This document shows positions 1-64,000 of a stretch of DNA of 64,000 bases, piece after piece; the stretch's first letter is position 1; each line of letters opens with the position of its first letter. Location: the NCBI RefSeq assembly GCF_014062315.1, contig NZ_JACGLT010000004.1, forward strand, positions 62,001-126,000, given 5' to 3'. Source of the stretch: Gelidibacter maritimus (GTDB taxonomy: Bacteria > Bacteroidota > Bacteroidia > Flavobacteriales > Flavobacteriaceae). The notes beneath the pieces were generated by a model that saw only the letters and a list, made by a program, of their open reading frames with translations, had not been told where the DNA came from and ran no database searches. The position numbers and the translations under genes are program-made.

Positions 1-1505
1 TCAAAATTGGTAGTGCGGTTTATGATTATAATACATTCAGTGCTGCGGCCGGAGGAGAAGACTTTCAGGCTCCAGACTTGTGGTCCATTAATAACACCGA
101 TTTAAAGACTCATAGAGCGTTCAATAATTTGACTGAACGTCGATTGGTTGGCGCCTTTGCTACCTTTAATGCCAATTATGACAATATGGTTTTTCTTAGT
201 TTAACCGCTAGAAATGACTGGAGTTCTACCTTACCAAAAAAGAACAATTCCTTCTTTTATCCATCGGCCGGTCTAAGTTTTGTCTTTACGGAATTGGAGC
301 CTTTAAAAGGCATTAAAGATGTGCTGTCTTACGGTAAACTGAGAGCTTCTATTGCGCAAGTGGGAAAGGACGCGAATCCGTATAATATTCGACCATTTTA
401 CACAAATGCGTTGACTACGGGAGGCGGATTCAGATATGGATTTACAGGACCAAGTTTAGATTTACGACCTGAGATGACCACTTCTTATGAGTATGGTATT
501 GAGTTGAAATTACTTAAAAACAGGTTAGGGTTGGATGTGACCTATTTTAACAAAAAATCTGTAGATCAAATTGTTCAAAATCTAAGGCTCAGCTACGCTA
601 CAGGCTTCGTACTTATGACATTCAATGCCGGTGAAATCCAAAATGAAGGTATTGAACTCCAATTGAATGCCACGCCTGTAAGAACCGATAACTTCAGTTG
701 GGATATTTTAGCTAATTACACTCAAAACAAGAGTGAGCTTATAAAATTGCCTGGAGATGTTCAAGAGTTTTATAATTCTGATACCTGGTTATACGGAAAC
801 GTACGTGTGGGTTCGAGAGTGGGTGGTCCTTTGACGACATTCACCGGTTATGATTATCAGCGCAATGACCAAGGAGAAGTGTTGATTAATCCTTCCAACG
901 GATTGCCGATATTGGATACAAGCGAATGGATCATCGTTGGAGATAGAAACCCAAAATTCACCATGGGTCTAACCAATACCTTTAGATATAAAAATTTCTC
1001 TTTGAACTTCCTATTGGATTTCAGAGTTGGCGGCGATGTATATAACGCTACCGAACATTATTTAACTACAAGAGGCTTAAGTAAAAGAACTTTGGATAGA
1101 GAAGTGCCACGAATTGTAACCGGGGTCCTAAAAGACGGTAACGAAAATTCCGCCAATCCTACGGAAAACAATATTCCTATTGACCTGTACCGCAACTCAT
1201 CCTATTGGAGTTCAATCTACCCGCATCAAAGTTTTATTGAAAAGGATATCAATTGGGTGCGTTTAAGAGATGTCACATTAGGTTATAATTTGCCATCAAG
1301 CTTTTTGGATAGAACGAAGTTCTTAAGAAGCGCCAGTTTATTTATCACAGGGACTGATTTGTTCTTATTTACGAATTACTCTGGTTTAGATCCTGTGGCT
1401 AATGGAAACTCCGCTGCTGTAGGTGGTGCCGGAGGTGCAGGATTGGATTACGGAAACTTTCCGCTTCCAAGGGGATTGAATTTTGGATTAAAAGTTGGAT
1501 TTTAA
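1..1505 (+). CDS. SusC/RagA-type TonB-dependent outer-membrane receptor, C-terminal part (5' end outside window)
   Basis: The reading frame is open from base 3, so this is the last 500 or so residues of a receptor whose N-terminus lies upstream. The visible part has features of a TonB-dependent beta-barrel: alternating aromatic strands, RNDWSSTLP, a DVTYFNKKS strand and a late LRDVTLGYNLP block, ending in hydrophobic GLNFGLKVGF as expected for the last barrel strand. The family imports large ligands (glycans, peptides) across the outer membrane in a complex with a SusD lipoprotein, and a SusD-type gene follows after 12 bases. The ligand cannot be told from this part. Family assignment is firm. 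Confidence 0.93.
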   Translation, partial: KIGSAVYDYNTFSAAAGGEDFQAPDLWSINNTDLKTHRAFNNLTERRLVGAFATFNANYDNMVFLSLTARNDWSSTLPKKNNSFFYPSAGLSFVFTELEPLKGIKDVLSYGKLRASIAQVGKDANPYNIRPFYTNALTTGGGFRYGFTGPSLDLRPEMTTSYEYGIELKLLKNRLGLDVTYFNKKSVDQIVQNLRLSYATGFVLMTFNAGEIQNEGIELQLNATPVRTDNFSWDILANYTQNKSELIKLPGDVQEFYNSDTWLYGNVRVGSRVGGPLTTFTGYDYQRNDQGEVLINPSNGLPILDTSEWIIVGDRNPKFTMGLTNTFRYKNFSLNFLLDFRVGGDVYNATEHYLTTRGLSKRTLDREVPRIVTGVLKDGNENSANPTENNIPIDLYRNSSYWSSIYPHQSFIEKDINWVRLRDVTLGYNLPSSFLDRTKFLRSASLFITGTDLFLFTNYSGLDPVANGNSAAVGGAGGAGLDYGNFPLPRGLNFGLKVGF

Positions 1506-1517
1506 ATAAAAATAGCG

Positions 1518-3134
1518 ATGAAAAAAATAATATACACATTTTTAATAATTACCGGTACATTGACCATTTCGGGTTGTTCTGATTATTTGGACGTCAATAC
1601 CAATCCCAATGGACCGGATGCACTTTTGCAACCTGAACTATTCCTGCCACAGATACAATCTGAGATGGCAGTGGCCGTACAATGGGACGGACGTTTTACA
1701 GGGTTTTACACTCAAAACTGGGCCTACACGTCTGGATCGAGTTATTCTCTCAACCTCCATAACAATCCGTTGTCCGATTCTTACGCGCAACTTTGGAGGG
1801 CTGTTTATTGGAGTATGGGCTACAATCTATCCGATATGATTGAAAGCGGAGAGCTCAATAAAAAATATGATTTTGTCGGAGTAGGGCATATCATGAGAGC
1901 TTACGGATGGCAAATGTTGACCGACTATCACGGGCCGGTTATTGTAACAGAAGCTTTTAATTCCAGTCAGCGGGTTTTTGATTATGATGAACAACCGGTG
2001 GTTTATGAAGAGATTAAAAGACTGTTGCTCTTAGGAATAGAAAACTTGGAAAGAACCGACGGATTGGGACCTGACGATTCAGGCTTACGTGAAGCTGATC
2101 TTATATATAGTGGCGACCGTGACAAGTGGATCAAATTCGCCTATGGCTTACTCGCCATAAATGCCCACCGTCTCACCAATAAAAGTTCTTATGATGCCGA
2201 CCAAGTAATTGCTTATGTTAATAAGTCACTGGCTGGAAACCAAGATGATGCCAGTATCGGTTTTGATGGCACGATAAGTTCTGATACTAACTTTTTTGGA
2301 CCTCTGAGAGATAATATCGGATATTATCGCCAGACAAAATTTATGGTAGGGCTTCTTGATGGCACCAATCCAGAACTTACAGATCCTAGTCTCATTGGTG
2401 CGGATCCATTGCCTGAAAACTCTGCTGATCATCTTAAAGATCCGCGTATTACTGCCATGATGGCACCATCTCCAGATGGACAGTACCGAGGTATTTCTCC
2501 TGAATTAGGAATCAATGAATGGTCTGCCGCAGAGGCAAACCAGGTGCCTAAGAACTTCTGGAATGAGGTAGGCTACAAAGGCTCATCGCCATCACCTCAG
2601 ATTTACATCTTTAATAACTCAGAGAGATTTCCATTGATGACCTATGCGCAACTACAATTTATCAAGGCAGAAGCTGCATTTATCTCCAACAAAAAAGACG
2701 TGGCACTTACTGCCTACCAAGAAGGGGTGAAATCGCATATTGAATTTTCAAAACAATATGCACCGGATCCTACAATTTTTGAAGAAAGAAAAACGGTTTA
2801 TTTGTCGAGTACCGAATTGTTTCCGGTGGCTACTGAAGACTTGACCTTATCCAAGATCATGCTTCAAAAATATATTGCTACCTGGGGATGGGGCTTTATG
2901 GAAACCTGGTCTGATATGAGACGTTATCATTATGATGTTGATGCTGCCGATCCTGTCTATAAGGGCTTTGAGCTTCCAGATCCGCTGTATATTACCAATA
3001 ATGATCAACCAGCCTATCGTGCCAGGCCAAGGTATAACTCAGAATACATGTGGAACAAAGCGGCATTAGAGGTTATTGGTGCTTATGAAGAAGATTATCA
3101 CACTTATGAAACTTGGTTTAGCAAACCTGAATAA
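1518..3134 (+). CDS. SusD/RagB-like outer-membrane lipoprotein (SusD-like_2 type)
   Basis: The 538-residue protein has a lipoprotein signal peptide ending in TISGC, so Cys20 is the expected lipidation site. The mature start SDYLDVNTNPNGP is typical of SusD-like_2 proteins. TPR-like helices follow, and WGWGFMETWSDMRRYHYD near residue 455 matches the conserved C-terminal block of the family. In known systems SusD forms the surface lid over the SusC barrel and binds the ligand. It lies 12 bases after the receptor and is followed at 10 bases by another lipoprotein, so the three are very likely one operon. The substrate is not evident. Confidence 0.92.
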   Translation: MKKIIYTFLIITGTLTISGCSDYLDVNTNPNGPDALLQPELFLPQIQSEMAVAVQWDGRFTGFYTQNWAYTSGSSYSLNLHNNPLSDSYAQLWRAVYWSMGYNLSDMIESGELNKKYDFVGVGHIMRAYGWQMLTDYHGPVIVTEAFNSSQRVFDYDEQPVVYEEIKRLLLLGIENLERTDGLGPDDSGLREADLIYSGDRDKWIKFAYGLLAINAHRLTNKSSYDADQVIAYVNKSLAGNQDDASIGFDGTISSDTNFFGPLRDNIGYYRQTKFMVGLLDGTNPELTDPSLIGADPLPENSADHLKDPRITAMMAPSPDGQYRGISPELGINEWSAAEANQVPKNFWNEVGYKGSSPSPQIYIFNNSERFPLMTYAQLQFIKAEAAFISNKKDVALTAYQEGVKSHIEFSKQYAPDPTIFEERKTVYLSSTELFPVATEDLTLSKIMLQKYIATWGWGFMETWSDMRRYHYDVDAADPVYKGFELPDPLYITNNDQPAYRARPRYNSEYMWNKAALEVIGAYEEDYHTYETWFSKPE

Positions 3135-3144
3135 CTATAAAATT

Positions 3145-3936
3145 ATGAGAAAGTCATTCAATACTATACTACTATTATTCGCTGTAAGTCTCGTTTTTAA
3201 TGCGTGCGATGAAAATGCAATTCCTGAGGTTACGGAGAACGTTCCCGATGGTGGAACCTATGCCAAATTCTTTTTTCATGTACAGGACGCTCCCGCGGTA
3301 AACTTTTATTTTGATGAAAAAAAGGTGAGTTCGGTAGCTTCATCCACATCAGATGAAGTCAAGGGAAATGTTTACGGCTCTGTTTTTCCATCCAACGCCT
3401 ATGCGTTGATTCCGTCTGGCACATTTAATGTGACGGCACGCGACTTGGAAGGAAATACTGTGGCTGCCACTTCTCTGACCCTTGCGGCAGATTCACATCA
3501 TTCCATTTATCTTGGGGGTACCGATGAGAATTATGAGATTTTTACTATCGAAGATGATCTCCCAGAAGCTAATTATGAAAAGATCTATTGGAGGTTTGTC
3601 AATTCCATGTCCAATATGCCATTTGCAGTAGATGCTTATGCGGTGAGAGCTGCGGTACCAGCCACAGAGGACACCCCAGCAGAACCTGTTGAGATTGTTA
3701 CTCTGGGCACTGGGATAGCTTTCAAACAAGCAGGAGATTATAAAGAATTAAAGCCAGGCAGGTATAACTACAGAATTTTTGAGTCGGGGACTGATTATGA
3801 TGTGGAAACATCAACCCCTTATATTCAAAATTCCATTACGCTTGCAAGTATAGGGCGGGTTTATTCTACGCAAATTAGAGGAACCTATACGCCAACACCA
3901 GGTTCAAAAAATATTGACTACTGGAGAGAGCGTTAA
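3145..3936 (+). CDS. Secreted lipoprotein, DUF4397-like
   Basis: The start at 3145 is chosen over an earlier in-frame ATG at 3076. It opens MRKSFNTILLLFAVSLVFNAC, a clear lipoprotein signal, while the earlier start would overlap the SusD gene. The 263-residue product has an Ig-like beta-sandwich pattern with YAKFFFHVQDAPAVNFYFD near the N-terminus and LKPGRYNYRIFESG later. These resemble DUF4397 repeats, which occur in surface lipoproteins beside SusC/SusD pairs. It may be a surface glycan- or ligand-binding accessory protein; this is inferred from position only. The hairpin terminator at 4084-4113 closes the operon. Confidence 0.72.
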   Translation: MRKSFNTILLLFAVSLVFNACDENAIPEVTENVPDGGTYAKFFFHVQDAPAVNFYFDEKKVSSVASSTSDEVKGNVYGSVFPSNAYALIPSGTFNVTARDLEGNTVAATSLTLAADSHHSIYLGGTDENYEIFTIEDDLPEANYEKIYWRFVNSMSNMPFAVDAYAVRAAVPATEDTPAEPVEIVTLGTGIAFKQAGDYKELKPGRYNYRIFESGTDYDVETSTPYIQNSITLASIGRVYSTQIRGTYTPTPGSKNIDYWRER

Positions 3937-4083
3937 GCCTTTATTAATAACCTCGGGGCCTGTCCGATCGAAACGGGCGGATAAGCCTACGACACATGTA
4001 CAAGGAATTATTTTTCTGTCGAAACAAGTCTCGCGGTAATTAAACCCACTGGTGGGAATCAAAAAACCTTAAAGAAGGAGAAG

Positions 4084-4113
4084 GAGACACTAATTGTGGC
4101 TCTTTCTTTTTTT
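4084..4113 (+). terminator. Intrinsic terminator after SusC/SusD/lipoprotein operon
   Basis: GAGACAC and GTGGCTC form a 7-bp stem with one mismatch around a TAATT loop, followed by a T-rich run (TTTCTTTTTTT). It sits 150 bases after the lipoprotein stop and 52 bases before the next gene. A second, smaller hairpin (CCCAC-TG-GTGGG, 4045-4056) lies just upstream. Confidence 0.6.
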
Positions 4114-4165
4114 ATAGGATGAGCATAATACTATAAAATTCATTTCACTCTAATCATACTTTCTT

Positions 4166-5761
4166 ATGTCAACGAACATTCGATCTATTATGTTGATACT
4201 CCTCTGTGGTATCGTTCTAAATTCTTGTAAATCTATAAAACCTTCTGGGCCTCCTTCAAAAACCGTTGTGGAATTTCCACGGGAAGCAAATGACAAGTCA
4301 CGGATGGACGAAAACCCCGATATAGAGCAGCAGTCTAAGAACAGCCCTGAAGTGATGCGTGAATTTAGAGCGGCATGGATTGCAACGGTCGCTAACATCA
4401 ATTGGCCCAGTAAACCCGGACTGTCCACCCAAGAACAGCAGGAGGAAGCCCTTAAATTACTCGATCTGTTAAAGGATCACCACTATAACGCCGTAATTTT
4501 TCAAGTCAGACCTCAGGCAGATGCCCTATATAACAGCTCTTTGGAGCCGTGGTCTTACTTTCTTTCTGGAGAAGTAGGCAAAGCTCCAGAACCTTGGTAT
4601 GATCCTCTCAGTTTTTGGATCGAGGCAGCTCATGACAGAGGTATGGAGTTACACGTATGGTTAAATCCTTATAGGTCCCATCACACGACGGGAGGTGAAT
4701 TGAGTCCAAAATCTTTAGTAAATACACATCCTGAAATTATGGTACCGTTGAAAAACGGAATGTGGTGGATGGATCCTTCCAAAGAAGCAACCCAAGATCA
4801 TTCTGCAGCGGTAGTCATGGATATAGTAAAACGCTATGATATTGACGGCGTTCATTTTGATGATTACTTCTACCCATACACCTCCTACAATGATGGCCAG
4901 GATTTTCCCGACGCCATAAGCTATCAAACTTATTTAAGCAAAGGAGGTTCACTGTCAGTATCGGATTGGAGGAGAGATGCGGTCAATAGTTTTGTGCAGC
5001 GGATCTATAGTGAAATTAAAGCGGAAAAACCTAAAGTTAAATTTGGCTTGAGTCCATTTGGGATTTGGAGGCCTGGCCATCCAAGTTCTATTGCCGGTAT
5101 GGATCAGTATGATGCCTTGTATGCTGACGCCAAGCTTTGGTTAAATAAAGGGTGGATCGATTATTTTACACCCCAATTGTATTGGAAAATCAACCAAATT
5201 CCACAAAGTTTTCCAGTGTTGTTGGGTTGGTGGAAAAGTGAAAATACCTTAAACCGGCACTTATGGCCGGGCATTAGCCTATACCATGGTGGTGGCGCTG
5301 AGAATGTTGACGAAACCGTCAATCAAATTATGATAACGCGAGGTATGTTACCAGAAAGCATGGGCACCGTCCATTGGAGTATCAAACCGCTGATTTCCTA
5401 TCCCAACCTTGCACAGGGCCTATTGGATGGTCCTTATAAAAAACAGGCCCTGGTTCCTGCGAGTCCATGGCTCAACAGCAAACTTCCTGATGTGCCAATG
5501 GTCCGCACCGAAAGGGAGGGACAAAAAGTAGTTGTCTCTTGGGAGCCCGTTGGACCAGAAGAGGTATTTAAATGGGTGGTTTTCTATAAATACGGTGAAA
5601 ATTGGGAGTATAAGATTATGGACAGGACACAAAATACGACGGAATTGGAATTGAATAAAACCACAAATGAAAATCAGGTGGCTTTATCTGCAGTTGGGGT
5701 TACAGCAATAGATCGAACTGGAAACCAGAGCAGTTTTAATGAAATTGAGATGACATATTGA
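4166..5761 (+). CDS. GHL10/DUF187-family glycoside-hydrolase-like lipoprotein (copy 1)
   Basis: The 531-residue protein begins with a lipoprotein signal (LILLCGIVLNSC). From about residue 65 it carries the glycosyl-hydrolase-like 10 domain: FRAAWIATVANINWPS, a RPQADALY block, ELHVWLNPYR, and DIDGVHFDDYFYPY, whose acidic pair is a candidate catalytic or substrate-binding motif of this TIM-barrel family. A fibronectin-like domain follows at the C-terminus. Related proteins are thought to act on cell-wall or other polysaccharides, but biochemistry is thin. It lies just after the SusC/SusD operon terminator. A close paralogue sits at 41768-43444. Confidence 0.88.
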   Translation: MSTNIRSIMLILLCGIVLNSCKSIKPSGPPSKTVVEFPREANDKSRMDENPDIEQQSKNSPEVMREFRAAWIATVANINWPSKPGLSTQEQQEEALKLLDLLKDHHYNAVIFQVRPQADALYNSSLEPWSYFLSGEVGKAPEPWYDPLSFWIEAAHDRGMELHVWLNPYRSHHTTGGELSPKSLVNTHPEIMVPLKNGMWWMDPSKEATQDHSAAVVMDIVKRYDIDGVHFDDYFYPYTSYNDGQDFPDAISYQTYLSKGGSLSVSDWRRDAVNSFVQRIYSEIKAEKPKVKFGLSPFGIWRPGHPSSIAGMDQYDALYADAKLWLNKGWIDYFTPQLYWKINQIPQSFPVLLGWWKSENTLNRHLWPGISLYHGGGAENVDETVNQIMITRGMLPESMGTVHWSIKPLISYPNLAQGLLDGPYKKQALVPASPWLNSKLPDVPMVRTEREGQKVVVSWEPVGPEEVFKWVVFYKYGENWEYKIMDRTQNTTELELNKTTNENQVALSAVGVTAIDRTGNQSSFNEIEMTY

Positions 5762-6035
5762 ATGTCATGACGCTCATTGTATGCTCTAGATATAGCAGAT
5801 TTTACCTGAAAATACCGATGTCTGAAAGAAGGTTTTAATTTAGATACCATTCTTTTATCTATGGGAATGAGATGTTGGTGTCCATCCAGTGAAATTAAGA
5901 TGTAGTTAGTCTATATTTTATAAACTCATGAATCATCTAATTTATGACCATCATTGTTATTGAACTGCTAATTGGTATGCCCCATCGCGTCAGACGAATG
6001 CGGCCCTTTGGAGGAGATGGACCGCCAAATCTTTA

Positions 6036-6635
6036 TTAATTCGCATCAGTGGACTTGCGTCGAGGTTCTTGATTAAACAAATCAATCGTCTTTTCAATCG
6101 CTTTATCAAACTTCTCCCATGACTCTTGAGAAGTCAAGTCAGTGGTGATAAACTTTTTATTGAATTTAGACAACAGTGTAAAATAGACATACCCGCCAAT
6201 CATCAATTGAAAGGCGTGGTTAAGAGAACTGTTCTTATCAGAAATGGCAAAAATTTTCCCCATTTCCTTATTACTATATTTAAATAAATCGCGTGTTGCC
6301 TCGTTGTTTTCAAGCAATTGCCATCGCAGAATTTCTTGGGTGAGTTTGTTCTCTCGAAGCTCTTTTGTTCCGGCCATGGCAAACTCCTTGAGGTCTTCAA
6401 CCGTCGCCAAGTCTTTATCGTGAAGCGCCAACATCGATTTAAAAAAGTCACCTTTCTTGGCCAGTTGTAGAAGTAAGCCTTCCAATCCACCAAAATACCG
6501 GTAGATCAATTCTTTAGACACTCCGGCTTTCTTGGCAATGGCATTAATGCCTACCGCTTGCGGTCCATTTTCTTCCAAAAGGCTTAAAAAGCTTTCGTAT
6601 ATTTTTTCTTCGGTTGCGGCTCTATCTTTCTTCAT
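6036..6635 (-). CDS. TetR-family transcriptional regulator
   Basis: This 199-residue protein has the TetR N-terminal DNA-binding domain: residues 5-50 include AVGINAIAKKAGVSKELIYRYF, the helix-turn-helix with the family YRYF signature. The C-terminal helical part should be the ligand and dimer domain. It is the second gene after the transglutaminase-fold protein (26-base gap) on the minus strand, facing away from the beta-oxidation genes. TetR regulators beside acyl-CoA genes often sense acyl-CoA or fatty acids. Here the dyad at 7434-7451, over both divergent promoters, is the best candidate operator. The ligand is inferred from context only. Confidence 0.9.
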   Translation of the reverse strand: MKKDRAATEEKIYESFLSLLEENGPQAVGINAIAKKAGVSKELIYRYFGGLEGLLLQLAKKGDFFKSMLALHDKDLATVEDLKEFAMAGTKELRENKLTQEILRWQLLENNEATRDLFKYSNKEMGKIFAISDKNSSLNHAFQLMIGGYVYFTLLSKFNKKFITTDLTSQESWEKFDKAIEKTIDLFNQEPRRKSTDAN

Positions 6636-6661
6636 GATATCATTTGAATGTTTAATTGGTA

Positions 6662-7318
6662 TTATAAATCTTTGAGGTTTAATACCATTCCTATTTCTAC
6701 CTTATTTTCTCGTAAAGGGGGATAGGTGTCTTTCATTAAATCGAACATATAGGTTAACGGAACGTGGTCAAAGGTCCCATAATCTTCCAAATACTCCATA
6801 AATACCGAGGTGCCCGAACTGTCATAAGCCTGAAACAAAGAGTCAGTTGTCCCATCGAAATCTAAGGGCGCAACATTCATTTTTTCGCATAAGGATTTAT
6901 TGAACGCCGGAGTTGCTTTCACCCATTTGCCGTTTAAATAGAGTTCAACATAACCGTGTGGGACCAGGACATCATTACCAAATTTTTCAATGATATCATC
7001 CACAGCAATATGGTTTTTAACCTTTGCCAGACCCAATCGTGCGGGAATGTTTTTAGCGCGTAAAACACTGATCAATAAAACAGCTTTATCCAAACAATGG
7101 CCTGTTGTATGGGTGCTTATCTCGGACGCTCGCCAATCGTTTGGCTTTAAACTAATCCTATAGGGGTTATAAGGCCAGGCATCCCGAATATAGTAATAGG
7201 CTTTTATTGCAAAATCCAAAGGTGTGTCTTTGCTGCTGTCTTCGCTTATTTTTTTTATGATGTTTTGAATGTTTTGAGACGAATAATCAAAATTATAATT
7301 CTCTTCCAAATATGTCAT
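6662..7318 (-). CDS. Transglutaminase-superfamily protein
   Basis: The 218-residue cytoplasmic-looking protein has no signal peptide. Its core follows the transglutaminase-like protease fold: THTTGHCLDKAVLLISVLRAKNIPARLG carries the nucleophile Cys, and PHGYVELYLNGKWVKATPAFN carries the His. Where most members have Asp after the W-strand (as in LDPT), this one has KATP, so the usual third residue of the triad is not evident. It is the promoter-proximal gene of a two-gene unit with tetR. A role near fatty-acid metabolism is suggested only by position. Confidence 0.75.
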   Translation of the reverse strand: MTYLEENYNFDYSSQNIQNIIKKISEDSSKDTPLDFAIKAYYYIRDAWPYNPYRISLKPNDWRASEISTHTTGHCLDKAVLLISVLRAKNIPARLGLAKVKNHIAVDDIIEKFGNDVLVPHGYVELYLNGKWVKATPAFNKSLCEKMNVAPLDFDGTTDSLFQAYDSSGTSVFMEYLEDYGTFDHVPLTYMFDLMKDTYPPLRENKVEIGMVLNLKDL

Positions 7319-7404
7319 ATCAGTTAATTATATGCCTTATAGTTAATAATAGTGTTTATTAACATTAGATTTTGTGAGTTTTTACTATTTTTAAGTCGTT
7401 TTGC

Positions 7405-7435
7405 TTGACAAATATAAATCTTTAGTTTAGATTTG
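7405..7435 (+). promoter_or_regulatory. Promoter of the beta-oxidation genes
   Basis: A -33-like TTG at 7405-7407 and a perfect -7 element TAGATTTG at 7428-7435 are separated by 20 bases, fitting the Bacteroidetes promoter pattern. A candidate -7 element for the divergent transglutaminase/tetR unit, TATATTTG on the minus strand (7416-7409), lies inside the same stretch. Confidence 0.6.
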
Positions 7436-7451
7436 TAACCATGTGGTCACA
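7434..7451. promoter_or_regulatory. Candidate TetR operator (18-bp dyad)
   Basis: TGTAACCA-TG-TGGTCACA is an inverted repeat with one mismatch in 8 bp per arm. It overlaps the end of the plus-strand -7 element and the -33 region of the minus-strand promoter. A second, looser dyad (GTTAC-N6-GTAAC) lies at 7470-7485. Position and shape fit a TetR dimer site repressing both directions; binding itself is inferred. Confidence 0.55.
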
Positions 7452-7504
7452 TATTTTTTTACTTTATATGTTACCACCCAGTAACTCTTAAAATACAACA
7501 TCAG

Positions 7505-8704
7505 ATGGAGGCATATATTTATGATTCTGTAAGAACACCCCGTGGAATCGGTAAAAAAACAGGGAGCTTGTCTCAAGTAAGCCCTGTGCAATTAGTAACA
7601 ACTTTGCTTTCGGCCTTAAAAGAGCGCAACCATTTAGACACGTCCTATGTTGAAGACCTCGTCCTGGGCTGTGTCACGCAGGCTGGTGAGCAAGGCGGTA
7701 ATATTGCTAAAGTGGCTGCGCAGGTGGCTGACTACGGCGATCATTTAGCGGCAGTGTCTCTAAACAGGTATTGTGCTTCAGGACTGGAGGCTGTCAATCA
7801 GGCCGCAGCGCGAGTGAGATCGGGGTGGTCTGACTTAATTATTGCTGGAGGGGTTGAATCCATGTCGCGTGTACCCATGGGTATCGACGGTTCTGCGTGG
7901 GTGATGGAGCCGGATGCTGCCTTTGGTAAGTTTGTGCCACAGGGTATTTCGGCCGATTTAATCGCTACCAAATATGGGTATTCTCGAAATGATGTGGATA
8001 GGTTTGCCGTAGAATCGCAAAAACGAGCTGCAGCAGCTTGGTCTAAAAATGCATTTCATAAATCGATAGTTCCGGTTACCGATATTAACGGACTGGAAAT
8101 ATTGGCCAAAGACGAATATATTCGTGCCAACACTACAATAGAAGCTTTGGGTAAATTAAATCCGTCTTTCGAACAGATGGGGGCCATGTTATTTAATCAA
8201 ACGGCTTTGGATACCTACCTTGAAGTTGAGCGTATAAACCATGTGCATCATGCCGGAAATTCCTCTGGACTTGTGGACGGTGCGGCACTAATGCTGATTG
8301 GTTCCAAAGAAATTGGAGAAAAATTAGGATTGACTCCAAGAGCGAAAATTAAAATGGGAAGCATCATCGGCTCGGAACCATTAATTATGTTGGAAGGTCC
8401 TACGCCAGCCACTAAAAAGGCTTTGAGCAAAGCCGGAATGACTGCTTCAGATATCGATTTGTGGGAGATCAACGAGGCATTCGCCGTAGTGCCATTGCGT
8501 CTTATGGAAAATATGAACATAGACCACTCAATTGTGAATGTCAACGGCGGAGCCATTGCTATGGGCCATCCTTTAGGGGCTACGGGCTGTATGATTTTGG
8601 GGACGGCATTGGACGAATTGGAAAAGCAAGATAAAGGCACGGCTTTGGCCACACTCTGCGTAGGTGGCGGTATGGGCATTGCTACAATAATCGAACGTAT
8701 TTAA
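7505..8704 (+). CDS. fadA: Acetyl-CoA C-acyltransferase (thiolase), FadA/FadI type
   Basis: This 399-residue protein is a full-length thiolase. Cys90 in NRYCASGLEAV is the nucleophile, His355 in GHPLGATG and Cys385 in TLCVGGGMG complete the active site, and NEAFAVVPL is also present. It cleaves 3-ketoacyl-CoA with CoA to give acetyl-CoA, the last step of beta-oxidation. The gene is first in the run and precedes the multifunctional enzyme by 23 bases, as in fadA/fadB-like pairs. A biosynthetic thiolase is possible in principle, but the neighbours argue for degradation. Confidence 0.95.
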   Translation: MEAYIYDSVRTPRGIGKKTGSLSQVSPVQLVTTLLSALKERNHLDTSYVEDLVLGCVTQAGEQGGNIAKVAAQVADYGDHLAAVSLNRYCASGLEAVNQAAARVRSGWSDLIIAGGVESMSRVPMGIDGSAWVMEPDAAFGKFVPQGISADLIATKYGYSRNDVDRFAVESQKRAAAAWSKNAFHKSIVPVTDINGLEILAKDEYIRANTTIEALGKLNPSFEQMGAMLFNQTALDTYLEVERINHVHHAGNSSGLVDGAALMLIGSKEIGEKLGLTPRAKIKMGSIIGSEPLIMLEGPTPATKKALSKAGMTASDIDLWEINEAFAVVPLRLMENMNIDHSIVNVNGGAIAMGHPLGATGCMILGTALDELEKQDKGTALATLCVGGGMGIATIIERI

Positions 8705-8727
8705 TCGCTAAAAAAACAGAAACAAAA

Positions 8728-10869
8728 ATGCAACATATAACATATACCATTGATACGGACGGCATTGCTTTTATTACTTGGGATGTCGCCAATTCTCCAG
8801 TGAATATCATGAACGAAGCCACCATTTCAGAGTTTTTCACTGCCATAGATCAAGCCATTAATGATGAGGCTGTCAAAGGAATTGTGGTCAACTCGGCCAA
8901 ACGGGATTTTATAGCGGGAGGCGATTTAAAGTGGTTTTTAAATTTTGAGGCCACCAAAGAGGAGTCCTTTGAAATGCTGATGAAAACCCATCAAGCCATG
9001 CGTCAAATGGAATTATCTACAAAACCGATCGTTGCTGCTTTAAGTGGCCTTGCCTTGGGTGGCGGATTGGAAATTGCCCTCGCCTGTAACCATCGCATTA
9101 TGACCGATCATCCTATAAATAAAATCGGATTGGTGGAATGTTCTGTAGGTTTATTCCCTGGAGCAGGTGGGACGCAACGTTTTTTGCGATTGTTGGGTCC
9201 AAGAAAAACCATAGAATATATCACCCAGTCCAAAAAATTGTCGGCAGAACAAGCCCTAAAGGACGGGTTGGTCCATCAGCTCGCGGCACCAACCGATGAT
9301 ATCAATGCCTTGGCCAAAGCATGGATACTAAAAAATCCTGAAGTGTCCCAGCCATGGGATGATAAGCGGTTTGTGGTTCCGGGAACGCCAAATGGAATCG
9401 GTCAAATGTCAGGTTTTACTGAATTTTATTCCGTATCCAATGCCATGGCTTATAAAACAACCCACGGCAATATGCCCCATATTAAAAATGTGTTGAACGC
9501 CATATATCACGGGAGTTCAACCGGCATTGATAAAGCCTTGGAGGTTGAAGCACGTTATTTTGTGGATACCTTATTCTCTAAGGAAACAAAAAATATCATT
9601 CGGGCGGCTTTTGTATTTATTGGTGATGCGTCCAAAGGAAAAGCGAAGCCAAAAGGATTTGAGCAAGCAACTTATAAGAAGGTGGGTGTTTTAGGAGCCG
9701 GAATGATGGGTGCAGGGATTGCCTATGTGTCTGCAAAAGCAGGGTTGGATGTGGTTTTAAAGGATGTTTCGTTGGAAGGTGCAGAAAAAGGAAAAGCATA
9801 TTCTAACCAATTGGAGCAGAAGAAAATCGATCAAGGGAGAAGTACCGAAGAGAAATCGGCCCAGCTTTTGGATAAAATCCATCCAACGGATGCTGTGGAC
9901 GATTTAAAGGACTGCGATTTAATTATCGAAGCGGTCTTTGAGAATTTAGAGCTCAAATATAAAGTGACCAAAGAAACAGAAGCCGTCATCAGTCCTGAAG
10001 TCATTTACGCCAGTAATACCTCCACCATCCCCATCACCACTCTGGCAAAAGCATCTTCTAAGCCTGATAAATTTATCGGATTGCATTTCTTTTCGCCGGT
10101 AGATAAAATGTCTTTGGTAGAGGTTATTGTAGGTAAAGAAACCTCAGATGAAACTTTGGCGGCAGCTATAGACTACGTTACAAAAATCAGAAAAGTACCT
10201 ATCGTGGTAAATGATGGTCGCGGATTTTTCACCTCTCGCGTTTTTGGGAAATTTGTAAATGAAGGCATCGCCATGTTAACGGAAGGTATTCCGCCAGCAG
10301 TTATAGAAAATGTAGCCAAGAAGATCGGCATGCCGGTGGGCCCTTTAGCCATATCTGATGAGGTCAATTTGAAACTCATGTTAGACATTATGAGTGAAGA
10401 TCCTACTTTGACGGATTTTGAAAAAGAACTGGAAAAAACAATTTCGACGATAGTCCATACTCACAAAAGACCAGGTAAAAAGGAAGGCAAAGGATTTTAT
10501 GACTATCCAAAAGAGGGCAAAAAACACCTTTGGAAGGAATGGTCCACTATTTACCCACAACAAACAAAATATAATGAAGAGGAAATAGGAAAACGCCTAT
10601 TGTTCTCAATGGTTATTGATTCGTACCGATGTTTGGACAGTGGTGTTTTAACAGAACCAAGAGATGCGGATATCGGTTCTATCTTGGGACTTGGTTTTCC
10701 AATTTATACGGGAGGAGTGATGTCTTATATTGATTATATTGGTGGACAGCAATTTAAAGACTATGCCGCTGGTTTGGCTGAAAAGTATGGCGAGCGATTT
10801 CAATTGCCTGAATCCCTTATAGAGCGGATTGAAAAAGCAGGAAACAATCGCGTGTTCTATAAAAACTAA
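8728..10869 (+). CDS. fadJ: Multifunctional enoyl-CoA hydratase / 3-hydroxyacyl-CoA dehydrogenase (FadB/FadJ type)
   Basis: The 713-residue protein joins two enzymes. Residues 1-200 are a crotonase domain with the oxyanion segments FIAGGDLKWF and LALGGGLEIALAC and the Glu-containing GLVECSVGLFPGAGGTQR. From about residue 316, KVGVLGAGMMGAGIAY is the NAD-binding loop of the hydroxyacyl-CoA dehydrogenase. GLHFFSPVDKMSLVEVI and the C-terminal GRGFFTSRVF blocks complete it. It hydrates enoyl-CoA and then oxidises the 3-hydroxyacyl-CoA in fatty-acid degradation. It is coupled to the thiolase upstream; a 507-base repeat-rich gap separates it from the acyl-CoA dehydrogenase. Confidence 0.95.
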   Translation: MQHITYTIDTDGIAFITWDVANSPVNIMNEATISEFFTAIDQAINDEAVKGIVVNSAKRDFIAGGDLKWFLNFEATKEESFEMLMKTHQAMRQMELSTKPIVAALSGLALGGGLEIALACNHRIMTDHPINKIGLVECSVGLFPGAGGTQRFLRLLGPRKTIEYITQSKKLSAEQALKDGLVHQLAAPTDDINALAKAWILKNPEVSQPWDDKRFVVPGTPNGIGQMSGFTEFYSVSNAMAYKTTHGNMPHIKNVLNAIYHGSSTGIDKALEVEARYFVDTLFSKETKNIIRAAFVFIGDASKGKAKPKGFEQATYKKVGVLGAGMMGAGIAYVSAKAGLDVVLKDVSLEGAEKGKAYSNQLEQKKIDQGRSTEEKSAQLLDKIHPTDAVDDLKDCDLIIEAVFENLELKYKVTKETEAVISPEVIYASNTSTIPITTLAKASSKPDKFIGLHFFSPVDKMSLVEVIVGKETSDETLAAAIDYVTKIRKVPIVVNDGRGFFTSRVFGKFVNEGIAMLTEGIPPAVIENVAKKIGMPVGPLAISDEVNLKLMLDIMSEDPTLTDFEKELEKTISTIVHTHKRPGKKEGKGFYDYPKEGKKHLWKEWSTIYPQQTKYNEEEIGKRLLFSMVIDSYRCLDSGVLTEPRDADIGSILGLGFPIYTGGVMSYIDYIGGQQFKDYAAGLAEKYGERFQLPESLIERIEKAGNNRVFYKN

Positions 10870-11376
10870 TATTAGTGCCGTAAAAAAAGTTTTCATATCC
10901 GCTCTTAGACATTAGAATTATAAACTGAAAATACAATACCGATTTTTTGTTTGCCCCGCCCTAAAGGGAGCAAAAAATCTCAAATGATTAATTAATCGGA
11001 GAATAAGCCACCCTTTAGGGCCGATAACTATCGGGAGGGGCAATGATTATTCGGATTTTAAATGAGCAACCTCAATTTTTTGGGATTAATTGCGGATATG
11101 CAAAAAAAGTTAAGAAAGCCTTTTAAAGTAATTGATATACTGGGTTTTCAAGTGGAAATCTTACTATTTTGAAGTTTTTTACAGCAGTGTATTCGGGCAA
11201 CTTTAATTTGAATTGAGGTGTTTGTTAGATTGTTATAATCATCCCGAAAGGTTTCGGGATTGTTCCCTGTCTGTTCGGCAGACAGGTATAAGCGAAGCGC
11301 CTGCTTGCCGTTAGGCAGGTCTTGATTCCTGAATTTACAACAATTAAAACCAAAATAATCACTAAAAAAAGTAGCC
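10870..11376. repeat. Repeat-rich spacer with several hairpins
   Basis: No convincing gene is seen in these 507 bases. CCCTAAAGGG (near 10960) and its reverse complement CCCTTTAGGG (near 11012) are inverted copies about 40 bases apart. Around 11240-11325 three more hairpins occur in a row: CCCGAAA-ggt-TTTCGGG, CTGTCTG-ttcg-GCAGACAG and CCTGC-N9-GCAGG-like. Such hairpin clusters are common between flavobacterial genes. They may act as mRNA 3'-end or REP-like elements, but no T-run on the plus strand makes a clear terminator. Confidence 0.5.
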
Positions 11377-12585
11377 ATGTTACAAAACGTATTATTAGAA
11401 CGAAAAATATATGCCTCTGAAGAACACAAAATGATGCAGGGCATGATCCAGGATTTTATTAATAATGAAATCTTGCCCCAAGTGGAAACCTGGGAAAAGG
11501 AGGGCATGGTGAGTCGCGAGATCTGGAAAAGGGCAGGCGACTTAGGTTTGCTGTGTATTGATATGCCAGAAGACTATGGCGGCGCAGGACTTGATTTTAG
11601 TTTTAGTGCCTTATTTATGGAAGAGTTGACAAAAAAGAGCATCACTGGACCTGGTTTCTCATTGCATTCGGATATTGTAGCGCCATACCTTCTCAAATAT
11701 GGAACAGAGGCACAAAAAAAGAAGTATTTGCCACCAATGGCCACAGGCGAAATGATTACCGCTATTGGCATGACTGAGCCTAATTGTGGTTCCGATTTAC
11801 AAGCCCTACGAACCAAAGCTGTGGACAAGGGCGATCATTATCTCGTAAGCGGACAAAAAACCTTCATCACTAATGGGTACTTATCGGACATGTCCATTAT
11901 CGCTGTAAAAACTAAACCTGGAACCCCAGAAGAAGGCGTTTCCTTACTAATTATGGAAAGCCAATGGGAAGGTTTCGAAAAGGGAGTGCCTTTCAAAAAA
12001 ATAGGAATGAAGGCTCAAGATACCTGCGAGTTGTTTTTTGATAATGTAAAAGTGCCCAAAGAAAACTTATTGGGTGAAGAGGGCCAGGGCTTTAAAATTA
12101 TGATGACCGAATTGGCCCGTGAGCGACTTTCAGTAGCCTTGGCAGCTATTGGTGGTGCTGAAGGCGCCATTGAAGATACCATTGCTTACACCTCTACCAG
12201 AACCGCTTTTAAACAACCTATTGCCGGTTTTCAAAATACGCAATTCAAGCTTGCTGAAGCGGCGGCGCAATTGCAAATTCACCAAACTTTTGTCGATCGC
12301 TGTACGGAAGAGTTATCACAGCATAAACTCTCTGCAGAAAGTGCGTCTATGGCGAAGTTTTCGGCAACTGATATGCACAGTAAAGTAGTGGACGAATGCT
12401 TACAGCTGTTTGGTGGTTACGGCTATATGTGGGAATATCCTATCGCCAGAATGTATGCCGATAATCGCGTGGCTCGTATCTATGCGGGTACCAACGAAAT
12501 CATGAAATTGGTGGTGGCCAGAGGCTTGTTTAAAGAGCTCTTTGCAGAAATGAAGGCCATGCGAAAGCAACAAAAGAAACAATGA
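11377..12585 (+). CDS. Acyl-CoA dehydrogenase (long-chain/isovaleryl-like active-site type)
   Basis: The 402-residue flavoprotein oxidises acyl-CoA to 2-enoyl-CoA, the first beta-oxidation step. The order of blocks fits the family: N-terminal helical domain, GMTEPNCGSDL beta domain, QKTFITNG, GEEGQGFKIMM, and C-terminal FGGYGYMWEYPIARMYADNR. The place that holds the catalytic Glu in medium- and short-chain enzymes (YEGT) reads YAGT. A Glu at about 256 (IEDTIAYTSTRTAF) matches the helix-G position used in long-chain and isovaleryl enzymes, which suggests that substrate class. It overlaps the thioesterase start by four bases. Confidence 0.92.
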   Translation: MLQNVLLERKIYASEEHKMMQGMIQDFINNEILPQVETWEKEGMVSREIWKRAGDLGLLCIDMPEDYGGAGLDFSFSALFMEELTKKSITGPGFSLHSDIVAPYLLKYGTEAQKKKYLPPMATGEMITAIGMTEPNCGSDLQALRTKAVDKGDHYLVSGQKTFITNGYLSDMSIIAVKTKPGTPEEGVSLLIMESQWEGFEKGVPFKKIGMKAQDTCELFFDNVKVPKENLLGEEGQGFKIMMTELARERLSVALAAIGGAEGAIEDTIAYTSTRTAFKQPIAGFQNTQFKLAEAAAQLQIHQTFVDRCTEELSQHKLSAESASMAKFSATDMHSKVVDECLQLFGGYGYMWEYPIARMYADNRVARIYAGTNEIMKLVVARGLFKELFAEMKAMRKQQKKQ

Positions 12586-13019
12586 AACAAGAACTTAGCA
12601 TTACAGATTTTAAAGTGCGAACAACGATAGTTGTGCAGTGGGGCGAAATGGATGCCTTCCAACATGTTAATAATGTCAATTATGTGCGGTGGGGAGAAAC
12701 TGCTCGCATCGATTATTTTAAGGCCATGGGTTTTATTATAAATCAGAATCCTAAAAAGATGCTCTATGCTCCGATTTTAGGATTTCAGTCGGTAAAGTAT
12801 ATTTCTCCTGTACTTTATCCAGACACTATTATTATTGGTACCAGAACTGAAGAGATTAAATCCGATCGCTTTGTGTTGAATTCTTATTTTTTCAGTACCC
12901 AACAAAAACGTTTGGTTGCCCTAAAGACTCATGAGGTGGTCATTGTCGATTATAACAAGCAACAAAAAATCGCACTTCCCAAAGCGGTTATAGAGGATAT
13001 AAACCAATTAGAAAATTAA
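12582..13019 (+). CDS. Hot-dog fold acyl-CoA thioesterase (4HBT type)
   Basis: The start ATGA overlaps the stop of the acyl-CoA dehydrogenase, so the two are translationally coupled. The 145-residue protein has the hot-dog thioesterase signature VQWGEMDAFQHVNNVNYVRWGE with the conserved Asp and HVNN, followed by the five-strand sheet. It would hydrolyse acyl-CoA and free CoA, as a valve on the pathway. Its stop overlaps the next start by one base. Chain-length preference cannot be read. Confidence 0.88.
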   Translation: MKQELSITDFKVRTTIVVQWGEMDAFQHVNNVNYVRWGETARIDYFKAMGFIINQNPKKMLYAPILGFQSVKYISPVLYPDTIIIGTRTEEIKSDRFVLNSYFFSTQQKRLVALKTHEVVIVDYNKQQKIALPKAVIEDINQLEN

Positions 13020-14077
13020 TGCAAGAAACAAAACCATTGCAAGGTGTAACAGTTATCGATTTCACCCGATTGTTGCCAGGCCCTTTGGGCACTCATTTAT
13101 TAAGTCAATTGGGCGCAAAAGTGATGAAGATTGAAAGTCCAAAACGCTTGGACTATACCCGTTTTTACGAGCCTAAACTGGACGATAGTTCTTTTATGTT
13201 TTACACGATGAACCATTCAAAAGAGATTTTAAATATCGATTATGAAACTAAGGAAGGTTATAAAAACGTATGCGGTTTAATAGCTACTGCTGATGTGTTG
13301 ATTGAGCAGTTCAGACCGAGGGCCATGGCCAGTTTTAATTTGGATTTTGAGACGGTAAAAAAGATTAATCCCAACATCGTTTATGTGTCTATCACAGGCT
13401 ATGGGCAAAGTGGCGAATTACACACCAAAGCTGGACATGATATTAATTATTTGGCCACAGCGGGTTTATTGGACTTAAATAGAGATGAAAAAGGGAAACC
13501 CGTTATTCCTGGATTTCAAATCGCCGATATTGCGGGTGGATCTTATATGTTGCTTTCGGCTTGTACATCTGGATTGTTGGCTCAGAAACTACAGAATAAA
13601 CCACAATATATAGATCTGAGTTTGCTCGATGCCACCATGCCCTTAAATGCCATTGCACATAGTATGGCTGAGGGCGGCGCTCCGTATAAACAAACCCCCA
13701 TTTTAAGTGGCATGCTCGTCAACTATAATGTGTACGAATGTTCCGATGGAAAATGGATGGCCTTGGGTGCTTTGGAAATGAAGTTTTGGAATGCCTTCTG
13801 TGATATGGTGGACAAACCAGAATGGAAAAGAACATCAGAATTGGAGTTGATCAACGGTGTTTTTCCCAAGAAAGAATTGGACGTACTTTTTAAAACGAAA
13901 ACAAGAGACGAGTGGGCCCGTTTAAGCGCTATCCACGATATATGCTTGTCGCCAATTCTCGAAATAGAGGAAGTAACCAAGAACACACATCTAACGGAAC
14001 GGAATGTATTTAATGATAGCACGATAAAGAATCGCACGATAAAAACCTATGCGGCTCCTTTTAAAACGTATAGTTAA
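13019..14077 (+). CDS. CaiB/BaiF family protein, alpha-methylacyl-CoA racemase-like
   Basis: The 352-residue protein starts on the last base of the thioesterase stop codon. It has the family III CoA-transferase/racemase fold: VIDFTRLLPGPLGTHLLSQLGA at the N-terminus, then VYVSITGYGQ. His140 in GHDINYLA and Asp170 in QIADIAGG match the His/Asp pair of alpha-methylacyl-CoA racemase better than the CoA-transferase active site. It could epimerise 2-methyl-branched acyl-CoA before beta-oxidation; a CoA-transferase role is the alternative. It is the last gene of the run. Confidence 0.8.
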   Translation: MQETKPLQGVTVIDFTRLLPGPLGTHLLSQLGAKVMKIESPKRLDYTRFYEPKLDDSSFMFYTMNHSKEILNIDYETKEGYKNVCGLIATADVLIEQFRPRAMASFNLDFETVKKINPNIVYVSITGYGQSGELHTKAGHDINYLATAGLLDLNRDEKGKPVIPGFQIADIAGGSYMLLSACTSGLLAQKLQNKPQYIDLSLLDATMPLNAIAHSMAEGGAPYKQTPILSGMLVNYNVYECSDGKWMALGALEMKFWNAFCDMVDKPEWKRTSELELINGVFPKKELDVLFKTKTRDEWARLSAIHDICLSPILEIEEVTKNTHLTERNVFNDSTIKNRTIKTYAAPFKTYS

Positions 14078-14085
14078 TTTCGGGT

Positions 14086-14445
14086 TGACCACAATTGTCA
14101 GGTTGAGCGTAATTGTCAGGTTGAGCGCAGTCGAAACCGCTTTTAATTAACTACTGTCAAATTGATCTCTACTGTTAGGTCAAGCGCAAATGTCAGATTG
14201 AGCGCAATTATCAAGTTAGTGCAAATGTCAGGTTGATCATAATTGTCAGGTTGAGCGCAGTCGAAACCGATTATAACTAAATAATATCGAGCTGAGCATA
14301 AATATCAGGATGATCACGAATGTCAGGTTGAGCGCAGTCGAAACCACTGTTAATAAAACATTGTTAGTTCAAGCGCAAATGTCAGTTTGAGCGCAATTAT
14401 AAAGTCAGAGCAAATATCAGATTGAGCGTAATCGTCAGGTTGAGT
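14086..14445. repeat. Degenerate short tandem/interspersed repeat array
   Basis: About 360 bases are built from many variants of an 18-20 base unit, TGTCAGGTTGAGCGCAAT. Three longer identical copies reading TCAGGTTGAGCGCAGTCG plus AAACC start at 14116, 14246 and 14323. No ORF crosses the array. Downstream, 14490-14560 has two more repeat-like hairpins, ATCCCAGAGGGATGACAT and GCCCCACGGGGGCGACAT. The rest of the spacer up to 14727 shows nothing else. Confidence 0.75.
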
Positions 14446-14727
14446 CGAAGTACATTTTATGAAAACAGGAAATGGCAGACATAGAAAAAATCCCAGAGGG
14501 ATGACATCTTTGTAAAGCGTATGACTTATAACAAACAAGCCCCACGGGGGCGACATCAAAAAAGGTAGCAATATTAAACGTTTTAAGTGTTCTAAAACTT
14601 TTTCAAATCCTCCAATACTATACTTTTTGTTCTACCATCCAGAGGTATTGCAATGAAGAAAATTCTATACTAAAATTAAACTATTACCCTTTTAATGGCT
14701 GAAAAAGCCTTCTTTAGATTCCGTCCT

Positions 14728-15666
14728 TTACAAATATTTCTTATAAAGATTATTGAGCACCCTTAAATCGTGATCAGTTAAATTGGTATCCACTTCCGTT
14801 TGTATAAAATGAAGTTTGAACGCTTTGATGGCGGCAGGCAGATCGGTCACATCGTAACCAATAATCTTAAGCGCAATGGCGGGACTCACATCCAATAATT
14901 CAGGGTTTTGACTTACCGAATCAGAAGTTGGCACCGAATCGTTGCTAACACTACTGAATTCAGATGGTTCTATTCCAACGGCAGTACTGCTGCCTTCCAA
15001 GGGTTTGCCAATAATATCAATGGGTTCATCATACCACAAGCCAAAACCTTTTAGGGCGAGCAATTTCCATGGAAACGTTCTATTCGGATCATTTTTCCGA
15101 GTGGGAGCAATATCCGAATGGCCAATAAAATTGGCGGCTGGGATTTTATATTTGGTTTTGAGATCCTCCAATAAGTTGAGGAGGCTGGCAATCTGCAGCG
15201 GTGAAAATTCCTCAAAGCCGTTATTGTCCAATTCAATGCCTATCGATGCGGAGTTGATGTCGGTATTGGAGCCCCATTGTCCGCTACCCCCGTGCCAGGC
15301 GCGATAAAGATCGTTGAGCATCTGATAGATCTCGCCATTTCTTCCAATCACATAATGCGAGCTGACTTGCGTCCGTGGCAAGGTAAATGTTTTGAGGGTC
15401 TGATCCACCGAATTTTGTGCGGTATGATGGATGACCACCAAATTAGGTCTTCGTAAACTGAAATTTGTAGTGCCCACCCAATCCTCGGCGTAGTTAAATT
15501 TGGCCGTAGTTCCAGGGGGTGGTGGAGGTAGGACTTTTAATTCCTTTGTAAGCGTTTTGATTTGTTTTTTATGTACTCTGTTTGTGGGGGCATAAGGATT
15601 ACCTGCACATGAAACAATTACAGAAATAATGGCAAATGATAAGATGATGGCGTTTATTCTTTTCAT
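14728..15666 (-). CDS. N-acetylmuramoyl-L-alanine amidase (Amidase_2), lipoprotein
   Basis: The 312-residue protein has a lipoprotein signal ending VIVSC (Cys20). From about residue 75 it carries the AmpD-like amidase_2 domain: LVVIHHTAQN gives the first Zn His, SHYVIGRNGEIYQM, AWHGGSGQWG, SIGIELDNNG, and IGHSDIAPTRKNDPNRTFPW gives the second His and Asp. The enzyme cuts the amide bond between muramic acid and L-Ala in peptidoglycan. A C-terminal helical region from about residue 245 could be a small peptidoglycan-binding module. Location is probably the inner leaflet of the outer membrane. Confidence 0.9.
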   Translation of the reverse strand: MKRINAIILSFAIISVIVSCAGNPYAPTNRVHKKQIKTLTKELKVLPPPPPGTTAKFNYAEDWVGTTNFSLRRPNLVVIHHTAQNSVDQTLKTFTLPRTQVSSHYVIGRNGEIYQMLNDLYRAWHGGSGQWGSNTDINSASIGIELDNNGFEEFSPLQIASLLNLLEDLKTKYKIPAANFIGHSDIAPTRKNDPNRTFPWKLLALKGFGLWYDEPIDIIGKPLEGSSTAVGIEPSEFSSVSNDSVPTSDSVSQNPELLDVSPAIALKIIGYDVTDLPAAIKAFKLHFIQTEVDTNLTDHDLRVLNNLYKKYL

Positions 15667-15854
15667 TGGAAATGGTGTCTTCAGAGATTATAATTTCAAA
15701 ATTAATGATAAATGCTGTCATCCGGTTGGTGTGGACAAACTTACTTCTATTTAAATTTTAAAATCTACTCATCTCCACTACAGGTGGTTTTTTTGCATGC
15801 CATTATTGGTGTTTCCAACACTAATGTTGTAACAAATGACAGATTCATGATACT

Positions 15855-17243
15855 TTACTCATACCCCGTCAAAAAACTCCGATCCCTAAATACCCGTTTT
15901 TTCCAATACCCAGTTTTGAAATAAATAAAGGCTACCGTACCCGCGATGAGGTTAGAAATCGGAAACGCCCACCAAATGCCCACAGGACCCATTTCTAAAG
16001 TATAGGAAAGAATGTAGGCCAAAGGAAATCGTACAACCCAAAGGCCTAATATGGAAATAAACATAGAGGCTTTGGTAAATCCCGCGCCATTAAAGGTGCC
16101 GTTCATTACCTGTTGCAGCCCCATGAATCCAAAACTTATGGACATAACCTTAATGAACAGGGCTCCGTCGTGGATGACTTTCGGATCATCAGGAATAAAG
16201 AATGTTGTTAATGGTACGGCCACCAAAAACATGATAAACCCTAAGCCTGTAAATCCAAAAAAGGCGATTTTGGCACTCAGATTGGCCACTTTTTCAGCTC
16301 TTTTAATTTTCAGTGCGCCAATGTTCTGACCCACTAAAGAGGTGGTGGCAATCCCCAGACCCAAGGCGGGTACCACAATAAAGCTCAGCATGCGCGCACC
16401 AATTCCATAGGCCGCTACAATATCACTTCCAAAACTGGTCACGATCACCATCATAAACGTCATCCCCAGAGCCCGGGTAGATTGTTCGATACTTGCGGGA
16501 AAACCAATGGTAAAAGTTCTTCTCAGATTTTCCATATTGAAATACATGGAGGCTAAAGAAATTTTAATACCGTGTTTCCCTCTAAACATAATGATCAATC
16601 CGATAGCCGCCGCAATAGCTTGGGTAACGACGCTTGATACCGCTGCGCCCGCTACGCCATAGCCTGGGATGGGCCCATAGCCATAAATAAACAACGGATC
16701 CAGCCCCGCATTAAGGATTACCGTGAAAAGTACGATATACACGGGAAGCATCACATTGCCGATACCGCGCATAAGCGACTGGAATATAAAAAAGAGGAAT
16801 AGAAAAACGAAGCCCAGGGCAGAGACTTTAAAGTAGGTGACCGAATCGTCAATGATGTCCGGTCCAGCCCCAATAACTTTCATTAACGGTCCAGAAGCAA
16901 AATAACTTAAGACCGCCAGCAAAATAGAAGTTAATAAAATCAGAAAGACGCTCTGTGACGAACTGAAGTCGACCGCCTTTTGATTGTTGGCACCTTTATA
17001 CCGTGCCACCAGAACGGTACCCGCTAAGGTAAGTCCGGAGCCAATGGAAAGCACAAGAAATAACAAGGGGAAGCTAAGACTCACGGCAGCAACAGCATCA
17101 GCCCCTAATCTTCCCAACCAAAACGTATCAATTAGTTGATAAGCGGACTGAAGAATGTTGGCAAAAATAATGGGCAGTGCCAAACTCAATAGTGAGCTAA
17201 ATATATTTCCTTCTGTAAACTTATTTCTAGTTGTGGAACTCAT
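15855..17243 (-). CDS. MATE-family multidrug/Na+ efflux transporter
   Basis: The 462-residue membrane protein has about twelve hydrophobic segments in two homologous halves. Typical MATE blocks are present: LALPIIFANILQSAYQLIDTFWLGRLGADAVAAVSLSFP at the N-terminus, then GAAVSSVVTQ and GFPASIEQSTRALGMTFM in the second half. It would export organic cations or drugs in exchange for Na+ or H+. Substrate is unknown. A -7 like TAGTTTTG on the minus strand (17256-17249) ends six bases before the ATG, so the mRNA may be nearly leaderless. Confidence 0.92.
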   Translation of the reverse strand: MSSTTRNKFTEGNIFSSLLSLALPIIFANILQSAYQLIDTFWLGRLGADAVAAVSLSFPLLFLVLSIGSGLTLAGTVLVARYKGANNQKAVDFSSSQSVFLILLTSILLAVLSYFASGPLMKVIGAGPDIIDDSVTYFKVSALGFVFLFLFFIFQSLMRGIGNVMLPVYIVLFTVILNAGLDPLFIYGYGPIPGYGVAGAAVSSVVTQAIAAAIGLIIMFRGKHGIKISLASMYFNMENLRRTFTIGFPASIEQSTRALGMTFMMVIVTSFGSDIVAAYGIGARMLSFIVVPALGLGIATTSLVGQNIGALKIKRAEKVANLSAKIAFFGFTGLGFIMFLVAVPLTTFFIPDDPKVIHDGALFIKVMSISFGFMGLQQVMNGTFNGAGFTKASMFISILGLWVVRFPLAYILSYTLEMGPVGIWWAFPISNLIAGTVAFIYFKTGYWKKRVFRDRSFLTGYE

Positions 17244-17400
17244 TCTTGCAAAACTATAACAACCTTTTTGATGTGATGCCTAAATTATTCTTAATACTTA
17301 TAATATGTTGGCCTAATCCGCAATATGTATAACTGAAATAGGGAATTAAGATGATTTATTCAACGCTTTTAAATTGGCAAATTATCGTTTTTAAAATAAT

Positions 17401-17408
17401 TATCTTTG
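17401..17408 (+). promoter_or_regulatory. Candidate -7 element upstream of NlpC/P60 gene
   Basis: TATCTTTG followed by TGGG is a strong Bacteroidetes -7 match. A TTG at 17374-17376 is 24 bases upstream, slightly too far. Transcription from here would leave a leader of about 225 bases. The rest of the 17244-17640 spacer holds no gene I can support. Confidence 0.35.
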
Positions 17409-17640
17409 TGGGTTGGTGCAATTTCAAGCTTTTAAAGTGAAGTGTATAAGTTCTGATCATTGAGCCAATTCTGTTATTTGGCAAGAGACATAGACTCATA
17501 CCCGGGATATTGTCCTGTGGAAATTTGCCAAAAAGGTTTATATTGCCCAAAAGTTAAAAAGAGCTGTGTTTCCGAATGAATTTAATTATGAAATAGGGCT
17601 CGAACATATAATAATTAAACACAAATTAAATTGTTGTAAA

Positions 17641-18867
17641 ATGAATCTGTTAAAAAGAATCCACCTATTTAGCCTATTAGGAGTTTTTATATTGGCGTCC
17701 TGTAATGAGAGTATAAATAAAAAGGAAGCTGATATAGCTGAGACTTATATTGCCGATGTTAAAAAGGAGTTTGCTCCAGATAAACGAGTGGCTCTATTTG
17801 ATGTACATGCTGAAAAGTTAAAGGGTAATTATATATTAAAAGGTGAATCAAATTTACCAGATGCGGTAAGCGCGTTAAAAGAGAAATTAGATGCGGAGTC
17901 TATTTCCTACACCGATAGCGTTCAGGTGCTTCCCGCAAAGGGGAGTAAAAAGGCTCGCGGTCTCGTAAAAATATCTGTAGCCAACTTAAGAGGAAAGGGA
18001 ACCCATTCGGCTGAATTGGTAACTCAAGCCATGTTGGGCACTCCTTTGACCATTCTTAAGCATACGCCGGGATGGAGCTTGATCCAAACGCCTGAAGGTT
18101 ATATTTCTTGGGTTGATAATGGCGGAATTGTGAGTTTGACCGATGAGGAATTTGCCGATTGGAAAGCTGCTGACAAATTGATATATCTCAACACGTATGG
18201 CGCATCTTACGTAAATCCGGACACAAATAGTCAAGTGGTTTCAGACTTGGTGGCAGGCAATATTATAGAAGTACTGGGCGAAAAAAATGGATTTTATGAG
18301 ATTAAATATCCTGATGGTAAAAAAGCATTTATTGAAAAAGACAAGGCCAAGCCGTATTTGGAATGGGTGGCGTCAGTAGATCAGTCTCAGGAAGATTTGG
18401 TAGCTTCTGCTAAAAAGATGATGGGCTCGCCGTATTTGTGGGGTGGCACTTCTCCTAAGGGAATGGATTGTAGCGGATTTACAAAAACAGTTTTCTTTTT
18501 AAACGGTTTGATCATTCCAAGAGACGCCTCGCAACAGATCCATACAGGTGAGATGGTGGATTCTACCAAAAACTTTGAAAACTTGGAACCTGGTGATTTG
18601 CTGTTTTTTGGAAGGAAAGCGACTGATACCTCAAGGGAAAGAGTGGTGCACGTAGGGATGTGGATTGGCGACAACAAATTTATTCATGCCATGGGCGACG
18701 TCCATATCAGTAATATGGACCCTGAAGCTGACGATTTTGACAAATACAACTACGATAGATATTTGCGTACCAAACGAATTATCAATCAGAAGGACGAAGG
18801 CTTGTTGTACTTAGCAAATTCTGATCTTTTTATGGCTAAAAATGAGGCGAAACCCATTAAAGATTAA
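17641..18867 (+). CDS. SH3-domain / NlpC-P60 peptidase lipoprotein (C40)
   Basis: I start at ATG 17641 because it opens MNLLKRIHLFSLLGVFILASC, a lipoprotein signal; an in-frame GTG 75 bases upstream would hide it. The 408-residue product has two bacterial-SH3-like segments (about residues 105-230) and then an NlpC/P60 domain. There, GMDCSGFTKTVFF carries the catalytic Cys and VVHVGMWIGDNKFIHAMG carries the His. It should cut gamma-D-Glu-diamino-acid bonds in peptidoglycan. It converges on the porin operon and shares the terminator at 18940-18964. Confidence 0.92.
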   Translation: MNLLKRIHLFSLLGVFILASCNESINKKEADIAETYIADVKKEFAPDKRVALFDVHAEKLKGNYILKGESNLPDAVSALKEKLDAESISYTDSVQVLPAKGSKKARGLVKISVANLRGKGTHSAELVTQAMLGTPLTILKHTPGWSLIQTPEGYISWVDNGGIVSLTDEEFADWKAADKLIYLNTYGASYVNPDTNSQVVSDLVAGNIIEVLGEKNGFYEIKYPDGKKAFIEKDKAKPYLEWVASVDQSQEDLVASAKKMMGSPYLWGGTSPKGMDCSGFTKTVFFLNGLIIPRDASQQIHTGEMVDSTKNFENLEPGDLLFFGRKATDTSRERVVHVGMWIGDNKFIHAMGDVHISNMDPEADDFDKYNYDRYLRTKRIINQKDEGLLYLANSDLFMAKNEAKPIKD

Positions 18868-18939
18868 CTGCGGATAAGACTGTTTCTAATTTTAAAATGG
18901 ATAAACATCCTTGAAAAACAATAATAAGAATCAATAAAA

Positions 18940-18964
18940 ATGCTCCGATATGGAGCATTTTTTT
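18940..18964. terminator. Bidirectional terminator between convergent units
   Basis: ATGCTCC-gatat-GGAGCAT is a perfect 7-bp stem. It has an A-run on the left and a T-run on the right, so it can end both the NlpC/P60 transcript and the minus-strand outer-membrane protein operon. Confidence 0.8.
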
Positions 18965-19095
18965 GATCTTATTTATGTGTTGGAAAATGGCAATTGTATA
19001 GATGGGAAATTTGGTTCGCTGATTCGCTGTATACAAACCAACCCATCTCGCAGTATTTATTTTTATTCAACGTTCTATCGGCTACTCGCTGTCGT

Positions 19096-20334
19096 CTAAA
19101 AATAACTACTAAACCCCATATACCAAGTTGCTGCTCTTTCGGTAGGGTTGTTAAGGATATCTTTGTTCCATTCGTAACGGTAGTTGATGCGGAACACTGT
19201 TTTTGGAGTAGGTCGAAAGCTGATCCCTGGGGTAACTGCAAGGAGTTGATCGCCAATTCTTGTGTTGGTTTCCTTAAATCGACCAACATTCCAATCGACA
19301 TAATCAAATCGCGCAGCAACATTAAAGGTGGCATCCTCCCATTCAAAAATTTTGCTTTTGTAAACCGGTTGGACAATATCCATAAACACGCCACGCTGTT
19401 TATTTCCGTATTGTTGGGTATAGGTGTCTGGGGTTTCCGCCCAAATCCAAGCAGCTTCTCCCACGATATAAGTTCCAGTAGCCTTGATGGTCGTGTTCCA
19501 ATCTATAGCAAAAACATCTACTTTTGCTTGGTCTTCTACGTCTTCGCCATCATCTTGAAACTTATTATAGGTGCCTCCCATATAAGAGACCCCAATTTCT
19601 CCTATCTTTCTATTTTTTACCGCCAATTTTCCAGAAAACATGGCTTTTCCGCTTAAGTTGTCCTCAAATAAATTGTCGCCATCCTTATGTGCGGGTAGAT
19701 AGGTTTTATCCTGCTCATTGGAAATGATTCTGCTACTAAAGCCATTGGTCAAATAAGCCTCATAGCCGAAAATCCAATTGCCCGAATAGGTTTTTCCGTA
19801 CATTCCAAACCCAGCGTTAGATAGGGTAGCGGCCAACATATTGACCGCAACATCAGGGCGTTCTACGAATTCCCACTTCGGACCGTCATGGTTCTCATTA
19901 AAAGCACCAATGGGATTCATGACAATTCCACCTCGAAAGTTGAACAACGGATGAAAGGCCACATCCAAAGCGGCAAATTCAATAGCGACCTCTTTCCCGC
20001 CGTCTTCAAATTCTATTTCGGTCAAGAACTTGATACGCTCCGATATGGAAGCAGCCATAAATATGGTCAATCGCCGGGCTTGAAAAGACAAGCCATCCGT
20101 GATGCCCTCCTCGGTTCTGTGCATGGTATTGGCTTCCAAATAGCCACCCACGGTTACGGGAACTTTATCAAAGCTCAAAGTGGGTCTACTAAAAACCGCG
20201 TCCATGTTTAATTCTTGTTCGTTGTTTTCTTCACCCTTTTCGGGGTCTTCTTCCTGGGCATGTGCCGAACCGAAGCAGCATATTGCTATAATTAATAAAT
20301 TGATTTTAAGAAAGTTCAATGTAGATATTTTCAT
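19096..20334 (-). CDS. Outer-membrane porin-like beta-barrel protein
   Basis: The 412-residue protein has a cleavable signal peptide (INLLIIAICCFGSAHAQ). After an acidic stretch it shows amphipathic beta-strands: VTVGGYLEANTMHR, FQARRLTIFMAASISERIKFLTEIEFE, and the C-terminal FRINYRYEWNKDILNNPTERAATWYMGFSSYF ending in Phe, as barrel proteins do. It resembles phosphate-selective/OprP-like channels in layout. Its start lies inside the end of the Rieske gene (29-base overlap), so it is the third gene of the di-heme/Rieske operon and may supply that system's substrate. Confidence 0.75.
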   Translation of the reverse strand: MKISTLNFLKINLLIIAICCFGSAHAQEEDPEKGEENNEQELNMDAVFSRPTLSFDKVPVTVGGYLEANTMHRTEEGITDGLSFQARRLTIFMAASISERIKFLTEIEFEDGGKEVAIEFAALDVAFHPLFNFRGGIVMNPIGAFNENHDGPKWEFVERPDVAVNMLAATLSNAGFGMYGKTYSGNWIFGYEAYLTNGFSSRIISNEQDKTYLPAHKDGDNLFEDNLSGKAMFSGKLAVKNRKIGEIGVSYMGGTYNKFQDDGEDVEDQAKVDVFAIDWNTTIKATGTYIVGEAAWIWAETPDTYTQQYGNKQRGVFMDIVQPVYKSKIFEWEDATFNVAARFDYVDWNVGRFKETNTRIGDQLLAVTPGISFRPTPKTVFRINYRYEWNKDILNNPTERAATWYMGFSSYF

Positions 20335-20746
20335 TTTGAATGCTTGTTTTGTATGTTTTTAAATCTTGATCGGCTGGCCCTTCCAAAACGCCACCTTTGG
20401 TATCAAATTCACTGCCATGGCACGGACAGCTGTAAATACCGCCACCCACATTAAGCTCACAACCGCGATGCGTACACTTCATTAGTGCCGCCGTATATTC
20501 ATTGTTTCCAGTTTTATAAAGACAAATGGGAAAGTCCTCCCTAGAGGTCTTGACCAACACAAAAGTCCTATAGGTTGTGGTGTTTTTTTTGACTATCTCA
20601 AACTCCGAAAGTGGCACAATAAGGCTATTGTTTTTGATGCTGCTCGTGGCATAATAAATGCTCTCGCAAGAGGTCAGGAGGGCGGAGGCAAAGGGAAGAC
20701 CTATCAAGCCCATCCCGCAGGTTTTTAAGAATTTTTTCCGATCCAT
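20306..20746 (-). CDS. Rieske [2Fe-2S] lipoprotein
   Basis: The 146-residue protein carries CTHRGCELNV and YSCPCHGSEFD, the CxH...CxxH ligand set for a Rieske cluster. The N-terminus MDRKKFLKTCGMGLIGLPFASALLTSC looks like an export signal ending at a lipidation Cys, with a Tat-like RKKFLK motif rather than a strict RR. It is therefore probably a periplasmic, membrane-anchored electron carrier. It lies 10 bases after the di-heme cytochrome gene, so electron transfer between the two is likely. Not part of a bc1 complex here, as no cytochrome b is nearby. Confidence 0.88.
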   Translation of the reverse strand: MDRKKFLKTCGMGLIGLPFASALLTSCESIYYATSSIKNNSLIVPLSEFEIVKKNTTTYRTFVLVKTSREDFPICLYKTGNNEYTAALMKCTHRGCELNVGGGIYSCPCHGSEFDTKGGVLEGPADQDLKTYKTSIQNENIYIELS

Positions 20747-20756
20747 AAGTGTGGTT

Positions 20757-21953
20757 TTATAAGGATTCGATGAATTTTAAGACTTGATCTTTTTCAGTTT
20801 GGCTCAGGCCCAGGTACAAGTTTTTTGAATTTTCAGCTTCGCCACCGTGATACAAAATGGCTTCTTCAATGCTTCTGGCCCTTCCATCGTGGAGCAAGAA
20901 GTACTGTCCGCCTTGCGAATCCTTCGCCAAACCGATGCCCCATAATGCCGGTGTTTTCCATTCGTAAGAATGTGCGTAACCTTCGGTATAGCCATCATCG
21001 AGATCTGGTCCCATATCATGTAACAACAAATCAGTGTAGGGATGAAACTCTTTATAGGAAATGGCTACAATAGGCGAATATCCTGTAGTTAAGGTCGGTT
21101 TGTGACAAGCGGCACATTGTAGATCACCAAACAAAGCTTTCCCAGCCATGACATCTGGATCGTCTTGGTCTCTTGGGATGGGCGCTTTTAGAGTTTTTAA
21201 ATAAAACACTACGTCGCTAATGGTCTGTCGGTCTATTTCCGATGGCATTTTGTCGCCACTATACGTTTCATAAGGTTCAAAGTAGGAGGTAATACCAATG
21301 TCTTGATTATAGGCATCGGCCGTTTGATGCAGGAGATCATACATATTTCCTTTTTTTCCAAAACGTGTAATGTACTTTCCATCAACACTAATGGTTTCCG
21401 GGCGGTCCTTGACATAGTCGGGTCTGGTGTTCCAGTGTACCCGACCACTGATGCCGTCACCATCCAAATCGTCTGGGTCGGACATATCGATAAGGTCCTG
21501 ATCAGTTACCGCGTCCAAGAACCCCAAGCCCGTAACAATAGGCGCAATCAAATCGGTATGCGGGGCACCTGGTGGCAAGGTTTCTGGCTCATAACCTGGA
21601 ATGGCTCGGTTTTGTAACTGGGGGCCGCCTTGCTTCAAATACTCATTAACCCCAGGGAAGGATTGTCCAAACCTTGTGAATTTCACAAAAGGATGGCCTT
21701 TTCCGTCACCAGCGTGACAGCTCACACAACTCGTTCCGGTAAAAATTGGGCCCAACCCGGTTTCTACGGTAAATATCTGATCGTTAAAAGCCACATCGCC
21801 CTTGATAAAACGTTGGGCTTCTGCCATGGTCAAATCTTCAACAGGACCATCGAGCAGTTCATACTCTTCGGGTTCTTGTGGAGCTAAAACCTCACAAGAA
21901 AAAAATAATGGAAGTAATAATAAACTTCCAAATAGATAACTTTTCATTCTCAT
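20757..21953 (-). CDS. Di-heme c-type oxidoreductase (DHOR/DUF1111-like)
   Basis: This 398-residue lipoprotein (signal ending LFFSC, Cys20) has two heme-c motifs, TSCVSCHAG near residue 76 and LQCAACHKP near residue 280. Around them are GHPFVKFTRFGQ, GRVHWNTRPDYV and LLHDMGPDLDDGY, which fit the DHOR or thiol-oxidoreductase family related to di-heme peroxidases. It acts in the periplasm or outer membrane. It is first in an operon with a Rieske protein and a porin. The electron donor and substrate are unknown. Confidence 0.88.
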   Translation of the reverse strand: MRMKSYLFGSLLLLPLFFSCEVLAPQEPEEYELLDGPVEDLTMAEAQRFIKGDVAFNDQIFTVETGLGPIFTGTSCVSCHAGDGKGHPFVKFTRFGQSFPGVNEYLKQGGPQLQNRAIPGYEPETLPPGAPHTDLIAPIVTGLGFLDAVTDQDLIDMSDPDDLDGDGISGRVHWNTRPDYVKDRPETISVDGKYITRFGKKGNMYDLLHQTADAYNQDIGITSYFEPYETYSGDKMPSEIDRQTISDVVFYLKTLKAPIPRDQDDPDVMAGKALFGDLQCAACHKPTLTTGYSPIVAISYKEFHPYTDLLLHDMGPDLDDGYTEGYAHSYEWKTPALWGIGLAKDSQGGQYFLLHDGRARSIEEAILYHGGEAENSKNLYLGLSQTEKDQVLKFIESL

Positions 21954-21969
21954 AATTTATAATTTTAGA

Positions 21970-22000
21970 CAAAGCTAAACAATATTAATAATGAAGCAAA
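21970..22000 (-). promoter_or_regulatory. Promoter of the di-heme/Rieske/porin operon
   Basis: On the minus strand TTTG (22000-21997), 19 bases, then TAGCTTTG (21977-21970) match the Bacteroidetes consensus exactly. The cytochrome ATG follows 16 bases later. Confidence 0.7.
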
Positions 22001-22206
22001 TATATTTTTAGGTTAATCTAAATATTGTGGTTTTGTTTCACTAAAACGACCTTCGGAACTTGGAATATGGAAGTACTGCACTTAATAATCAGTCATAATC
22101 TGCACACGCTTAAATTTTAACTTCCGACAAGGCAGGTAAATGCAGACCTCATTGTTAAAGCACAATTCCATATTCCCTTTCCCTAACACCTAATGCCTTT
22201 CCCGTT

Positions 22207-23412
22207 TCACCTCAATTCATAAAACCCACGTTTCCCAATTTTGATCCGTAGTTCCGGTTTCAGCGGAATAGTTTGGAACGGGTCGGTCATCTTTTCGGTA
22301 TCGATTTGAATGGCACCGCTTTCAATGAGTCGTCTTAGTGCAGACTTGCTCAAATCATCTTTGAGGTGGCTGCATAAATCAATCAAACTAAGACTACCAT
22401 TTTTAGAAGTCATGGTTGATATGGCAACAGGTTCGAATACTTTCTCCGCAAAGGTTTTGTTTTGAAATTGATTGGTAAAAAAGTCTTCGGCGTTTTGGGC
22501 TTCTTCAGCATTGTGATATTGGGTAATGATGTTTTTAGCGATGATCTTTTTGATGTTCATAGGGTTTTCTCCAGCGGCCAATCGCTCTTTAAAGGCTTGC
22601 TTTTCTTCGACAGAAAAGTCGGTGGTCAATTCTAAAAACTCTGTAATTAACGTATCAGGCATAGACATTGTTTTACCAAACATCTCATTTGGGGCGTCGG
22701 TCAAACCAATGGTATTGTGCAAGGATTTGCTCATTTTTTCCTTCCCGTCCAATCCTCTCAATAGCGGCATACACATAACCGTTTGTGCTGGCATACCGTA
22801 AGTTTGTTGCAATTGACGGCCCATGGTGCAATTAAAAAGCTGGTCGGTGCCACCCATTTCAATGTCGCAGTTGATTTTAACGGAATCGTAGCCTTGCAAG
22901 ATGGGGTACACCAACTCGTGCATGGCTATAGGTGTGTTTTCGGTATAACGTTGATTGAAATCCTTACGGTGCATCAATTGGGCCACGGTTACTTTAGATA
23001 AAATCTGAATAATCTCAGAAAATGAGAGTTGGTCCAGCCAATCGGAGTTGAAAACAATCTCACTTTTTTCAACATCAATAATCTTGGATAGCTGTGCAAT
23101 ATAGGTTTGAGCATTCTGCACAACTTCTTCATTGCTCAATGGTTGTCGACTTTTATTTTTCCCCGTCGGATCGCCAATTCTTGCGGTAAAATCGCCCACC
23201 AAAATAACGATTTGATGCCCTAAATCTTGAAATTCCTTCAATTTTTTGAGCACAACTGCATGACCCAAATGTAAATCGGGGGCCGTGGGGTCAAATCCAA
23301 GTTTGATGATGAGCTGTTTACCATCTTTTTTGGCCTGTTCCAACTTTTGGTCTAATCCACCTTCTGGTAGGATGATCTCTACGTTTTCTTTTAATCTAAT
23401 TGCTGTTTTCAT
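22207..23412 (-). CDS. tyrS: Tyrosyl-tRNA synthetase
   Basis: The start is placed at 23412 (MKTAIRLKEN). A longer in-frame version would begin inside the terminator hairpin at 23433-23453. The 401-residue class I enzyme has PTAPDLHLGHAVVL (HIGH-like), YPILQGYDSV, DQLFNCTMGR and KEKMSKSLHN (KMSKS), and ends in an S4-like RNA-binding domain (SALRRLIESGAIQID). It charges tRNA-Tyr with tyrosine. A leader with its own promoter, a Tyr-rich mini-ORF and an intrinsic terminator precedes the gene and probably controls it by attenuation. Confidence 0.97.
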   Translation of the reverse strand: MKTAIRLKENVEIILPEGGLDQKLEQAKKDGKQLIIKLGFDPTAPDLHLGHAVVLKKLKEFQDLGHQIVILVGDFTARIGDPTGKNKSRQPLSNEEVVQNAQTYIAQLSKIIDVEKSEIVFNSDWLDQLSFSEIIQILSKVTVAQLMHRKDFNQRYTENTPIAMHELVYPILQGYDSVKINCDIEMGGTDQLFNCTMGRQLQQTYGMPAQTVMCMPLLRGLDGKEKMSKSLHNTIGLTDAPNEMFGKTMSMPDTLITEFLELTTDFSVEEKQAFKERLAAGENPMNIKKIIAKNIITQYHNAEEAQNAEDFFTNQFQNKTFAEKVFEPVAISTMTSKNGSLSLIDLCSHLKDDLSKSALRRLIESGAIQIDTEKMTDPFQTIPLKPELRIKIGKRGFYELR

Positions 23413-23425
23413 ATCATTTTGAAAT

Positions 23426-23453
23426 AAAAAAAGCCCGAGCAAAATGCTCGGGC
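23426..23453 (-). terminator. Intrinsic terminator (attenuator) in the tyrS leader
   Basis: On the minus strand GCCCGAGCA (23453-23445), loop TTT, and TGCTCGGGC (23441-23433) form a perfect 9-bp stem, followed by seven Ts. It lies between the leader ORF and the tyrS ATG at 23412. Since tyrS transcription must pass it, it should act as an attenuator rather than a gene-end terminator. Confidence 0.85.
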
Positions 23454-23521
23454 CTTAGGTATGTTACTATATATGGTTTGTTTTAAATCACGTTCACGTA
23501 TGCATATAACCTATCCGAGCA
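23445..23521 (-). promoter_or_regulatory. Candidate antiterminator pairing in the tyrS leader
   Basis: TGCTCGG (23521-23515) in the leader ORF can pair with CCGAGCA (23451-23445), which is the 5' arm of the terminator. TAGGT (23513-23509) can pair with ACCTA (23460-23456) next to it. That gives 12 bp with a small internal loop, mutually exclusive with the terminator stem. The first segment starts 12 bases after the tandem Tyr codons 16-17. Confidence 0.65.
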
Positions 23522-23584
23522 AATATTAGAAGTATAATAAGTGCTGAAATACGGAAGGCGCAATATGTGGTTCAAAATTTTCAT
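23483..23584 (-). CDS. Tyr-rich leader peptide of tyrS (33 codons)
   Basis: ATG at 23584 opens a 33-codon ORF ending at TAA 23485-23483. Five codons are Tyr: residues 12, 16, 17, 27 and 29, within RLPYFSTYYTS and DRLYAYV. This is about 15 percent Tyr, far above usual. The ORF starts within a few bases of the transcription start predicted from the promoter at 23593-23622, so it may be leaderless. Its place before a terminator and tyrS fits a sensor peptide whose slow translation reports low Tyr-tRNA. Known amino-acid attenuators work this way; that it applies here is inference. Confidence 0.7.
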   Translation of the reverse strand: MKILNHILRLPYFSTYYTSNICSDRLYAYVNVI

Positions 23585-23592
23585 TTCGAGGG

Positions 23593-23622
23593 CAAAGGTA
23601 GGTAAACTTATAGCATGTACAA
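23593..23622 (-). promoter_or_regulatory. Promoter of the tyrS leader
   Basis: On the minus strand TTG (23622-23620), exactly 19 bases, then TACCTTTG (23600-23593) is a perfect Bacteroidetes promoter. The expected start site is near 23588, a few bases before the leader ATG. The rest of the spacer up to 23803 has no further gene. Confidence 0.75.
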
Positions 23623-23803
23623 GTTGTTTTAACATAAGATCGTTTATTTTAACGGATTATACCAGTTCAAAAGCTTGCCCTAAGATATTTCAAATAAATT
23701 AACATTGAATAAGCCAAGGTCTAATTAGTAGTAATATGAGCGGGTCGTTATCAAATCCTTAACCCTATTATCTCCATTTTTATATATAGCATCAACCCAA
23801 AAA

Positions 23804-24625
23804 CTATCGGTCTGACCTCTTAAAATGTTTATCAAAAAACAGTAACTGATAGGCTATTGCATTTTTCCAATAGGCCCAATTGTGTTGTCCAGGACGTTCA
23901 ATATAGTCGTGTGGAATATTTCTTTCCAGCAGCTTTTCGTGCAATCGTTTATTGACTTCATAAAAGAAATCGTCAATACCACAATCGATTATAAGTTTCA
24001 GACGGTCCGCTTGCAGTTTATAAACCAGATTGATTACGGTGTGTTCTTCCCAATTGTTTTTATGCTCAGCGTAAGTTCCTAAGCGTTTAGGCAAATCCCA
24101 GTTGTTAGGAAACGGTCGAATATCAACCCCACCGCTCATACTTCCTGCAGCACCCCAAATATCTTGATGTTTAAAGGCAAGGTACAACGCACCGTGGCCA
24201 CCCATACTCAATCCAGTGATGGCGCGCCCAGATTTATCTGCTAAAGTATTATAGATGCTATCTATACTCGAGATAAGCTCTTCCGCCATATAGGTTTCAT
24301 ACCTCATTTGATCATCCACGGGACTGTCAAAATACCAACTTGTTTCGCCACCATCAGGACAAACAATAATCAGATTATAGGCATCCACATACGCTTTGAG
24401 CCTTGGCACCTTAGCAAGCCAATTGGTATGGTTGCCGCCAGCACCATGAAGTAAGTATAAAACAGGGAAGTTTAGCTTGGTGTCGGCATATTGATCTGGT
24501 AGAATGACCAAATTCGGAATGGATTTATTCATAGACGCACTCCAAACCGTAACCGTATCGACTTTGGCGGCATGGACAGTGAGGCTATAACAAGCTAACA
24601 GGAGGATCAATAATTTTTGTTTCAT
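23804..24625 (-). CDS. Secreted esterase, esterase-D/PF00756-like alpha/beta hydrolase
   Basis: The start at 24625 gives MKQKLLILLLACYSLTVHA, a normal signal peptide; an in-frame ATG 33 bases upstream adds MNTLKTSYPIT. The 273-residue product has FPVLYLLHGAGGNHTNW, the nucleophile elbow GLSMGGHGALYLAF, IIDCGIDDFF with the likely acid, and RPGQHNWAYW with the catalytic His. These make a full Ser-Asp-His triad of the esterase family that includes feruloyl/acyl esterases. It follows the EEP gene with a gap of some 50 bases and is likely co-transcribed. Substrate unknown. Confidence 0.87.
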   Translation of the reverse strand: MKQKLLILLLACYSLTVHAAKVDTVTVWSASMNKSIPNLVILPDQYADTKLNFPVLYLLHGAGGNHTNWLAKVPRLKAYVDAYNLIIVCPDGGETSWYFDSPVDDQMRYETYMAEELISSIDSIYNTLADKSGRAITGLSMGGHGALYLAFKHQDIWGAAGSMSGGVDIRPFPNNWDLPKRLGTYAEHKNNWEEHTVINLVYKLQADRLKLIIDCGIDDFFYEVNKRLHEKLLERNIPHDYIERPGQHNWAYWKNAIAYQLLFFDKHFKRSDR

Positions 24626-24677
24626 GGTAATTGGATATGATGTCTTGAGCGTATTCACGAGCTATAAAAAAGAATGA

Positions 24678-25745
24678 CTAGTTAGTCTCTTTACCTTTCT
24701 GTATTTTCTCTTTTGCCCATTCCTTTTGGGATTCGTCTAAGTCAAGTTTTTCTTGACTGGCTTTCTTTTCTGGTGCATAATTCAGTTTGATGTACATGGG
24801 AAAGTGATCAGATCCAATATGTTTCTCACGAGAGATGTCTATCAACGTAAAATCGTCACTATGAAAAACATGATCTAATGGCCAACGTAAGAGGTAATAT
24901 TTTGTTGTAAATGTATTAAAGAAGCCTCGTCCACGTCTGGGATCCATCAAACCACTAACCCGCTGAAATATTTTGGTTGTTCTCGACCACGCAACATCAT
25001 TTAAATCGCCAAAAACTAAAGTCAGTTTTGGATTTTTCTCAATCTTATCGCCTACCAATAAGATCTCTGCATCTCGATTGGTGGAGGTGTCGCTTTCGCT
25101 TGGGCTCGGAGGTCTGGGGTGGAGACAGTGTATTTTTGCCTTAAGGCCGTTTTCTAAGCCTACAAAACCATGAATGGATGGGATGTCATCTTTTATTAAA
25201 TAACGCACTTCCATATCTGTCAACGGAAGTTTGGAGTAAAGGTGCATACCATATAAATTATCTAAAGGCACCTTAACGGTATAAGGATACCTGTCCTCTA
25301 GCTGATCCAGGGCTTCTTCCCAGTCTTTGTCAGATTCTAAGGTTAAGAATATATCGGGATTTCTATAGTTGATTAAATCAATTAATTTTTGGTACGCTCT
25401 ATTGGTCATTAAAACATTGCTCACCAGAATGCTGATTTCATTATCACTTGGACCGCCTTTATAATCAAGTACTTGTTTTTTTGCTAAAATGGTATATGGA
25501 AAAATGAGCCAGAACTGATACGCTAAACATAAAACTAGGGCCCCAAGGATAATAAAATGCCATGGTTGCTGAAATGAATAGGCCACCAAAGCAAGACCTA
25601 AATTGATTAGAATTAAAAATGAAATTTGAATTCTGGGAAAATCAAATCCGCGGATCCACCACGAATCAAACCTGGTAGCCGACGCGAGACTAGGAATGCA
25701 GATGATTAAGTTGAATGCAAGTGTTATGATTTCAAAAGTGTTCAC
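24678..25745 (-). CDS. Endonuclease/exonuclease/phosphatase-family membrane protein
   Basis: The 355-residue protein has three hydrophobic segments in the first 95 residues and then an EEP domain outside the membrane. ILVSNVLMTN, PDIFLTLESDKDW, VFGDLNDVAWS and GSDHFPMYIKLN give the metal-binding and catalytic Asn, Glu, Asp and His of the family. EEP domains cut phosphodiester bonds in nucleic acids or lipids; a periplasmic, membrane-anchored form is common in Flavobacteria with unknown substrate. The Lys-rich C-terminal tail is probably disordered. Confidence 0.85.
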   Translation of the reverse strand: MNTFEIITLAFNLIICIPSLASATRFDSWWIRGFDFPRIQISFLILINLGLALVAYSFQQPWHFIILGALVLCLAYQFWLIFPYTILAKKQVLDYKGGPSDNEISILVSNVLMTNRAYQKLIDLINYRNPDIFLTLESDKDWEEALDQLEDRYPYTVKVPLDNLYGMHLYSKLPLTDMEVRYLIKDDIPSIHGFVGLENGLKAKIHCLHPRPPSPSESDTSTNRDAEILLVGDKIEKNPKLTLVFGDLNDVAWSRTTKIFQRVSGLMDPRRGRGFFNTFTTKYYLLRWPLDHVFHSDDFTLIDISREKHIGSDHFPMYIKLNYAPEKKASQEKLDLDESQKEWAKEKIQKGKETN

Positions 25746-25962
25746 AAAATCAATTTAAAATATTAGTCTGAACAAGAATTATAAGGAAAGCCCAATTGCG
25801 GCCCAAATTTCAGTGATCACAACAAGTTGGTCAAAAAAATAAATTTCCTAAATCCATGACGGTTCTATTTGATGCTACAAGATATTAAAAACTAAAAACT
25901 TAAGAAACATTAATCGTTTATAATAGAACCGCAATTGTTTGGGGAGTAAATGGACTACACAA

Positions 25963-26628
25963 TCAGACCTCCTGATATGCACCCAATTTAAATTGTTTCA
26001 GACCCTTAATCAATCCTACTTCAAATGGAATTATTAGCGGCTCTATGGTGTGGAAGCTTAGATTTACTTTTGACACATCAACTTTTTTAGTAGGGGGGAG
26101 GCGGTGCCGCAAATAGAATTGTGTGGCACCTTTCATAATCAATATACTGCCATTTTTTAGGGGGATGGATACCGTTGGTCTTGTCGTATTATACTTATAT
26201 GGGAATTTACGAACGACACCTATACTCATGGATATTATGGCAGCATTTTTTAGATCTTTTTCGTCATCGCTATGCCAAGACAAGCCTTCTATACCGTGAT
26301 GGTAGAGGTTAAGCAGAGAGGAGTTATAGGTGTCTCCAAAGACGTCCCCCTATATTTTCTTATAGCAGCTGTTTGGTCCTTGGTAGGGCAGTCTTGGAAG
26401 TCTTGGAATAGGTATAGGTGAAGTCTTCGTTCTTATATCAGGGTGACTCGCGTTTGGAGATCATTTTACTAAAAATGCGAACGTGGGCGTGCCCGCCATT
26501 TTATGTGTTGCAATAAGCGTTTAAAATAATGTGCAGCGTTTTATAGGGTTCAGAATGCTCCCGTAATAGTGGCCATCGCCTTCAAATTGTAGAGTGTTTA
26601 CAATCCGATGGCCATTAAAAAAGTCCAT
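25963..26628 (-). pseudogene. Decayed AlkB-like 2-oxoglutarate/Fe(II) DNA-repair dioxygenase
   Basis: The 3' part (from TTG at 26283) still reads SWHSDDEKDLKNAA and HRLPPTKKVDVSKVNLSF, the AlkB iron-binding H-x-D and the second His region. Upstream in the same frame SSLLNLYHHGIEGL continues to a TAG at 26352-26350. Further upstream other frames give TYTYSKTSKTALPRTKQLL, VRIFSKMISKRE, HYFKRLLQHIKW and GDGHYYGSIL, which are successive AlkB blocks, each split by frameshifts or stops. A start-like MDFFNGHRIV sits at 26628. So an entire gene can be traced but is broken at least three times. It cannot give an active enzyme. Confidence 0.8.
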
Positions 26629-26834
26629 CTTCAAAAATTTTTAGTTCTTTCTTTTATTGATGCATGGTGTGGATGACAAAGGAAAGAAAAACGGCATCAC
26701 TGCGACTTCCATAAGATTCGCCAAAACATTTATCTACATTAATCGTTAAAGGATGATATTTTGCCAGAAAAAGCAGTGGAAATTTACCAGGCTAACCCGA
26801 GTCTGACTTCGAAATATTTAAATAGTTTGGTTAA

Positions 26835-26865
26835 TTGGTTGACGCACCTCTATTTAATATCTTTG
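26835..26865 (+). promoter_or_regulatory. Promoter upstream of the sigma-factor operon
   Basis: TTG (26835-26837), 20 bases, then TATCTTTG (26858-26865) fits the housekeeping Bacteroidetes promoter. It would read through a 55-codon ORF into the ECF sigma gene. Confidence 0.55.
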
Positions 26866-26906
26866 CTTGATGGACAATAGCTTTTAGTTGTTCATAACCT
26901 GAAAAA

Positions 26907-27074
26907 ATGCAAGAACGTGAACTTTCAGAACTTACGTTTAAAATTTTCAAATTTTTTATCACCTATGATGTTGGAACTGACAAGATTCAAAAAATTAACA
27001 AATTATATGATTCTTCGGCTGTTAATAAAGAAATCTTTTTCACAACTTTGCTGAATACGTGGATATTTTTTTGA
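26907..27074 (+). CDS. Hypothetical small protein (55 residues) ahead of the ECF sigma gene
   Basis: ATG at 26907 opens a 55-codon frame ending in TGA 27072-27074. The product is rich in Phe, Lys and Ile with possible helices (QERELSELTFKIFKFF and GTDKIQKINKLYD). It follows a good promoter by about 40 bases and precedes the sigma gene by 34 bases. I recognise no family. It may be a real small protein or only a chance ORF in AT-rich DNA. Confidence 0.35.
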   Translation: MQERELSELTFKIFKFFITYDVGTDKIQKINKLYDSSAVNKEIFFTTLLNTWIFF

Positions 27075-27108
27075 ATTCAGATTTAAAGCAGGGAGTTTTG
27101 TAGGTTAA

Positions 27109-27639
27109 ATGGAAAGAATAGAGAGTATATATAAGCGACACGTGGATGATTTATACGCTTATGGCCTACACCTTGGTTTTAATAATAGCGTCGTTATGGA
27201 CGCTATTCATAATGTTTTTCAAAAACTTCTAATTAATAAGAAGTTAGATTATAAAAACAATACCAAAGCTTATTTATTAAAAAGTGTCAGAAACGAACTT
27301 TTGGATGACTATAAAAGAAGCCAAATTCATTCCCTATATGACCCTAACAACAAGAGTTTACCTTTCGAATTTGAGGTGAATGTCGAAGATGCCATTATGG
27401 ATCAAGAAGACAAAGCATTTCTAAAATCTAAAATTCAAGAGGTTTTGCAAAGTTTAACCCCCAGACAAAGAGAAATTATTTATTTACGCTATACCCAAAA
27501 TTATAATTACCAACAAATTTCTGAAATCTTGGAAATTACGCTACCTGCATGTAGAAATTTAATGCTCAAAGCATTAAAACATCTTCGTAAAAATAAAATG
27601 GGCAATTTTTACCTATTCTTAACCTGTCCCCAGCACTAA
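27109..27639 (+). CDS. ECF RNA polymerase sigma factor (FecI-like, Bacteroidetes type)
   Basis: The 176-residue protein has region 2 (YKRHVDDLYAYGLHLGFN, then AYLLKSVRNELLDDYKR) and region 4 (LTPRQREIIYLRYTQNYNYQQISEILEITLPACRNLMLKALKHLRK) of an ECF sigma factor. It is followed at 104 bases by a FecR-type anti-sigma gene and then a SusC receptor with an STN domain. In this classic setup the loaded receptor signals through FecR to free the sigma factor, which turns on the uptake operon. This locus is very likely its own target. Confidence 0.92.
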   Translation: MERIESIYKRHVDDLYAYGLHLGFNNSVVMDAIHNVFQKLLINKKLDYKNNTKAYLLKSVRNELLDDYKRSQIHSLYDPNNKSLPFEFEVNVEDAIMDQEDKAFLKSKIQEVLQSLTPRQREIIYLRYTQNYNYQQISEILEITLPACRNLMLKALKHLRKNKMGNFYLFLTCPQH

Positions 27640-27743
27640 TTTCTCATTCTAATTTTTCTTAACAAATTATTAACATATAAATAGGTGATATACTAGTGAT
27701 ATCTCAGTCTTGTATATAGAGTGAACCATTTGACATCCATTTA

Positions 27744-28856
27744 ATGACCGTAAAAGACTTCTTAGAAAATGATTTATTTATTTTCTATATGCTTACTAAA
27801 GATCCTGATGCTATCACTTATTGGGATAAATACTTAAAAAACCATCCTGAGGACAAAACGAATTTTGAGAAGGCTTTAGCTGCGTTCAAAACGGTTAAAG
27901 TCAACAAAAAACGGATGTCTTTAGAGGAGCGTAAGCATTTACATAACAGGATTTTTATAAACAAAGCCAAGCCTATCGTTGTAACAAGACGGCGGCGTAA
28001 AAGATCTTTGCTTGCGGCTACTGTTGCTGTTTTGGTTTTTATGACTATAGGGATTTACACCACATTAAAACACCCTAAGGATTTTGAAGTCGTGGTTGAA
28101 GAATCAACAGAAAGGCTTCCTGTACGGTTAATCACAAATAATAAAACATATTTGTTTTCAGATAATGAAGTGTTGACCGTAAAAGAAGAAGGTGTATTAA
28201 GTTTACAGGGAGAACATATAGAATTAAATGATACCACCACGTCTATTGTGTTGAAAGTGCCATATGGGAAACGTTCTGAATTAGTATTGGCCGATGGATC
28301 AAAATTGTGGATTAATTCTGGCTCTACCGTTAAATTCCCTTCAAAATTTAATGACAGCTCTCGAAATATTTTTATAGAAGGTGAGATTTTTATAGACGTC
28401 TCAAAAAATCAATGGCAACCATTCACAGTTAGCACTTCTAATTTTGATGTCAACGTGTACGGAACGGCATTTAATGTAAAGGCCTATGAAGATTCTGAAA
28501 ACCAACGCGTCGTCTTGGTGGAAGGTGCTGTCAGTGTTATTTCACATAATGATTTGAGCGCTTCCATGATGCCCAATGAATCTTTAGAAATTACACCATC
28601 CCAAATGGTGAAAAAAACAGTCGATCCGAGATTTTACACGTCATGGAAAAACGGTTATTTGGAATTTGATGAAACCCCCATTGAAGATGTTTTATTAGAG
28701 CTATCGAGATATTACAATGTTACATTCTTAGAGACTCAAAATGAATTTGTAGATAAAACCTGCACTGGTAAAATTTATTTATCATCAAATCTTGAAGATG
28801 TGTTAGAAACACTTTCTGTATTATCAAGTACCTCGTTTAAAGTGAAAGAAAAATAA
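27744..28856 (+). CDS. FecR-family anti-sigma factor
   Basis: The 370-residue protein has a cytoplasmic N-terminus of about 90 residues that should bind the sigma factor. One membrane segment follows (LLAATVAVLVFMTIGIYTTL, near 92-111), then a periplasmic FecR domain with VPYGKRSELVLADGSKLWINSGS, GEIFIDVSKN and VNVYGTAFNVKAY. A C-terminal DUF4974-like segment (LEFDETPIEDVLLELSRYYNVTF) is the part expected to meet the receptor's STN domain. It sits between the sigma and SusC genes as in known trans-envelope signalling systems. Confidence 0.92.
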   Translation: MTVKDFLENDLFIFYMLTKDPDAITYWDKYLKNHPEDKTNFEKALAAFKTVKVNKKRMSLEERKHLHNRIFINKAKPIVVTRRRRKRSLLAATVAVLVFMTIGIYTTLKHPKDFEVVVEESTERLPVRLITNNKTYLFSDNEVLTVKEEGVLSLQGEHIELNDTTTSIVLKVPYGKRSELVLADGSKLWINSGSTVKFPSKFNDSSRNIFIEGEIFIDVSKNQWQPFTVSTSNFDVNVYGTAFNVKAYEDSENQRVVLVEGAVSVISHNDLSASMMPNESLEITPSQMVKKTVDPRFYTSWKNGYLEFDETPIEDVLLELSRYYNVTFLETQNEFVDKTCTGKIYLSSNLEDVLETLSVLSSTSFKVKEK

Positions 28857-28909
28857 AGCTATTGGGCTTAATATAAATAGTCAGAAAACACCCTTAGAAA
28901 CCATTAATA

Positions 28910-31900
28910 ATGAACCAAAACCAATCAAGTAAATTGCTTTTCAAATTGTCGTCCCGTCTAAATAAAACACTTTTAAATCACCTGTTAATGCTATTGGTTG
29001 CAATATTTTCCACTTTACAGGCCACTGCAGCAAATTCACAGTCTGACCAAATAACCTTAAGTATTCAGAAGGCTACAATTAAAGATGTCATTGATAAAAT
29101 TGAAAAAACTTCCGGTTATGTATTTGTTCAATCTGGATTAAATACGTCAGATTTGAGTAAGGAAGTTAGTTTTAACGTGGTCAATAAAGATATCCAAAGT
29201 CTGTTAAGGCTAATCCTAAATGGAACGGATATCAAACATCGGGTGGTTGGTAAACAGGTGGTGCTTTATAAAAATGAAAATCAAAATACAAAGAATATCT
29301 TCAGTAGACTTTTCCAACAATTATTTGATGTTACGGGGGTAGTTACAGATGTTTCTGGTGAACCATTAAGTGGTGTCACTATTGTAGTAAAGAATAATAA
29401 TAAAAAATGGGCCATTACGGATTTTGATGGAAATTTCAGTATCGATGGTATTTCAGAAGGAGATGTCTTGCAAATAACCAGTATGGGTTTTGTCAGTCAA
29501 GAGCTCGTAGTAGTAGATGCTACAGATAAACATATTGTTTTAAAAGAAGATGTCCAATCCTTAGAAGAGGTGATAATAACAAGTAATTATGGTACCACTC
29601 AAAAGAAATCTAACTTAGTATCTAGTGCCTATCAAATTACGTCAAAGGACATTTCTAACCTACCACAGCAGCGTATTGACCAGTTATTGGAAGGGATTAT
29701 ACCGGGTTTGGAAATAAATCCTCAAAGTACGGGTGCCTCAAGTGCAAGACCGAGATATTCTGTGATTGTGAGAGGAAAAGCATCATTATCCGCATCTAAT
29801 GAACCGCTATGGATTGTTGATGGAATCCCGATAAATACAGGAAATAGGACGAACATGATTTCAGGAATTGAAACTAGTGTTAGTCCGTTGTCATTTTTAA
29901 ACCCCGAAGATATTGAGTCAATGACGGTGCTTAAAGACGCATCTGCCACAACTATTTACGGTGCCGACGGTGCCAATGGCGTGATATTGGTCACTACAAA
30001 AAGGGGTAAAGCACATAAAACCCAAATAAATTTGTCCGTAAAATCGGGAGCATCATTTATTAATAGTGGAACAAAGTTTAAGGTACTCAATGCCGAACAA
30101 TATTTGACGTTGGCCAAAGAATCGTTCGCAAATGCAGGAAACCCAATGGATCTTTTTCCTTTTACGGATAATGATATGAACAGTTATTCAACAACAGATA
30201 CAGATTGGTACGATGTGTTTTTTGATGTCGGTACCACATCGCAGATAAATTTATCTGCCTCTGGCGGTAGTGAAAAAGCAACCTACCGGATCTCAGGCTC
30301 GTATTTTGAAAACAATATGGCGCTAAAAGGCAATAAGCAACAGCGTATGTCTTTGCGGTCTAACAATAACGTTAAATTATCAAATAAGTTGAGTTTGGAC
30401 TTTTCATTGGTAGGCTCTTATAACATTAATTCAACATTTACACCACGTGAGGATTACCACAGTGCTTTACCAATAATTTCGCCATACAATGCGGATGGGA
30501 CTTATAGACAGAAGTATAAAATTATAGATGGTAGAAACCCAGATGGAACACCGAGATGGGTAGAGAAAAAGTTTTTCAATAGACTTGCTGAGCGTGAGCA
30601 AAATGATAATGGACAAAATGCTTTGGCCTTGCAGGCTGCAACGCGCTTAAGCTACGAAATTAATGAGATGTTTACCTTGAGTTCTCAAATTGGTGTGGAC
30701 TATAATAATTACATCGAAAACATCTATAAATCCATGAAAAACTGGTCGGGAATTAATTTGGAAGGTAAGCCTGAAGGCTATGCTTACGCTTCCAATTCAA
30801 ATTTCTTAAAATGGAATGTTATCAACAGAGTAAACTTTAATAAACAATTTGGTAATCATCAATTTTCTGGTGTGGCAGGGATTGAATTTGGCGCAGACCA
30901 TTATTCTACAATCGGATCTTATGGATCAGGCTTTGTCAACGACCATATAAGAGAAGTGAGCTATGCCTCTTTTAGAAATGGAAACAGTAGTAAAAGAAAA
31001 ACAACCAAAGCCTCGTACTTAGGCCAGATATCTTATACCTACGACAACCGTTACAATCTATCCCTAAATGGTAGAAATGACGGCAATTCAAATTTCGGTC
31101 AGAATGTACGGCGTGCCAGTTTCTTATCAGCAGGTGCTTCTTGGAACATTCATAAAGAATCCTTTTTTGACAGTGATGTAATTAATATTTTGAGTTTAAA
31201 GGGGAGTTACGGCACCAATGGTAACTCGAGATATGGCAATCAAGATCCAGAAGGTGTTTATGTTATTAGTGACTCTTATCAATATGGTGATTTAATTGGT
31301 GCTGGAATTTCTACCGGTGCAAATCCTGATTTAAGTTGGGAAACCACATATATGACCAATATAGGCCTGAGAGTAGCGTTATTCAATAGCCGAGTGGATA
31401 TTTCTACAGAGGTATACCAAAACAGAACTAAAAACTTAATTAGCAAATTGGATGCTTCAAGACTAACAGGAGTTACCACAATGGTTAGAAATGTTGGTGA
31501 GCTTGAAAATAAGGGCATTGAGATGACCCTTGAAACCAAAAATATAGTGACCAAAAATTTTAATTGGCAAACACGTCTGATTGCTTCCCACAACCAAAAT
31601 AAGTTATTGAAATTATATAACGATGTCCCTAAAAACTTAGGTAATCAACGCTTGGAAGTTGGTAATAGTACAGATACATACTATCTGGTTAATTGGGCAG
31701 GAGTGGATCCTCGTGACGGATACCCGATGTGGTATGATGCCCAAGGAAATATTACCAAAGAATTTAGCAATAATAATAGAGTGGCCGAAAAATCTTCCAA
31801 CCCAGATGTGTTTGGTAGTATGACCAACACTTTTTCTTTTAAAAATAGAATTAGCTTTAGTATTACTGCGGGGTACACCATTGGTGGCCATAGCTTTAGT

Positions 31901-32287
31901 TCGTTTGCCAGAAGTGTCAATTCGGACGGCTATAGTATTGATAGAGCCAATCAATCAGTTAATCAATTGAACCGATGGCAAAGTGAGGGACAATTAGCGT
32001 TAGCGCCTAAGCCAATGTGGGGTGTTAGTACAGGATCGGTTAGAAACTCTACCCGATTCTTATACAGTAAAACCAATATTAAAATACAGAATGCCGCGTT
32101 TAATTATGCTTTTGATGACGGGCTGACAAAATCATTGGGGCTGCAATCATTAGCGTTATCACTTATTGGTAATAATTTGTTGGTGTGGACGCCTCATGAC
32201 AAGAAAAACAGGAATTCATACAAAAGTAATATAGGAGGGTATCCTATGGAAACAGAAATTTCTTTGGGTATTAATGTAACTTTTTAA
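28910..32287 (+). CDS. SusC/RagA-type TonB-dependent receptor with STN signalling domain
   Basis: This 1125-residue receptor is complete. After a signal region come an STN domain (about residues 50-115, ATIKDVIDKIEKTSGYVFV), a CarboxypepD_reg-like domain (about 140-220, GVVTDVSGEPLSGVTIVVK), and a plug (PQQRIDQLLEGIIPG, RGKASLSASNEPLWIVDGIP, TVLKDASATTIYGADGANGVILVTTKRG). A C-terminal barrel ends in ISLGINVTF. The STN domain explains the FecR/ECF pair upstream. It should take up a ligand with the SusD partner that follows after nine bases. The peptidase further down hints at peptides, but that is inference. Confidence 0.95.
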   Translation: MNQNQSSKLLFKLSSRLNKTLLNHLLMLLVAIFSTLQATAANSQSDQITLSIQKATIKDVIDKIEKTSGYVFVQSGLNTSDLSKEVSFNVVNKDIQSLLRLILNGTDIKHRVVGKQVVLYKNENQNTKNIFSRLFQQLFDVTGVVTDVSGEPLSGVTIVVKNNNKKWAITDFDGNFSIDGISEGDVLQITSMGFVSQELVVVDATDKHIVLKEDVQSLEEVIITSNYGTTQKKSNLVSSAYQITSKDISNLPQQRIDQLLEGIIPGLEINPQSTGASSARPRYSVIVRGKASLSASNEPLWIVDGIPINTGNRTNMISGIETSVSPLSFLNPEDIESMTVLKDASATTIYGADGANGVILVTTKRGKAHKTQINLSVKSGASFINSGTKFKVLNAEQYLTLAKESFANAGNPMDLFPFTDNDMNSYSTTDTDWYDVFFDVGTTSQINLSASGGSEKATYRISGSYFENNMALKGNKQQRMSLRSNNNVKLSNKLSLDFSLVGSYNINSTFTPREDYHSALPIISPYNADGTYRQKYKIIDGRNPDGTPRWVEKKFFNRLAEREQNDNGQNALALQAATRLSYEINEMFTLSSQIGVDYNNYIENIYKSMKNWSGINLEGKPEGYAYASNSNFLKWNVINRVNFNKQFGNHQFSGVAGIEFGADHYSTIGSYGSGFVNDHIREVSYASFRNGNSSKRKTTKASYLGQISYTYDNRYNLSLNGRNDGNSNFGQNVRRASFLSAGASWNIHKESFFDSDVINILSLKGSYGTNGNSRYGNQDPEGVYVISDSYQYGDLIGAGISTGANPDLSWETTYMTNIGLRVALFNSRVDISTEVYQNRTKNLISKLDASRLTGVTTMVRNVGELENKGIEMTLETKNIVTKNFNWQTRLIASHNQNKLLKLYNDVPKNLGNQRLEVGNSTDTYYLVNWAGVDPRDGYPMWYDAQGNITKEFSNNNRVAEKSSNPDVFGSMTNTFSFKNRISFSITAGYTIGGHSFSSFARSVNSDGYSIDRANQSVNQLNRWQSEGQLALAPKPMWGVSTGSVRNSTRFLYSKTNIKIQNAAFNYAFDDGLTKSLGLQSLALSLIGNNLLVWTPHDKKNRNSYKSNIGGYPMETEISLGINVTF

Positions 32288-32296
32288 AGTAAAAAA

Positions 32297-33715
32297 ATGA
32301 AATATATAAAGACCTACATCAGCATTTTTAGCGTTCTTTTGTTCAGTAGCTGCAATGATTTTTTAGAAGTTGATCAAACCGGAAAATCCACCATTCCTGT
32401 ATTCTTTTCGGATATGGACGGGGTTCGAGCTGCACTGCCTGGGGCCTATAGTTCGGTTTATAAGTATTATGGAGAAGAGTTTCTACTTTATCCAGATGTG
32501 GCGGCAGACATGCTTGAATTAAACGCCGTGGGAGATAATTCGATGATCGCCCAATACAATTATGACTCCAACCCTGATCAAGAAATTACTGCTGTAGGTG
32601 GTATCTGGACAGATGCCTATGAAGCATTGGTAAACGTAAATAATATCCTTTACTATTACCCGTCCTTGCTTGAAGCTTATCCAAAAAGTGAAGACGAGTT
32701 AAGAGTTATCAAAGCAGAGGCTCTCTTTTTAAGAGCGCTAATTCACTTTGATTTGGTAAGGGTATATGCACAACCGTATAATTACACTGCTGACGCTAGT
32801 CATATTGGAATACCTGTTTTACTAAAAACGCCGAGCTCTGATGACAATGTGCCCAGAAGCAGTGTTAAAGAAACCTATGCCCAAATTCTAAAAGACTTAA
32901 AGGAATCTGAAACACTTTTTGCACATAATCCAAGCGAAAAATCGAGTTATTATGCGTCTGAAAGATCGGTTTATGGCTTGCTTGCACGCACTTATTTATA
33001 TATGGAAAATTGGACGGAAGCTGTTGATTATGCAACTTTGGCTATTGCAAGCACCCCACTGTCAGAGGGGCAAGAATATTTAGATATGTTTTTGAGGGTT
33101 CCTGCTCAAGATGAAACGTTATTTAAATTGAATGGTAAACTAAAGAACCCTGAACTCATAAAATTTTATAATCTGCAAAGTCCTTCAGGATACGCAAACG
33201 CTAAACTGATGGGCCTACTGAATGAATACCCTGACGATATTCGATTTCAATTACTAGAAATAAATACTCTCAATAATTTATCGGGGACTTTAAAATATGT
33301 GAAAAAAGATATGCCCACCGCCGAAAAGTATTATAACATCATTGTATTGAGAACCTCTGAAATGTACCTGATAAGGGCAGAAGCCAATAACCATTTAAAC
33401 AATATTGATTTGGCAATTGATGATATCAAAACACTCTTAGCTCGTAATTACCAACAAGATGTAGCTGATATTTCTATCGCGGAAAATACCAAGGCAGAGG
33501 TAGCCCACTTAATAGATAAGGAGCGTGCAAGAGAATTAGCTTTTGAAGGTCACCGTTTATACGACTTAACACGGACTAAGCAAGATATGATTCGTAATGA
33601 AAACACGACTTCCAGCGTAACGGAGGTACTATACCCAAGCTACAAGTTTATCTTACCAATTCCGCAAAAAGAAATGGATGTCAACACAGCCATGATACAA
33701 AATGAAGGGTATTAA
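32297..33715 (+). CDS. SusD/RagB-family lipoprotein
   Basis: The 472-residue protein has a lipoprotein signal (SVLLFSSC) followed by NDFLEVDQTGKS, the usual SusD mature start. AEALFLRALIHFDLVRVYAQPYN and the C-terminal ERARELAFEGHRLYDLTR are signature family blocks. Mature SusD proteins cap the SusC barrel on the cell surface and bind the ligand. It is shorter than many carbohydrate-type SusD proteins, as RagB-like members often are. It is tightly spaced between the receptor and a small lipoprotein. Confidence 0.95.
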   Translation: MKYIKTYISIFSVLLFSSCNDFLEVDQTGKSTIPVFFSDMDGVRAALPGAYSSVYKYYGEEFLLYPDVAADMLELNAVGDNSMIAQYNYDSNPDQEITAVGGIWTDAYEALVNVNNILYYYPSLLEAYPKSEDELRVIKAEALFLRALIHFDLVRVYAQPYNYTADASHIGIPVLLKTPSSDDNVPRSSVKETYAQILKDLKESETLFAHNPSEKSSYYASERSVYGLLARTYLYMENWTEAVDYATLAIASTPLSEGQEYLDMFLRVPAQDETLFKLNGKLKNPELIKFYNLQSPSGYANAKLMGLLNEYPDDIRFQLLEINTLNNLSGTLKYVKKDMPTAEKYYNIIVLRTSEMYLIRAEANNHLNNIDLAIDDIKTLLARNYQQDVADISIAENTKAEVAHLIDKERARELAFEGHRLYDLTRTKQDMIRNENTTSSVTEVLYPSYKFILPIPQKEMDVNTAMIQNEGY

Positions 33716-33753
33716 ACGTGTTTATAGTGTATACAATTTTAAATAATAAACCC

Positions 33754-34215
33754 ATGAAAAATATAATACTTCCAATATTGGTTTTATGCCTCACATTAAG
33801 TTCTTGTAATAAAGATGAGATATCTGTATTTGATGAACCTTTTGTACATATCAACTTCAATAATGTCTCAAAGGCAAATATCAACTCAAGTAGAAAAGAT
33901 ATTGCCTCTTATTATATCTACTTAAGTTCAAAACCACTTGACCAGGATATGCTCTTAGATTATTCCATAATTGTGGGTGATGGCCTCAAAGAAAATGTAG
34001 ATTTTAAAATTATAACTACAGAATATCCAATGGTTTTTCCTATTGGAATCACGAGACGTCCTATACAAATTCAATGGATGGATAATGTTATAGACCCCAC
34101 AAAAAATAACACCTTAACCATACAATTAGATTCCACTAACTTAAATGTAACAGTAGGGTTCCCGGGACCAGATGCAAACCAAAGTAAATTGGTATTAGAA
34201 AAAGTCAATAATTAA
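33754..34215 (+). CDS. Small lipoprotein, DUF4843-like
   Basis: The ATG at 33754 gives MKNIILPILVLCLTLSSC, a lipoprotein signal; an earlier ORF start at 33718 would add twelve residues before it. The 153-residue product reads FVHINFNNVSKANI and YIYLSSKPLDQDMLLDYSIIVGDG, a beta-sandwich pattern like the DUF4843 lipoproteins found after SusD genes. It probably sits on the outer membrane next to the SusC/SusD complex. Exact role unknown. It ends three bases before the peptidase gene. Confidence 0.7.
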   Translation: MKNIILPILVLCLTLSSCNKDEISVFDEPFVHINFNNVSKANINSSRKDIASYYIYLSSKPLDQDMLLDYSIIVGDGLKENVDFKIITTEYPMVFPIGITRRPIQIQWMDNVIDPTKNNTLTIQLDSTNLNVTVGFPGPDANQSKLVLEKVNN

Positions 34216-34218
34216 GCT

Positions 34219-37005
34219 ATGCGTAACATTTTAAGTTTCATAATATATTTTATTGCATTTTCAGGAATCTCTCAAAACCTGGTTCAGGACAGTGTACTTA
34301 TAAAAAAGCAATTGGATAATGGATTAACGTATTACATCTATCCTACAGATCAAGTTGCTGGAGAAGCGCATTTTCAGCTCTTCGTAAAGGTCGGTTCATT
34401 ACAGGAAACTGAACAGCAACGTGGGTTAGCACACTTTTTGGAGCATATGGCTTTTAACGGGACAAAACATTTTGAAGCCAATGAACTAATCGAGTTTCTG
34501 GAAAGCAAAGGCTCTAAATTTGGTCATGATTTAAATGCACATACCTCTTTTGAAGAAACAATTTACAAATTAAAGATTCCGACAAAGGAAGCTGCTGTAG
34601 TAGATTCTACTCTCACCATTATGTCTGACTGGGTGCACGGTTTGCTATTGGATCCGTTGGAGGTGGAAAAGGAACGTGGCGTAGTGTTATCAGAATGGCT
34701 TTCTAAACAATCACCTAAAATTCAAAGCACACAAGTATTCTTGGATGTGTTGTTAAATAAATCTTTTTATAGCGAAAGAAAAGTTATTGGAGATACCACG
34801 AGTCTAAAGCATTTTAAATTGGACGAGTTGAGAGCTTTTTATGAAAAATGGTATGACCCTTCTTTAATAGCTGTAGCGATTAGCGGAGATATTAATCCCG
34901 AAGCGGTAGAACAGGCTATTATTGAAAAATTTGCAAACATACCCTCAAAAAAGCCAGAATTGACTTTAGGAAATATTGCTGATTATGCCACAGATAGTTT
35001 AATTGTTTATAGCGATCAATGGACCAAAAAGACAGAATTGAATTATATTCAATTACAAGACGTCTTTAAGGATGTGAATACTGAAACTGCCTATCAGAAT
35101 TATCTTAACCGAAGTGTGTTAAACAAGTTGACCTCCGAACGATTGGCAAAACTATCCTTTGATGATATTCATTACAATAAAGGAAATATTAGCGTTGGCA
35201 ATTTCTTAAAATCGAAAGGTGCCTTAGTGGCCACTATTGAGTTTGAACCGGAAAATGCTATAGAGGGCATCAGTGAATTCAATACTCATTTTCAGCAAAT
35301 TTTCCAATATGGTTTTACATCCTTGGAAATAGAAAAAATAAAGAAAACGATGCTGGCCTCTTTTAAACGGTCTTTAGATCGAAAATCCATTTCAGCATCA
35401 GGAATGATAAGGCAAATGTATCAGGATTTCTTTTACGGAAATATGATTATATCCATGGAAGATGAATACCAATTAATGAAAAATAGCTTTTCGGAACTTG
35501 ATTCTGTTCAAGTCCTAAAGGCGCTAAAAGCAAACAAAAAGAAAGCCCCTTTTCATTATTTATTGACTACCAATAGTGACGATTTAAGTAGTTTGCCTAG
35601 TCACCAGGAATTATTAAGTGCTGCAAAAAAAGTTAAATCACAAAAAACAACGCCTTATAAAAGTACCATTGAAGTTCCTGAGTTTTTACTGCAAAAACCT
35701 CCAAAAAATGGTTCAGTTGAACGTATAGTCGCCGTTCCTGAGATTGATGCTCAAGAAATACATTTAAGTAACGGGGCAAAAGTGATTTATAAAAAATCGT
35801 CTTTAGATCGGGATAAAATTTTATTGGCTGGTTTTAGAAAGGGTGGTTTTTATGCTATGGACAGTACCAACTACGTTAATGTACAATATACGGCCCCTAC
35901 GGTCGCTATGAGTGGTTACGGAGCATTCTCAAGAGAAGCTTTAAGTTATTATCTAGCAGGGAATAGCGCCAAGGTCCGTTTTCTGATTGATAAAACACGA
36001 TCTGGTATCTTTGGAAGTTCTAATGTTCAGGATATTGAAACGCTTTTTGAACTGTTTTATCTAAAAGCCACACAGCCAAGAATTGATAGCTTACTTTTTA
36101 AGCAATTAAAAGACATGGCTATTGCCAAAATCTCAAGTAAGCCAGAATCGGCTCGGGAAAATTTTCAAAAGGAATTAAAATATATAGTCCGTGGCAAAGA
36201 TTATACGACGGTGTCCGAGTCTAAAGAAAGCCTAGAAATTAAATTACAGCAGGAGGCATTATCAGGAATATACAACGACTTTTTTGGCGTTGCCGACAAC
36301 TATGTGCTGACGATCATCACCGATAAAGAATTAGAGGACGTTCTCCCTTATATAAAAACATACATTGGAGGCATACCAAAAGGAGAATTTGACAATTCTT
36401 ACAAATATCAACCACAGCCCATTCATAAGAAGGATGTTGATTATATAAAGCACAATGGCGATTCACCTAAGGCGGTATTCTCATTAGTATTTCAACAAGA
36501 CCACAAATTAAAGGACATTCCAAATTTAGAAGTACAGAACCAACTTTTAGAAGCCATTTTAAAACTAAAAATGAATAAGCGTCTCCGTGAAGAATTGGGC
36601 GTTGTGTACGGGGTGAGCGTATCCATAAGCGCTACAAAACATCCTACACCTTTAAGTAGACAGACTATTGCATTAGTGTGTAATCCATCCGACGTTGATA
36701 AAATTACTACAGAAATAAAATCAATTCTAAAAGGAATTGGTTCAGGAAAAACTAATATCACGCATCATTTGCAAACAGTAAAAACAAACCTTATTAAAAA
36801 CTTCCATCTCAATAAGCAAAGAAATTCTTTTTGGACAAAGAGCATTAGAGATTACTATTTTAACCAATATGATAATTGGAAGTTCGTAACAGATTATGAA
36901 GATATGGTTAACAAAATTACTGAAAAAGAGATTTCAAAAAACGCGAAAAAATATTTCCTAAAGACACCTCGTATTAAGGCCGTCTTATACCCAAAAAATT
37001 ATTAA
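34219..37005 (+). CDS. M16-family zinc metallopeptidase
   Basis: The 928-residue protein has a signal peptide (LSFIIYFIAFSGISQ) and the inverted zinc motif HFLEH at residues 72-76, with a further Glu near 152 (VEKERGVVLSEW) as the expected third ligand. Two M16 domains and two inactive-type M16_C domains fill the length, as in pitrilysin-like single-chain enzymes. It should cut short peptides in the periplasm. Its place in a SusC/SusD operon suggests that imported peptides are the substrate, an inference from context. Confidence 0.93.
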   Translation: MRNILSFIIYFIAFSGISQNLVQDSVLIKKQLDNGLTYYIYPTDQVAGEAHFQLFVKVGSLQETEQQRGLAHFLEHMAFNGTKHFEANELIEFLESKGSKFGHDLNAHTSFEETIYKLKIPTKEAAVVDSTLTIMSDWVHGLLLDPLEVEKERGVVLSEWLSKQSPKIQSTQVFLDVLLNKSFYSERKVIGDTTSLKHFKLDELRAFYEKWYDPSLIAVAISGDINPEAVEQAIIEKFANIPSKKPELTLGNIADYATDSLIVYSDQWTKKTELNYIQLQDVFKDVNTETAYQNYLNRSVLNKLTSERLAKLSFDDIHYNKGNISVGNFLKSKGALVATIEFEPENAIEGISEFNTHFQQIFQYGFTSLEIEKIKKTMLASFKRSLDRKSISASGMIRQMYQDFFYGNMIISMEDEYQLMKNSFSELDSVQVLKALKANKKKAPFHYLLTTNSDDLSSLPSHQELLSAAKKVKSQKTTPYKSTIEVPEFLLQKPPKNGSVERIVAVPEIDAQEIHLSNGAKVIYKKSSLDRDKILLAGFRKGGFYAMDSTNYVNVQYTAPTVAMSGYGAFSREALSYYLAGNSAKVRFLIDKTRSGIFGSSNVQDIETLFELFYLKATQPRIDSLLFKQLKDMAIAKISSKPESARENFQKELKYIVRGKDYTTVSESKESLEIKLQQEALSGIYNDFFGVADNYVLTIITDKELEDVLPYIKTYIGGIPKGEFDNSYKYQPQPIHKKDVDYIKHNGDSPKAVFSLVFQQDHKLKDIPNLEVQNQLLEAILKLKMNKRLREELGVVYGVSVSISATKHPTPLSRQTIALVCNPSDVDKITTEIKSILKGIGSGKTNITHHLQTVKTNLIKNFHLNKQRNSFWTKSIRDYYFNQYDNWKFVTDYEDMVNKITEKEISKNAKKYFLKTPRIKAVLYPKNY

Positions 37006-37031
37006 TTATTAACCTTTAAATATTTATTAGA

Positions 37032-38495
37032 ATGATGAAAACAACACTCAAACATTTATTTGTTTTAACAGCAATTTTTTCGCTGGCAGTAAGCTGCAGC
37101 AGCGATGATGATGCACCAGAGCCGGCTCCTCCAGCGGAAGTAGGGATGAAAAGTTTTGGTTTTTATGCAAACGATAATCCGGGAGTATTACTGAGTGATT
37201 ATGTCATAGAAGATATAACAACCAATGATATTAGTATATCACTTCCTAATGAAACCGATTTAACCAACTTAGTTGCAAGCTTTACAACTACCGAAGGTGA
37301 TGTAGTAAAAGTAGGTTCTGTAGTGCAGGTTAGCGGGACTACACCCAACGATTTTTCTGCAGCAGTAGAATACTTGGTTACTGAAGGCACCACGAACGAA
37401 ATCTATACAGTTTCTGTTGGTAAAATGGCAAGCTCTGTATGGAGTTTGTACGCTTCGTATACTGAAGATGATATTTCAGACATTTCATTAAGAATTAACC
37501 CTTCAACCGGTTTACCATACGTTGCTTATATTAGTCAAAGAGAAAGTCCAGACGATCGAAAAATGAATCTTATCAATTATGATGGTACCGCTTGGAACAG
37601 AATTGGTGCTCAAGATTTTTCAAATTTCAGAGCGCGATCAGTTGACTTGGCCTTTAATGCTGCGGGCGATCCTTTTGTTAGCTTCTTAGAAAATACAGAT
37701 GTGAGAGAAGCCTCGATAATGACCTATGAAGGCGGTTCATGGGGCTATGTTGGTGGTGCACCTTATACTGGTACAAAAGCGGGTGACAATGCCTTAGCAA
37801 TTACTAGTGACAATACGATTTATGGCTTTTATATACACGATGAAAGAGGTGACGACAGACGTAGTGTCTTCTCAAAAACCTTTTCTGGTGGTGCGTGGTC
37901 TGACCTTACCATAACTGGAAGGTCTGGAGCAGCAAGAGTGGTAAAGTCCAAAGTAATGAATGATGTGGTTTATGTTGCCGCACTCGACTTTGGAAACCTG
38001 CAATCTGTATCAGTATATAAATACGAAAATGGTGCGTGGACGACACTGGCAGATAAAATGAAAGAAAATGAAGAAAACACTATTTATTCTTATGATTTAG
38101 AATTAGATGTCGACGAAGACGGCAACGTTTATTTAGCTTATGCTGAAAATAACGGTCCAAGTACTGATTATCAGTTACGCGTTAAAAAGTATGACGCAGA
38201 AGCATCCACATGGAGCACTATTGGTGATTTGGTGGCAACGTCTCAAGTTAGAGATTTTGCGCTTGCCGTTAACAAATTCAACGTACCGATGTTGTTATTT
38301 CAAGATGATACCAAAACACCAACTTTCTTGCCATTTGACAACGATGTCAATAACTGGGGAACTCAGGTATCGTTTGCAGCATCAGATGCTAGTAGCTTAA
38401 AACTTGAAGTGGCACCTAACGGCATTTCGTATGCGTCATTTTTAGTAAGCAATCAATTAAGTTTACATAAATTTGATTCTCCAGATAATCAATAA
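37032..38495 (+). CDS. Lipoprotein with Ig-like domain and probable beta-propeller
   Basis: The 487-residue protein has a lipoprotein signal (FSLAVSC) and an acidic linker (SSDDDAPEPAPP). Residues 35-135 look like an Ig-like domain (MKSFGFYANDNPG, TDLTNLVASFTTTEGDVVKVG, NEIYTVSVG), as in DUF5018-type surface proteins. From about 140 repeated blades read like a beta-propeller: ISLRINPSTGLPYVAYIS, VDLAFNAAGDPFVSFLE, and LELDVDEDGNVYLAYAE. No catalytic motif is visible, so a binding role is likely. It is 26 bases after the peptidase and a terminator follows at 38521-38547 before the last gene. Confidence 0.65.
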   Translation: MMKTTLKHLFVLTAIFSLAVSCSSDDDAPEPAPPAEVGMKSFGFYANDNPGVLLSDYVIEDITTNDISISLPNETDLTNLVASFTTTEGDVVKVGSVVQVSGTTPNDFSAAVEYLVTEGTTNEIYTVSVGKMASSVWSLYASYTEDDISDISLRINPSTGLPYVAYISQRESPDDRKMNLINYDGTAWNRIGAQDFSNFRARSVDLAFNAAGDPFVSFLENTDVREASIMTYEGGSWGYVGGAPYTGTKAGDNALAITSDNTIYGFYIHDERGDDRRSVFSKTFSGGAWSDLTITGRSGAARVVKSKVMNDVVYVAALDFGNLQSVSVYKYENGAWTTLADKMKENEENTIYSYDLELDVDEDGNVYLAYAENNGPSTDYQLRVKKYDAEASTWSTIGDLVATSQVRDFALAVNKFNVPMLLFQDDTKTPTFLPFDNDVNNWGTQVSFAASDASSLKLEVAPNGISYASFLVSNQLSLHKFDSPDNQ

Positions 38496-38520
38496 ACAAA
38501 TGTAATGCAATAGTGAAAAA

Positions 38521-38547
38521 TAAGCGGAGTATAATAATCTCCGCTTA
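38521..38547 (+). terminator. Intrinsic terminator (possible partial read-through site)
   Basis: TAAGCGGAG (38521-38529) and CTCCGCTTA (38539-38547) pair perfectly over nine bases around ATAATAAT-type loop bases, followed by an AT-rich tail (TTTATTTTT). It lies between the propeller lipoprotein and the phosphoesterase, so the latter may be expressed at lower level. Confidence 0.7.
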
Positions 38548-38568
38548 TTTATTTTTAAAACAATAGCT

Positions 38569-40059
38569 ATGGACTCCATTTTTAAGTTTCTTATTATATG
38601 TTTCTTATCACTGACAACCTTTTCTTACGCTCAAAACTCAGCACATTGGGTTAGTGGCAATGTTGTAAAATATACAAAGTCATTAAAAAAGAGTAGAGGA
38701 CTCCATAATGTAATGGTTTCTAATGGTGACACTATTGTCAAAACAAATAGAAAAGGAATATTCAAAATTCCTATAAAACCAGACCAAGTCATTTTCCCCA
38801 TTTTACCTTCTGGTTATAAATACGTAAATCCAAAAAAGTGGTGGTACAAAGTACCGGATAGTTTAGATGAAGCGTCAACCTTTGATATAACTTTTGGACT
38901 GCAAAAGGTTAAAAAGAAAAAAAAGTTTAAATTCCTGGCAATAGGTGATATTCAAGTTGGAACTCAGGTTGAGTTGGCCCAAGCCACAAAATCAATATTG
39001 CAGGAACTGCTCAATAGAGATGATTTTGATTTTAGCATCTATTTGGGCGATCTGGTAAACGATTCTCCAGAACTGTTTCAACCTCTAAAAAGATTAATTG
39101 ATGACGTCCCTCAGCAGTCATGGGTGGTTTATGGTAATCATGATAGAGGGTTTAATGGTGGTCAAAACCAACAGCCACATCAATTTAGAGAACATTTTGG
39201 ATCAGAAACACAGGCTTATTTTTATAATGATGTACTATTTATTTCATTAAACAGTATCACCCCAAAAGGAAAGTTTGGCTATACAGGAATATATCAACAA
39301 AAAGAACTCCGTTTTTTATCCCACTTACTCAAAACAATAGATGTTAAATATCCTATAGTAATCAACCAACACATACCTCTGGTATGGATGAAAAACAAAA
39401 AAGAGATTCTTGATATTTTAGACCCATTTAAGAATGTACTATTTTTAACAGGTCACTCTCATACGGTATTTCAAAATTATATTGAAACGTCGTCAGGCAA
39501 TATCATCCACGAACTCACAGCGGGTGCAGTGTCCGGAAACTGGTGGACCGGACAAAAAGACTATGAAGGCATTCCACTATCCTTGATGAGTTGTGGCACA
39601 CCAAGAGGGTATTTTGAAATTGAATTTGACAAAACGGATTATAAAATAAAATACAAGGGGGTAGATCTGCCAGAAAGTAAACAATTTAATGTGTGGCTCG
39701 GTGATAGAGATGATAAGCCCTTGGCCTCTTTGTCAAAAAACAACACATTTTTTGTAAACGTTTTTGCAGGCTCAAACAAAACCAAGGTTTCTATAACATT
39801 ACCAAATGGGGAAACACTTTTCTTAAAAAAGGAATATATGGTTGATCCTCATGTCAATTATATCAAACAATCGCAACGTGAAGGGAACAGCCCTGATAAG
39901 AACAGTAAAAAAGCACCGTACTTAAGAAAAAAATCACATCATATCTGGAAAGGGGAATTGCCAGATACCTTATCTGAAGGCTATCATAAAATGGAAATTG
40001 TGATTCAAGACCCACAATTGGCAACCATTAGACAGTCCTTTTGGATACACAAGGAGTAA
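38569..40059 (+). CDS. Exported calcineurin-like metallophosphoesterase
   Basis: The 496-residue protein has a signal peptide (LSLTTFSYAQ). It has an N-terminal Ig-like module (about 25-115) and a metallophosphoesterase core with all motifs: AIGDIQVG, YLGDLVNDS, YGNHDRG, INQHIPLVW and LTGHSHTVF. A C-terminal beta-module follows. It resembles the calcineurin-like proteins with MetallophosN/MetallophosC domains often encoded in SusC/SusD loci. It would hydrolyse a phosphoester in the periplasm; the substrate is unknown. Confidence 0.9.
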   Translation: MDSIFKFLIICFLSLTTFSYAQNSAHWVSGNVVKYTKSLKKSRGLHNVMVSNGDTIVKTNRKGIFKIPIKPDQVIFPILPSGYKYVNPKKWWYKVPDSLDEASTFDITFGLQKVKKKKKFKFLAIGDIQVGTQVELAQATKSILQELLNRDDFDFSIYLGDLVNDSPELFQPLKRLIDDVPQQSWVVYGNHDRGFNGGQNQQPHQFREHFGSETQAYFYNDVLFISLNSITPKGKFGYTGIYQQKELRFLSHLLKTIDVKYPIVINQHIPLVWMKNKKEILDILDPFKNVLFLTGHSHTVFQNYIETSSGNIIHELTAGAVSGNWWTGQKDYEGIPLSLMSCGTPRGYFEIEFDKTDYKIKYKGVDLPESKQFNVWLGDRDDKPLASLSKNNTFFVNVFAGSNKTKVSITLPNGETLFLKKEYMVDPHVNYIKQSQREGNSPDKNSKKAPYLRKKSHHIWKGELPDTLSEGYHKMEIVIQDPQLATIRQSFWIHKE

Positions 40060-40061
40060 CC

Positions 40062-40737
40062 CGGTAGTCCCCATTAATATTATGGTCTGCCTTTGGTTTA
40101 TAGCGCATTTGAACCTTTTAATACCAATTTAATTTTATAATGTCGCATAGAAAACGAAGTTGCTTTTTCGTTATATGACGCTGCGATTGTTTTGCATAGC
40201 CATAGCTATGGAAAATATGAGCAAGGAAATAGAACGGAAAATGAACGAGTTTGAATGCGATATTATATTGTTAATTTGGTATAAGTCATAAATAGCGGCG
40301 TTACCGGCAGGCATCAAAGTTTGATTAGAGATGGGTAGTGTGGGTTGCAGCCACTGTCCAACATCATAATTTTTCTAAATTGATGTGGAATGTTGGAATT
40401 TAAATTCAAATTTTTTGCCTAAATTTACAGCTTCATCCTATAGTGTACAAAATTTATCTGTTTTTAATAGACATGCGCTTTAATGTAGCACTAAATCCAA
40501 ATCCATCTACCAAGCTTGTTTCAACACCTGCATCTGCCAAAACTGGTGGATCAGGAGCATTAATATTGGACGGACTGGTACCAACGGTAACAGCACATGA
40601 TTATGGTGTCAAAAGGGCATACCCACAGAATGTTTGGTGCAGACAATACCTTCCACCCAAAAGGCTGACCATATTAACACCTAGTAATGGCTTAAGTGGG
40701 AGTGTTGAGATAATAAAACTCAAATCGGTAGTCCCCA
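40062..40737. repeat. Segment flanked by 12-bp direct repeats
   Basis: CGGTAGTCCCCA occurs at 40062-40073 and again at 40726-40737 in the same orientation. Between them are the MITE-like element (40121-40282) and a 100-codon open frame (GTG 40443 to 40745) that matches nothing I know. It may be an inserted segment or a deletion scar. No other gene is seen between 40060 and 40774. Confidence 0.4.
40121..40282. mobile_element. MITE-like element with 26-bp imperfect terminal inverted repeats
   Basis: The left end ATACCAATTTAATTTTATAA.. and the inverse of the right end ATACCAAATTAACAATATAA.. match at 21 of 26 positions. The core holds internal dyads, including AACGAA-N-TTCGTT and CCATAGCTATGG. 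At 162 bp with no ORF it fits a non-autonomous miniature element; no clear target duplication is visible and no transposase with these ends lies in the window. Confidence 0.6.
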
Positions 40738-40774
40738 ATTCTTAAATAGATTTAATAAAAAAGTAGTTTATAAT

Positions 40775-41593
40775 ATGACATTGCACGAAGCGATACAACA
40801 AGCGTTATTAAAAGCTGGAAAATCCTTAACGGTTTCAGAAATTGCTGAAATTTTAAATGCGAATAGCTGGTACAGTAAAAAGGATGGGTCTGACATTAAA
40901 GGCAGTCAGGTGTCGGCTCGCGTTAAAACCCATTCGCATCTATTTAGTCGTACCAATAATTTGATTGGTCTAAAGAGTACAGAAGGCATCGTGGCCAAAA
41001 AATCGACCCCCAAGCAAAAACAAGTGTCGGTAAAGAAAATAGGCTTGGACCCTAAGTTGATGATGAAGGTGTTGATCAATGAAAAAAACTTTAAATCCAT
41101 TACGGAGTGCGAACAGAACGTACCAGACGCTCCCGGACTTTATGCGGTTCGGATTAAAGATATAAAAGCATTGGATATTGTGTTTTTAAATGTCTTGACT
41201 GAACGAAATCACACCATTATGTATATCGGCCATGCTTCCAAAAGCTTGCGAACTCAGTTCTACGAGCAAGAACTAAGGGCTAAAGGACACGGTACTTTTT
41301 TTAGAACTATTGGGGCGGTGCTTGGTTATGTGCCTGAACCCGGCTCATTGATAGGTAAGAGTAATCAAAATAATTATAAGTTTTCTCCTGAACATGAGGA
41401 AGAGATTATACAGTGGATTGAGGAGCATCTCATTTTTAATTGGATTGCCACGGATACCGATCTTAAGGATTTGGAGGCAAAATTAATTAAGGAACACTTA
41501 CCGTTATTAAATCTTTCCGGTAACCCAGGCGTTATCAATAATGTTAGAATGTTGCGAAACAAATGTAAGAACATTGCACGGGGCAATGTATAA
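40775..41593 (+). CDS. Winged-helix (HARE-HTH-like) and GIY-YIG-like domain protein
   Basis: The first 70 residues of this 272-residue protein (TLHEAIQQALLKAGKSLTVSEIAEILNANSWYSKKDGSDIKGSQVSARVKTHS, in part) look like a HARE-HTH winged helix, which is linked to restriction and chromatin proteins. After a Lys-rich linker, residues 115-260 read GLYAVRI, then IMYIGHASKSLRTQF and LEAKLIKEHLPLLN. The spacing of these resembles the GIY, YIG and Glu/Asn motifs of GIY-YIG nucleases, though the catalytic Arg is not certain. DNA cutting or binding is a reasonable guess. It stands alone. Confidence 0.6.
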   Translation: MTLHEAIQQALLKAGKSLTVSEIAEILNANSWYSKKDGSDIKGSQVSARVKTHSHLFSRTNNLIGLKSTEGIVAKKSTPKQKQVSVKKIGLDPKLMMKVLINEKNFKSITECEQNVPDAPGLYAVRIKDIKALDIVFLNVLTERNHTIMYIGHASKSLRTQFYEQELRAKGHGTFFRTIGAVLGYVPEPGSLIGKSNQNNYKFSPEHEEEIIQWIEEHLIFNWIATDTDLKDLEAKLIKEHLPLLNLSGNPGVINNVRMLRNKCKNIARGNV

Positions 41594-41767
41594 TGCTACC
41601 TGCAGGATTTAAAGCCCCTAAGATCTTGTATTCCATAACGGAATATGGCATATTATACACGATACAGTAGATATTAGAGCCACCACCTCAATCTTTTTCT
41701 TTTTGCAAATAGATTTTGAATGTTGGATTTAATGTTTAAAATTTGCTCAACATTTTCCCCTAATTTT

Positions 41768-43444
41768 ATGTCGCATAAACTCAAATCTGTTGTCATTCTT
41801 CTGTTTCTTCTGCTTGTGGTGCAGTCTTGTAAAGCACCAAAAACAGTTTCCAGACCAACACCTTCAAAAAGAGAGACTTCAAGAGTAGTTGCAAAGCCAA
41901 AACCTAAGCTCCCTGAAATCACAATAGATTCAATAAAAGCGCAGGAATCTAAAGTAAAAGCACCGTTAAAAAAAGAGGAAAAAATGCGTGAACTCCCGTT
42001 GTTTAATGAGAGTCCTGAGGTGATGCGCGAGTTTAGGGCAGCGTGGATTGCAACGGTGGCAAATATCAATTGGCCCAGTAAGCCTGGCTTAACTACCCAA
42101 CAACAACAGGATGAGGCGCTCAGGCTATTGGACTTTTTAAAGGATCATAATTATAATGCGGTCATCTTCCAAGCCCGACCACAGGCGGATGCCTTATATA
42201 AAAGCGACTTGGAACCTTGGTCTTACTTTCTGACTGGGGAAGTGGGCAAAGCACCATCACCGTATTATGATCCGCTGCAATTCTGGATAGAGGCAGCCCA
42301 CGACCGTGGTATGGAATTGCACGTTTGGATGAATCCCTATCGGGCGCACCATACTACAGGTGGCGTGGTGGCATCAAATTCGCTGGTGAACACACATTCT
42401 GAACTTATGGTCAGCCTAAAAAACGGCATGTGGTGGATGGACCCGTCCAAGCAGGCCACCCAAGATCATGCCTCGGCAGTGGTTATGGATATTCTAAAGC
42501 GCTATGACGTAGATGGGATTCATTTTGACGACTACTTTTACCCCTATGCCTCTTATAATGGAGGCATGGATTTTCCTGATGCTCAGAGTTATCAGGCCTA
42601 TTTAAAAGCGGGAGGAATGCTCTCCAAGCCCGATTGGCGCAGAGCAGCAGTCAACGGATTTGTAAAACGCATCTATGAAGAAATTAAAGCTGAAAAACCC
42701 GATGTGAAATTTGGAATCAGTCCGTTTGGCATCTGGAGACCTGATCCCGCTAAATCTATTGTGGGTATGGATCAGTACAACGAACTATATGCTGATGCCA
42801 AATTGTGGTTGAACGAAGGCTGGATTGATTACTTCGCTCCCCAATTGTATTGGAAGATCAATCAAGTAGGGCAAAGTTTTCCGTTGTTATTGGGTTGGTG
42901 GGAAAATGAAAACACCCAAAAGCGGCACTTATGGCCAGGAATCAGAATTGACTATGGTGGCGATGCCGCCAATGTGGATGAAACCATCAATCAGATTCTG
43001 CTGACACGTGGTCTGACTTCACCAAGTATGGGGACAGCCCATTGGAGTATCGGCCCGTTATTAAAATACCCCAACCTCTCCGAAGCTTTGGTCAATGGCC
43101 CCTATAACCAACAAGCCTTAGTGCCTGCAAGTCCGTGGCTTACAACTAAATTTCCACAAGCACCAGTGGTAAATACCCAGGTTGTAGATGACAAAGTTGT
43201 CGTCTCATGGACACATCCCAAAAGGGAAACTGTTTTTAAATGGGTGGTTTTTTATAAGTATGCCGATGCGTGGCAGTATGTCATTTTGGACAGAACCAAA
43301 AATAGCTTTGAATTGCCGCTCTATTCCTTAGAAATGGATCGGGATCTTATTACGCGCATTGGCGTTACCGCGGTCAATAAATCGGGGAATCAGAGCAGTT
43401 TCAATGAGACGGATGTGGGAGTCCGCTTATTGGACGAGTTTTAA
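41768..43444 (+). CDS. GHL10/DUF187-family glycoside-hydrolase-like lipoprotein (copy 2)
   Basis: I start at 41768 (MSHKLKSVVILLFLLLVVQSC, a lipoprotein signal) rather than the earlier ATG at 41720. The 558-residue product is clearly the paralogue of the protein at 4166-5761: FRAAWIATVANINWPSKPGL, RPQADALY, GMELHVWMNPYRAHHTTGG and DGIHFDDYFYPYASYN recur nearly unchanged. The linker between lipid anchor and domain is longer and Lys/Pro-rich. Activity probably matches copy 1. It has no SusC/SusD neighbours here. Confidence 0.88.
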   Translation: MSHKLKSVVILLFLLLVVQSCKAPKTVSRPTPSKRETSRVVAKPKPKLPEITIDSIKAQESKVKAPLKKEEKMRELPLFNESPEVMREFRAAWIATVANINWPSKPGLTTQQQQDEALRLLDFLKDHNYNAVIFQARPQADALYKSDLEPWSYFLTGEVGKAPSPYYDPLQFWIEAAHDRGMELHVWMNPYRAHHTTGGVVASNSLVNTHSELMVSLKNGMWWMDPSKQATQDHASAVVMDILKRYDVDGIHFDDYFYPYASYNGGMDFPDAQSYQAYLKAGGMLSKPDWRRAAVNGFVKRIYEEIKAEKPDVKFGISPFGIWRPDPAKSIVGMDQYNELYADAKLWLNEGWIDYFAPQLYWKINQVGQSFPLLLGWWENENTQKRHLWPGIRIDYGGDAANVDETINQILLTRGLTSPSMGTAHWSIGPLLKYPNLSEALVNGPYNQQALVPASPWLTTKFPQAPVVNTQVVDDKVVVSWTHPKRETVFKWVVFYKYADAWQYVILDRTKNSFELPLYSLEMDRDLITRIGVTAVNKSGNQSSFNETDVGVRLLDEF

Positions 43445-43489
43445 ATCTGATCATTAGGGGTTTTTGCACCTGAATGGCTCAGACCAGTT

Positions 43490-44293
43490 TTAAGGTTTGC
43501 GGATGATCCAAATGTCTTGTGGCAACCAACCGGCATGTTCAGGTGCCGTTTCAATATGCTCTAAAATTTCAACAGTGCTGAATAACTTTTCCATAAATGC
43601 TTTTGGTTGAAACGCGGAGTAGGTCCTATGGCCTTCCTTGACGTTTCCCCTGACCACCAGCTCGTCATTATTATACGATTTTAACTCGGCATTGGTGAGC
43701 TTGATCTTGAAATTGTCGCCTTGGGTGGTTAGGAATAGAATGCCGTTAGGCTTTAAAATTCGGTATAGCTCATTAAACCAATCGTAATGGAGTTGCTCAG
43801 AAAGGTGGGTGAAAATTGAAATACCATAAATAACATCTACAAAATTATCATCGTAGGGTAATTGAGCATTTAGCCCGTTGTTATTGAAGTGAATATCGGG
43901 CAGGTTTTTTGAACACCAGGCAATCGATTTTTTATTATAATCCGTACCATAATATTCGCAGCCATTACCGATGACCTCTGGCAAATGTCTAATAAGCCGC
44001 CCAGGACCACATCCCCAATCCAGTATGCGTTTATCTTTCAGTTCAATATGTTTCTTAAAATGGTTTTTTAACCACTTGGCAGTTTTAATACTCCCGGTGT
44101 AATATTTCTGATAATTTAATTGAAAGGACTCATATATTAGATAATCTGGCGGTAGTTTTACATGGGGATGTTCCAATTTAAAACGTTTATTGATCTTTCT
44201 GTTTTTGAACTTCTCCAAATTATAGCGCGCCCAATCTGCCGGATATAGTAATCCGAGTTGGCGTAATAGTGTAGATATTTGTCCTTTTTTCAT
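43490..44293 (-). CDS. Class I SAM-dependent methyltransferase
   Basis: The 267-residue protein has the Rossmann-fold motif I ILDWGCGPGRLIRHLP near residue 88, EYYGTDYNKKSIAWC as the acidic strand, and GISIFTHLSEQLHYDWFNELYRILKPNGILFLTT as the later motifs. It matches Methyltransf_11/25-type enzymes. The N-terminal 75 residues are basic and may hold the substrate-specific part. The substrate is not evident; sugar or small-molecule methylation is most common in this group. It stands alone on the minus strand. Confidence 0.88.
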   Translation of the reverse strand: MKKGQISTLLRQLGLLYPADWARYNLEKFKNRKINKRFKLEHPHVKLPPDYLIYESFQLNYQKYYTGSIKTAKWLKNHFKKHIELKDKRILDWGCGPGRLIRHLPEVIGNGCEYYGTDYNKKSIAWCSKNLPDIHFNNNGLNAQLPYDDNFVDVIYGISIFTHLSEQLHYDWFNELYRILKPNGILFLTTQGDNFKIKLTNAELKSYNNDELVVRGNVKEGHRTYSAFQPKAFMEKLFSTVEILEHIETAPEHAGWLPQDIWIIRKP

Positions 44294-44610
44294 CTCGCTT
44301 ATGGCCCTTAAATTTTCGCCTCAAATATAAGCGTATTCCTGCCCGATTAAAGGATATTTTATGCTTTGTGCGCCTAGATGTTTTCTGGGTTACATTTAAT
44401 CAGTGATAAAAGGTTTGCTTCAAGCATTAAATTGTCTCTATTAAAAGTGAGGTTTTTACTTGGTAACAGCAGCGTGATTAATCTTGTATAGTGCCTGTAA
44501 TATGTGGGCTTAGGATGTTATTTGCCAAAAACTTCCTGAATCCAAAGGGGTATAAATCAAAAAGACACCCCATAAATAAGGTGTCTTTTTCTTTAGCATT
44601 AGAATCGCAT
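44294..44610. other. Spacer with terminator
   Basis: Apart from the hairpin at 44559-44590 I see no gene or repeat in this 317-base stretch. Confidence 0.6.
44559..44590. terminator. Bidirectional intrinsic terminator
   Basis: AAAAAGACACC (44559-44569) and GGTGTCTTTTT (44580-44590) pair perfectly over 11 bases with a short loop. It directly follows the minus-strand beta-barrel gene and has A- and T-runs on each side. Confidence 0.85.
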
Positions 44611-45168
44611 TTAGAACTTATAGCCTAACGAGATTTGAAAGACGCTATTTTTGATATCTGGGTTTTCTGCAACCGTAGTTATCCCATAGTTATAGCGTGC
44701 TTGGGTAAATATATTTGGGGTAATAGCATAGCCCAAACCAATATTAAGTCCGAAATCAAAACTTGAAGCGTCAGTTTCGGCATCAGGGAGAGCGCTGTCA
44801 TCAAACTCTGCTTTATCATCGATTAAAAATGAGAATTGCGGACCTGCTTCCAAGCTAAATTTATCGGTTAGATAGTATTTGGCCATCACAGGAATGGCAA
44901 GATAGTCTAATTTGACTTTCATTGAATTCTCTACTTCTGAACCTTGTCTGGTGTATAACAATTCAGGTTGAAGTGCAAAAGTATCACTTAATTTAAATTC
45001 AGCCAGTCCACCAATGTGAAAACTGTAGAGGTTGTTTTTGTCAACATCACCACCGGTTAAGTTGGCAATATTAAGACCTGTTTTTAATCCAAAATCAACA
45101 TTTTGGGCTTTAATTGAAGTCGAAAGTCCGAAAACAACAAAGGCTGACAATAATAAAAGTTTTTTCAT
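44611..45168 (-). CDS. Small outer-membrane beta-barrel protein (OMP_b-brl type)
   Basis: I place the start at 45168 (MKKLLLLSAFVVFGLSTSIKAQ), a clear signal peptide; a longer frame begins at 45231. The mature protein (about 163 residues) has eight amphipathic strands: VDFGLKTGLNIANL, SFHIGGLAEFKLSDTFALQPELLY, LDYLAIPVMAKYYL, SLEAGPQFSFLID, FGLNIGLGYAI and a last strand ending in Phe. This fits the 8-stranded OmpX/OmpA-like porin_OmpL1/OMP_b-brl_2 group common in Flavobacteria. Function unknown. Confidence 0.85.
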   Translation of the reverse strand: MKKLLLLSAFVVFGLSTSIKAQNVDFGLKTGLNIANLTGGDVDKNNLYSFHIGGLAEFKLSDTFALQPELLYTRQGSEVENSMKVKLDYLAIPVMAKYYLTDKFSLEAGPQFSFLIDDKAEFDDSALPDAETDASSFDFGLNIGLGYAITPNIFTQARYNYGITTVAENPDIKNSVFQISLGYKF

Positions 45169-45526
45169 AATTGATTGTTTAAATATTAAATTAAAGAGAA
45201 GCAGTGTTTCAATAATTATTCCAAAAAGCAAGCCCCACAGTCTGTATTTTAGTGATAGGATTCAAGTGGTTGATAATCTATATGTTGTTAGAGTGTTTTT
45301 TTCTGACTTGTCCTGTCATAAAACCTCATGGCAGCGATGAAAAATCGGCAGTAAACTTAAAATGATCGGTTTTAGACTCATGGGTGGGCTCCTTCTTTAA
45401 GAGTGTTTTTCAGCTAAGTTTCGACGGTTATATCTATAAATTAAGTCCTGTGTCTTTGTGATATTTTGGTCTTAGTTAAACAGGGTTATAAAATATTTCA
45501 GTAGTTTTAAAGGAAATAATGGTCTT
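45169..45526. other. Spacer without recognised feature
   Basis: I find no gene, terminator or clear repeat in these 358 bases between divergent genes. TGTCTTTG near 45451 is a weak -7 like match for the plus-strand gene. Confidence 0.4.
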
Positions 45527-45919
45527 ATGGAAGCAGTGGAATTAGTAGAGAAAATAGCAACAAAACAAGAAGTAAAAACGCAACTCTTAAAAGTTTTGGA
45601 GGCGTTTCAAAATTTGGACTATCATAGCTTAAATGATTTATTGGATGACGATGCCTACTACGAAGACCTAAAAAAGCCCAGTTTCATTTACCGACAAAAA
45701 GAGATTTTTTCAAAATTTGACAAAATAGGCGATACCTATTTGAACATCTCCACCAATATTTGCACAGGCTGTTTGTGCAGTGAACCTGTGTTTGTCTTCA
45801 CAGGGAATAGGTCTGGGCATAAGTACGCCATCTACATTGAATTCACCCAGGGGGAGATTACGGATATTTATAGATGTACAGAGCAGTCTGATTGGTTTGA
45901 TACGGATATGCCGTTTTGA
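45527..45919 (+). CDS. Hypothetical protein (130 residues), possible NTF2-like fold
   Basis: I do not recognise a named family. The N-terminal helix (VKTQLLKVLEAFQNLDYHSLNDLLDDDAYYEDL) followed by strands (FVFTGNRSGHKYAIYIEFTQGEITDIYRC) suggests an NTF2/SnoaL-like cone fold, which binds small molecules. A CTGCLC motif near residue 80 and another Cys later could bind metal. No signal peptide. It stands alone between two long spacers. Confidence 0.5.
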   Translation: MEAVELVEKIATKQEVKTQLLKVLEAFQNLDYHSLNDLLDDDAYYEDLKKPSFIYRQKEIFSKFDKIGDTYLNISTNICTGCLCSEPVFVFTGNRSGHKYAIYIEFTQGEITDIYRCTEQSDWFDTDMPF

Positions 45920-46336
45920 TGATATCTTCTATTATACAACAATGTTGTTTAACGATTTTTAGTTAAGCGCTACAAAATTTCGCATGCTCCTATACGTAGT
46001 TCTACGTATTTTCATAAAAACTTCATGAATGGAATTCAAGAAGCTCAATAAATATTGAAAAATCTTCATATCTTGAGCTTTCCTAACAATATCTAATTTA
46101 CCACGCTATAATTGCCCTAACGGTTATGGTGTTTAACTAAGCTAAGATCAAACCTATAATGATTCAGAAAATTGTTCTACATTAAAACTTAACAAACATT
46201 TCAGTTGTTATTCTATTATAATCGTTTGGGTATAAACAAGCGACTATATTCGGATACTATCAAATCACTCGTTTAAATGGTTTATATTTAAGTTTGTTTA
46301 GTTACAGTCTGTGTTTAAATATCGAAAATAAAATAT
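45920..46336. other. Long AT-rich spacer before the restriction-modification genes
   Basis: No ORF of note is seen in 417 bases. TACGTA-GTTC-TACGTA (near 45995) is a small dyad, and TAAGTTTG (46289-46296) is a possible -7 element for hsdM, although no good TTG is spaced from it. This is the left edge of the accessory region. Confidence 0.45.
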
Positions 46337-48723
46337 ATGAATCACTCCTCACACAATAAATTAGTATCCTTCATCTGGTCAATCGCTGACGATTGCCTTA
46401 GAGATGTCTATGTACGCGGAAAATATAGAGACGTTATATTACCAATGGTGGTCCTTCGTCGTTTAGACGCCCTTTTAGAACCTACTAAAGACGCCGTTCT
46501 AGAAGAATTAGCTTTTCAACGAGACGAAGCTAAGTTTACCGAATGGGACGAAACGGGTTTGCGCGAAGCTTCTAATTATGTGTTTTACAATACCAGCAAA
46601 TGGACCCTTCAAAAAATAAAAGACACCGCAACCAACAGTACACAAATACTACAAGCCAATTTTGAAGACTACTTAAACGGGTTTAGTCCTAATGTGAAGG
46701 AAATTGTAGAAAAATTCAAACTGCGTAGTCAAGTGCGTCACATGGCATCTAAAGATGTGCTGTTGGATGTGTTGGAGAAATTCACCTCGCCTTATATCAA
46801 CTTAACCCCGTATGAGAAAGAAGATCCGGAAGGTAGAAAACTGCCGGCGCTGTCTAACTTAGGAATGGGCTATGTGTTTGAAGAGTTGATCAGAAAATTC
46901 AACGAAGAAAATAACGAAGAAGCAGGAGAGCACTTTACACCAAGAGAGGTAATCGAATTAATGACACACATCATTTTCGATCCTATTAAAGACCATCTAC
47001 CACCTGTAATGACCATTTACGATCCAGCTTGTGGAAGTGGAGGAATGCTTACAGAATCTCAAAACTTTATCAAAGACGAAGAGGGTACTATTCGCGCTAT
47101 GGGCGATGTCTATCTCTTCGGAAAGGAAATTAACGATGAAACCTACGCCATTTGTAAAAGTGATATGATGATCAAGGGCAATAACCCCGAAAACATTCGT
47201 GTGGGTTCTACTTTATCTACCGATGAATTTGCAGGAACTACCTTCGATTTTATGTTATCCAATCCGCCGTATGGAAAATCATGGAGCAGTGAGCAGAAAT
47301 ATATAAAGGATGGTAAAGATGTGATTGATCCGCGTTTTAAAGTGATGCTTTCCGATTATTGGGGCGTAGAGGAGGAGGTTGATGCTACCCCACGTTCTTC
47401 CGATGGACAATTACTGTTTTTAATGGAAATGGTATCTAAAATGAAACCTTTAACCCAAAGCCCAACCGGAACCCGAATTGCTTCAGTACATAACGGTTCC
47501 AGTTTGTTTACGGGTGATGCTGGAGGTGGCGAAAGTAACATCCGAAGATATATTATAGAAAACGATTGGTTAGAAGCCATTGTACAATTGCCGAATAACC
47601 TGTTCTACAATACAGGAATTACCACTTATATCTGGATTTTAAGTAACAACAAACCAGAGCACCGACAGGGAAAAGTACAACTGATAGATGCAGGTGAGCT
47701 GTACAGAAAACTGCGTAAAAACTTAGGAAACAAAAACTGTGAATTCGCCCCAGAGCATATTGATGAAATTTTGGAGGTTTATACCGAAATGAAAGTGGCA
47801 GAACGCGAAGGTGATAGTGGCATCGCTGCTCAAATTTTCGATAATGAAGACTTTGGATATTATAAAGTTACTATCGAACGCCCAAAACGATTGAAAGCAC
47901 AGTTTACCCCAGAACGTATAGAAAGTTTACGTTACGATAAGTATTTAGAAGAACCTATGCGCTATGCGTATGAAACTTATGGAGAAAGCGTCTATGACGA
48001 TATAAGTGTACACGCAGAGGAGCTTTTAGAATGGTGCGAGCAAAACGATTTAAACCTGTCTGCCGCCAATAAAAAGAAACTCACAAAAAAGGAGACTTGG
48101 AAAAAGCACCAGCACCATATAAAATTAGCAAAGCAGTTAGAAGCGCATTTTGGCAATACATTATATACCGACTATAATGCATTTGAAAAAGAAGTCAACG
48201 ACATCATTAAAAAGGAGAAATTAAATGCTTCAGCTTCCGATAAAAAAGCGGTGCTAAATGCAGTGAGCTGGTACGATGCCGATGCGGAAAAAGTGATTAA
48301 AAAGAAGGTAAAATTAACGGGCGATAAGCTACAGAATCTGCTCATCCACTTAGGCTGCAAAGAAGAAGACTTAGCCGATTTTGGATATTTTCCTTACGAA
48401 TCCGTCATTGCGAAAGAGGAACGATTGAAGCAATCTCATCAAAAAAACCTCTACATCACCTACGAAACCGAAAGCGATTTACGAGATACCGAAAATGTAC
48501 CGTTGAAAGACAATATTCACAGTTATTTCAAAAGAGAAGTTCAGCCACACGTAGAAGAAGCGTGGATCAATCTGGATAATACCAAAATAGGTTATGAAAT
48601 TAGTTTTAACAAATATTTCTATAAACACACGCCTTTGCGAAGCATAGAAGCGGTGACACAAGATATTCTTGAATTAGAAAAGCAAAGTGATGGATTGATT
48701 ACAGAAATTTTACAATTAACGTA

Positions 48724-48724
<1 letters not shown>
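46337..48724 (+). CDS. hsdM: Type I restriction-modification methyltransferase subunit
   Basis: The 795-residue protein has an HsdM N-terminal domain (YRDVILPMVVLRRLDALLE) and an N6-adenine methylase core: GEHFTPREVIELM, YDPACGSGGML as motif I, and SNPPYGKSW as motif IV. After about residue 540 a long extra C-terminal part with coiled-coil-like Lys/Glu runs follows, making it longer than the usual 500-550 residues. With HsdS it methylates adenine at the host recognition site. Its stop codon touches the first base of the REP palindrome at 48724. Confidence 0.95.
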
Positions 48725-48873
<149 letters not shown>

Positions 48874-48907
48874 TTTTTTATAATAACACCCGACGATCAA
48901 AATTAAA

Positions 48908-49840
48908 ATGACCAAAAAATTCCAAAATAAATATAGAATCGCCTCAGCACGATTGCAAAATTGGGATTACGGTAGTAATGCTGCCTATTTCATTACCATT
49001 TGCACGCAGAACAGGGAATGTTATTTTGGAAACATAATTGAACAAAAAATGATGTTAAACAATTCGGGTCAAATTGCTGAAAACATTTGGTATCAAATCC
49101 CAAACCAATTCCCATATGTCGCATTGGGCGATTTTGTGGTCATGCCCAATCATGTGCACGGAATATTGATGATTAATAAACCCGATGATATTGTTATTGC
49201 GAATGGGGGTTCGGTTGACGATACCAATTCCGTTGATGACATCGTTTCGGTTGATGATACCGTTTTGATTGGCGAAAACATATCGGTTGATGATAATGTT
49301 TCGGATGACAATACCGTTTCGGATGACGATACCGTTTTGGTTGGCGATTCCGTTTCGGTTGACGATATTGTATTGGTTGATAATTCCATTTCGGATGACA
49401 ATACCGTTTCGGATGACGATACCGTAGAGACGCGATTAATCGCGTCTCTACCATCCCGCGCGCCATCCCGCGTGTCACCCATCGCGCCATCCCGCGCACC
49501 ATCCACCACGTCATCCACCGCACCACCCACCGCGTCGTCCAACAAATCATCCAACGAATCATCCACCGCGTCAACATTCAACGCATCATCCACGCCATCA
49601 TCCAAACCAACCGGCGGGATAACCGGCAACAAAAACCCAATGATTCATGAAAACATTTCCCGAATTATCCGATGGTACAAAGGACGATGCACCTTTGAAA
49701 TACGAAAAACGCAACCCGATTTTGGGTGGCAATCCCGATTTCACGACCATATCATAAGGAATGAAACAGCCTTTCAAAAAATTACAAAATATATTATTGA
49801 CAATCCCAAAAATTGGAATGCCGATAAATTTTATTCTTAA
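48908..49840 (+). CDS. REP-associated tyrosine transposase (RAYT/Y1 family) with in-frame repeat expansion
   Basis: The 310-residue protein has a Y1/HUH nuclease core split in two. Residues 1-95 read AYFITICTQNRECYFG and VVMPNHVHGILMI, with the HxH metal site. Residues 243-310 read ISRIIRWYKGRCTFEIRK and KYIIDNPKNW, with the candidate catalytic Tyr. Between them about 145 residues are pure repeat: twelve hexapeptides like VSDDDT (18-bp unit), then tetrapeptides like PSRA (12-bp unit). The usual RAYT length is about 180-200. It sits between hsdM and hsdS. Whether the expanded protein is active is unknown. Confidence 0.85.
   Translation: MTKKFQNKYRIASARLQNWDYGSNAAYFITICTQNRECYFGNIIEQKMMLNNSGQIAENIWYQIPNQFPYVALGDFVVMPNHVHGILMINKPDDIVIANGGSVDDTNSVDDIVSVDDTVLIGENISVDDNVSDDNTVSDDDTVLVGDSVSVDDIVLVDNSISDDNTVSDDDTVETRLIASLPSRAPSRVSPIAPSRAPSTTSSTAPPTASSNKSSNESSTASTFNASSTPSSKPTGGITGNKNPMIHENISRIIRWYKGRCTFEIRKTQPDFGWQSRFHDHIIRNETAFQKITKYIIDNPKNWNADKFYS
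49204..49425. repeat. In-gene 18-bp tandem repeat (hexapeptide VSDDDT type)
   Basis: About twelve copies of GTTTCGGATGACGATACC and variants run in frame through the transposase gene. The copies encode V/I/N-S-V/D-D-D/N-T/I/S hexapeptides. Copy divergence shows the array is not recent. Confidence 0.85.
49424..49451. repeat. Perfect 28-bp REP-like palindrome inside the RAYT gene
   Basis: GTAGAGACGCGATT is followed directly by its own reverse complement. Its core CGCGAT matches the core of the palindrome and array at 48724-48836. It marks the border between the 18-bp and 12-bp repeat zones of the gene. Confidence 0.9.
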
Positions 49841-49953
49841 TCCATAATCCTAAATGAAGGTAGAGAGATATATATGATATCAAATAACAGAACAATCAAA
49901 AGCAATTCAAATAGGAATGGATACATGTGTTGTGCAATTAAAATAAGTCATTT

Positions 49954-50223
49954 ATGTTAGAAAAATTTAAGAAATATTTAATTGATCAAGGTTATAGTGA
50001 ATTGACGCCATCTGGAAATCCATCGACTGTTTACGATTATATAAAACGGATTGAGAGGATTTGCGAAAGGGAAAATATAACTATTAAAGACTTGGGTCTT
50101 AATATCAGGTTTTATGTGGAGAAGTATGGTCCTTACGGGAAAGAAGCTGAATTTGGAAAAAGGAGTCATAGCGCATTTATAAATGCTTTAAGAAGATTTG
50201 AAGATTTTATACAAATAAACTGA
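49954..50223 (+). CDS. Hypothetical protein (89 residues) ahead of hsdS
   Basis: I do not recognise the family with confidence. The protein is all-helical in appearance (LEKFKKYLIDQGYSEL, VYDYIKRIERICERENI, SHSAFINALRRFEDFI), similar in layout to the core-binding domain of tyrosine recombinases but without a catalytic part. Its stop is one base before the hsdS start, so it is coupled to hsdS. It may assist specificity-subunit function or be a remnant of a recombinase; both are guesses. Confidence 0.6.
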   Translation: MLEKFKKYLIDQGYSELTPSGNPSTVYDYIKRIERICERENITIKDLGLNIRFYVEKYGPYGKEAEFGKRSHSAFINALRRFEDFIQIN

Positions 50224-50224
50224 T

Positions 50225-51601
50225 ATGCACAATATAAATAGCCAAATAGGATCAAAAGAAAAGAAGCCATTAACCACGTCACCACCTAAATCAACGGTTC
50301 AGACATATTCTCGCTATAAAGATTCTGGCGTGGAATGGCTGGGGGAAATTCCAGAGCATTGGGAGGTCAGAAAAATTAAATATTTATTTAAAGAAAAGAA
50401 TTCTTTATTTATCGATGGAGATTGGATTGAAAGTAAAGACTTAGGAAGTGATGAGGTTTACTATTTTACAACTGGAAATATCCGAGAAATAAAGTTTTAT
50501 GATAAAGAAAGGTCATATATTTCAAATGATACCTTTAGAAGGTTAAACTGCACTGCCATAGCAGAAAATGACATTCTAATTTCACGTTTAAACGTACCTT
50601 TAGGAAGATGTTGCATAGCTCCCAAATTTGATAAAAAATCTATCGTATCAGTAGATGTGTGTGTCTTTCGTCCGGACAAGGGTTTTAATAGGGGTTTTCT
50701 AGTATATTTAATGAATTCACCTCAGTATTTTACTCATACAGAGAATGAAGCTAGAGGAGCTATAATGAAAAGGATTAGTCGTTCGATCTTAGGAAATATA
50801 GATATACCAATACCTCCCCTCCAAGAACAAACCGCCATCGCCAACTTCTTAGACGACAAAACCGAAAAGATAGACCAAGCCATTTGCATTAAGAAGCAAC
50901 AAATAGCGCTTTTAAAAGAACGCAAACAAATTTTGATACACAAAGCGGTGACAAGAGGTTTGGATGATTATGTGCCACTCAAGGACTCAGGTGTCAAGTG
51001 GGTTGGAGAGATTCCGGAGCATTGGGCGTCAGTTTCTTTTAGAAGAATTTCTAGTTTACAGCAAGGACTACAAATAGCAATTGATAAAAGATTAGAAGAA
51101 CCAATTGGTGATGCTTTAGAATATATTACTACAAAATCAATTCATAATCCAAACGATCCAAAACACTATGTTACTAAGCCTAAAGAAAATGTAATATGTG
51201 ATTATCAAGATGTTTTATTAGGTAGGACTGGCAATACAGGAGAAGTTGTCACAAATATTAGAGGAGTGTTCCATAATAATTTTTTCAAAATCGATTATGA
51301 TAAAAACAAAATCGAACGAGATTTTCTTGTAAATTATTTAAACACTCAGGGTATTCAAGAGTTAATTATGTTATCAGCTGGAGTAACCACAATTCCAGAT
51401 CTAAATCATGGTGAATTTCTTAGTTTACCAATTGTTTTACCACCACTTTCAGAACAAAAAGAAATATCAAAGTATATAGAAAGGGCTTCCCAAAAAATCG
51501 ACACTGCCATTTCCCTAAAACAGCAAGAGATTGCGAAGTTGCAGGAGTATAAGCGTAGTTTGATCAATAGTGTGGTAACGGGGAAGGTGAAAGTGTGTTA
51601 A
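50225..51601 (+). CDS. hsdS: Type I restriction-modification specificity subunit
   Basis: The 458-residue protein shows the two-fold HsdS layout. Each half begins with a conserved block (YKDSGVEWLGEIPEHWEVRKI near residue 31 and LKDSGVKWVGEIPEHWASV near 252). Each ends with a coiled-coil spacer (PLQEQTAIANFLDDKTEKIDQAI and PLSEQKEISKYIERASQKIDTAI). The two target-recognition domains between them differ, so the DNA target is bipartite. HsdS guides HsdM and HsdR. The Fic gene follows after a 241-base gap. Confidence 0.95.
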   Translation: MHNINSQIGSKEKKPLTTSPPKSTVQTYSRYKDSGVEWLGEIPEHWEVRKIKYLFKEKNSLFIDGDWIESKDLGSDEVYYFTTGNIREIKFYDKERSYISNDTFRRLNCTAIAENDILISRLNVPLGRCCIAPKFDKKSIVSVDVCVFRPDKGFNRGFLVYLMNSPQYFTHTENEARGAIMKRISRSILGNIDIPIPPLQEQTAIANFLDDKTEKIDQAICIKKQQIALLKERKQILIHKAVTRGLDDYVPLKDSGVKWVGEIPEHWASVSFRRISSLQQGLQIAIDKRLEEPIGDALEYITTKSIHNPNDPKHYVTKPKENVICDYQDVLLGRTGNTGEVVTNIRGVFHNNFFKIDYDKNKIERDFLVNYLNTQGIQELIMLSAGVTTIPDLNHGEFLSLPIVLPPLSEQKEISKYIERASQKIDTAISLKQQEIAKLQEYKRSLINSVVTGKVKVC

Positions 51602-51745
51602 TTAACTTATTAAGAAATGAAGTTAAAAGAAGTTGAAGAATGGCGCAATTTTAAGAAGATGAAGTCTAGGCTGTTCAATAGTAGTCATGTGAAAAAGCAC
51701 CATCAATAGAAACTTGGTAGGTAAGAGGTAAATTTAGAGGTGTTA

Positions 51746-51777
51746 TTATTTTACTTTTTGATATAAAAGTAAAATAA
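51746..51777. promoter_or_regulatory. 32-bp inverted repeat upstream of the Fic gene
   Basis: TTATTTTACTTTT (51746-51758) and AAAAGTAAAATAA (51765-51777) are a perfect 13-bp inverted repeat with a six-base centre. A further GTAAAATA half-like copy lies near 51811. It could be an operator for the Fic/hsdR unit or a weak terminator after hsdS; an operator fits better because no T-run follows. A 30-codon ORF (51617-51709) in the same spacer has no support. Confidence 0.5.
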
Positions 51778-51842
51778 GAGAGCTGTCTATTATACCTTTT
51801 TGTATTATTGTAAAATAGCAATGGGTTTAAATTTACTTAATA

Positions 51843-52967
51843 ATGGATAATTATAAATTGGGTATATATCAGCAACAAGGCTATTATAAAAGTTTCCAGC
51901 CTACCTATATCAATCGGGGATGGCGCATTTCGGATATGCAGGTGTGGCAATTGCTTAGTCAGGCCGATCGGCATTTGGGGCGTTTGGACATGTATTCGGA
52001 GTATGTGCACATTGAGTTATTTATCCAGATGCACATTGCCAAAGAAGCCGTGCAGTCTTCCAAAATTGAGGGAACCCAAACCAATATCAAAGATGCTTTC
52101 TTGGCCAAGGAAGATGTCCTAACCGAAAAACGGGATGATTGGGAGGAAGTACAGAATTATATTCAGGCCATGAAGCAAGCGGTTGAATTATTGCATCGCT
52201 TGCCATTTTCCTCCCGACTTATAAAACAAACGCATAAAATTTTGTTGCACGGGGTGCGCGGCGAGCATAAGATGCCGGGAGAATACCGCCGCAGTCAGAA
52301 TTGGATTGGTGGAGCAAGTATTAACGATGCGATTTTTGTGCCGCCTATTCACACCGATGTTAACGAGCTGATGTCCGATATCGAAAAATTTGCCAATGAC
52401 GATAGCAACCCATTGCCAGATCTTCTTAAGGTAGCCCTCATCCATTACCAATTTGAAACGGTACATCCTTTTCTGGATGGAAACGGGCGAGTGGGGCGTT
52501 TGCTAATCACATTATACCTGGTAAACAAGGGGATTTTGAAACAGCCAATTCTTTATCTCTCCGATTTTTTCGAAAAGAACAGAAGTTTATATTATGACAA
52601 CTTAATGCGGGTACGCACCCACAACGATCTTAATCAATGGTTCAAGTTTTTTCTGACTGGCGTCATTGAAACGGCTAAAAATGGAGTAAAAACTTTTGAT
52701 GGCATTTTGCAATTGCAAAAAGAAATAGATGGAAAGCTAAAAGACATTGGCGCACGTAGTGGTGATGCTTTTAAAGTAGTGCAATATTTATATTCCCATC
52801 CCATTATTACGGCTCATAAAGTAAGTGAGATAACGGGAAAATCAATGAGACCTGCCTACAATCTCATAAACGTATTGGAGGATCTGGACATCCTTACTGA
52901 AATAACTGGGGCACAGCGAGGACGCCTCTATCTTTTTAAAGAATATGTCAACTTATTTAACGATTAA
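51843..52967 (+). CDS. Fic-family protein (AMP transferase type)
   Basis: The 374-residue protein has a Fic/DOC N-terminal segment, the inhibitory helix motif SSKIEGTQ near residue 75, and the active-site loop VHPFLDGNGRVGRLLI with catalytic His208. A winged-helix-like C-terminus follows (VVQYLYSHPIITAHKVSEITGKSMRPAYNLINVLEDL). Fic enzymes usually move AMP to a Ser, Thr or Tyr of a target; the in-cis inhibitory helix keeps them low. It is 11 bases ahead of hsdR and therefore is part of the restriction operon. The target is unknown. Confidence 0.93.
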   Translation: MDNYKLGIYQQQGYYKSFQPTYINRGWRISDMQVWQLLSQADRHLGRLDMYSEYVHIELFIQMHIAKEAVQSSKIEGTQTNIKDAFLAKEDVLTEKRDDWEEVQNYIQAMKQAVELLHRLPFSSRLIKQTHKILLHGVRGEHKMPGEYRRSQNWIGGASINDAIFVPPIHTDVNELMSDIEKFANDDSNPLPDLLKVALIHYQFETVHPFLDGNGRVGRLLITLYLVNKGILKQPILYLSDFFEKNRSLYYDNLMRVRTHNDLNQWFKFFLTGVIETAKNGVKTFDGILQLQKEIDGKLKDIGARSGDAFKVVQYLYSHPIITAHKVSEITGKSMRPAYNLINVLEDLDILTEITGAQRGRLYLFKEYVNLFND

Positions 52968-52978
52968 TAATTAAAAGA

Positions 52979-55900
52979 ATGCATAGCCAAACCAACGAAC
53001 AAGCTTTAGAGGCTGCTATAGAGAAAGCCTTAACAGGAACCTGCCTTGAGGATATTAAACAGCAAGGGCAATCTGTGGATGCCGTAAACGAACAAGCTGC
53101 ACTGTATAGAACAGGTAAAGGCTACTATATTGGGCAGCCTGCTAATTTTAATGCACAGTTTGCTATAGATGAACAGTTCTTTTGGGATTTTTTAGAAACT
53201 ACACAAAAAGAAGAATTAGAGAAGCTACAAAAGCAAAGTGATTGGAAATTAAAAATCCTAAATCGCTATGATCGTATGATAAAAAAATACGGGGTATTGC
53301 ATTTACTTAAAAAAGGCTTACAAGTTGATGACGCTAATTTCACCTTGTTTTACCAACTACCATTGGCAAGTAGTAGTCAACAAGTCAAGCAGAATTTTGA
53401 GCAAAACCGCTTTAGTGAAACCCGACAATTGCGTTATAGTGTAGATAACCCAAGAGAAGAAATTGATTTGGTTTTGTTTATCAATGGGATACCTATTGTA
53501 ACGATGGAGCTAAAAAACCATTGGACAGGTCAAAATGCGCGTGTACATGGACAGCACCAATACAGAAATAAACGTGACAACAAACAGCCTTTACTGCAAT
53601 TTGCACGTTGTGTAGTTCACTTTGCTGTTGATACCGATGAAGCTTACATGACGACTAAATTGGCGGGTAAAAACACTTTTTTCTTACCATTTAACAAAGG
53701 AAATAAACACGGTAAAGGAAATCCAGAACTACCTGCCGGTGCTACCGGACATAGAACAAATTATTTATGGGATGAGGTGTTTACCAGAGAGAGTTTAGCC
53801 AATATTATTCAACATTTTGTGCGCTTGGATGGTAAAAAGAAAGACCCATTACAAACCAAAACTTTATTCTTTCCACGTTACCACCAAATGGATGTGGTAC
53901 GTAAAATTGTTGCAGATGCCAGTAAGAAAGGGGTAGGGCAGACCTATTTAATTCAGCATTCTGCGGGTTCTGGTAAATCGAATTCTATTACTTGGGCGGC
54001 CTATCAACTCATAGAAACCTATCCAGAAAGCTTAAATACACCAGGTGTTACAGATTTAGAAAAACCCTTGTTTGATTCGGTGATTGTAGTAACAGACAGA
54101 CGACTACTGGACAAGCAAATCCGAGATAATATTGCGAGTTTCTCTGAAGTTAAAAACATTATTGCACCTGCCTATTCCTCTAAAGAATTAAGAGATAGCT
54201 TAGAACAGGGAAAGAAAATCATTATTACTACCATTCAGAAATTCCCATTTATCATAGATGGCATTGCCGATTTAAGGGATAAACGTTTTGCAGTGGTTAT
54301 CGATGAGGCACACAGTAGCCAAAGTGGTTCAGCCCATGACAATATGAATCGCGCTATGGGGCAACAGATTGATGAAAATGATGAGGTTGATGCGCAAGAT
54401 AAAATAGTACAGGCCATGCAATCTCGTAAAATGCGTGGTAATGCATCTTATCTGGCTTTTACAGCAACTCCCAAACCCATTACTTTAGAGAAATTTGGAG
54501 TGAAAGATGCCGAAGGTAAATTTAAACCTTTTCATCTATACTCTATGAAACAGGCTATTGAAGAAGGGTTTATTTTAGATGTTTTAGCGAATTATACAAC
54601 GTTAAAAAGCTATTATGAAATAGAGAAATCTATTGAGGAGAATCCATTATTTGATTCAACAAAAGCACAAAAGAAGCTAAGAGCTTATGTAGAGCAACAT
54701 CAACAAACCATTAATACCAAAGCCGAAATCATACTTGATCACTTTATTCCTAATATTGTTAATCAAAAAAAATTAAAAGGAAAGGCAAAAGCTATGGTGG
54801 TGACGCAGAGTATAGAATCGGCTATACGTTATTATAAGGCTTTAAAAAACATTCTAAATGATAAAGGAAATCCGTTTAAAATAGCAATCGCATTTTCAGG
54901 AACTAAAACTGTAGATGGTATTGAATACACGGAAGCAGAACTAAATGGTTTTCCGGAAAAAGATACACGATTCAAGTTTGATGAAGATGCCTATCGCATA
55001 TTGGTAGTCGCCAATAAATACCTTACAGGTTTCGACCAACCAAAACTATGCGCCATGTATGTAGATAAGAAGCTACAAGGGGTACTTGCGGTTCAAGCCT
55101 TATCACGATTAAATCGAGCGGCATCTAGTCTAGGCAAAAAAACAGAAGATGTTTTCGTGTTAGACTTCTTTAATTCTACTGATGATATAAAAAAATCCTT
55201 TGATCCATTCTATTCGGCAACGTCTTTAAGCGAAGCAACCGATGTAAATGTCTTGCACGAGTTAAAAAATGTTTTAGATGAGGTTGGGGTATATGAGTGG
55301 GGCGAGGTGGAAGACTTTAATATTAAGTTTTTCAATAAAGAAGATGCACAGGTTTTAAGTCCAATCATAGAAAGAGCTGCCGAACGCTTTGTCCATGAAT
55401 TAGAATTAGAAGATGACGATAAAGCCGATTTTAAGATTAAAGCAAAGCAGTTTGTAAAAATCTACGGGCAAATGGCTTCTATTATGCCTTATGCGATTGC
55501 GAATTGGGAAAAGCTATTTTGGTTTTTAAAATTCTTAATTCCAAAGCTGCCTGTGAGACCAGATGATACTGGCGGTTTAGACGAATTATTAGAGTCTGTC
55601 GATTTATCAACCTATGGATTAGAACGCGTCAAGCTAAATCAAAGTATTGGCTTAGATGATTCAGAAACAGAAGTAGATCCTCAAAATCCAAATCCTAGAG
55701 GAGCCCATGGTCAAGGTGAGGATGAAGATCCGTTAGATTTAATAATCAACAGCTTCAACGAGCGATGGTTTCAAGGCTGGGAAGCTACTCCAGACGACCA
55801 ACGTGTAAAGTTTATTAGTTTAACAAAGTCTATACAGGCACATCCGGATTTTCAATCTAAAGTAGCAGAAAACAGGGATGCACAAAACAAGGATTTAGCC

Positions 55901-56038
55901 TTTAAAAAAATATTAGATGACGTCATGTCCAAACAGCGCAAGCAAGAGTTAGACTTATATCGCTTATACGCCAAAGATGAAGCATTTTATCAAGCGTTTT
56001 TTGATACGATGAAGCGGATGTCTAGCCAAAATCTTTAA
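52979..56038 (+). CDS. hsdR: Type I restriction endonuclease subunit
   Basis: The 1019-residue protein has an N-terminal nuclease domain with EEIDLVLFINGIPIVTMELKN, the PD-(D/E)xK core near residue 165. A helicase motor follows: HSAGSGKSNSI (Walker A near 328), VIDEAHSSQSG (DEAH-box near 440) and AFTATPKP. VANKYLTGFDQPKL and ALSRLNRA are the later helicase motifs. It translocates and cuts unmethylated DNA with HsdM/HsdS. The C-terminal helical region should contact HsdM. Length is normal. Confidence 0.95.
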   Translation: MHSQTNEQALEAAIEKALTGTCLEDIKQQGQSVDAVNEQAALYRTGKGYYIGQPANFNAQFAIDEQFFWDFLETTQKEELEKLQKQSDWKLKILNRYDRMIKKYGVLHLLKKGLQVDDANFTLFYQLPLASSSQQVKQNFEQNRFSETRQLRYSVDNPREEIDLVLFINGIPIVTMELKNHWTGQNARVHGQHQYRNKRDNKQPLLQFARCVVHFAVDTDEAYMTTKLAGKNTFFLPFNKGNKHGKGNPELPAGATGHRTNYLWDEVFTRESLANIIQHFVRLDGKKKDPLQTKTLFFPRYHQMDVVRKIVADASKKGVGQTYLIQHSAGSGKSNSITWAAYQLIETYPESLNTPGVTDLEKPLFDSVIVVTDRRLLDKQIRDNIASFSEVKNIIAPAYSSKELRDSLEQGKKIIITTIQKFPFIIDGIADLRDKRFAVVIDEAHSSQSGSAHDNMNRAMGQQIDENDEVDAQDKIVQAMQSRKMRGNASYLAFTATPKPITLEKFGVKDAEGKFKPFHLYSMKQAIEEGFILDVLANYTTLKSYYEIEKSIEENPLFDSTKAQKKLRAYVEQHQQTINTKAEIILDHFIPNIVNQKKLKGKAKAMVVTQSIESAIRYYKALKNILNDKGNPFKIAIAFSGTKTVDGIEYTEAELNGFPEKDTRFKFDEDAYRILVVANKYLTGFDQPKLCAMYVDKKLQGVLAVQALSRLNRAASSLGKKTEDVFVLDFFNSTDDIKKSFDPFYSATSLSEATDVNVLHELKNVLDEVGVYEWGEVEDFNIKFFNKEDAQVLSPIIERAAERFVHELELEDDDKADFKIKAKQFVKIYGQMASIMPYAIANWEKLFWFLKFLIPKLPVRPDDTGGLDELLESVDLSTYGLERVKLNQSIGLDDSETEVDPQNPNPRGAHGQGEDEDPLDLIINSFNERWFQGWEATPDDQRVKFISLTKSIQAHPDFQSKVAENRDAQNKDLAFKKILDDVMSKQRKQELDLYRLYAKDEAFYQAFFDTMKRMSSQNL

Positions 56039-56147
56039 TCAGCAAAAGTGGGTCTCTTCAATAGGGCCTTATAAAGAACTCATACATAAACAGCACATAG
56101 CATAGTAATATAAGCTGTTGTATAAATATTTTTCCATGAGATAAATT

Positions 56148-57650
56148 CTATGAGGCATATTTAGTGATAATCTCCAAAATAGGGTCACCAATTTGCTCCA
56201 ATTTCCGCTCACCAATACCTTTAACATCAAGTAGCTCTTCTTTAGTTTTTGGCTTAGATTCAATAATCTCATAAAGTGTAGTGTTTCCGAATACATGAAA
56301 TGCTTTTAATCCTTTTTCTAATGCGTGGTTAAGTCTAAACTCTCTTAGTTCCTGGAATAACCTTTCGTCTTGATTTTTTAGTTTTGGTATAACGTACTTT
56401 TGAACTACTGGCTTTTCAGTAGAAGTACCATTTCCTTTATATTTGGTTATAATAGGTAAAAAGTCCTTCGCATAGGCATCACATCGCTTCTGACTGATGC
56501 CATAGATGTCCAGAAATTCAACTTCTGTTTTCGGCATTCTTTCCACCAATTCATCTAAGGTTTTATTGGAGAAAATGGTATAAGCGGGATTCCCTGCTTT
56601 ATTAGCCAATTCCAATCTTTTACGCTTTATAGCTTCAGATAATGCAGACTTATTATACCCTGATTTAGTGCTTGCTGAAAGTGTTGGTTTTTTATCTTTT
56701 TGAGAAGGAAATATAACTTCAACACCATTCATACGTGCTATATAAATTAATGTACCTAAAGTGATAGCCCTGTTATTTCTAATTAACAAATTCGTGAATT
56801 GTTTATCGCAATCTCTTGGTCGATAGCCTCCGTTAAATCTTGATAATCTGTGAAAGTAATCTCTACCACTTTCACCTAATGCGGTCGCTAACGAAAAGCC
56901 AATTCTTATCCAATTGATATAACCATCAGTAATATCTATGTTGTTTCTTTCAATTTCTAACGTTAGATTTTCAATAATGTCTTTATCATTATTTGAATTA
57001 AGATTAATCTTATAATTTACTCTATGGTGCTTCTCAGGTGTTTCTTTAATTTCAGGTATATATAATTCTGCATATACCTCTGAGAATGGGTTGCAATAGA
57101 TGTTTGGATCATAGGATAATAGCATACATCTCGCAATATCCTTGCAGGCACTATCTATTTTTATATTATACTCGTCCAAGTAATATTTTTCAAGCGAAAG
57201 AAACTGCTCTAAATGGGTGTCAATAGAGGGGTTTATTTTTACTACTAGCTTGATGCCATTCCCACTTGGGCTTCTAAATGCTACAAACGTAAATTCATCT
57301 GAAATTAAGGTGTTGAAAACAGAATCATAATCTTCTAAGTCGTCGATGTCTATTTGAATTAACCCCGAGTGCTCTTGTAGATATTGCTTACTTCTTTTTT
57401 CGAAAGTTCCAGATAAGGTGACGCAAGGTAACTTCGATTGCTTTAGTCTGTTTTTTTCCTGTTTGTCATTTAAACCTCTCAGGGAATGAATTTCATTTTT
57501 TATATAGCCATACCTGATAACTTCAATCAATTGATTAATATCAAATTCGTTGTCGGGTTCTTTAGCTGATAGTAGGTTATTATAAAACGAAAAACTGTGT
57601 TCTGTATTTATTAATTGCATTCTATTGTTTGAATTAGTCATCCAACCCAT
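56148..57650 (-). CDS. BT4734-like / primase C-terminal-like protein fused to two HRDC domains
   Basis: The 500-residue protein has a BT4734/VirE-N-like N-terminal region (residues 80-205: GLIQIDIDDLEDYDSVFN, AFRSPSGNGIKLVVKI, SACKDIARCMLLSYDPN). A PriCT-2-like region follows (about 250-300, WIRIGFSLATALGESGRDYFHRLSRFNGGY). The C-terminus has two HRDC modules (near 355-410 and 440-495), with TLDELVERMPKTEVEFLDIYGI and TLYEIIESKPKTKEELLDVKGI. HRDC binds nucleic acids in RecQ helicases. This suggests a DNA replication or repair role for mobile DNA. It converges with hsdR. An alternative start is Met4. Confidence 0.75.
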   Translation of the reverse strand: MGWMTNSNNRMQLINTEHSFSFYNNLLSAKEPDNEFDINQLIEVIRYGYIKNEIHSLRGLNDKQEKNRLKQSKLPCVTLSGTFEKRSKQYLQEHSGLIQIDIDDLEDYDSVFNTLISDEFTFVAFRSPSGNGIKLVVKINPSIDTHLEQFLSLEKYYLDEYNIKIDSACKDIARCMLLSYDPNIYCNPFSEVYAELYIPEIKETPEKHHRVNYKINLNSNNDKDIIENLTLEIERNNIDITDGYINWIRIGFSLATALGESGRDYFHRLSRFNGGYRPRDCDKQFTNLLIRNNRAITLGTLIYIARMNGVEVIFPSQKDKKPTLSASTKSGYNKSALSEAIKRKRLELANKAGNPAYTIFSNKTLDELVERMPKTEVEFLDIYGISQKRCDAYAKDFLPIITKYKGNGTSTEKPVVQKYVIPKLKNQDERLFQELREFRLNHALEKGLKAFHVFGNTTLYEIIESKPKTKEELLDVKGIGERKLEQIGDPILEIITKYAS

Positions 57651-57930
57651 TCATATTTGTTGGGTAGAGCCTGTTACTTTTTACTATTTTGTGGATTAAC
57701 TAATTAAAAACGGGTTGTTTTTTGAGGGAGGGTTTAAATATAATAATTATATCGAATATGCTGAGTTTTTACTTACAAAACTAACATAGTAATATGATAC
57801 AATCAGCAAGATTAGGTATTAATAAAACGAATGTTTTTGATGCAGATAACAAATTGGATCAGGGAAGCGAGAAGAAAATCTTAGAAAGTTTTGAGCGGAC
57901 GGGGTTCTTGGTAAATATTTTCCAGTCCAA

Positions 57931-58069
57931 TCACCCGTCATTGCGAGCGAGGCACGAGCGTGGTAATCTCATGTGCCTTGGATCCCATTTCAGAAGGCTT
58001 CCAATGCCACATTACTTCCCCTCAATCAACCGCTCCAATCGCGCCATCATCTCGTCCTTCTCTTTCAGC
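57931..58069. repeat. 139-bp duplicated segment, copy A
   Basis: This segment and 61379-61517 match at all but about eight positions. It contains the CGTCATTGCGAGCGAGGC repeat common in Bacteroidetes and the last 19 or so codons of the XRE gene. The open frame on the plus strand here (57794-58288) is mostly the shadow of that gene. Confidence 0.85.
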
Positions 58070-58422
58070 ATCCGCTCAAAGAGCGCGATTTTTTCGTCGT
58101 GGAGTTTTATGATTTGCTCAATAGGATTAAATACAGGTTTTATATTGATTGCGGATGCTCCATCTTTAAAATCTGTGAATGTATTCGAAATAATATTCAC
58201 AGCCTGCTCCTCATCAAAATTTCGAAAGGCTTCTACAGGTATTTTGAGCACCTCAGAAATCTGTTCCAGCAAAGGCGTTTCAATCTGATTCTTTTGCTCC
58301 AGGATGGAAATCTTTTTTTGGTTCCAATCCTCACCAAGTTCATAGGCAAGGGCTTCCTGCTTTATGCCCAGCATTTCCCTGAATCGTTTGACGTTGCGTC
58401 CTTGATGTATTTTCTGTTCCAT
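58012..58422 (-). CDS. XRE-family HTH regulator with C-terminal coiled coil
   Basis: I start at 58422 (MEQKIHQGRNVKRF); a longer frame begins at 58458. The 136-residue protein has an XRE helix-turn-helix (NVKRFREMLGIKQEALAYELGEDWNQKKISILEQKNQI, in part) and a charged coiled coil at the C-terminus (KLHDEKIALFERMLKEKDEMM). It faces away from the gene at 58599. A perfect GGGATA-AAA-TATCCC dyad stands between them and similar dyads precede the next gene, so this protein is the likely binder. Self-control is expected. Confidence 0.85.
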   Translation of the reverse strand: MEQKIHQGRNVKRFREMLGIKQEALAYELGEDWNQKKISILEQKNQIETPLLEQISEVLKIPVEAFRNFDEEQAVNIISNTFTDFKDGASAINIKPVFNPIEQIIKLHDEKIALFERMLKEKDEMMARLERLIEGK

Positions 58423-58518
58423 AGTACTCGAATTAAGACTGGCGATTTCTATAGCCAATTGGTTGGTATGTTGAAAGGTAAAATTAGCGAAAATATCCAG
58501 TATAATATCTCTTTTTAG

Positions 58519-58533
58519 GGGATAAAATATCCC
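58519..58533. promoter_or_regulatory. Operator-like dyad GGGATA-AAA-TATCCC
   Basis: The 15-bp perfect inverted repeat lies in the divergent promoter region of the XRE regulator and the 58599 gene. Further half-sites ATATCC/ATATCT (near 58487-58510) and an imperfect dyad TTATCC-TT-GGGTAA (58547-58560) flank it. Confidence 0.6.
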
Positions 58534-58598
58534 TTTATATAATGGTTTATCCTTGGGTAATGACTTTTCTTTAACTCAACTTTAAAATTAGCTTATCT

Positions 58599-59117
58599 AT
58601 GGACTCCAAGACCTTATCCTTTGAAGCCAGCCCATGGGCAGGTTACGAAATCAATTGTCCCTATGCCTTGCTCTCGGCGTTATTCGATTATGCACATCTT
58701 CATGAATTGAAGCATTTTTTAACCAGCATGATGTCTTATTGTTATAAAAACAAAGTGTTCTTTAAAAAGAATCCAGGACATGCCTTAACAATCCATATGG
58801 TCTTACATTCCTTATTGCGGGTGGGTTATGTTTTGCAGGTGCACACAGAAAGCTATCGGGTGAAGGAGAGCGCTCATATTCCAAAAGATCTTGGCCTAGG
58901 CGCGTTAACGCCTGAGGAATATAAAAATCCTTTGCTCGTATTTCAAAAAGCATTTAGGAGCCACACCTTAAGCGAATTTGATTTCGCATGCTTTGAAATT
59001 GTACTTTTTTCACTAAGCCCAATCCCAGATGTTATTACATGGGATTTGTTTAACCCCTACAACCACCTGCTCAAGATGCTGGATGCCAGTTGGCTGATTC
59101 ACATACGTGGCCTTTAG
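58599..59117 (+). CDS. Hypothetical protein (172 residues)
   Basis: No family is recognised. The protein looks helical and cytoplasmic, with LLSALFDYAHLHELKHFLTSMM, an internal IHMVLHSLLRVGYVLQVH and a hydrophobic C-terminus (DVITWDLFNPYNHLLKMLDASWLIHI). It is divergent from the XRE gene and 108 bases ahead of the NT-HEPN-like gene. Both genes have GGATA dyads in front, so they probably belong to the same regulon and may act together. Confidence 0.65.
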   Translation: MDSKTLSFEASPWAGYEINCPYALLSALFDYAHLHELKHFLTSMMSYCYKNKVFFKKNPGHALTIHMVLHSLLRVGYVLQVHTESYRVKESAHIPKDLGLGALTPEEYKNPLLVFQKAFRSHTLSEFDFACFEIVLFSLSPIPDVITWDLFNPYNHLLKMLDASWLIHIRGL

Positions 59118-59145
59118 ACGGTTTGAATTTTTAAACACCCTTTGG

Positions 59146-59178
59146 GATATTTTATCCTTTTAGGGAATAGAATATCCG
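59146..59178. promoter_or_regulatory. Two further GGATA dyads before the 59226 gene
   Basis: GGATA-TTT-TATCC (59146-59158) is a perfect dyad. GGGAATA-GAA-TATCC (59164-59178) is a looser copy, its centre about 20 bases, or two DNA turns, away. They repeat the motif seen at 58519-58533. Confidence 0.55.
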
Positions 59179-59225
59179 ATTGTTATAGGAGAGCTTTGAT
59201 AGGTAACTTTTAAAAAATATATCTC

Positions 59226-60821
59226 ATGGAAACACCTTTCAAATCCACAGCCCTTGACAGCTCCTTGCAAGAAAAACTACTGCAATTGACCAGAGAATTG
59301 GCTGTCGCACAAATTTTCTACCATCCAGCCACCACATCGGCATTGGCCCAACTCATTGTTGTTATGGGCGAATATAGTGATGTTTCTAAAGTGGCCTCCC
59401 GCAAATGGGTGCGTCGCGCCAGAGAACAATTCAGTGTACAGGTAAACGTCATCCGCTATTTATTAATGATACGGTACGATAAGATTGGGAATCCGTTCAT
59501 TGCTTATTACTGCCACAAAGGAGCTCTAATTTATAAGCATCCTGATGCATCGGACGGGTTGGAGATTAAAAGGGAAAGATTTAAAAAGAGATACCATGAT
59601 TACCGTGAAAGATTTCATTCCAGTTATGATCTCCTGCTTACACAGGCGCGTAAGTTCGAATCGCTTAATGCCATAACATCGGTGTTTTTGATTTATCATT
59701 CAACTTTTAAAAAACACATCACTTATTTGGAGACGCTGTATTTCGGGAACGATTTTTTCTCAGATAATCTGCACCAACGCATTTATAGACTTTCCCATGT
59801 TGTTCCTGGCTTAGAACGCTTGTTTGTGAATAGTTCAGAGCGGAGCTATTATTTGATATCACAAATGGAAAAAGCTGAGAAAGACGCAGGGAATGCAGAT
59901 AATTGCCATACAATTCCAGAGCTATTGGCGAATGTACAAGCAATAGATGATCAATTATCCAAAATGGTGGTCGACCGATTTTCCGAATTGAAATACCTTA
60001 TTAAGAAGCATCTCCCATCGCAAACTTATGTTGTTGCTGATACGTCTGCAACAACCTCCTCTGAATTGGCTAAAATCGTCTCATATCTCGTAAAGACCGT
60101 AACCCCAGAAGAAGTTTACTGTTTTGGAACTAAGGACACTGCAACTGGTCTTCTGTATTACCTACTACTTATTGGTTCGGGTTTGGGCACAAGCACCCTC
60201 AATCGGTTGCAACAATCCATAGCAGACCGATATGAATGCGAGGTGGTGCTTATCGGTCATAGCCGCATATGGATCCAAGAGCACCTCTACGTTCATCAAC
60301 AATTCTTTCAAGCGGTAATGATTCCTGAACACCGAGTATATCCATCCGCATCGCCATGGCCGTTACTTCATTGGAGACATCCATATACCTGCGCTTATCC
60401 TGATCTTGATTATTATTTTAGAGCTACCAAGAAAATAGTCTCATCTTATTTTATTCTGCGCCAACACAATGATGAGTCCACAACAGGAACATTGCCTATA
60501 TTGTTTAGTACCTGCGTGCTGAGAATCTTGCGTACTTTGGTCTATAGTTCTACCGCATACCTACCCAATCAACTTTCAGCTTTTAACCTATGGCAGCTTT
60601 GCGTATACGCGAATTCGTGTCTGGCAAATACGGAATTTTTGTTTGAAAAGCTTGATGGCAAACAGTTCTACATCAGAGTGGATAAACATGCTCAATATGC
60701 ACATGGTAACATTCATTACACCGAAACACAGATATTGGTTATGGATGAAATATTAAAGTGTTTGTTTGACACCTTGACACAGTCTGTAGAAAAAATCGAT
60801 ATGGTGAATATAGGTTCATAA
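59226..60821 (+). CDS. Large protein with degenerate nucleotidyltransferase-like and HEPN-like C-terminus
   Basis: The 531-residue protein is unknown as a whole. The first 250 residues are helical and charged (KWVRRAREQFSVQ, RERFKKRYHDYRERFHSSYDLL). From about 290 a nucleotidyltransferase-like fold seems present (EEVYCFGTKDTATGLLYYLLLIG, ECEVVLIGHSRIWI, FFQAVMIPEHRVY) but without the GS...DxD metal motif. From about 395 a HEPN-like helical bundle follows (LPILFSTCVLRILRTLVY, FNLWQLCVYA, QYAHGNIHYTE). The expected RX4-6H is not clean, with Gln where Arg is expected. The assignment rests on layout similarity with the 62641 protein. Confidence 0.5.
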   Translation: METPFKSTALDSSLQEKLLQLTRELAVAQIFYHPATTSALAQLIVVMGEYSDVSKVASRKWVRRAREQFSVQVNVIRYLLMIRYDKIGNPFIAYYCHKGALIYKHPDASDGLEIKRERFKKRYHDYRERFHSSYDLLLTQARKFESLNAITSVFLIYHSTFKKHITYLETLYFGNDFFSDNLHQRIYRLSHVVPGLERLFVNSSERSYYLISQMEKAEKDAGNADNCHTIPELLANVQAIDDQLSKMVVDRFSELKYLIKKHLPSQTYVVADTSATTSSELAKIVSYLVKTVTPEEVYCFGTKDTATGLLYYLLLIGSGLGTSTLNRLQQSIADRYECEVVLIGHSRIWIQEHLYVHQQFFQAVMIPEHRVYPSASPWPLLHWRHPYTCAYPDLDYYFRATKKIVSSYFILRQHNDESTTGTLPILFSTCVLRILRTLVYSSTAYLPNQLSAFNLWQLCVYANSCLANTEFLFEKLDGKQFYIRVDKHAQYAHGNIHYTETQILVMDEILKCLFDTLTQSVEKIDMVNIGS

Positions 60822-61020
60822 TAAATTGGATTCACTCCAATGGATGAAGATAATAGGAGCGGTGCACGCCCGATGTGATTTTGTTCGAGATAGACTTGAG
60901 GTAAATTAACTGAGGGGCATTTCATAAAAGACATACTTAAAGCAACTGATATTGGAGATAATTAATGTCCTATTGAAACTATGATACTTTTGCTCGTTTA
61001 ATACGCTCCCTGCGTCCTGA

Positions 61021-61057
61021 TAAATAAGGCACATCTATCTTAAACGTGCCTTATTTA
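61021..61057. terminator. Bidirectional terminator with 12-bp stem
   Basis: TAAATAAGGCAC (61021-61032) and GTGCCTTATTTA (61046-61057) pair perfectly with a 13-base loop. It lies between the end of the 59226 gene and the end of the convergent small-protein gene. Confidence 0.8.
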
Positions 61058-61071
61058 TTAGGAAAAACAAC

Positions 61072-61218
61072 TTAATTACACCCGTTTTTCCTACAAGTGA
61101 CCCGCTCATTTGTATTTTCCCAATGAGTGGAAAGCTTGTTCGTGTCTGTACCGCATCCAGTAGTGCCGCCTTTGCTGCCTACATGGACTTCATTGGTTGG
61201 AATGTGTTTGACTGCCAT
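61072..61218 (-). CDS. Small Cys-rich protein (48 residues), unrecognised
   Basis: ATG at 61218 opens a 48-codon frame ending in TAA 61074-61072, directly before the strong terminator. The product starts MAVKHIPTNEVHVGSKGG and continues with TTGCGTDTNKLSTHWE and RVTCRKNGCN. The order Cys-x10-His-x8-Cys-x4-Cys could form a small zinc or knuckle fold. Composition is protein-like (few Leu/Ile/Phe stretches of chance AT-rich ORFs), and the gene has its own terminator, so I think it is real. Function unknown. Confidence 0.6.
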   Translation of the reverse strand: MAVKHIPTNEVHVGSKGGTTGCGTDTNKLSTHWENTNERVTCRKNGCN

Positions 61219-61378
61219 AATGATTTGAATTTAAGGTTAATTATTCATGAAGATAAGACTTTTAACTTCAAATACCTTGCGGTTTTCTTAAAAGTGGTTT
61301 AGTGGCAAGTCATTATTTAATTCAGCGAATAAAATGTTGCTGAGTTTTTATAAAGATGTTGAGGTAGTTTAGGGATTA

Positions 61379-61517
61379 TCACCCGTCATTGCGAGCGAGG
61401 CACGAGCGCGGCAATCTCATGTTCCATGGATCCCATTTCAGAAGGCTTCCAATGCCACATTACTTCCCCTCAATCAACCGCTCCAACCGCGTCATCATCT
61501 CGTCCTTCTCTTTCAGC
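61379..61517. repeat. 139-bp duplicated segment, copy B
   Basis: It is near-identical to 57931-58069, in the same orientation, about 3.4 kb away. It carries the same CGTCATTGCGAGCGAGGC repeat and XRE gene end. Confidence 0.85.
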
Positions 61518-61548
61518 GTTGGCACGTAGAGGGCGATTTGTTTGTTAT
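61460..61548 (-). pseudogene. 3' remnant of a second XRE regulator gene
   Basis: On the minus strand the frame reads KQIALYVPTLKEKDEMM, then TRLERLIEGK and stop. This is the C-terminus of the XRE protein at 58012-58422 (KIALFERMLKEKDEMMARLERLIEGK, in part) with changes. No HTH part is found upstream, so only a gene tail is left. Confidence 0.7.
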
Positions 61549-61786
61549 AAAATAGAGCTATTTTAGGACGGGTCAATTGGTTTATTTTTCCTTGGCTACT
61601 GAAACTCGGGATTTTCAAGATTTTATTGGTAAGGAAATATATGTTCCTACCAGTTGCGGTAGTAGTACACCTTAAGAATTGGCATTAGAAGTAGAATAAT
61701 TTTACAGTTTAATTCATTCCTCCACATTTCGTGAAAAGATTTATTCCGAGGTAAGTGTGTCTCTATCATAATCTTCAATCCAGTCG

Positions 61787-62119
61787 CTAAGGTTGTGATT
61801 CCAATTGCTTCATCATAATATGGACGTCATCCAAAAATTCACCTTCTTCAAATGGTAATAATTTACTGGCCAGTTCCAGCGTTCTTCGAATGTCTCTGCC
61901 ATGATCCTTGACATGGGGTGGAGAGTATGGATCACCCTGTGTGGCAAGGATACTAACATGGATTAAGGCTTCGATTGTAGTAAACAAATCGAGGTAGCCT
62001 TCAAACTGCAAATAAGAAGGTTTGAATTTGTTTTTTTGAATGTCCGATGGTCGCAACGTATCCAATTTATATTTTGCCGATTTTATTAATTTCTTGAGTT
62101 CCTTCTTTTTTATTTTCAT
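61787..62119 (-). CDS. Stand-alone copy (110 residues) of the HEPN protein's C-terminal domain
   Basis: No known family. After a Lys-rich N-terminus, the sequence SYLQFEGYLDLFTTIEALIHVSILA and LASKLLPFEEGEFLDDVHIMM lines up with the C-terminal 75 residues of the 62641 protein and with the 62135 protein. Two helices, an acidic linker and an LLP-x-EE-x2-FLD-x-V motif are shared. It is the last gene of a minus-strand unit, 15 bases after the 62135 gene. It may compete with or partner the HEPN protein through this domain. Confidence 0.7.
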   Translation of the reverse strand: MKIKKKELKKLIKSAKYKLDTLRPSDIQKNKFKPSYLQFEGYLDLFTTIEALIHVSILATQGDPYSPPHVKDHGRDIRRTLELASKLLPFEEGEFLDDVHIMMKQLESQP

Positions 62120-62134
62120 GGCGATTAAGGTTTG

Positions 62135-62470
62135 TTAAATTGTTTTTTGCGCTCTATAAAACTCGTTAATGTGATCCATTAGGGCCTCCTCGCCCCAAGG
62201 CAATAAACGATTGGCGATTTTCAAGGTTTGCTGAACGTATTCATCCTTGTTTCTTTCCAAGATGTCATCCTTTTCGGATTCGGGATCGATAACTTTCATG
62301 GATAGATAAATTAAGGCGCGCACAGTCATGATCAAATCAGTATGGTCATCCACATAAAAATATGAAGGTTGGTATTTGCCTTTAAAGTGTAGATGGGGAA
62401 TTAGGATTGGGGTGTGATCCGACTTGTGATAATTTAGTTTTTCTATTAGTTTTACTTCAGGGTGCTTCAT
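62135..62470 (-). CDS. Second stand-alone copy (111 residues) of the same domain
   Basis: It shares SYFYVDDHTDLIMTVRALIYLSM and IANRLLPWGEEALMDHINEFY with the 61787 product and with the C-terminus of the 62641 protein. The acidic pair and a hydrophobic residue before D are kept with small shifts. The N-terminal 35 residues are His- and Lys-rich. It follows the HEPN gene after 170 bases and precedes the third copy at 15 bases. Confidence 0.7.
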   Translation of the reverse strand: MKHPEVKLIEKLNYHKSDHTPILIPHLHFKGKYQPSYFYVDDHTDLIMTVRALIYLSMKVIDPESEKDDILERNKDEYVQQTLKIANRLLPWGEEALMDHINEFYRAQKTI

Positions 62471-62640
62471 GATAATTTATTTATAGGTTATATGTTTCTG
62501 TGTGGCTTAATCTCAACCATATCTAATGGAAAAATTCAGTAAACTTTAAGAGTTCATCACCAGTATAAAAGGGTTATTGAATACGCGACAACGTTCATCT
62601 ACACGTCGTTTTTCATGGTTCTCATTTTAAAATGTTAACG

Positions 62641-63789
62641 CTATGGTTCCTTAACCGCTAACAACTCCTTAACCTTATCCAAGAAATCCATCTCCTCATA
62701 GGGTATCATTTGTAGAGCATACCCAAGAACTTCACTTATATTATTTTCTGGTTCCTTAATAAGATGATTTGGGCCATAATCTGCTTCCAAAGCCATAACG
62801 CAGACTTTTAATAAGTTGGCTATCATAAAGGACGTTTCAAGATAGCCATTAGCCAAAAGGTTTATGTGGAAAATATCTTTCCTATGAGGGTGCGGTTTTA
62901 AAATATAAAAATGTTCCTGAGTAAGTTTTTTTAGCTTATCCAAAATCAATTCGCCATTGGTTTCCGACATTTGTTCTTCAGAAGAATCTTGTTTATTTAT
63001 AATCTTTTTACAGGAAGACATTTTCTCTGTAAATAAATTGGAAACTAGCGTTTCGATTAGTTTTGCCTTCTCTTGGATGTCGAGAACTTGCTCTAAGTTG
63101 ATATGGTAATTGTTTTCATAACGTGTGGTGATATAAGCATCATCAAGCAGCTTTAAAAGATTAAGTTCTTCTTCTATCTCGGTTTTGAAAAGTTTTCCGA
63201 GGTGTGGGGAATATAAATTGATGTACTTCTGGAGTTCTTTGATGCTATGGCTTTTACGCTCCTTTCCCATAGTCAACAATGCACCGAGTCGAAACCATAA
63301 TTCGATATATTGATGGAACATGTAAGCGGCATGACAAAGATTATTTTTCTCGACAAAAAAGAGAGCGCCATCCATAAAAGCTGTGATTTTATTATGTTCT
63401 TTTTCAAAAGCTGATTGTATATGGCTCAGTGTTTGTTCGGAAAATCTATATTCGTAAAAGTTGTCTAATTCTTCATCAGGATGCTGATAGATCAATTTTT
63501 CCCATACACAACCATGCACATAAAACAGGTTGTCTTCTTTTAGTTGTTGAAGTGCATATTCAAACGAAAATATCCTGTATAGATAATTTGTTTCTTCCTG
63601 AAATATTTTGGCGACCATTGCTGATAATTCTTTGGTCAAAGAAGAGCAACTTCCTTTGAGGATTACAATTAACAGTGATTTGCCATCCTGTTGGAATTCA
63701 ATTTCTGTTTTATAAATAGATCTTACTTCAAGACAGTTGATAAGCTTATTTATTACCAATTCCATATTTGAGTTGTTTATTTCATACAT
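62641..63789 (-). CDS. HEPN-domain protein with degenerate NT-like N-terminus and extra C-terminal domain
   Basis: This 382-residue protein has three parts. Residues 1-130 resemble a nucleotidyltransferase fold without its metal motif (SLLIVILKGSC, NLFYVHGCVWEKLIYQHPDE). Residues 140-265 are a HEPN domain: AAYMFHQYIELWFRLGALL, HSIKELQKYI and DDAYITTRYENNYHINLEQ, which holds an R-x5-H motif as in HEPN RNases. Residues 295-382 are the domain also found alone in the next two genes. HEPN proteins act as RNases in toxin-antitoxin and phage-defence systems. That role is likely but not shown here. Confidence 0.75.
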   Translation of the reverse strand: MYEINNSNMELVINKLINCLEVRSIYKTEIEFQQDGKSLLIVILKGSCSSLTKELSAMVAKIFQEETNYLYRIFSFEYALQQLKEDNLFYVHGCVWEKLIYQHPDEELDNFYEYRFSEQTLSHIQSAFEKEHNKITAFMDGALFFVEKNNLCHAAYMFHQYIELWFRLGALLTMGKERKSHSIKELQKYINLYSPHLGKLFKTEIEEELNLLKLLDDAYITTRYENNYHINLEQVLDIQEKAKLIETLVSNLFTEKMSSCKKIINKQDSSEEQMSETNGELILDKLKKLTQEHFYILKPHPHRKDIFHINLLANGYLETSFMIANLLKVCVMALEADYGPNHLIKEPENNISEVLGYALQMIPYEEMDFLDKVKELLAVKEP

Positions 63790-63939
63790 AATAAAAAAAA
63801 TAAATTTGCATATTCGGACAAATATTTCATAGAATCGGAACTAATGTACATAAATTAAGACATAATAACAAATATAAGTTTAGAAAATCGGAAAGGTTTA
63901 TCTTATATACTAACTTTATATACCGAAAACAGGATATAT

Positions 63940-64000
63940 ATGACAAATTTAGGGCTCTACTTTGCTAAAAAATCGATAAATAGATCGGATGTATCTCGTA
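63940..64000 (+). CDS. HTH regulator, N-terminal end (cut by window edge)
   Basis: ATG at 63940 opens a frame that stays open to the edge: MTNLGLYFAKKSINRSDVSR. The KKSINRSDVSR segment resembles the first helices of XRE-type domains. It is divergent from the HEPN operon, a usual place for its regulator. Three TCGGA direct repeats (63814, 63835, 63888) lie in the shared promoter region. Only 20 residues are seen, so the call is tentative. Confidence 0.5.
   Translation, partial: MTNLGLYFAKKSINRSDVSR

Follow-up and report, generated by a model that had tools for sequence, protein, structure and literature searches.

A probable tyrosine-specific, ribosome-mediated transcription attenuator in front of a patchily distributed accessory tyrosyl-tRNA synthetase gene in Bacteroidota

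Why should a short open reading frame (ORF) rich in tyrosine codons, followed by an intrinsic terminator, stand between a promoter and a gene for tyrosyl-tRNA synthetase (TyrRS)? This arrangement occurs in a 64,000-nucleotide stretch of Gelidibacter maritimus DNA (positions 62,001 to 126,000 of contig NZ_JACGLT010000004.1; hereafter the window), where a promoter of the Bacteroidota type, a leader ORF, an intrinsic terminator and tyrS follow one another on the minus strand between 23622 and 23412 (Table 1). An earlier reading of the letters alone, here called the sequence-only reading, had proposed that the locus is a ribosome-mediated attenuator working through the Tyr codons in front of tyrS, and, as far as sequence comparison can tell, this core proposal holds up well: the leader ORF, its tandem Tyr codons and the complementary segments are all conserved. 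The locus is very probably a tyrosine-specific, ribosome-mediated transcription attenuator with a nearly leaderless leader ORF, placed on an auxiliary TyrRS of patchy occurrence. It combines tandem cognate codons ahead of a TyrRS gene with an intrinsic terminator and with what modelling and conservation suggest to be a mutually exclusive antiterminator, at a spacing compatible with ribosome stalling.

Table 1. Elements of the tyrS leader region, in coordinates of the window
Feature	Coordinates	Strand	Basis or remark
TTG of the -33 region	23620..23622	(-)	Sequence; 19 bases from the -7 element
-7 promoter element TACCTTTG	23593..23600	(-)	Sequence; consensus TAHHTTTG (accessible part of PMC6847099)
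Predicted transcription start	23587..23588	(-)	Predicted from the spacing in the accessible part of PMC6847099; 4-5 nt past the -7 element
Leader ORF MKILNHILRLPYFSTYYTSNICSDRLYAYVNVI	23483..23584	(-)	33 codons and stop; sequence and conservation
Tandem control codons Tyr16-Tyr17 (TAT TAT)	23534..23539	(-)	Conserved in leaders
Segment 1 (CATATT..CCTTCC)	23553..23567	(-)	Outer part of the hairpin predicted to hide segment 2; folds with segment 2
Segment 2, antiterminator strand TGCTCGGATAGGTTATATG	23503..23521	(-)	Folding and stem search; TGCTCGG begins at 23521
Segment 3 CATACCTAAGGCCCGAGCA	23445..23463	(-)	3' part is the terminator 5' arm (23453-23445)
Segment 4, terminator 3' arm TGCTCGGGC	23433..23441	(-)	Folding and covariation
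U-run of the intrinsic terminator	23426..23432	(-)	Sequence
Accessory TyrRS gene tyrS	22207..23412	(-)	401 aa, KMSKS type; ATG at 23412

The individual elements can be read on the minus strand much as the sequence-only reading had described them: the promoter (TTG-N19-TACCTTTG), a 33-codon leader ORF that opens with the ATG at 23584 and carries five Tyr codons (positions 12, 16, 17, 27 and 29) including the tandem pair, and the terminator with its U-run, as well as a leader segment, TGCTCGG/TAGGT, complementary to the terminator's 5' arm and the bases just before it, which folding likewise confirms. The 12 bases claimed to separate Tyr17 from the antiterminator strand measure 12 nt, and tyrS does begin directly downstream of the U-run, although at 13 bases from it and not at 14. 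In Flavobacterium, according to the accessible part of PMC6847099, the -33 element is weak and the -7 element lies 4-5 nt from the start site; this published spacing places the predicted start of the leader transcript 3-4 nt before the leader ATG and would thus leave a 5' UTR of only 3-4 nt. Relatives point the same way. A strict TAHHTTTG is present within 30 nt upstream in 58 of 90 leaders; in 57 of these 58 its end lies 4-9 nt from the start codon (15 nt in the remaining one), a distance that implies a predicted 5' UTR of about 0-5 nt. The suggestion of a leaderless sensor peptide therefore agrees with promoter spacing in relatives, although 32 of the 90 leaders have no strict -7 element and the start site is a predicted one. 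The accessible parts of two reports state that in Flavobacterium johnsoniae the leader exceeds 10 nt in 87% of those predicted transcripts for which a promoter is probable (PMC6847099) and that 5.5% of mRNAs are leaderless in F. psychrophilum (PMC9723704). The phylum is described as being without Shine-Dalgarno sequences (accessible part of PMC6847099), and it is conceivable that the near-leaderless start is a means of loading a ribosome immediately without such a signal. As a separate observation, a dyad close to CAGGAAATTCCTG, possibly an operator, adjoins the -7 element in 10 of the 90 leaders, all from Chryseobacterium (L015, L022, L028, L031, L034, L035, L036, L042, L043 and L050).

How general is the leader ORF? 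In 80 loci picked by TyrRS protein similarity alone, the best 80 of 193 relatives, a leader stands in front of tyrS in every case. Three successive rules were used to recognize it. The first found 79 of the 80, one of them (L030) with the wrong ORF; the second, which looked no further than 260 bases ahead of tyrS, passed all of 83 but L037, where a leader can nevertheless be seen in the sequence; and the third passed 90 of 92 sources, all 80 loci among them, with the divergent leaders of L143 and L151 being read by eye. Although this third rule itself demanded a Tyr close to codon 16, the choice of the 80 loci had depended solely on the TyrRS protein, and a leader is missing from none of them. 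The 92 sources comprise the 80 loci, two family genomes, nine loci found with the RNA model (L143-L151) and the window, and are partly redundant, given that the TyrRS of L084 equals that of L068 and that L146 shares its genome with L019, and L150 with L016. This comparison of tyrS upstream regions thus finds both the leader ORF and its tandem Tyr codons conserved. Tyr16-Tyr17 is kept in all 66 distinct leaders and also in L143 and L151, whereas the total number of Tyr codons per leader ranges from 2 to 6, which argues that the tandem pair is the conserved sensor. Among the 66 distinct sequences of codons 1-17, Leu8 and Pro11 are as invariant as the two tyrosines, and Arg9 (65/66), Phe13 (65/66) and Asn5 (63/66) nearly so. 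A crude pairwise count over codons 2-17 of the 66 leaders gives a pN/pS of 0.145, synonymous sites being far more variable.

Does such constraint mean that the peptide itself, and not only its Tyr codons, does the work? The nascent chain L-N-x-I-L-R-L-P-F-F-S-x-Y-Y could be a true arrest peptide that acts in the exit tunnel, adding to or replacing codon starvation and perhaps sensing tyrosine or an inhibitor. For simple attenuation the Tyr codons would be enough, and trp leaders, judged by eye, vary more outside WWW, so that the retention of Leu8, Pro11 and Phe13 while synonymous sites change speaks for such a peptide, as does Ser14, coded by TCA once and by AGC or AGT 56 times among the 66 distinct leaders. 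Part of the conservation may, however, reflect RNA pairing, since particular codons are also preferred (ATA at codon 7 in 58 of the 66 distinct leaders, CTT at codon 10 in 55 of 66); the divergent leaders depart from the motif, with His9 and Thr11 in L151 and Ser12 in L143; and it is the Tyr codons of the stall site that are themselves invariant. A true arrest peptide is on the whole improbable. That the ORF is incidental and that the leader RNA is itself bound by a protein or a small molecule, in the manner of a riboswitch or of a T box, which senses tRNA directly, is far less credible still: nucleotide conservation does exceed coding need at some codons, yet the ORF is under purifying selection, its tandem cognate codons keep a narrow distance to segment 2, and a search of the window at Rfam gathering scores returned no match, T box and Bacteroid-trp (RF01692) included. 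The same search rules out a known Rfam element as the attenuator. A search of the window for tRNA genes found none.

A tyrosine-codon attenuator depends in addition on two competing helices. In the window, the terminator formed by segments 3 and 4 folds at -20.1 kcal/mol, equalled by 0 of 200 shuffles, and the antiterminator hairpin, in which TGCTCGG/TAGGT pairs with ACCTA/CCGAGCA, at -18.0 kcal/mol, equalled by 3 of 200. A stem search run without prior structure on 31 aligned leaders ranked the terminator first and the antiterminator between segments 2 and 3 (2:3) second, and the same two helices lead when group A (33 sequences of the GCTCGG type) and group B (50 Chryseobacterium-like sequences of the GTTCGGG type) are searched apart; L084, which falls in neither group, was dropped. 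The covarying stems looked for in relatives are borne out in part. The complementary segments are conserved, with 92.6% of the 2:3 cells paired as against 2-52% when the partners are slid, and the terminator, 97.6% paired, covaries, with four pairs changed on both sides, a number reached by 3 of 500 shuffles (L041 failed the terminator rule, its stem having a mismatch). The covariation score of 2:3, 0.261, exceeds the 0.184 +/- 0.015 of shuffles, but its pairs changed on both sides do not (146 of 500 shuffles had as many). Most of the 2:3 co-variation stems from the difference between groups A and B, which is one main split and thus holds few independent co-variation events.

What, then, would favour the terminator when Tyr-tRNA(Tyr) is plentiful? 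To the sequence-only reading this was not obvious; a likely answer is that the leader RNA itself pairs with segment 2, although 14 of 84 modelled regions show no switch. In the window RNA, CAUAUU..CCUUCC together with the bases round the Tyr codons folds onto segment 2, and group B also keeps two pairings that hide it, CCCGA:UCGGG and CUUCC:GGAAG. The switch was modelled in 84 distinct regions with a recognizable terminator (L041 being dropped) by equilibrium folding, which takes no account of the hiding hairpin's being the first to form. In RNA that has not yet reached segment 3, segment 2 is predicted to pair with upstream RNA at a mean of 0.70. Segments 2 and 3 pair with each other at a mean of 0.32 in free RNA and of 0.78 when everything up to base 60 is masked; blocking bases 31-60 alone suffices for a mean of 0.77, with a rise of at least 0.1 in 70 of the 84 regions. 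The full RNA forms the terminator at a mean of 0.98, and the gap from Tyr17 to segment 2 spans 9-15 nt across the set. For the window RNA, 2:3 pairing goes from 0.19 in free RNA to 0.62 with the leader blocked. Free RNA already gives 2:3 at 0.5 or more in 31 of the 84 regions, and in the 14 where no switch is modelled (a rise below 0.1 on hiding the leader) the close relatives L003, L004 and L005 are included. In a shuffle control that covered 21 of the 84 leader regions (63 left out), hiding of segment 2 reached 0.72 against 0.46 in shuffled sequences, and 2:3 pairing with the leader hidden 0.77 against 0.29. By these models the attenuator is least secure in the pairing that hides segment 2. 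Of 200 shuffles of the window RNA without the terminator, 14 fold equally well; hiding is not clearly above shuffles in L037 (7 of 20 as good) and L055 (6 of 20) and amounts to 0.26 in L061; and in L151 the CUUCC block is gone. In L084/L068, segment 2 is decayed (0.45, equalled by 5 of 20 shuffles).

These alternative pairings suggest how the leader could work. With transcription starting 3-4 nt before the leader ATG, a ribosome would load almost as soon as the RNA emerges. If Tyr-tRNA(Tyr) is ample, it would clear Tyr16-Tyr17 and depart, whereupon segment 2 would pair back onto the leader RNA, namely onto segment 1 and the region of the Tyr codons, leaving segment 3 free to form the terminator with segment 4 and to keep tyrS off. 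If Tyr-tRNA(Tyr) is scarce, be it through tyrosine shortage or because the housekeeping TyrRS is failing or inhibited, the ribosome would halt at Tyr16 or Tyr17. As a rule of thumb, a ribosome at Tyr17 covers about leader bases 31-60, which would put the stalled ribosome within the hiding hairpin and not over all of segment 1, its edge ending just short of segment 2. Segment 2, thus freed, would pair with segment 3, no terminator would form and the spare TyrRS would be made, leader and enzyme acting as one accessory unit.

Which TyrRS would be controlled in this way? The sequence-only reading had placed its attenuator simply in front of tyrS, and while its core claim survives, the gene proves to be an accessory second TyrRS, its specificity assigned by sequence family. 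The window's protein matches NCBIfam TIGR00234 at 340.7 bits (cut-off 113.8), and the nearest solved chain is 6bqy (E 6.4e-99). Besides the window's gene, its own genome has one further TyrRS-like gene, 28% identical to the first, and a TyrRS of this distant type is present in all 149 sampled family genomes, of which three (its own, one of the same genus and one other) have the window type too; all 25 carrier genomes probed hold both types. The possibility that the window's tyrS is the housekeeping gene is ruled out by this distribution. Six relatives that were checked show KMSKS in the window-type enzyme, which we take to be the 'TyrZ type', and one example of the other type (L085) shows KFGKT. 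No tandem-Tyr leader precedes the other-type, housekeeping tyrS in any of 20 parsed loci (7 of 27 were not parsed).

Leader and enzyme also share their distribution. Leader-model matches occur in 8 of 9 genomes of the window's own genus, in at least 70 of 98 of the Chryseobacterium genus, in at least 7 of 199 Flavobacterium genomes and in at least 3 of 201 of the Sphingobacterium family, counts from searches of more than 40 genomes being lower bounds because of stricter filters. In Chryseobacterium the leader and the window-type tyrS are present or absent together: of the 28 genomes without a leader match, 27 have no window-type tyrS and in the remaining one the gene is truncated by the end of a contig, and all 10 probed of the 70 leader-bearing genomes have the gene just downstream. 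This co-occurrence makes it very improbable that the terminator ends an unrelated short transcript while some other promoter serves tyrS or its expression is constitutive, even though free-RNA pairing, as modelled, predicts read-through in many relatives.

Is the pair, then, a fixed part of these genomes or a travelling one? Leader and enzyme appear to share their fate in inheritance, loss and transfer, and transfer of this module between genera is likely, to judge from gene neighbourhoods and from the TyrRS tree. Among 20 neighbourhoods extending some 8 kb to either side, 33 further gene families are present in at least two and none is present in more than four; 29 of them recur within one genus and four across two genera (two in Gelidibacter japonicus and Winogradskyella, one in Winogradskyella and Bizionia, one in Aequorivita and Profundicola). 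Downstream of tyrS the window has genes in common with three Gelidibacter, and G. japonicus and G. pelagius also have three upstream genes in common; upstream in the window a single family is shared, with G. gilvus and at another distance. The window itself has esterase-, c-type cytochrome- and Rieske-like neighbours (23804-24658 and 20306-21953), with NCBIfam matches all below curated cut-offs. In the TyrRS tree, in which 10 of 31 inner branches have support below 80, Sphingobacterium yanglingense groups with Vaginella (98/94), C. tagetis stands away from other Chryseobacterium and Gelidibacter appears in several places, partly with weak support. A plasmid search returned no close copy, the nearest TyrRS being 51% identical, and the only plasmid matches to the leader DNA, in two records, cover 31 terminator bases. 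Elsewhere in Bacteroidia, weak leader-model matches (E <= 0.01) were obtained in 163 of 395 genomes, the own genome scoring 124 bits and the next 50.2; 18 of 30 such loci (L113-L130) were screened for leader-like ORFs and two were read closely. The weak match L113 was rejected as a leader, being a bare terminator.

What might such a module be for? Perhaps it is a mobile back-up, in which a leaderless, selected Tyr-stalling peptide that may also aid arrest drives an inducible spare TyrRS and so rescues the cell when the housekeeping TyrRS fails, for instance under a natural inhibitor. In this full form the idea is possible but doubtful. If true, it would make the module the tyrosine counterpart of the indolmycin-resistance TrpRS and would show how a phylum without Shine-Dalgarno signals obtains the tight coupling that attenuation requires. 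Two matters become testable at this locus: attenuation without a Shine-Dalgarno sequence, for which near-leaderless loading is proposed, and the selection for a spare TyrRS, be it tyrosine scarcity or inhibitors.

The sequence-only reading knew of no tyrS control of this form in Bacteroidetes. No description of a tyrosine leader-peptide attenuator of tyrS was found in the literature searched, with subscription journals mostly outside its reach and supplements unread, but the setting is not without precedent: a Bacteroid-trp leader of the same logic exists in the same genome, and the accessible part of PMC9723704 reports, for a Flavobacterium, clues to leader-peptide attenuation ahead of amino-acid operons as well as structured 5' regions ahead of aminoacyl-tRNA synthetase genes, in passages that do not name tyrS. 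Bacteroid-trp (RF01692), already listed in the accessible part of PMC2864571, resembles the tyrosine leader in being a leader ORF with tandem cognate codons in Bacteroidota. It differs in its Trp codons and in showing no evident peptide similarity, and it starts mostly farther from the -7 element (9 nt or less in 7 of 28 with the motif, the start codon being chosen by script). Of 60 family genomes, 43 contain it at E <= 0.001 and 37 above the Rfam cut-off, and all 30 loci read have a Trp-rich ORF. The element in the window's own genome (L196, G000:C5:60836-60957; leader MYTTLNHTWWWNFSKQSS) is a single match and lies on another contig than the window.

Leaders of a likely second class of tyrosine attenuators, to judge from their sequences, precede phenylalanine 4-monooxygenase genes. 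Loci of this kind occur in 7 of 36 genomes of another Bacteroidia genus, and 3 of the 7 have a Tyr-rich leader and a terminator, the leaders containing FYYYY, YYYYY and NYY (L202, L203 and L205) upstream of the gene start near locus position 1500; where the promoter can be seen, as it can in two of them, 4 nt separate the -7 element from the start codon. The weak leader-model match L114 is likewise a phenylalanine hydroxylase leader. Since phenylalanine 4-monooxygenase makes tyrosine, the same regulatory logic would apply to its Tyr leader.

Outside the phylum, parts of the design recur in other combinations. Duplicated synthetases, TyrZ and TrpRS1 among them, are reviewed in the accessible part of PMC9437257, where Bacillus subtilis tyrZ is described as being under a MarR regulator and a T box. 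There, as here, a second TyrRS stands beside the housekeeping one and is controlled at the RNA level, but the leader considered here is translated and has no T box match. In Escherichia coli, pheM-pheST places a housekeeping synthetase gene under attenuation by a Shine-Dalgarno-led leader peptide, whereas the present enzyme is accessory and belongs to a phylum without Shine-Dalgarno sequences. Synthetase-gene attenuation would thus extend to tyrosine and to an accessory Bacteroidota enzyme that apparently moves between genera with its own switch. The closest analogue is the auxiliary, antibiotic-resistant TrpRS of Streptomyces (trpRS1 type), which Vecchione and Sello (2010) reportedly found to be under ribosome-mediated attenuation: both systems would put an auxiliary aminoacyl-tRNA synthetase under ribosome-mediated transcription attenuation, the one for tryptophan in an actinobacterium, the other for tyrosine in Bacteroidota, with a nearly leaderless, conserved peptide and a patchy spread across genera.
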